Of a DNA stretch of 22,244 nt, positions 1 to 22,244 are shown one piece after another; the stretch's first letter is position 1; each line of letters starts with the position of its first letter. The stretch is from Basidiobolus heterosporus B8920 (taxonomy: Eukaryota > Basidiobolomycota > Basidiobolomycetes > Basidiobolales > Basidiobolaceae): the NCBI GenBank assembly GCA_000697455.1, contig JNET01034892.1:1-22244 (forward strand), in the 5' to 3' direction. The translations under genes and the position numbers were made by a program. The notes under the pieces were generated by a model. It saw only the letters and a program-made list of their open reading frames with translations, searched no databases and had not been told where the DNA came from.

Positions 1-364
1 TGAACTCTTTGCAAAAGGATACAAACGAGGCGTTCACCACAAGAGGCTCCCGGAACACTACGACATTAGATATGATTTGAAAGGCAGTATCAAAGGTTGC
101 TTTGACTTTCTCGCATTTTTTTGGCTCGGCGTTGCATTGGAACTGTAGTTTCATGGCGGGGTCACCGGGAGACAAAACTCGATCTCCCCTCATCTTACCA
201 GTATCTTCCAGATCACACTCTACTTGGATTTTGTAGTTCTTTTGCCACGGTCTTGGATGGTCATAGCATATCTGAGAGTGACCGAAATTATGTCGTTGAG
301 CACAATCTACAGAGAACCCTGTAAAGGAAAATAAAATGAACGCCAAAAGTAAGATAGTAGACAT
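1..364 (-). CDS. Secreted protein of unknown function, N-terminal part (truncated by window edge)
   Basis: Read on the minus strand from the ATG at 364-362, the frame stays open to the window edge (about 121 codons); the rest lies outside. The first ~18 residues (MSTILLLAFILFSFTGFSV) form a clear signal peptide. The mature part has several Cys residues (DCAQ, QICYD, VECD, QCNAEPKKC, SFCK) and a stretch ending VVNASFVSFCK, which suggests an extracellular, disulphide-bonded protein. The pattern resembles the N-termini of secreted, sometimes metalloprotease-like, proteins I recall from early-diverging fungi, but that is a weak memory and no catalytic motif falls inside the window. The start is ambiguous: the same frame is open upstream to an ATG at 694-692, and TTTCCTTTACAG (about 331-320) just inside the coding part could be an intron acceptor. 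I prefer ATG 364 because it begins the signal peptide. Confidence 0.6.
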   Translation of the reverse strand, partial: MSTILLLAFILFSFTGFSVDCAQRHNFGHSQICYDHPRPWQKNYKIQVECDLEDTGKMRGDRVLSPGDPAMKLQFQCNAEPKKCEKVKATFDTAFQIISNVVVFREPLVVNASFVSFCKEF

Positions 365-1057
365 CGCGTACGTGGACAATTGAGCACTATTTGATCTCCA
401 CCTGTTGTAAAGTGGAAAGCTAGAGACGTGGGTTGAATGTTCAAGTTTACTGGCGGGATAGTGAACGAAAAGTAAGGTTGGTGGTAGAAGCTTCACTCCT
501 AGGGTTTTACTGAACGCCTTCTCCTCGGATATTTTGTCTAAGCCATTGTATGTTAGATAATAGGAATTAATTCTGCGGTTTTGTCTGATTTGATTCATCA
601 ATCTGAACGCTACTGCATGATAATAAGCCTCCATATTATAGAAAATGTGTTGATCGTTGACCGGGATTTTCTTGAGTTGCATTATTGCGTTCATTCCTTC
701 GAGTAACGGCCTCCAGATCTGGTTTATTTCAGCCCAGTTTATCCCAGTTCAACCAAGTCTATTTTAATCCACTCTAACCATCAACCTATTTTCACACACA
801 AACACTGCTAAATATAAAAACTATATATAACCTTGATGATAAAACTATTACACTTCATATTTGGCGTTCCAGGTGTTACACAATGCCATAATTTTGTCCC
901 ATTTTCATTTTTCGTCTTCTGCTTCCTGGAACTGCGAATTGAATTGTGATTTCTTATGCCGTTACTGAAATAACTTCACCAATGAACCCCCGTCTCCCTA
1001 TGTGCCAATCAAGCAACAATTCATAAATTAATCGGACGTGGTATTATTTCTTAAGGA
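365..1057. other. Divergent spacer with an in-frame open extension of the upstream minus-strand gene
   Basis: This separates the minus-strand secreted-protein gene from the plus-strand glycosyltransferase-like gene. On the minus strand 694-365 is open in the same frame as the secreted protein, with ATGs at 694-692 and 682-680; a TGA closes the frame upstream near 755. It may be an extra 5' exon, an N-terminal extension or chance. Around 724-745 a short direct repeat (CCCAGTTTAT/CCCAGTTCAA) is visible. No other gene is seen. Confidence 0.4.
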
Positions 1058-1065
1058 TATATAAG
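1058..1065 (+). promoter_or_regulatory. TATA-like element (TATATAAG)
   Basis: TATATAAG lies about 113 nt upstream of the ATG at 1178 of the glycosyltransferase-like gene. Position and sequence suit a core promoter, but no transcription start is known. Confidence 0.45.
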
Positions 1066-1177
1066 TGGCCCTTCTCTGGTACCTTCTAAATTGGTTTTGT
1101 TCTAATATTGGCGAGTGTCCCAGTTCGGATTTTTTATAAATCTCCAAAAAGCTTCAACCGCCTTTGTTTTATCTAAC

Positions 1178-2230
1178 ATGACTAGTTATTTTAATGAGCC
1201 ACTACTTTCTCAAGAAGAGGGCGGTTCTTTCAGAGTCCGTAAGTCTGGTGACCAACAACCTTCCAAGTCTTTTAAAACTCTCTTCATAGTATGCGTTCTG
1301 CTGTTGTTGTTGACTGGCGGTCTATTTTACTTTGGCTCGCACCGTACGAAAGATATGAATACAGAGCTATCTTACTTCTCAGGTACACAGTCTATGCTGC
1401 TTTTTCGTTTGAGTATTCTTTCTAACCTTTTCTCTATCTGAAATGCAGACACCGCAGCAGAGTTCCAATACACGATTGTAACAGCGGCAAGTGCAAATCA
1501 CTTCTGCCCTCTTCAAAGTTTTCTCTACACTTTGCAAGATACTCTCCGATTCTTGCCCACTTTGAAGCCAAGAATAGTCGTATACGACTTGGGAGTCGGT
1601 GATGGCCAAAGAGCTACGCTCAAGGAATTCCAGAAACAAGGCTATTTCCATGAGTTAGTTCCCTTTGACTATACTAGTTACCCGTCTTTTTGGAATGTGC
1701 ACGTTAATCGAGGAGAGTATGGCTGGAAAACTGGAATCGTTCATGAAGCAGCTCAACGGTACCCAGGGGTGATACTGTGGATGGATTCAGGAGATCGTGC
1801 TTTCCCCCATTTCCTGCTGGATGTGGTTAGTTACGTAAAAAAGTACGGCATATTTAGTCCACCTAGTAAAGGGACCATTCCTGATTTCACACACCCTGGG
1901 ATGATCGAGTATTTCGCAGACTCTATGGAACACTACACTCAGTTTGCCAACTGTAACGGGGCTTTCATAGCGTTTGACTCGAAAAACGCAACCATCATGG
2001 ACCAGGTTATCCGACCATGGGCACAATGCGGCCTCAAGAGAGAGTGTATTGCCCCGATTGGTTCAAGTCGAGCCAACCATCGGCAAGACCAGGCAGCATT
2101 TACTTATCTCATGGCCAAGAGCGGATTTCGGTGTCGTTTTGACGGGCTCACTGGATTGTTAACGCATCTCGACAAGGACTGTAAGATCCAAATCGTGAAT
2201 CACTTGAAGCGAAAGCATCAGGCGTATTAG
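1178..2230 (+). CDS. Type II membrane glycosyltransferase-like protein (DUF1647-like)
   Basis: Two exons, 1178-1382 and 1449-2230, joined across a 66-nt GT-AG intron, give 328 aa. The ATG at 1178 starts a short cytosolic tail, then one membrane anchor at about residues 33-53 (LFIVCVLLLLLTGGLFYF), then a lumenal domain: type II Golgi/ER topology. The lumenal part has the pattern of DUF1647-like and GT-A-like proteins: IVVYDLGVGDGQ, a basic 'FDYTSYP' segment, 'GWKTGIV', then LWMDSGDR, whose Asp residues could play the part of a metal-binding DxD motif, and NHRQDQAAF near the end. The donor substrate is unknown. It would act on proteins or lipids in the secretory pathway if active. The fold call rests on motif memory, so function is inferred only at class level. 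It converges with the minus-strand TLDc gene. Confidence 0.72.
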
Positions 2231-2628
2231 TCTGCTGTTTCGCCACCTTCTGTAAATAGCATTATTTCATTCTACGCCCATTCTACACCCATTCTATGTG
2301 AACCTCTTTGACCTAATCACATCTCGCCTAGATATCCTTCCTTCTACCACTATTACACTCGATTTGGCTTAATTTAAAATAAACGATAATAATGATCAAG
2401 CTTTATGTATATATATTAAGTAACCTAATCACCGGAGCAAACGATAGATGATATTGATTACGGCAGAGCGCTTTGTAAATCAAAACCCAGTGGACCTTGA
2501 TCCAAGTCACGTGACAGTGCACCGACATCGTGGTTGAGGCAGGACTATGTTGATTAGATGATCAGTTTTCCTGACTAGAGCCGATGATATATTTTTGGTT
2601 GCATATAGTGTATCATCCGATATGGTGC
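2231..2628. other. Convergent 3' spacer
   Basis: This lies between two convergent genes, so it should hold both 3' UTRs. AATAAA occurs on the plus strand at 2378-2383, a plausible polyadenylation signal for the upstream gene. An 11-bp direct repeat (TTCTACGCCCA / TTCTACACCCA) spans 2270-2291. No gene is seen. Confidence 0.5.
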
Positions 2629-4299
2629 CTACTTCTCTTCGGTCTGCGCACGCATCACCTCCAATTCACCAGCCGAAGTATCCAATACCCCCGCCATCTC
2701 AAGGATTTGTCTACTCTGGTTCTTGTTTGCAAGATTGACATTGCCACGACGATTCGCTTCTTGCTCTTCAAATTTCCATTCTCTACCCTGTTGTCGCTTT
2801 GCCTGCTCACCGCCCAGACCGATCACTTCTACCTCAATGATATCGAATTCCACTTGGAAACTGGGTCGGGAGTGTGACAGCATGTACGTGGGGTTGTCCA
2901 ACAGTGGATCATTTACAAACTTTCCTGATTGGAAGGTGTTATCAAAGTAAAGTTGGAATTGTCCAACCTTGCCTCCAAATCCAATGCCTTGTGTCTTATG
3001 ACAGTATGCGTAGCAGTCATTGGAATCGTTTGAGGGAAATACCTCAAACTGTGGTGATAATTCAAATAGCTTACACTCATTCGCACCCCAAAACTGTTTA
3101 GAGAAACGCCAAGGTTCATCTACGTATGCGCCGAGAATTATCTCACTAGATTTGACGATATCGCATTCGGAGGGACCTTCTACCTTGGTCACGAAAGCCT
3201 TGACAAGAAGCAAAGTGGGTCCTGGGTATTTGAAAACCCTAGTTTCAAAACGATTCATGCTATAACCGTGCTCCGAGCCGTTGTATAGAGTATGCCAACT
3301 AACCCCTTGAACCACGGATGATGGAAGGAAAGAAGAGAGTATACAAACATTGCCGAGCTTGAGAATTTCTGAGGAGAAATCAAATTTGGGTAGCATCTCC
3401 TTATTTCCGAATATGTGTCGACCAACTCGTGGTCCTTCGGCTTCACCGAGGTAAAATTTGGCGTAGATGTACGCCCTCCATGCCATCAAAATTTTCGGGA
3501 CATTTCGCTCCAAAAAGTAATCAAATACGGATGTACTTATCATCTCATCGGAAGAAAACACGCTGAAATCGTTGGTGATACCGCGGGCCTTTCGTTGATA
3601 TATTGCCAATTGTGACAACACCAGATCCAATGTTGGCTCGTTCGATGGTACAGTGACCGGCTGGTGAGGTTGGTCTCCTGAAAGCATATCCTGCAGTTGA
3701 TTGGCGAAATAGGTTTTCATGACCCAGAAAGTTCCGGCGAATACATCATATATATTTCCGCAAGAGACTTGAATTTCCTCCCCTTCATTAGTTGGCTCTG
3801 CTAAAGATTCAAAGAAATACTTCATTCTTTCGCTGCATCCACTAGAAAACTTCTTACTTTGCTCGCAGTAAAATACTGTGGAGGTTTTTAAACACTCGTA
3901 TGTCAAACTAGGAGTATCTTTTGTATGTGCGCCTTCAATGATGCTTGGAAGTCTACAAAAGGGACCATATAAAATATGGGGAAGGTTTAATTCTTTAGGC
4001 AACCCAACATACACCTAACATTTCAAAAATAAGCATAATCAGAGATATGAATGGAGTTTTTTTTAAAGATCCTGACTTCTTTGATCCCAGAAAATTACCT
4101 GAAAAACCTCTTCTGGTATAATGTCGACCCCGTTTACGTTCCTTTTCAAACTCTGAAATACTTTAGTAAGCGTTTCCAGCTCTACGGCTGTTAAGTAATC
4201 ATCGGTAGAACAAGCAGATTTGAAATTCCCACAACGACTGGGTATGTTCTCTGGAAGCAACTTCTTTGAGCGATGCTTCTTTGAGTGACTATTTCCCAT
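2629..4299 (-). CDS. RTC5: TLDc-domain protein, Rtc5/MEAK7 family
   Basis: Two exons on the minus strand, 4299-4099 and 4014-2629, with an 84-nt intron (GTAATT...TTAG), encode 528 aa; yeast Rtc5 is of similar size. The N-terminus MGNSHSKK is an N-myristoylation signal (Gly2) followed by a basic patch, as in MEAK7 and Rtc5. The middle is helical and EF-hand-like. The TLDc domain is at about residues 280-460: LYNGSEHGYS, GPTLLLVKA, 'FWGANECKLFEL', then GIGFGG, which is the hallmark of the fold. Family members bind the V-ATPase: yeast Rtc5 sits on the vacuole and promotes V1-Vo disassembly, and MEAK7 is lysosomal and linked to mTOR signalling. A vacuolar-membrane role is therefore likely. The charged C-terminal tail (GGEQAKRQQGREW onward) is typical. 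Exon 2 has no ATG at its start; it begins with Val after the splice. Confidence 0.87.
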
Positions 4300-4827
4300 G
4301 CCTGATGACCTTTGTACAAACCGACCCTTGCTTTTGCTTTGTAAAGAAAGATATGGATAGAGGTTCAGGGAAACTCATTAGCAAATAGGGAAATAGACAA
4401 ATATATACAATCATTTATACATATATAAACTTGCTCGATTTGATTATCTCAGGCCATCCCAGATTGTGATCATTACACTGATAGCTAAAACATATACCAT
4501 TTTACTATTTAAAGCATCAATTCAATTCAATATAAATAATGATCTTCCGAAAAACCTGGATCCAGCAACACACTCAGATACATAGAAAGTAGGGTTGGCA
4601 GAGTTTATTATTTATTATTGGAATTAAAAAGCTTAATCTATGGGATAGTGATGGGTTGGGAATGTGAGGCTAGACAGTTCACGGTGTTCTGAGGTGAACT
4701 GTGTACGGTGTGTGTTTTATGCTTAGGAGTGCTGTGTGCTATATTCAACAGACCTGTCAATCACAAACTGCGCCAAATTATATACACACTCAATTAATAA
4801 AAGGCTATTGACAAAAAACTGCGGTCT
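4300..4827. other. Spacer between tandem minus-strand genes (RTC5 promoter, GATA factor 3' UTR)
   Basis: An AT-rich 528-bp stretch. The left part should be the RTC5 promoter and the right part the 3' UTR of the GATA gene. TTTATTATTTATTATT (about 4604-4619) gives minus-strand AATAAA-like signals. No gene or RNA is seen. Confidence 0.45.
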
Positions 4828-7081
4828 TTACTTGAACCATATAGAACCAGATCCCAACAAGTTGGCATCATCCTCGTAGTCATAACGGTAGGTAAATATT
4901 TCATTGTTCACCGACTCCCGCTCCGTTGCTCCTGTCCATAAGGCGCCGGCACCAAAATAGTCGCTTACACCTAGGTTGTTGCCAAAATTACTTGACCCAT
5001 CGTTGTTGGATATAGTGATTGCATTGAAAGTTGACTCACTCAGTCCAGAGTTAACTCCAATCAGATTAGTGTTGGGCGAAAGTGAAGAAGTGACTGGTGT
5101 ATGAAACGGAATCATACTGATTTCAGGAGAAACGATGAATGGAGATAGATTCTGAGAAAGAGCTTCTGGTGAGGCTATGGTGGCATTTGGAGTGTTGGGA
5201 TGTTGCAAAGGATCTATTGGCGGAATCATCTGTGGCATCGGTGGGTTAAAAGCATTGAATTGGAGATTTCCAGATGGTTGAATGTTCTGTGGTGTCCCGG
5301 CAAAAGGAAGCCCCATACAGCCTGCGTTCTCAGTGTTTTCATTTGGTAAGGAGAGCTGCGGAGTAACTGCTTGTTCTTGAGTTCGTATCAATTGAAGTTG
5401 CTTTAGCTGTTGTAAATTCAAAGAACTCTGCCTTGAAATAGCGACTAGGCTTCTCATCTCATCTATTTGCCCAGATGAAGTGAGTGACTCTTGCGGAACT
5501 GGGTGATTATTTTCCATTGACTCATCAGAGGAAAGTCGACGAGGTCGCTTGTTGGGCGCAACGTGACCGAAGAAGGATTGACCTGAGTTGTTGAGACTCT
5601 CGGTACTGAGTATGTTTTGAGCTATGTTCAGCCTTGGATCGCTAGCATTATTGTTGACTAAATCTGGGGTATGGTTAGTGTCAGAAGAAGCATCCTTTGA
5701 ATTGCTGTTGGATTGGGCTCCTGAGGTATTTCCCGTTGAAGCTCCCTTACTCTCTTTGACTGGGTTTCGATTTCGCTTTTTGATCACATCCGTTTTCAGG
5801 CTGAGAGGTCGAACGACACCATGGAGTTTCAAAAATAGACCACATGCGTTACATAAAGGCTGCCCTCCTTGCGGGTTACGTCTCCATAGCGGAGTTTTGG
5901 TTGTCTTACAATTGGAGCAACTTGGATTCTCACCACTGCTCGATTGTGGGCCCGTATTTCGCTTTGACTTGTTTGTTTTGGGGGCTGAATTGTTAATGGG
6001 CTCAGCCATGTTCATCCTGTTCGCGACATTATGCTCCTCTGGGATTGTTTTGCCAAGTGTCAAGTTTCTTGGAGGCTCAGGAAGGTCTTCAGCAATCTGG
6101 ATGGAAGGAAAAGCCCTCACTACGTTGACTGATGAAGAGCTACTGTTCGTACCAGATGTAAATGGAAAGCTTTTCAGCGAAGAAAAGCTCAACGAATGGG
6201 GCGGCGTAGGAAGAGAGCTTTTACAAGTATCTGAATTCTCGATGCTAGAAAATGGATCCGATCCATTATTATCAGTGTAATAAGAAGGTGCATTGAAACT
6301 ATTAGGCATATTTGCCATGAAGGATGCGTCCCCTTTAGGTACTACGAACGGATTATCCACACTGGAAGGATTCTTTTCTAACAGATTGAAAGTGCTCAAA
6401 TCTGTAGCGCCGCCCTTAGGTTCTGGCTTGGTAAAATTCTTTTCGTGATATATAAAAAAATGTCAGGTTGCATTGTCAACAGTACTTAGAAGGAAATTAC
6501 AATACCAAAATCCCCTTGCTTGTCAAGTAGCTATGTTCGTGAGTAGTGGCACTAAGAGCCAGGGAATTTCCTGTTTGCTTTGTTGAATTGTTATAGTTCG
6601 TTTGTACTAGCTGAGATATTGAGCATTCCTCCTTGGTAATCGCAATCGTATTATTACCGAAAGAGGTGTTCGAAGGCAGAGAGGTCGAGTCTTCTTGTTG
6701 TGTTGAAAAAGATTCAGTAGATTGTTGTGGACTGATATACATGTTATCAGTTTTATTAGAGATTGGAGTAGTGGATTTACTTCTCGATATCCCTTCCTTC
6801 CTATTCTTTAAAGTCATAGCCATCATTCTCCAAGTAAGATTCTCTAAACGCTCACCATTAGGTAGGTTATCTTTAGCTTTCGTGTATAAACGCCATATCT
6901 CGGTAGCCAAGGGGTCTTTTTCTTTGACTTTATCAGAATCGGTTTTCTTTGTGTCAGGTTTTCTTGGCGGGAATAAAGAAGTCGCTAATATAGAAGAGTG
7001 AACACTGGAAATTGAAGTAGTGCTTAGCCGGGTTTGAGGAGGACTCTCAGGTGGAGAACATAATTCAGAACTCCCTGACAT
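4828..7081 (-). CDS. areA: GATA zinc-finger nitrogen regulator, AreA/NIT2/Gln3 type
   Basis: Exon 1 is 7081-6506; exon 2 runs from 6426 or 6438 to 4828 (about 724-728 aa). The donor is GTATTG at 6505; the acceptor is AAG at 6429-6427 or AAG at 6441-6439, both phase 0. Exon 1 carries DUF1752 at about residues 55-95 ([19 protein letters not shown], then [10 protein letters not shown]), diagnostic of fungal AreA-class activators. Exon 2 carries one GATA finger at about residues 362-387 (CSNC...CNACGLF) followed by the basic tail [20 protein letters not shown], which is almost the AreA sequence. The rest is Ser/Asn/Pro-rich and disordered. The family binds HGATAR and activates genes for use of poor nitrogen sources when ammonium and glutamine are scarce. 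The finger loop is C-X2-C-X18-C-X2-C because of NPQGGQPL, where AreA has X17. I do not see the conserved C-terminal motif of NIT2. Confidence 0.9.
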
Positions 7082-7237
7082 TGAGCAGTATATGCAAAAC
7101 TCAGTAGGAAAGGTAAACAGGTAGTCTTAGAAAAACAATAATCCAAGAACTGTTTATGTTGTAAGTGAATATCAATGGCACAAAAGAGTAAACTTATATA
7201 AAATCGTGACAGCCCATTCAACGGTTCGGTTGAATTT

Positions 7238-7243
7238 TTATCA
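7238..7243 (-). promoter_or_regulatory. GATA-factor binding site (TGATAA) upstream of the GATA gene
   Basis: TTATCA on the plus strand reads TGATAA on the minus strand, matching HGATAR, about 160 nt upstream of the GATA gene's ATG. GATA nitrogen regulators often control their own transcription, so autoregulation is possible. A single six-base site is weak evidence. Confidence 0.3.
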
Positions 7244-7280
7244 TCAAGATCATTTACTGAATTTGGCCATAAAACTGGCA

Positions 7281-7330
7281 ATGTATGGTATTGTGTGGTA
7301 TTGTGTGGTATTGTGTGGTATTGTGTGGTA
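7281..7330. repeat. 10-bp tandem repeat (TTGTGTGGTA), four perfect copies plus one degenerate
   Basis: Perfect copies lie at 7291-7300, 7301-7310, 7311-7320 and 7321-7330, with ATGTATGGTA at 7281-7290 as a decayed copy. It lies in the divergent promoter about 200 nt upstream of the GATA gene and is likely length-variable by replication slippage. Confidence 0.95.
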
Positions 7331-7510
7331 TAATTCAAATCAAGTCAGTATATGATTGTGGTGTATGGAGTATGGTTGATTGCTAGTAGAATTAGAGTCA
7401 AAGGTTTACCAGAACTAACTTCGGTGTCAGGGGATATTGCAAGTTATAGCAGAATACGTACGCAAGATAAACCCCTTTTGATTGACTCCACATTCAGGGT
7501 GACTACTGAA

Positions 7511-7546
7511 GTACGCTCACTAGTACGCTCACTAGTATGCTCACTG
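7511..7546. repeat. 12-bp tandem repeat, three copies
   Basis: GTACGCTCACTA is repeated at 7511-7522 and 7523-7534, with a two-mismatch third copy GTATGCTCACTG at 7535-7546. It lies 110-150 nt upstream of the TPR start codon and contains overlapping ACTAGTA palindromes. Confidence 0.93.
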
Positions 7547-7657
7547 CTTGTTTGTCACCATCCTTACCTAATCTACGGATCAAACCAACATCACGTGCTT
7601 TCAAATATATCTCTTGAAATACAAGTTACTAGATACGCCATACCGTTCACACCTGCC

Positions 7658-8065
7658 ATGAGCGATAATTTACCTGTCGATGCTCTTTTACAAGTGAATA
7701 TATTTTCCAACACCGCCTTAAAGTTGCGACAAGAGGGAAAGCATAAAGAAGCGATCCATTTGTTTGCCAAGGTTACCTCAATCCTAGAGAATCTGCCGAA
7801 TAAATCTCAATTGACAATGGTACGCCAAATACATGCCGATGCTTATTGGAACCTTGCTACGGCATACTTAGAAACGGGAAATATAGCCAAAGCAGAATTC
7901 ACGTATAACCGTTGTTTAGATCTTAGAAAGAGTCCTTCGAAGGCTCAATTAGAAGTGCTCGAAAAATTGGTTCAGGTCTATGGCCTATTAGATAAGAAAG
8001 AAATGGCCAGAAATCTAACAAAGAGAATGGAGAAAGTCGAAGCCATGTTGGCATCGGAAGTATAA
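7658..8065 (+). CDS. Small tetratricopeptide-repeat protein
   Basis: Starting at the ATG at 7658 (MSDNLPVDALLQ) this encodes 135 aa in one exon. Two helix pairs have TPR spacing: about residues 14-47 (NTALKLRQEGKHKEAIHLF) and about 62-97 (AYWNLATAYLETGNIAKAE), the latter a near-canonical TPR with W-L-G-Y-A-type positions; a third, weaker pair follows (LEKLVQVYGLLDKKEMA). There is no signal peptide or membrane segment. TPR proteins are adaptors, so the partner cannot be named from sequence. The frame is open upstream to 7352, but that extension reads through the 12-bp repeat and lacks TPR character, so the first ATG next to the TPR part is preferred. It is divergent from the GATA gene. Confidence 0.75.
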   Translation: MSDNLPVDALLQVNIFSNTALKLRQEGKHKEAIHLFAKVTSILENLPNKSQLTMVRQIHADAYWNLATAYLETGNIAKAEFTYNRCLDLRKSPSKAQLEVLEKLVQVYGLLDKKEMARNLTKRMEKVEAMLASEV

Positions 8066-8394
8066 GTGGTTTATTTCCTTGATTTTGCTTATTATTAAGC
8101 CAGCTTGTATATCTCTCGATAGTTGTTTAAGTGCCAACTTAACTGATTTTATGAAATAAAAATCCTTGTTTCTTTTTGGCGTTTACTGATTTCTATTCAT
8201 GATTGGTTTTTCCAACAAAACTATCATTGATACATGCTTAAGTTTTGTATTATCTTTAGCTAAAGGCACCTACATTTCTATTTGTGTGTCGTCCATTGAA
8301 GAAGCAAATAGGTCTCAATACCTGTTTACGAGCTGACCTTTTCATATTAGCAGCGTATTATTCTTGCTTCCAGGTAGATACCCAACATAGCGAA
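8066..8394. other. Spacer between the TPR gene and SET9
   Basis: 329 bp between tandem plus-strand genes, AT-rich. ATGAAATAAAAATCC near 8150 contains an AATAAA signal for the TPR gene. The SET9 reading frame happens to be open upstream to 8284, but residues before the ATG at 8395 have no family resemblance. Confidence 0.45.
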
Positions 8395-11300
8395 ATGAAG
8401 TTGGAGACATTGGCCAAGTACGATGATTTACTTAGTGATGTATTGGTTGATTCTTTGTTTCTTTGGTTCCGAACCCACAAAATGAACCAAAATCGACGTT
8501 CAGCTAGGGTTAAGGTTGAGGATATAATTGAAATAATTCGGGATAACATCGTCACTAAAAAATCCATAGAATCTGCAGTTCAAAGATTATTAAGGTATGC
8601 TTTACTCTCAATGCCATCATAAAAGCTGTCATCGATATATTCGAATTGAGAATTACTAAACGACCTTTAGTCTTGATTATATAAAGATTTTCCTTCGAAG
8701 AAAGAGTGTTAAAGATACACAGGGCTTTATTGAGTACGTAGCTTCGTTAAAGAGATGATGGTCATTCTTCAACGTAATAACTCACATTTTACTCAGTCAC
8801 TCAAAAAGATATCTTTCAATATATCACCCAGATGCAGGTTTCGAGATTAGTCAGACACACCGGTATAGAACCAGCAAAACAGAAGCCTCTGTGTTAGCAA
8901 CTAGACGCTGGGAAGTTGGAGAGGAGATTCGATGCTGTAGTGGCGGGATAGCTATATTGACCGAAAACGAGTTGCAAAATTTGGAAAAGAGAAAGATGGA
9001 CTTTAGTGTGATGTGGTCTAGTAGAAAAAACAGCAATTGTCTCTTTTTAGGCCCAGCACGCTTTGTAAATGTAAGTTAATTGGAGAGTTCTTCTACCGTT
9101 GCTTACGTATGCTGAGAAGCATCTTCAACTAACCTTTCCATGATTTTAAATATCTCATATCTTAGCATGATTGCAATTCCAACTGTGAGGTAAGTCTCTT
9201 TGTATATATTTTGTATATATCGTAAGCCCTTTTTTGACTTGGCAAAAGTTTGAGCCTTTTGGGCCGGATGGGATATGTCTTAAGGTAGTCAGGCCTATTG
9301 AAATTGGTGAAGAGATTACCACGTATTATGGTGGAAACTATTTCGGCAACAAAAACTGTGAATGCCAATGTGCTACATGCGAGAGGTACTAAACAAAAGG
9401 ATAACCAATATCGATATTTTAACTAATGAGCTCGACGGGTTAACTAGAGTGGGCGAAGGTGCGTTCAAACCGACTATCGAGAGTATTCTAGAAGAAAACG
9501 ATCAAGAGCACAGCCGTAGAAGAAGCTCGCGTAAACGCAGTTGCAAGAGTAAGAGGCTGAGGCCTATTGTACCTTTGATACAACCGGTATACTGACAAAG
9601 GGATTCTTTTAGCCAGCTATACCAATGTCATATCTACGAGAACCGTTGCTCATCATCGGTATGATGGGGAACAAGCTTTACGAGACAAGTATGGTATTCT
9701 CTATGAGCTTTTAAAGGACCAGGATGGCTCTTTTGTCCATGATGTGAATATCTTGGGTCTTACGAAGCTGCCCAAGTCAATTGGCTTAGATAAAGTAGCG
9801 GCTATAGCAACTGGATCAAATTTACTCGGGCAAATTATGAAGCTAATGAATGCCAACGGTTTTTCCGACAAGGAAAAATCCGAGAATAGCGTAAACGAAG
9901 ACGATTCTGGTCCCTCTCTCTCTCAAATCCTCGATACCATTAGAGTGTATACCATCGTTTGCTCGGTCTGTCGATATATATGGATTGACGATGCCCTTCT
10001 TTCCGGCGATCCGACCATTGTGTGCGCGAGAGAGCTCAAGGGGATTCATGCTAACGATATGTGCCCACGATGCGAGCGGCATGAAAATATTTTTGGTATC
10101 AAGTGGCCAGAGAGAATACCCGTAATGCGCTTATTGAGCGAACCTAACCAAGTAAGCATTCTTTATCAGGTCTTGGGAATCGCGCGAATTACGATTGACA
10201 TGGTTTTAGGATGCGTCAGAACTTAAAGATGCTAATGAAAACAATATAGACGGTGACCCCAAGACCAAAACCGAGAACGCCCATGAAACTGCAAAGAAGC
10301 CCAGTACTGGTATGGTGTTTCGCGAATATCTATTTCTCTTATAGCTAATGTTACTTACTCAAGTACCCATCTCAGGAACAAAGCGTCGTGGTACCCTTAA
10401 GACATCAAAAGAATGTGCTAGTTTGACTAACAAAAGAGCCAATGGCCTTGTGGAAGAAAGCTCGGCAGAAGCCAGAAAGAGATCCAAGATCTTGAACTCA
10501 TCAACACACATGCAACACGAGCCTAAACTTGACTTAAACTCTGAGTTAACTGAGAAGCAAGCCTTAGAAATTACTCACGAAACAAGTAATTATAACCTTA
10601 TATTAATATTGAGTATGCCGCAGAGAGTAACAATCCGAAGATTTTCCAGACAGTAATAGTGAAGCGTCTGAAGCACCAACCTACGAGTCAAGCTCTACTA
10701 CGGATATATCCGAATCACATACTCCGAGGGACAATAATCTTGTCGACTCCCCTAAAATTTTCGAGAGCTTAAGTAAACTAGCTCTTGATTTAAAGGAAAA
10801 CAAACTACTGGGAGATGACATACAGCCGGTCAAAAACTTAACATCACAGAATAACCCCAGGCCAAATCCATCAACCGCACAGATGGAAGGCCACTTCTTT
10901 GGGGCTCCCGTGCCAGATTTCACCAAAACCGTAGCAGTTTTTGTCAATCCCTTAGATGATAAAGAGCCTTTCTGGTGGCCAGCCCTACTGGTTCCCACTT
11001 CAGAAACGGACGGATCGATGCGTAAACCGAAGCCTGGACAATATACTCTCAGATACTTTGAAGATGGGACTTACTCTCTATGCCCATCCGAAGAATTCGT
11101 CTTATTTGATCCCACTACCAGACCATTTACCCACTTCAAAAGTCTTTTCCCGGACTTTCTGAATCACGTCGCAGTTCGTCGTGCCATTGCTTTTTTTGAA
11201 ACAGGCCAAGTATTGAATGAAATCAAATGGCTGCACTGGAAGCACAATGAAAACAAGGTAGTTTGTAGTTGAGTTTTTTTAATTCGATTTACAGAAGTAA

Positions 11301-11698
11301 CATTCTTCGGCTGTTAATCTAGCCTTTATCACGACGTAGACATGAAGGTAAGACTGGTTGCTAGAGTATCTTGAGAGCAATTACTAATACGTTTGATGTG
11401 ATAGATGTTGCTATCATAAAAACGTACATGTGCATGGTCGGAGACGAGATCCAAGTGATCGATTCCAAATACCCAGCAAAATCATGGAAAGCCATAGTAA
11501 AAGGGGTCGAATTCTTAAATAACGAGAAGTACAAAGGGTTCCATTATTACGTGCATTATGCAAGAGCTAGCACAAAGTAAGTGGTAACAAAAATCTAAAC
11601 TCTTTGTTTATACTAATCTTTTTCTTTACCGCCACAGTCAGGATGAATGGATTCCCCCAATTCGTATTGCACATTATTATCAACGCAAAGCTCAATAG
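8395..11698 (+). CDS. SET9: Set9/Suv4-20 histone H4-K20 methyltransferase fused to an ARID4-like PWWP-type domain and chromo-barrel
   Basis: Thirteen exons: 8395-8594, 8671-8733, 8797-9070, 9166-9189, 9249-9385, 9448-9548, 9613-10151, 10210-10309, 10376-10585, 10650-11257, 11323-11347, 11405-11576, 11638-11698 (2514 nt, 837 aa; all phases close). The N-terminus MKLETLAKYDDLLSDVLVD is Set9-typical. The SET domain is at about 95-230: LFLGPARFVN|HDCNSNCE (NHxC core), GEEITTYYGGNYFG, and post-SET CECQCATCE. A Set9-specific zinc motif is at about 383-425 (CSVC...CPRCERH, then GIKWPERI). About 450-625 is low-complexity linker. About 628-752 matches the RBB1NT/PWWP-like domain of ARID4 (FWWPALLVP, YTLRYFEDGTYSLCPSEEF). 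About 768-830 is a chromo-barrel (VGDEIQV, YYVHYARAS, DEWIP). The SET part methylates H4 Lys20; the last two domains are predicted histone readers. The linker exons are the weak part of the model; a second gene starting inside them is the alternative. Confidence 0.85.
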
Positions 11699-11782
11699 AC
11701 TTTGGTTCATTCATTGAATCATTTTGTAATTTTATAGTTTTCTATTCTGTTTCTAGATTTTGCGCCCACTGTTTGATTATAT

Positions 11783-11796
11783 TTAGGGTTAGGTTA
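11783..11796 (+). repeat. Telomere-like motif (TTAGGGTTAGGTTA)
   Basis: Two contiguous TTAGGG-type units (the second is TTAGG-) lie about 85 nt after the SET9 stop. The same motif recurs in the NAA50-CBS spacer. Confidence 0.6.
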
Positions 11797-12111
11797 TATA
11801 CACATGAGGTTATACACATATAAAGAACATATATATTTACAATTCCTAGGATAGGTCAAGTTATATCTACAGTGTAGAGTAATGAGCAATAGTATACTTG
11901 TCTAAAATTTCCCCGGCATAAATCACTTCAGTGGTTGAGAATAGTTGTAATGATACATAACTTAATATATCCTGCGTATCATTTGTGACTGTATATGACG
12001 AGCATTGTCAGTGGATAATTAGATCTGACGTGAGCATTCATCAGAATTACATTAAAACTATGCTTGTGTTGTTTTTAACGATCTAACCACGTAATAGGCC
12101 TTGTAGCATTG

Positions 12112-12137
12112 GGGAGATTGAGAGATTGGGAGATTGG
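12112..12137. repeat. Short imperfect tandem repeat (GGGAGATTG)
   Basis: GGGAGATTGA, GAGATTG and GGAGATTGG follow each other, about 120-145 nt upstream of the SMP gene's ATG. Confidence 0.8.
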
Positions 12138-12205
12138 TGTAAAGCACTAAGCACAATTCTTGTGATATCACTGCTATGTCACCTTGTTAGAAGATACTAC
12201 GTCCG

Positions 12206-12213
12206 TATATAAG
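12206..12213 (+). promoter_or_regulatory. TATA box (TATATAAG)
   Basis: TATATAAG lies 53 nt upstream of the ATG at 12259, a close fit to a TATA box with a short 5' leader. A strong TATA suits an inducible stress- or spore-type gene; the induction itself is inference. Confidence 0.6.
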
Positions 12214-12258
12214 AGCAACGTTTGTGAACATTTCATATTACATTTCAAAGTTGTAACT

Positions 12259-12615
12259 ATGGACACTCATCCTTTCGACAAAGACCCTTCCCAAATCACC
12301 AAAGCTGAAGCCTCTGAAGCCCAGAGACAAGCTGGCGACAACCACCGCGCCGGCTCTATGAGCACCCATTTACAATCTCAAGCCGATAAAAATATGCACA
12401 CTGTCCTGACTCGCGCTGATCAGGGCCGTGGTGAAGGCCCTGATCAAGGAGTAGGCGATGTTGGTATGACTGGTGACGTTGCTACCGACATCACAGTATC
12501 AGCACCCACCGGAGAAGTCACCACCGGGCACATCGAGGTTGGTGGAAACGAAATACCTAAGCCTGGCACAGGCCGCCAACCTACCAAACATCAAGGAGGT
12601 TCAGGACACGTCTAA
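12259..12615 (+). CDS. Seed-maturation-protein (SMP/LEA) domain protein
   Basis: One exon from the ATG at 12259 gives 118 aa. Residues about 8-45 (ITKAEASEAQRQAGDNHRAG, then SMSTHLQSQADKNM) match the SMP-type LEA motif: acidic/Ala helix, a Gly-rich turn, then a hydrophobic-poor 'QSQADKN' end. The rest is hydrophilic, Gly/Thr/Val-rich and probably disordered (GVGDVGMTGD, TGEVTTGHIEVGG). There are no Cys residues, no signal peptide and no membrane segment. LEA-type proteins protect proteins and membranes during drying; in fungi such genes are usually linked to spores or stationary phase, so that role is inferred. The frame is open upstream to 12184, but the TATA box lies inside that stretch, which supports the ATG at 12259. 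Confidence 0.72.
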   Translation: MDTHPFDKDPSQITKAEASEAQRQAGDNHRAGSMSTHLQSQADKNMHTVLTRADQGRGEGPDQGVGDVGMTGDVATDITVSAPTGEVTTGHIEVGGNEIPKPGTGRQPTKHQGGSGHV

Positions 12616-12773
12616 GAAGTCAATCAAAGTCGATCCTTGTAAAGATTAAAGCATAAATCAAAAGTCAAATAAAAAATCAATCAATCCACTTCACTGTCAT
12701 AGCTGCTGATATACTTTGTTCTGTCCCATCAGATTTAACAGCCTGGAACAATCTTTGGAAGTCAGATACAAAC

Positions 12774-12920
12774 ATGAGTAATAATCCAGAACGATCTCTT
12801 CCAACAAATAAGAACAATGGTTCAAGACAAGCTCTTCCAGCTGTTGGCTATGCATGCGCATTCGCTATCCTTATCCCTGAATTAATAAATGTGCATCTAA
12901 GCAGCCAACAACGCAAATGA
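12774..12920 (+). CDS. Possible small ORF, 48 aa, one hydrophobic segment
   Basis: ATG at 12774 to TGA at 12918-12920 encodes 48 aa: a polar N-terminal half (MSNNPERSLPTNKNNGSRQ) then a hydrophobic stretch (LPAVGYACAFAILIPELINV) that could be a membrane anchor. No family is recognised. It lies in a 749-bp spacer and could be a small membrane protein or chance. Confidence 0.22.
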   Translation: MSNNPERSLPTNKNNGSRQALPAVGYACAFAILIPELINVHLSSQQRK

Positions 12921-13215
12921 TCGTTGTAGCCGAAATAATTGTGTTCTGGTGATGGACCCCTTCATGTTTCCCATTGTTTAGGATCGTGATTAATCGTTGA
13001 TTCATTTTTCGTCATACATTCAGGAAATTGTATGTCCGTTTATCAGGTGACCAGATGAGAGTCACAATCCGTGTTTTCTTGATTAGCATCCAGTCTTGTG
13101 TTTCACTACCGTTCTCCAACCAAGTTCCATATTAAGACCCCGCACACCTGATTCAAACCCCTCTGGTGTTCATTCATCTGACCCCCTTACCATATGACCT
13201 AAATACCCCTTTCCT

Positions 13216-13222
13216 TATAAAT
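13216..13222 (+). promoter_or_regulatory. TATA-like element (TATAAAT) with downstream pyrimidine tract
   Basis: TATAAAT is followed at about 13254-13284 by a T/C-rich tract, a common fungal core-promoter arrangement, 149 nt before the ATG at 13365. Confidence 0.4.
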
Positions 13223-13364
13223 CATGAACAATCATGCTGCAGAATACAGTAATTCCTTATTCTTCCTTCCTTTCTCTTTTATATTTTGTATTTTATAATC
13301 GTTCCTTGTCTTCAATTCTCCTAAACTATCCCTTTAGTAAAATTCAACCGCCTTCTCCGACAAA

Positions 13365-14602
13365 ATGGGTTATTACACGTACTTCTTAGTGGGGGGAATG
13401 CTGCTCACCGGTACACTGAACACACTGCTAAATAAAATCCAAGATAAGCAATGTGTAGAGAATTGTGACGATCCCGATCCTTCAAAGCATCAATTGTTTG
13501 AACAGCCAGTATGGCAAACGTTGAACATGTTCATCGGAGAGGCTTCGTGTCTTCTTGCCTTCTACTTTATCAAGCTATCCCACAAACATCGAAATGCGAG
13601 TCAAGGCTATGAAGAGATTCCAGGCACTAGTACGCCTAGAGCAACTGAAGAAGATGTGGATGGCGATGACAGTTCTGTTATTAAAAAACGACTCTCCTCA
13701 GCTCAACCCTCAACTGAGCCTCTGGAGGGTTGGAAGACCCTTTTGATGTGGCTACCTACTCTATGTGACATTTGTGGAACCACCGTAAGTTAATTGAATG
13801 TTTGGTCTATTTTATATGATGGTTGCTAAGTATGGTTTTTATGTAGCTAATGAATGTTGGCTTGATCTATATCTCAGCATCAATTTATCAAATGCTTCGT
13901 GGAGCTGTTGTGCTATTTGCCGGGGTTTTCTCAGTCATCTTCCTGAAGCGTAAACTGCATATGTATCAATGGTTCTCGTTGTTTTTGGTAGTTCTTGGTG
14001 TCTGTATTGTTGGTGCTAGTAGTATCTTATTCCCGGATAATACACCTGGTCAACACCCAGCGGTGAATGCGTCGTTCATCGGAATATTTATGGTTCTGTT
14101 TGCGCAAATCTTTACCGCATCTCAGTTTGTCATAGAAGAAAAGGTTCTGCACAGATACCATATCGTGCCTGTCAAAGCAGTTGGTTTAGAAGGAGTTTTT
14201 GGCATTGTTTCCTTATTTCTCGGAGTTCCAATCCTCTACCTTCTTATCGGTAAAGGAACCAAAGGGTACTTCGATATTCCTGTCGGATGGAATCAAATCA
14301 TTAACCATCCTCCTGTTTTGATCTCTGGTGTGTTAATTGCATTAAGCATTGCATTCTTCAATTGGTTTGGATTGTCGGTTACACGTACAATTAGCGCCAC
14401 TTCAAGATCGACTATTGATACATGTCGTACCTTGTTTATTTGGATGGCTAGTCTATCGTTAGGATGGGAACAATTCAGGTGGTTGCAAGTTGTTGGGTTT
14501 GTTGTTTTAATTTATGGCACTTTCCTATTCAACGGTGTAGTCTCTCCACCCTTCTGCAAAGCAGATGTTTCTGAATCAGCTGCTGCACAAGATGAAGCGT
14601 GA
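13365..14602 (+). CDS. SLC35F6: SLC35F6-type multi-pass transporter (drug/metabolite transporter superfamily)
   Basis: Exons 13365-13784 and 13847-14602 join across a 62-nt intron (GTAAGT...GTAG) to give 391 aa; human SLC35F6 is similar in length. The order of motifs follows SLC35F6 closely: N-terminal 'GGMLLTGTLNTLLNK', then LFEQPVWQTLNMFIGEASCL, LPTLCDICGTT|LMNVGLIY, YQMLRGAVVLFAGVFSVIFL, 'QFVIEEKVLHRY' with VKAVGLEGVFG, and ISATSRSTIDTCRTLFIW near the end. About ten membrane helices are visible; a hydrophilic acidic cytosolic loop (about residues 75-120) is longer than in the human protein. The intron falls at the end of the GTT/GTS motif. The family is nucleotide-sugar-transporter-like; the human protein is lysosomal/mitochondrial and its substrate is not settled, so no substrate is assigned. 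Confidence 0.9.
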
Positions 14603-14981
14603 GTTTGCGAAACTTCCATTTTACCCTGACTCTTCTATCCTGTAATTCGGTACATTATCCTAGCACTATTATCTTTGTATTATAGAATGTTACTTCTATT
14701 TCGAGTAGTCAAAACGTATTACGCTGACTGAAATAAACACTATATGACTGATTAATACCTGAACTGAAATAAATACTATGACTGATGAATACCTCATTTT
14801 CTTAAATTAGCCAGATGATGACTTGATTTCTTGAAGAACAACGTCACAACGCTTAACTGGCGTAGAATTTCGAAATCTTCCTTACTTCATCCATATTCTA
14901 CCCGTATTATATCCTCGTCTTATTATTTATAATCTACGCCACCACCCTGCCTGAATCTTAATTCATATACTCTTTTGTTTG
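14603..14981. other. Spacer with a duplicated AATAAA-bearing unit
   Basis: Between the transporter and NADH dehydrogenase genes. The main structure is a ~35-bp imperfect tandem duplication (14725-14794). No gene is seen. Confidence 0.45.
14725..14794. repeat. Imperfect 34-35-bp tandem duplication carrying AATAAA
   Basis: 14726-14760 and 14761-14794 share the frame GA(A)CTGAAATAAAxACTAT..GACTGATxAATACCT. Each copy has an AATAAA, so the duplication also doubles a possible polyadenylation signal of the transporter gene. Confidence 0.88.
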
Positions 14982-17203
14982 ATGCTCTCTTTACTTGGTT
15001 GAAGTCATTGATAATTCTTTTGTTTAGCAAGCAATATACACTTACATTTACCTTGATCCAGGATTAAAAGGGGTTTATGTACCCAGACCCTCCATCGCTA
15101 CATCCGTTTTTCGGCAGGCTACATCACCCTGGACTACCACAAACCTCAGGGCCAGATATGCCACTCCGAAACGGTTCGTAACCTCAGTCGGGAAAAGTCA
15201 AGGTAAGCTATACCTATTTACAGGCAACTTTCATAACTCCGTAATAACCACAGCCTCGCTATGACAGGAAGAATAGTTGTTTTGGGTATTCAATTCTGTT
15301 ACTTTGTAACTTTACCGTTCCTCTCCTACTAAACTGTTTCGCATTACCTTCCATCTATTCTTCATTGGATCCATTTACCTTCAAGGATCTGGTTGGGCAG
15401 GTGAGACTTAAGTTTCCAAATTCACCTGGAATGACGCTGTCACTAAAAACTACGACACTTGTTAATTGAAAAGGCTTCAAGATACTGAAGAAGATCAACA
15501 AAAAAAAATACGACGTGCATGTAGTTTCACCAAGAAATTACTTTGTATTCACCCCGTTGCTTGCCAGTACTTCAGTTGGTACCTTGGAATTTCGATGTAT
15601 TCTTGAGCCAGTAAAACAGCACGCGAAAGAAGCAACATTTTACGAAGCTTGGTGTGACAAAATCGGTATGTCCACACATGTCCTAACCCTCTCCCTTTCA
15701 AACCAAGTGATTAATTGCGTTACGTTAGATCTCGAAAAAAAACAAATCCTTTGTACCAGTAACTTGGGCGATAAAAACGACAAGTTCGTACTGGATTATG
15801 ACACCTTGGTCATTTCCGTTGGAGCTTATTCCAACACCTTTAATGTTCCCGGGGTTAAGGAAAACGCTTTATTCTTGAAGGATATCAACGACGCAAGAGC
15901 CATTCGCCATCGAGTTATCGAGCGTAAGTGATTTTTTGAAACGCCCATATGATCCTCCTTTGACCCTTCATTGTAAATAGGCTTTGAACAAGCGTCACAA
16001 CCTGGAACATCCGAAAAAGACCAGCTAGCATTGCTACATTTTGCAGGTAACTAGAATGATAGCACGATATGATTCTTCATGCTAACATGAGCCATTTTAG
16101 TGATCGGAGGCGGCCCCACGGTAAGTCACATGCGGACCGGATGCAGAAATAGATGGCCAATTAATTCTACTTTCCTCAGGGAATTGAGTTTTCTGGGGAA
16201 TTACACGATTTCATCTCCGACGATATTTCTAAACTTTATCCAAACCTGATAGACAAAGTACAAATGACAGTCTATGATGTGGCTCCTAAAATTCTCTCGA
16301 GCTTCGATGAAACATTAGGGAAATATGTAACCAAGCGTTTCATGAGGAGAGGGATTAAGATTCAAACGGGCACAGTAATCGAGGAAGTGCGGCCGCACTC
16401 AATCATGATCAAAGACAAGGGTGAAGGTAACCCTTTCCCTAGCACTAGTACTAGCACTAGCACTTGATGGTATTTAACCTGCATTCTAGAGCCTACTGGT
16501 CTGGTTGTTTGGGCCTCTGGTATGACAGAAAACCCCCTAATCGGTGCCATGGAAGGCCAAGCAGCAAAAGACAATCGAAAGCGATTAGTGACCGATCGTT
16601 ACTTACGGGTATTGGACCCGTCTAGTAATGCTCCAATCAAGGATGTGTAAGTAACGAATCCTCCCATAGCTTTGACCTGTGCGAGAGGACTCATTTTCTA
16701 TCAAGCTACGCACTAGGTGATTGTGCTACCATCCAGGATTTTGATTTACCAGCGACCGCCCAGGTCGCCAAGCAAAAAGGTGACTACCTAGTCAAAGGTA
16801 AGAAGAGTTGTTGGCACACTCCCACTCGTTCATACACTGAAAGATTGCTTGTAGCATTGAACAAAGTCGCGAATGAAGGAACAACTAGTGCTTGGAGTAA
16901 GATCAAACCGTTTGATTACCAGCATATCGGCAGCATGGCTTATGTTGGTGGATGGAAAGGTTAGTCTCATAGAGTGGACCAGTAGCCTTTAGCATAGAGT
17001 GCTTACTAACGACTGGCCGGCCTTTAGCAATCATTGAGCTCGGATCAGACAAGAAAAATGAGATCAAACACGCTGGGTGGCTGTCTTGGTTGTTTTGGAG
17101 ATCAGCATATTTCACTATGAGTGTATCAAATAAGAATAAGGTGCTGATTCCCATGTATTGGTTCTTGACTTGGATATTTGGTCGAGATATCAGTCGATTT
17201 TAG
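14982..17203 (+). CDS. Mitochondrial type II (alternative, rotenone-insensitive) NADH dehydrogenase
   Basis: Exons 15062-15202, 15268-15285, 15386-15400, 15474-15923, 15981-16046, 16101-16120, 16180-16426, 16490-16646, 16706-16797, 16855-16959, 17028-17203, plus a tentative first exon 14982-14997; this totals 1503 nt (500 aa) in frame. FAD site RIVVLGSGWAGFK (about residues 54-66), then YDVHVVSPRNYFVFTPLLAS; NADH site VIGGGPTGIEFSGEL (about 236-250); YALGDCAT; and the C-terminal membrane-binding end FGRDISRF. The N-terminus (about 50 aa, Arg/Ser/Thr-rich, no acidic residues) looks like a mitochondrial presequence. The enzyme passes electrons from NADH to ubiquinone without pumping protons. 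Matrix or intermembrane facing cannot be told. The first exon is the weak point: its donor would be GTTGAA, and the ATG at 15077 is out of frame. Confidence 0.88.
16441..16464. repeat. 6-bp tandem repeat inside an NADH dehydrogenase intron
   Basis: AGCACT, AGTACT, AGCACT, AGCACT lie head to tail within the 16427-16489 intron, upstream of the acceptor. Confidence 0.9.
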
Positions 17204-17269
17204 ACTCAATCCTTGCAAATAAATATTAACGATCCTTACCAATCATCTATTGTTTTCACTGGCTTCTGC

Positions 17270-17287
17270 TGTTTCTGTTGTTTCTGT
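17270..17287. repeat. 9-bp direct repeat (TGTTTCTGT x2)
   Basis: Two contiguous copies lie in the 178-bp spacer between the NADH dehydrogenase and NAA50 genes, in a pyrimidine-rich stretch likely to be the NAA50 promoter. Confidence 0.85.
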
Positions 17288-17381
17288 TATTTCCCTTAGT
17301 GACAAGAACACCTTTGTTTGAAACCAATTTATTTTCCTTTCCCAGACAGACTTGCCACTCTCTTTACAATCTAGCTTCAAC

Positions 17382-18117
17382 ATGCTTGGCACTAGTGAAG
17401 AATCTAACCATACTTCGTATACTTCAACAAGCCAGACTGACTCCAAATTCACTCTACAATCTGTCAATGAAGAGAACCTTTCAAAACTACGTAGACTTAA
17501 TAGCGTTCTATTCCCAGTAAAATATAGTGAAAACTTTTATCGAGGAGTATTGCAAGCTGGGGAGATGGCCAAGCTAGGTTAGTATTAAACTGAGCCTGAA
17601 TCCTTTTCAGCAGATTATTTATGGAAAACAGTCAAGATTTCTTTATGATCCCTTTACTTTTGTTACAGTAACCTCTGAGTAAGTAGAAAAAGAAACTAAA
17701 CTCCTCTTGAACTAAAGCCTATTTTAAGGATACTTGCGTTGGTACAGTGTGTTGTCGTCGTGAGGAAATGCCTGACTCGCCAGGACAAAGTCAACTGTAC
17801 ATCATGACACTCGGGGTACTGTCACCCTACAGACGCTGTGGCTTGGGTAAATGCTCACTTAATGAAGCAACTTGCTCATTCAGTAACTTAATTATATCTA
17901 ATTTATAGGAGCGCTGCTTCTTCAGCACATCTTCACTGAATGCGAAAAGGACGAAACCATAGTCAAGGTGTATCTACATGTTCAAACTAGCAACGAGGAA
18001 GCTTTAAGATTCTATGAGAAGTTCGGATTCGTCAAATCACACGTAATTGAACATTATTATCGTCGTGTACCAGAACCTAATGCATTTGTACTGTACAAAG
18101 ATTTCTCAGCCAAATGA
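17382..18117 (+). CDS. NAA50: N-alpha-acetyltransferase 50 (NatE catalytic subunit)
   Basis: Exons 17382-17577, 17718-17846 and 17909-18117 (534 nt) give 177 aa, against 169 aa in human NAA50. The first ~25 residues (MLGTSEESNHTSYTSTSQTD) are a low-complexity extension. The GNAT core follows NAA50 step by step: LSKLRRLNSVLFPVKYSENF (substrate-site 'FPVxY'), GEMAKL|AYFKDTCVGTVCCR, QLYIMTLGVLSPYRRCGLG (acetyl-CoA loop RRxGxG, about residues 104-109), YLHVQTSNEEALRFYEKFGF, and HYYRRVPEPNAF. NAA50 acetylates the N-terminus of Met-starting nascent chains at the ribosome, in partnership with NatA. Intron 1 (17578-17717, 140 nt) is about twice the usual length; its acceptor is fixed by the AYFKD match. 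Confidence 0.93.
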
Positions 18118-18143
18118 TTTGTTTGTACCCTTTAGACTAGGCA

Positions 18144-18273
18144 AGGGCTAAGGGTTAAGGGTTATAGGTTAGGCTATAATAAAAAATCAACGATCGGATT
18201 AGTTAGGCTTTCCTAACCCTAACTCTCAAAACTCTCAAAATTCAATGATTTCTTAGGCATCAAGGGTTAGGGT
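18144..18273. repeat. Cluster of degenerate telomere-like motifs in both orientations
   Basis: 18144-18173 reads AGGGCTAAGGGTTAAGGGTT then ATAGGTTAGG (TTAGGG-type); 18212-18225 reads CCTAACCCTAACTC (opposite strand type); 18263-18273 reads AGGGTTAGGGT. The first and second blocks are in inverted orientation and could pair. TTAGGG is the telomere repeat of most fungi. Confidence 0.7.
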
Positions 18274-18313
18274 CAAGAGTTCTTAAACATAAACTCATTG
18301 ATGAATTGCGGTC

Positions 18314-18475
18314 ATGGGAACTTCCAAAAAATGGGATTGGAATGACGCCATTATTCCACCAAATTGTGAAATGGTGTTATACGAAATGGCTAAATTGGTG
18401 ATTACTAAATCGGTCTTTTCCTCGGAATTTTTCCCGGAATCATCGCAGCGGTTTGTTGTTGTAACACCTGGATAG
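18314..18475 (+). CDS. Possible small ORF, 53 aa
   Basis: ATG at 18314 to TAG at 18473-18475. The composition is protein-like (MGTSKKWDWNDAIIPPNCEM at the start, FFPESSQRFVVVTPG at the end), with no signal or membrane segment. The last codons lie within the first copy of a 13-bp repeat. No family is recognised; chance is a real possibility. Confidence 0.2.
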   Translation: MGTSKKWDWNDAIIPPNCEMVLYEMAKLVITKSVFSSEFFPESSQRFVVVTPG

Positions 18476-18490
18476 CACACCTGGATAGCA
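18465..18490. repeat. 13-bp perfect tandem duplication (CACCTGGATAGCA x2)
   Basis: Copies lie at 18465-18477 and 18478-18490, identical. They contain the stop codon of the small ORF. Confidence 0.95.
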
Positions 18491-18657
18491 TACAACAAAA
18501 ATTCAGTGAAAAAAAAGCGACCGTGAGAAGTCTCAAGATTTTGGAGATGCCATGCCTAAACATCCAATGCATGCTTCACTGTCGTTTTTTTCATAATATA
18601 TATATCCTTCTCTCATTGTAATTGGCTTGCATTGATTGACCACTCCACGTACATATA

Positions 18658-18690
18658 CTGTGTATTAGGCTGCGTATTAGGCTGTGTATT
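18658..18690. repeat. 12-bp tandem repeat (CTGTGTATTAGG), 2.75 copies
   Basis: CTGTGTATTAGG, CTGCGTATTAGG and the partial CTGTGTATT follow each other about 200-230 nt upstream of the cystathionine beta-synthase ATG. Confidence 0.93.
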
Positions 18691-18815
18691 CCACATCAAT
18701 GCTAATCTTCCAAATGCGCACCATTTGGTATTTCCTGAGTATTCATTGGGTCTGACTTAGGATTTAATCTGTAGTCTAATTCACATGCCTTTAAATACCA
18801 AATGTTTCCTCATTA

Positions 18816-18860
18816 CTTCAACTCATCTCTTTTCTTCCCATTCCCCGTATTTCCGTGTTT
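18816..18860 (+). promoter_or_regulatory. Pyrimidine-rich tract before the CBS start codon
   Basis: A T/C-rich run (ATTACTTCAACTCATCTC, then TTTTCTTCCCATTCCCC) ends about 25 nt before the ATG at 18886. Such tracts lie near the transcription start of well-expressed fungal genes; this fits an intronless metabolic gene. Confidence 0.45.
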
Positions 18861-18885
18861 TTGAGGTTATCTCTCGTAATACACG

Positions 18886-20349
18886 ATGACCGTTTCCAAC
18901 GAGCTCCGAATTCTTGACAATATTCTTGAGAATATTGGCAATACCCCTCTTGTACGCGTTAACAAAATTGCTGCATCTGAGGGATTGGAATGTGAACTCT
19001 TGGCTAAATGTGAATACTTCAACGCTGGTGGTTCGGTTAAAGACCGTATCGGAAAACGTATGGTTGAAGAGGCTGAGAAAGCTGGTATCATCAAGCCTGG
19101 ATATACAATTATTGAGCCTACTTCCGGTAACACTGGAATCGGTCTTGCTCTGGCTGCTGCTGTCAAAGGTTATCGAGTTATTATTACTCTTCCCGAGAAA
19201 ATGTCTCAAGAGAAGGTTGACGTTTTGAAGGCTCTAGGTGCTGAGATTATCCGTACTCCTACTGAGGCCGCCTGGGATGCTCCCGAATCTCACATTGGTG
19301 TCGCCAGACGTTTGAACAAAGAAATCCCCAACAGTGTCATCTTGGATCAATACGTCAACCCCAATAACCCAATGGCTCATTATGAGGGTACCGCCGAAGA
19401 GATCCTTCGTGCTTGTGACGGTCAAGTAGACATGATCGTTGCTGGTGCTGGTACCGGTGGAACCATCACCGGTATTGCCAAAAAGATCAAGGAAAGATGC
19501 CCCAATGTTGAAATTGTTGGTGTTGATCCTTTCGGTTCTATCCTTGCTGTTCCAGAATCCTTGAACGAAACTGATATTACCAGTTACAAGGTAGAAGGAA
19601 TTGGATACGATTTCATCCCTGATGTCCTTCAACGCGAGTATATCGATACTTGGGTCAAGAGTAATGATAAGGACTCCTTTATCATGGCTAGACGCCTTAT
19701 CAAGGAAGAAGGTCTCTTATGTGGTGGCTCTTCTGGTACTGCTATGGCTGCTGCCGTCAAGGTAGCCAAGAAACTTAAGGCTGGTCAGCGTTGTGTCGTT
19801 ATTTTGCCCGATTCAGTTCGTAACTACATGTCTAAATTCTTGAATGATGACTGGATGAAAGAAAATGACTTCTCTGACTCGGTTAGTCAAAAGGAAGAGC
19901 GCAAACAAACTGAAAAATGGGGCGGTGCTACCATCAAGGATTTGAACTTGCCAGCTGCTGTCACTGTTCAACCAAAGACTACTTGCCGTGAGGCTTTGAG
20001 TGTTATGGAGAAGAATCACTTTGACCAACTTCCAGTAGTTTCCGAAACTCAACGTGTAATTGGTTTAGTCACTATGGGTAACATCCTCTCGAAAGTTAGC
20101 TCCGGTAAAATCACCGGGGATACAGTAGTCAGCGAAGTAATGTTCAAATTCACCACCGTTGGAAAGGACTTCTTCGAGATTTCAGTCAACACCCCACTTT
20201 CGGAGATGTCCCGCTTTTTCGAAACAAACTCATCAGCCATTGTTACCGAGCGTGTAGTTGATGCCGAAAAGATCTCCACTGCTGAGCTAAAAGTATTACA
20301 TGTTGTTACTAAGGTCGACTTGTTGTCCTGGTTGATGAAGCAATTGTAA
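18886..20349 (+). CDS. CYS4: Cystathionine beta-synthase
   Basis: One uninterrupted exon of 487 aa, close to yeast Cys4 (507 aa). The PLP-dependent fold-type II core spans about residues 8-340: INGTPLVRV-like start (IGNTPLVRV), FNAGGSVKDRIG with the PLP lysine at Lys52, TSGNTGIGLA (substrate/PLP loop), GAGTGGTITGI (phosphate-binding loop) and GGSSGTAMAAA. Two CBS (Bateman) domains follow at about 365-487 (FDQLPVVSETQRVIGLVT; VLHVVTKVDLLSW). It condenses serine with homocysteine to cystathionine, the first step of transsulfuration to cysteine, in the cytosol. There is no N-terminal heme domain, as in yeast and unlike mammals. It differs from its intron-rich neighbours by having no intron and by a codon use rich in GGT, GCT, ACC and GTC-type triplets, which suggests high expression. 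Confidence 0.96.
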   Translation: MTVSNELRILDNILENIGNTPLVRVNKIAASEGLECELLAKCEYFNAGGSVKDRIGKRMVEEAEKAGIIKPGYTIIEPTSGNTGIGLALAAAVKGYRVIITLPEKMSQEKVDVLKALGAEIIRTPTEAAWDAPESHIGVARRLNKEIPNSVILDQYVNPNNPMAHYEGTAEEILRACDGQVDMIVAGAGTGGTITGIAKKIKERCPNVEIVGVDPFGSILAVPESLNETDITSYKVEGIGYDFIPDVLQREYIDTWVKSNDKDSFIMARRLIKEEGLLCGGSSGTAMAAAVKVAKKLKAGQRCVVILPDSVRNYMSKFLNDDWMKENDFSDSVSQKEERKQTEKWGGATIKDLNLPAAVTVQPKTTCREALSVMEKNHFDQLPVVSETQRVIGLVTMGNILSKVSSGKITGDTVVSEVMFKFTTVGKDFFEISVNTPLSEMSRFFETNSSAIVTERVVDAEKISTAELKVLHVVTKVDLLSWLMKQL

Positions 20350-20832
20350 ATTTATTATTCATCACAACGTCCAATTCCTAGATTTCTCCTTAGCCTTAAT
20401 AGAACAAACATAAAATCAATTGTACCAACAGTAACATTGTTATATTGAAGGATATATATATATCTATATATATTTACATATGGAAAGAAGTTGTTGTACT
20501 CTCACTTGAAGTTATATTGTAATAAAGAACGGTATTTATGCCTTTTATTAGAACTAAATAAAGAAACTACTGCATACTATTTGAGAGTGTTTTAGAAGCA
20601 TACTGTAGAAGTTTTGGCCCATTTGGCCATGTTTTAGATTTCTCATAAATCCAACATTTCATAATCTTGTATTTAATCAGTGATTATATGCATTTCAACT
20701 TTGGCAAATATCTCATAAATACAAAATATGAATTACATACCTAATTATATAGATACTTGGGTGCTAAACCAACTTAAATTCCACAAGTGCTGCATAATTT
20801 GAAATTATGAGGTAGTTTCAGTGTTTCAGCCA

Positions 20833-20871
20833 GCACAAAAAAATTGTGCCTCTAATACACTACTAGTAGTG
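20833..20871. repeat. Short hairpin and adjoining perfect palindrome
   Basis: GCACAA-AAAAA-TTGTGC (20833-20849) is a 6-bp stem with an A-only loop; 14-bp CACTACTAGTAGTG (20858-20871) is a perfect palindrome. Both lie about 170-230 nt from the tRNA-like segment, on the side where a SINE body would be. Their role is unknown. Confidence 0.6.
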
Positions 20872-21033
20872 GGAATGCACTAACAATGCATGATGAGTAA
20901 TATAAGAGTAAATAGAGATACATCACTATAATACATGACACAGGTTTTTCAACATGAAAAAAATACTCACTGATTCATCAAGTAACCTGGGAATGTACAA
21001 ACTATTAAATTATCTGGGGAGAAATATTGTTTT

Positions 21034-21100
21034 GGTCAGGAATTCAACCAGGGACCTCCTTCACTCTAGCAAGGTGCTCTAACCACTGAGCTACCAGTCA
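21034..21100 (-). mobile_element. tRNA-like pol III promoter segment, SINE-type head or tRNA pseudogene
   Basis: On the minus strand, TAGCTCAGTGG (21093-21083) matches the pol III A box with a complete D arm (GCTC AGTGGTTA GAGC). GGTTGAATTCC (21049-21039) is a degenerate B box, where GGTTCGANNCC is expected. The 33-nt gap equals tRNA spacing. An anticodon-type stem (CCTTG/GAAGG) has one mismatch. The acceptor arm does not pair and the T stem is broken, so it is not a functional tRNA. This combination is typical of tRNA-derived SINE heads; the body would extend toward 20900. No target-site duplication was identified. Confidence 0.55.
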
Positions 21101-21448
21101 TTATGTATTATGCCTATCTTACTTGGGAACCTTAACCAAGTCTGACAGTGTATGGTGCTTTTGCATGTCAGCTATACAAGCAACTAATTGGACTTGGACT
21201 TTGCATTCAGATGCAGTCACCATACTCCATATATTCCTACTAAGGAAATGCTACTTGTACCACAAGTCACCTGACTTTCTGTATCAACAATGTATCTATA
21301 TAGAAATAAAATCAAAACAATGCTATAATATTGCATTGAGGATATCTTAACTGTATGAATCTTAAATGTAAGTTTACATTGAACCATTGGCTTATTTGAG
21401 ATATAAGAATATAGAATGCTAAATATGGTCCCAAACCAAATACACAAC

Positions 21449-21540
21449 TATGCTTTGCATGATACTGTGGTATGTATTTATTTTCTTCATCAGTGCTGGC
21501 ATGAGATCACAAAGTGTCCTTCAATTACATAGTATAATCA
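21449..21540. repeat. Diverged direct repeat, copy 1 of 2
   Basis: Shares with 21725-21815 a CTTTGCAT..GTATGATAC-like start, the near-identical core GCTGGCATG(A/T)GATCACAA (21495-21512 here) and a following ATTACATAGTATAAT-like segment. The spacing is about 279 bp. Confidence 0.5.
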
Positions 21541-21724
21541 GTTATTAAAAACTGTGATGATCTGGAGATTAACAAATTGATAATAAAATGTTGAGTTAAA
21601 TGATACCAAAGTACTTGAACCTCAAATTTATTTTGATGAAAGTCATAAACATACTTAGGATCTCCAATATAGAAATGGTTACCAGAATACTTAGCTATAA
21701 CAATGATATAATGGAAAATGCAAG

Positions 21725-21815
21725 ACTTTGCATTGTATGATACAACAAAGTACAACTATTTTATAAAACTGTAGCTGGCATGTGATCACAATAGGCCATT
21801 TCATTATGTAATGAA
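21725..21815. repeat. Diverged direct repeat, copy 2 of 2
   Basis: The core GCTGGCATGTGATCACAA lies at 21774-21791, one mismatch in 18 from copy 1. Flanks are alignable but diverged, which suggests an old duplication or two insertions of one element. Confidence 0.5.
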
Positions 21816-22244
21816 ATATGTTTCAAATGTATTGCAATACAATGGTATCAGAATAAAAGTATAATGTTAGAATGGATAACAATATACCACACAAAAGACC
21901 AACTTGTGAGCTTTCAACATTTAAGTTAATACTGTTGTGAGATTCTGGGAGTTATTGGAAGTGATTTGGAGAATTAGAAGAATATGTGCTTTTCACTTGT
22001 AGATTTATTGAATATAAAGTTGGCATTTATACTTTTGTCAAGAAGTAAGCAAAGCAACATGTAGAGTATGTTAAAAAGGTCCCAGGAACATGTGTGCAAA
22101 GTTTGGGGTCATTTGGGCATGTTTGAGAAAGTCAAGTATTCTGGGTACTTCTAAGTGTTGAAATTCACATAATTTAGCACCTAATTATTCATACTTGATC
22201 TCATCCTTATTATGTTTACTTAGCAATTTCCTCTCACCCAAAAT

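Follow-up and report, generated by a model that had tools for sequence, protein, structure and literature searches.

A predicted Set9 H4K20 methyltransferase with a PWWP-like domain and a chromo barrel in Basidiobolus heterosporus

Gene model and Set9 part

The window (the whole stretch of 22,244 nucleotides analysed here, contig JNET01034892.1 of B. heterosporus B8920) carried a 13-exon gene on its forward strand (Table 1). Its exon chain stayed in frame from the ATG at 8395 to the stop ending at 11698, i.e. 2523 nt including the stop and 840 aa. The original prediction already contained this frame, with exons 9613-10151 and 11405-11576, and both stood; its length of 2514 nt was three codons less than here. 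Exon joins 10-11-12 were backed by protein alignment with P0121, a separately annotated B. ranarum fragment. No AATAAA was found on the + strand from 8161 to 12667, which tells little since the true gene end is also devoid of one. No tRNA genes were found in the window.

Table 1. Features of the gene and of its 840-aa product (positions in the window; aa, residues)
Feature	Position	Strand	Basis
Whole coding span, 13 exons	8395..11698	+	spliced translation 840 aa; coding log-odds; 62% identity to B. ranarum P0002
Exons 1-7	8395-8594, 8671-8733, 8797-9070, 9166-9189, 9249-9385, 9448-9548, 9613-10151	+	
Exons 8-13	10210-10309, 10376-10585, 10641-11257, 11323-11347, 11405-11576, 11638-11698	+	
SET domain, aa 120-215 (NHDC, aa 179-182)	8891..9332	+	Pfam PF00856, 43.5 bits, cut-off 22.4
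Post-SET cysteines CECQCATC, aa 224-231	9357..9380	+	sequence
Putative Set9 zinc motif region: CSVC, aa 383-386; CPRCERH, aa 417-423	9960..10082	+	sequence
Linker: exons 8, 9 and start of 10, introns included	10210..10924	+	alignments to P0002 and P0001; coding log-odds
PWWP-like domain, aa 645-758, spanning intron 11258-11322	10925..11331	+	lineage profiles; Pfam PWWP and RBB1NT scores
W661-W662-P663	10973-10981	+	
RYFED	11051-11065	+	
PWWP C-terminal extension, LFDPxxRPFxxF...AVRRAIAFFETG...W	11102..11230	+	extension-only profiles
Chromo barrel (Tudor-knot), aa ~772-836, spanning intron 11577-11637	11428..11683	+	Kickxellales-only profile; Tudor-knot score

As originally proposed, the protein displayed a full SET domain, well above the Pfam cut-off, together with CPRCERH. 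The CSVC/CPRCERH region is what we take to be the putative zinc motif of Set9, and CPRCERH or variants of it were present in many Set9 proteins among the matches listed. The nearest relatives among these matches were fungal Set9 proteins from Basidiobolus, the SET part being 84% identical to that of B. ranarum P0002 over 247 columns of the SET tree alignment. In this tree, Kickxellales, chytrids, Mortierellomycota and Basidiobolus each grouped together. Judged by its sequence, the protein is thus a Set9 (SUV4-20/KMT5) and a predicted H4K20 methyltransferase. It shares SET, NHDC, post-SET cysteines and CPRCERH with Set9/Kmt5 of fission yeast and filamentous fungi, but carries two further domains after SET. 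Excerpts of a 2008 survey describe SET as the sole domain of Ascomycota SUV4-20 proteins (PMC2474616).

PWWP-like domain and chromo barrel

The first of these domains lay at the border of the Pfam PWWP family (PF00855), with 25.4 bits for the domain alone (cut-off 25.6) and 21.5 in the whole protein. Among 20 relatives scanned, PWWP was seen at E<=1 in nine, a single one exceeding the cut-off (chytrid P0058, 28.9 bits). Conservation was clearer at the residue level: tryptophan occupied both places of the WWP core in 48 of 50 aligned domains including the window's, the two others being gapped there. As to the aromatic cage, W662 was retained and the place of Y688 was Y or F in 50/50 domains. 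The remaining cage place, that of the first aromatic of known PWWP cages, presumably maps three residues before the second W; it is Pro659 in the window, adjoined by Phe660. A C-terminal extension was common to the Set9-PWWP proteins (extension-only profiles: E 3.5e-11 when trained on chytrids, 7.8e-14 when trained on Kickxellales), and had, taken alone, neither a PDB match at E<=10 nor a meaningful Pfam match.

Against the PDB, the PWWP profile ranked fission yeast Pdp1 (2l89, E 0.0027) and DNMT3B (0.0028) ahead of ARID4A (0.026), all by small margins; 6r3e was not ranked as best match because its E-values sum two copies in one chain. With single sequences, the window's own matched MRG15/Eaf3 and DNMT3B and had no ARID4A match at E<=10, the P0058 domain gave one unrelated weak match, and that of B. 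meristosporus P0001 had two weak matches, one of them DNMT3B.

The chromo barrel was found by a profile built from Kickxellales only (E 4.4e-17). The Tudor-knot profile (PF11717) supported it for the domain alone (23.1 bits, cut-off 20.8) but fell below the cut-off in the whole protein (18.4). MRG15/Eaf3 provided the best sequence match of solved structure (2lrq and 2f5k), with an alignment free of gaps around the last three cage places. Yet the cages differ: MRG15 displays Y-Y-W-W and the window W791-Y815-A818-Q822, i.e. Ala and Gln at two of four places. The place of the cage Trp (W49 in MRG15) was Ala in 3/3 Basidiobolus barrels seen. The cage was kept in 21/21 complete Kickxellales barrels, as Y-Y-W-Y or Y-Y-W-F and once as Y-F-W-F. 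Since the Basidiobolus barrel has lost cage aromatics, methyl-lysine reading by it appears doubtful, that of H4K20me3 included. Even for the ARID4A barrel (cage Tyr-Tyr-Trp-Tyr), excerpts of a 2022 article report conflicting binding results (PMC9077328). Candidate barrels of chytrids were dropped as homologues of the others, the lineage-only profiles drawing no link between them: a chytrid-only profile had no match outside chytrids.

Distribution among fungi

The sample comprised 121 proteins (120 listed of 375 Set9 matches, plus the window), of which 50 contained the PWWP-like domain. Among the matches listed, carriers were Basidiobolus (3/3), Kickxellales (26/26), Chytridiomycota (20/22) and Mortierellomycota (1/3); none occurred in the Mucoromycotina (0/23) and Ascomycota (0/33) listed. 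All carriers except P0001 displayed the SET motif NHDC (49/50), always before PWWP. Likewise, the barrel, matched in 34 proteins, followed PWWP in all 34. The combination, first described as a trait of this fungus, is thus not special to it, and the search for SET plus a PWWP-type domain yielded one order common to Basidiobolus, Kickxellales, chytrids and one Mortierella. Profiles trained on chytrids only (E 1.4e-27) or on Kickxellales only (E 1.6e-25) both found the window; at E<=10, neither matched any of 242 decoys made by shuffling or reversal, nor anything in Mucoromycotina or Ascomycota. Since a chytrid-only profile reaches the Basidiobolus protein at such a level, the Set9-PWWP join looks ancient. 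No description of a Set9-PWWP-chromo barrel fusion was found in the literature searched.

A search for standalone modules with a 14-row alignment returned, at E<=10, three of 3507 candidate proteins: P0001, P0121 and P0122, the latter (105 aa) being, on visual inspection, part of a chytrid Set9 similar to P0064. No separate Pdp1-like relative appeared among these candidates. The candidate search relies on shared five-letter words and did not return Coemansia, whose proteins do carry the domain, so that this result is not evidence of absence. Within the window's own assembly (8.1 Mb in 428 contigs, possibly incomplete), the sole PWWP match was the window itself; a P0002 query added a single weak match, located on contig C382 (E 0.0066). 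The Pfam Tudor-knot search of this assembly had no match and also missed the window's intron-split copy, showing itself blind to split domains.

Alternative readings and proposed function

Two adjacent genes could in principle have been read as one, Set9 ending at about 10226 or 10656 and a PWWP-chromo-barrel gene starting from the ATG at 10883, with the error recurring in the annotations of relatives. Unspliced frames do end in stops at 10226 and 10656, the in-frame ATG lies shortly 5' of PWWP, the acceptor of intron 10586-10640 (CCGAAG) is unusual, and P0121, which begins within PWWP, is annotated on its own. Yet the linker behaved as coding sequence. Its exons had zero stops and positive codon log-odds in the claimed frame (+12.3 for 10210-10309, +8.6 for 10376-10585 and +7.4 for 10643-10879), the other two forward frames being negative; one reverse frame was positive in exons 9 and 10, yet below the claimed one, and some SET and barrel exons themselves had negative log-odds. 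The linker, which seems disordered by eye, was also partly conserved (67/181 aligned residues identical in P0002 and 42/172 in P0001), with a conserved stretch DSNSEASEAP...DISESHTP at 10649-10726. In B. ranarum P0002, SET, a related linker and PWWP follow each other in one protein, with alignment gaps in the middle and in the linker, and SET and PWWP occur together, in that order, in 49 proteins from four lineages. Two separate genes were rejected on these grounds as highly improbable. The join, its conservation in Basidiobolus and the recurrence of SET followed by PWWP in Kickxellales, in chytrids and in one Mortierella are, as sequence comparisons go, nearly certain, and the single polypeptide originally proposed, a Set9 writer with a PWWP-type domain and a chromo barrel, held. 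We also regard it as unlikely that the C-terminal module is decaying and dispensable in Basidiobolus, even though the cage Trp is replaced in all three barrels, annotated P0002 stops before the barrel and P0001 is devoid of SET: the PWWP end and barrel were 78% identical between the window and P0121 over 145 residues, which suggests selection.

The PWWP-type domain had initially been called ARID4-like, after ARID4, whose domains run from PWWP-type (RBB1NT) to chromo barrel and, according to excerpts of one article, include Tudor, PWWP and chromobarrel (PMC8038949). A joint descent of both window domains from the pair of an ARID4-like ancestor would explain that RBB1NT matched 9/20 members (best 1.9e-5) and, in the window, covered nearly the whole profile (10-92 of 94), a longer stretch than the PWWP match. 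It would also fit the complete Kickxellales cages, which resemble the ARID4A segment Y-Y-W-Y, and the ARID4A barrels, which matched a joint barrel profile seeded in part with chytrid rows at 2.3e-10 and 3.1e-10, about as well as MRG15. Yet RBB1NT stayed below its cut-off in the window (18.7 against 25 bits for the domain alone), where PWWP scored higher; no ARID domain was matched in a whole-protein Pfam scan at E<=10; ARID4A came after Pdp1 and DNMT3B in the PDB ranking and was missed by the window's own sequence; MRG15/Eaf3 matched the barrel equally well or better; the extension alone had neither a PDB match nor a meaningful Pfam match; and the W-Y-A-Q cage is not that of ARID4A. What the protein shares with ARID4A/B (RBBP1) is the pairing of a PWWP-type domain with a chromo barrel, and descent of this pair from an ARID4-like ancestor is quite improbable. 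The "Rosetta stone" logic of the original prediction still applies, with Set9-Pdp1, which it also named, as a better partnership than the unsupported ARID4 kinship. A different objection accepts the fusion and holds that PWWP recognises methylated H3K36, as such domains usually do, bringing Set9 to H3K36me chromatin in a cross-talk with no H4K20 loop. The profile matched DNMT3B as well as Pdp1, so that H4K20me is not singled out, and in excerpts of a Zymoseptoria study H4K20me3 is coupled with Ash1-dependent H3K36me3 (PMC10553808). However, the title of that study puts H4K20me3 upstream, acting on H3K36me3, and Pdp1, the studied PWWP partner of Set9, binds H4K20me; we hold an H3K36 reader to be rather unlikely.

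We favour, with reasonable confidence, a Set9 provided in cis with a PWWP module of the type found in Pdp1, which acts in trans in fission yeast. Both PWWP domains would be tied to Set9 function and 2l89 matched at the level of DNMT3B, but Pdp1 binds Set9 as a protein of its own, while the window's domain lies inside the enzyme. Excerpts of published work attribute Set9 binding to the C-terminal part of Pdp1 and H4K20me1 binding to its PWWP domain (PMC3119473); others describe simultaneous binding of H4K20me3 and DNA, and DNA-surface mutants that do not restore H4K20me2/3 (PMC6222470). The proposed architecture would start with SET and the zinc motif, which a flexible linker connects to PWWP, its conserved extension and the chromo barrel. 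PWWP, with W662 and Y688 kept, would probably anchor the enzyme on chromatin by contacting both a methylated lysine and nucleosomal DNA. H4K20me may tentatively be put forward as the likeliest ligand, by analogy with Pdp1, and its binding would promote the step from me1 to me2/me3. The Basidiobolus barrel is probably a structural or nucleic-acid-binding part rather than a methyl-lysine reader. The Set9 proteins of Ascomycota and Mucoromycotina listed appear without the module, whose function fission yeast would provide in trans via Pdp1; as the limited search returned no separate Pdp1-like relative, the step from cis to trans is one that we infer.

To our knowledge, little is known of fungal partners of the H4K20 enzyme beyond fission yeast Pdp1. 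A true Pdp1 orthologue was not found in Zymoseptoria, according to excerpts of the 2023 study (PMC10553808). A broader scenario, which we consider improbable, would have Set9-PWWP-chromo barrel as the ancestral fungal H4K20 methyltransferase, a self-contained read-write enzyme, with loss of its reader in Mucoromycotina and in most Dikarya, Pdp1 as a broken-off descendant, animal ARID4 as a sister copy of the reader pair, and Basidiobolus as having disarmed one reader. An in-cis PWWP in Set9 across several early-branching lineages constitutes a natural experiment, in which PWWP is predicted to be directly linked to Set9 activity and one truncation suffices to remove the reader. Basidiobolus further offers a within-family control, its barrel cage being lost and that of all complete Kickxellales barrels kept, and Set9-PWWP suggests how Pdp1 could have originated.

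Gene model and domain assignment

Spliced at GT-AG introns, the gene at 8395-11698 (forward strand) comprised 13 exons coding for 840 amino acids (2523 nt including the stop codon). The 13-exon in-frame chain of the original prediction closed, but its length (2514 nt) was three codons apart from ours. For the codon log-odds, calculated per exon, six other frames of the window served as the coding training set and presumed intergenic stretches as background. The join-bearing exons were positive in the claimed frame (+12.3 for 10210-10309, +8.6 for 10376-10585 and +7.4 for 10643-10879, where exon 10 codes for linker), which was stop-free there, the remaining two forward frames being negative and containing stops. 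One reverse frame was also positive (+4.6 in 10376-10585 and +9.1 in 10641-11257), both values lying below those of the claimed frame. Five exons scored below zero in the claimed frame, i.e. 8671-8733 (-2.6), 8797-9070 (-12.4), 9166-9189 (-0.3), 11405-11576 (-2.6) and 11638-11698 (-4.4, stop counted in); support for these five comes from homology.

In a Pfam scan of the whole 840-aa protein, SET scored 43.5 bits (E = 4.7e-11, cut-off 22.4), PWWP 21.5 bits (3.3e-4, cut-off 25.6; 25.4 for the domain alone), Tudor-knot 18.4 bits (0.0021, cut-off 20.8) and RBB1NT 13.8 bits (0.063, cut-off 25); ARID gave no match. Of the two reader profiles originally put forward, Tudor-knot passed its cut-off when the domain was scanned alone (23.1 bits), whereas RBB1NT did not (18.7 bits).

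Among 20 domains compared with Pfam, 16 matched PWWP (best 7.2e-8) and nine RBB1NT (best 1.9e-5); for the window domain, the RBB1NT match was the longer one. Against PDB sequences, the PWWP profile retrieved Pdp1, the fission yeast partner of Set9 (2l89, E = 0.0027), DNMT3B (5ciu, 0.0028) and animal ARID4A (2yrv, 0.026); the 2.2e-8 recorded for 6r3e is a sum over two copies within one chain. Judged by sequence, the domain is PWWP-like, and such small E-value margins do not single out its kin among the PWWPs. The barrel profile matched MRG15/Eaf3 (2lrq, 3.2e-11; 2f5k, 2.3e-10) and ARID4A (6bph, 2.3e-10) about equally. At E<=10, the window's own sequence matched Eaf3/MRG15 and DNMT3B, and ARID4A was not among these PDB matches.

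The neighbourhood of the gene is summarized in the table below. The small open frame is Gly-rich and hydrophilic, displayed zero Pfam matches at E<=0.001 and, by eye, resembles late-embryogenesis or stress proteins.

Features neighbouring the gene in the window
Feature	Position	Strand
TLDc protein	2632-4014	-
GATA factor	4831-6462	-
Tandem repeat upstream of TPR gene (10-base unit x5)	7282-7331	
Tandem repeat upstream of TPR gene (12-base unit x3)	7510-7545	
TPR protein	7658-8065	+
Small open frame	12259-12615	
EamA/nucleotide-sugar transporter piece	13847-14602	+
Pyridine nucleotide oxidoreductase	15470-15931	+
PALP+CBS protein, cystathionine beta-synthase-like	18883-20349	+

Relatives and distribution across fungi

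Searched with residues 625-840 at E<=10, a set of 338 candidate proteins yielded two matches. One was P0001 of B. meristosporus (554 aa); the other, P0002 of B. ranarum (793 aa), is annotated 'histone lysine methyltransferase Set9, variant 2'. These matches suggest that the window, part of an assembly of 8.1 Mb in 428 contigs, comes from Basidiobolus or a close relative. P0002 was 62% identical overall to the window protein and aligned from residue 1 across SET, linker and PWWP, with gaps in the middle and linker, and stopped shortly past exon 11. The last residues of P0002 (RRHEGKYFG...) seem to be translated from the intron that follows, as if intron 11348-11404 after exon 11 had been retained. 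Such retention, possibly a case of alternative splicing, would yield a Set9 with PWWP and without chromo barrel. Within the linker (residues 447-644), P0002 shared 67 of 181 aligned residues with the window protein and P0001 shared 42 of 172, segment DSNSEASEAPTYESSSTTDISESHTP being well conserved. A further B. ranarum protein, P0121 (146 aa), shared 113/145 residues with the window from mid-PWWP into the barrel, an alignment that supports the predicted joins of exons 10, 11 and 12. P0121 and P0002 were 78% identical over 88 residues and displayed distinct Set9-type C-termini under the same species name, reflecting either two gene copies or two strains. P0001 (K493DRAFT_306585) retains the middle region of Set9, the PWWP and a portion of the barrel; neither SET domain nor CPRCERH was found in its 554 residues. 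Either a paralogue without SET or a faulty gene model could account for this; the contig that bears P0001 has a listed length of 61.9 kb and is thus not obviously cut.

With P0002 as query, 8000 candidates, the upper limit, were scored and at least 375 matched at E<=1e-5. The best 120 of these 375, which are the top-scoring matches to a Basidiobolus protein and not a fair fungal sample, were scanned together with the window protein using a PWWP profile of 14 seeds (tally at E<1e-5), and 50/121 displayed the PWWP-like domain. The 14 seeds match by construction; the weakest of the other 36 reached 1.8e-9. The fusion had been presented as peculiar to this fungus, a view that falls, since Kickxellales, Chytridiomycota and one Mortierella also carry the PWWP among the best 120 of 375.

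PWWP-like domain among the 121 proteins examined
Group	With PWWP
Basidiobolus	3/3
Kickxellales	26/26
Chytridiomycota	20/22
Mortierellomycota	1/3 (P0032)
Mucoromycotina	0/23
Glomeromycota	0/2
Calcarisporiella	0/1
Dimargaritales	0/2
Ascomycota	0/33
Unnamed rows	0/6

The SET motif NHDC preceded the PWWP in 49/50 proteins, the exception being P0001, which is without NHDC. Barrel matches (profile of 10 seeds) occurred in 34 proteins, C-terminal to the PWWP in all 34. The Pfam PWWP model detected nine of 20 relatives at E<=1, domain-free controls being included in the 20, and chytrid P0058 alone exceeded the cut-off. The P0032 domain (Mortierella claussenii, residues 717-834) has WWI in place of WWP and is the sole PWWP outside chytrids, Kickxellales and Basidiobolus among the matches listed; the PWWP profile found none in two Podila models. 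Dimargaritales P0072 displayed what, by eye, resembled a decayed PWWP copy, excluded from the count. Two chytrid Set9 models, P0056 (Blyttiomyces) and P0048 (Dinochytrium), carry an N-terminal CKS and a C-terminal Ras domain, probably merged neighbouring genes.

Origin of the join

Single-lineage profiles, with training-row boundaries taken from the joint profile, were run against all other lineages and 242 shuffled or reversed controls. The chytrid-only PWWP profile recovered the window (1.4e-27), Basidiobolus (3/3), Kickxellales (22/26) and Mortierella; likewise, the Kickxellales-only profile recovered the window (1.6e-25), Basidiobolus (3/3), PWWP-bearing chytrids (18/20) and Mortierella. 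At E<=10, these profiles matched nothing in the 242 controls, Mucoromycotina or Ascomycota. The extension C-terminal to the PWWP core (LFDPxxEPFxxF...AVRRALxFLETG...W), taken alone, also connected lineages: trained on chytrids, it found the window (3.5e-11) and only four Kickxellales; on Kickxellales, the window (7.8e-14) and only four chytrids; on Basidiobolus, nine chytrids, 19 Kickxellales and Mortierella. Alone, it matched nothing in the PDB at E<=10 and nothing of note in Pfam. The PWWP together with its extension would thus have been joined on a single occasion, or transferred in one piece. Trained on Kickxellales only, the barrel profile found the window (4.4e-17) and P0001 but zero chytrids, and the chytrid-only one had zero matches beyond chytrids. 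As far as these profiles indicate, the barrel is common to Basidiobolus and Kickxellales; the Tudor-like domain at the C-terminus of the chytrid proteins is possibly, but not necessarily, the same one.

A SET-region tree was built by a quick method from 83 rows (14/121 skipped for want of the anchor motif, 24 Ascomycota rows omitted). Kickxellales, Chytridiomycota, Mortierellomycota and Basidiobolus were each confined to one side of a branch; Mucoromycotina needed two changes and Ascomycota three, unnamed rows being interspersed in these groups, and the PWWP label needed six. This tree is unrooted, and its deep branches are weak and at odds with the accepted order, in which chytrids diverged first and zoopagomycetes next, followed by Mucoromycota and Dikarya. 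Given that order, the spread of the PWWP over chytrids, Kickxellales, Basidiobolus and Mortierella suggests that the join is ancestral and that losses came afterwards.

Reader cages and possible function

Barrel cage places were mapped by alignment to MRG15, whose cage consists of Y26, Y46, W49 and W53, and to ARID4A. The ARID4A cage is given as Tyr-Tyr-Trp-Tyr (PMC9077328). All four aromatics were present in 21/21 complete Kickxellales rows (two more were cut), and Y-Y-W-W in 6/9 chytrid barrels, the others being Y-L-W-W, F-Y-M-V and one cut. Among Basidiobolus barrels, the window displayed W-Y-A-Q, and the two cut rows read W-Y-A in P0121 and F-Y-A in P0001. Since the window aligns gap-free around the last three places, this change looks like substitution.

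In the PWWP, mapped with HDGF2 residues (Y18/W21/F44; PMC3119473) and other known sequences, the second W was kept, the Y of the RYFED place was Y or F in 50/50, and the third place was Pro with an adjacent Phe. Reading of H3K36me, the main rival to H4K20me reading, is rather improbable. Pdp1 is described in two reports as binding H4K20me1 through its PWWP and Set9 through its C-terminal part, thereby concentrating Set9 at H4K20me1 chromatin for trimethylation (PMC3119473), and as binding H4K20me3 and DNA simultaneously through the PWWP, DNA-surface mutants not rescuing H4K20me2/3 (PMC6222470).

SUV4-20 proteins carry the SET domain only, according to a 2008 Ascomycota survey (PMC2474616). The listed titles and abstract starts of the open-licence literature yielded no description of a Set9-PWWP or Set9-chromo-barrel fusion, which is possibly described elsewhere; precomputed Pfam columns show the domains for Coemansia and one chytrid, so the raw fact is present in databases. 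Support for the join is good, and it seems to be old as well as useful. A PWWP in cis could concentrate Set9 on H4K20me chromatin without a partner.
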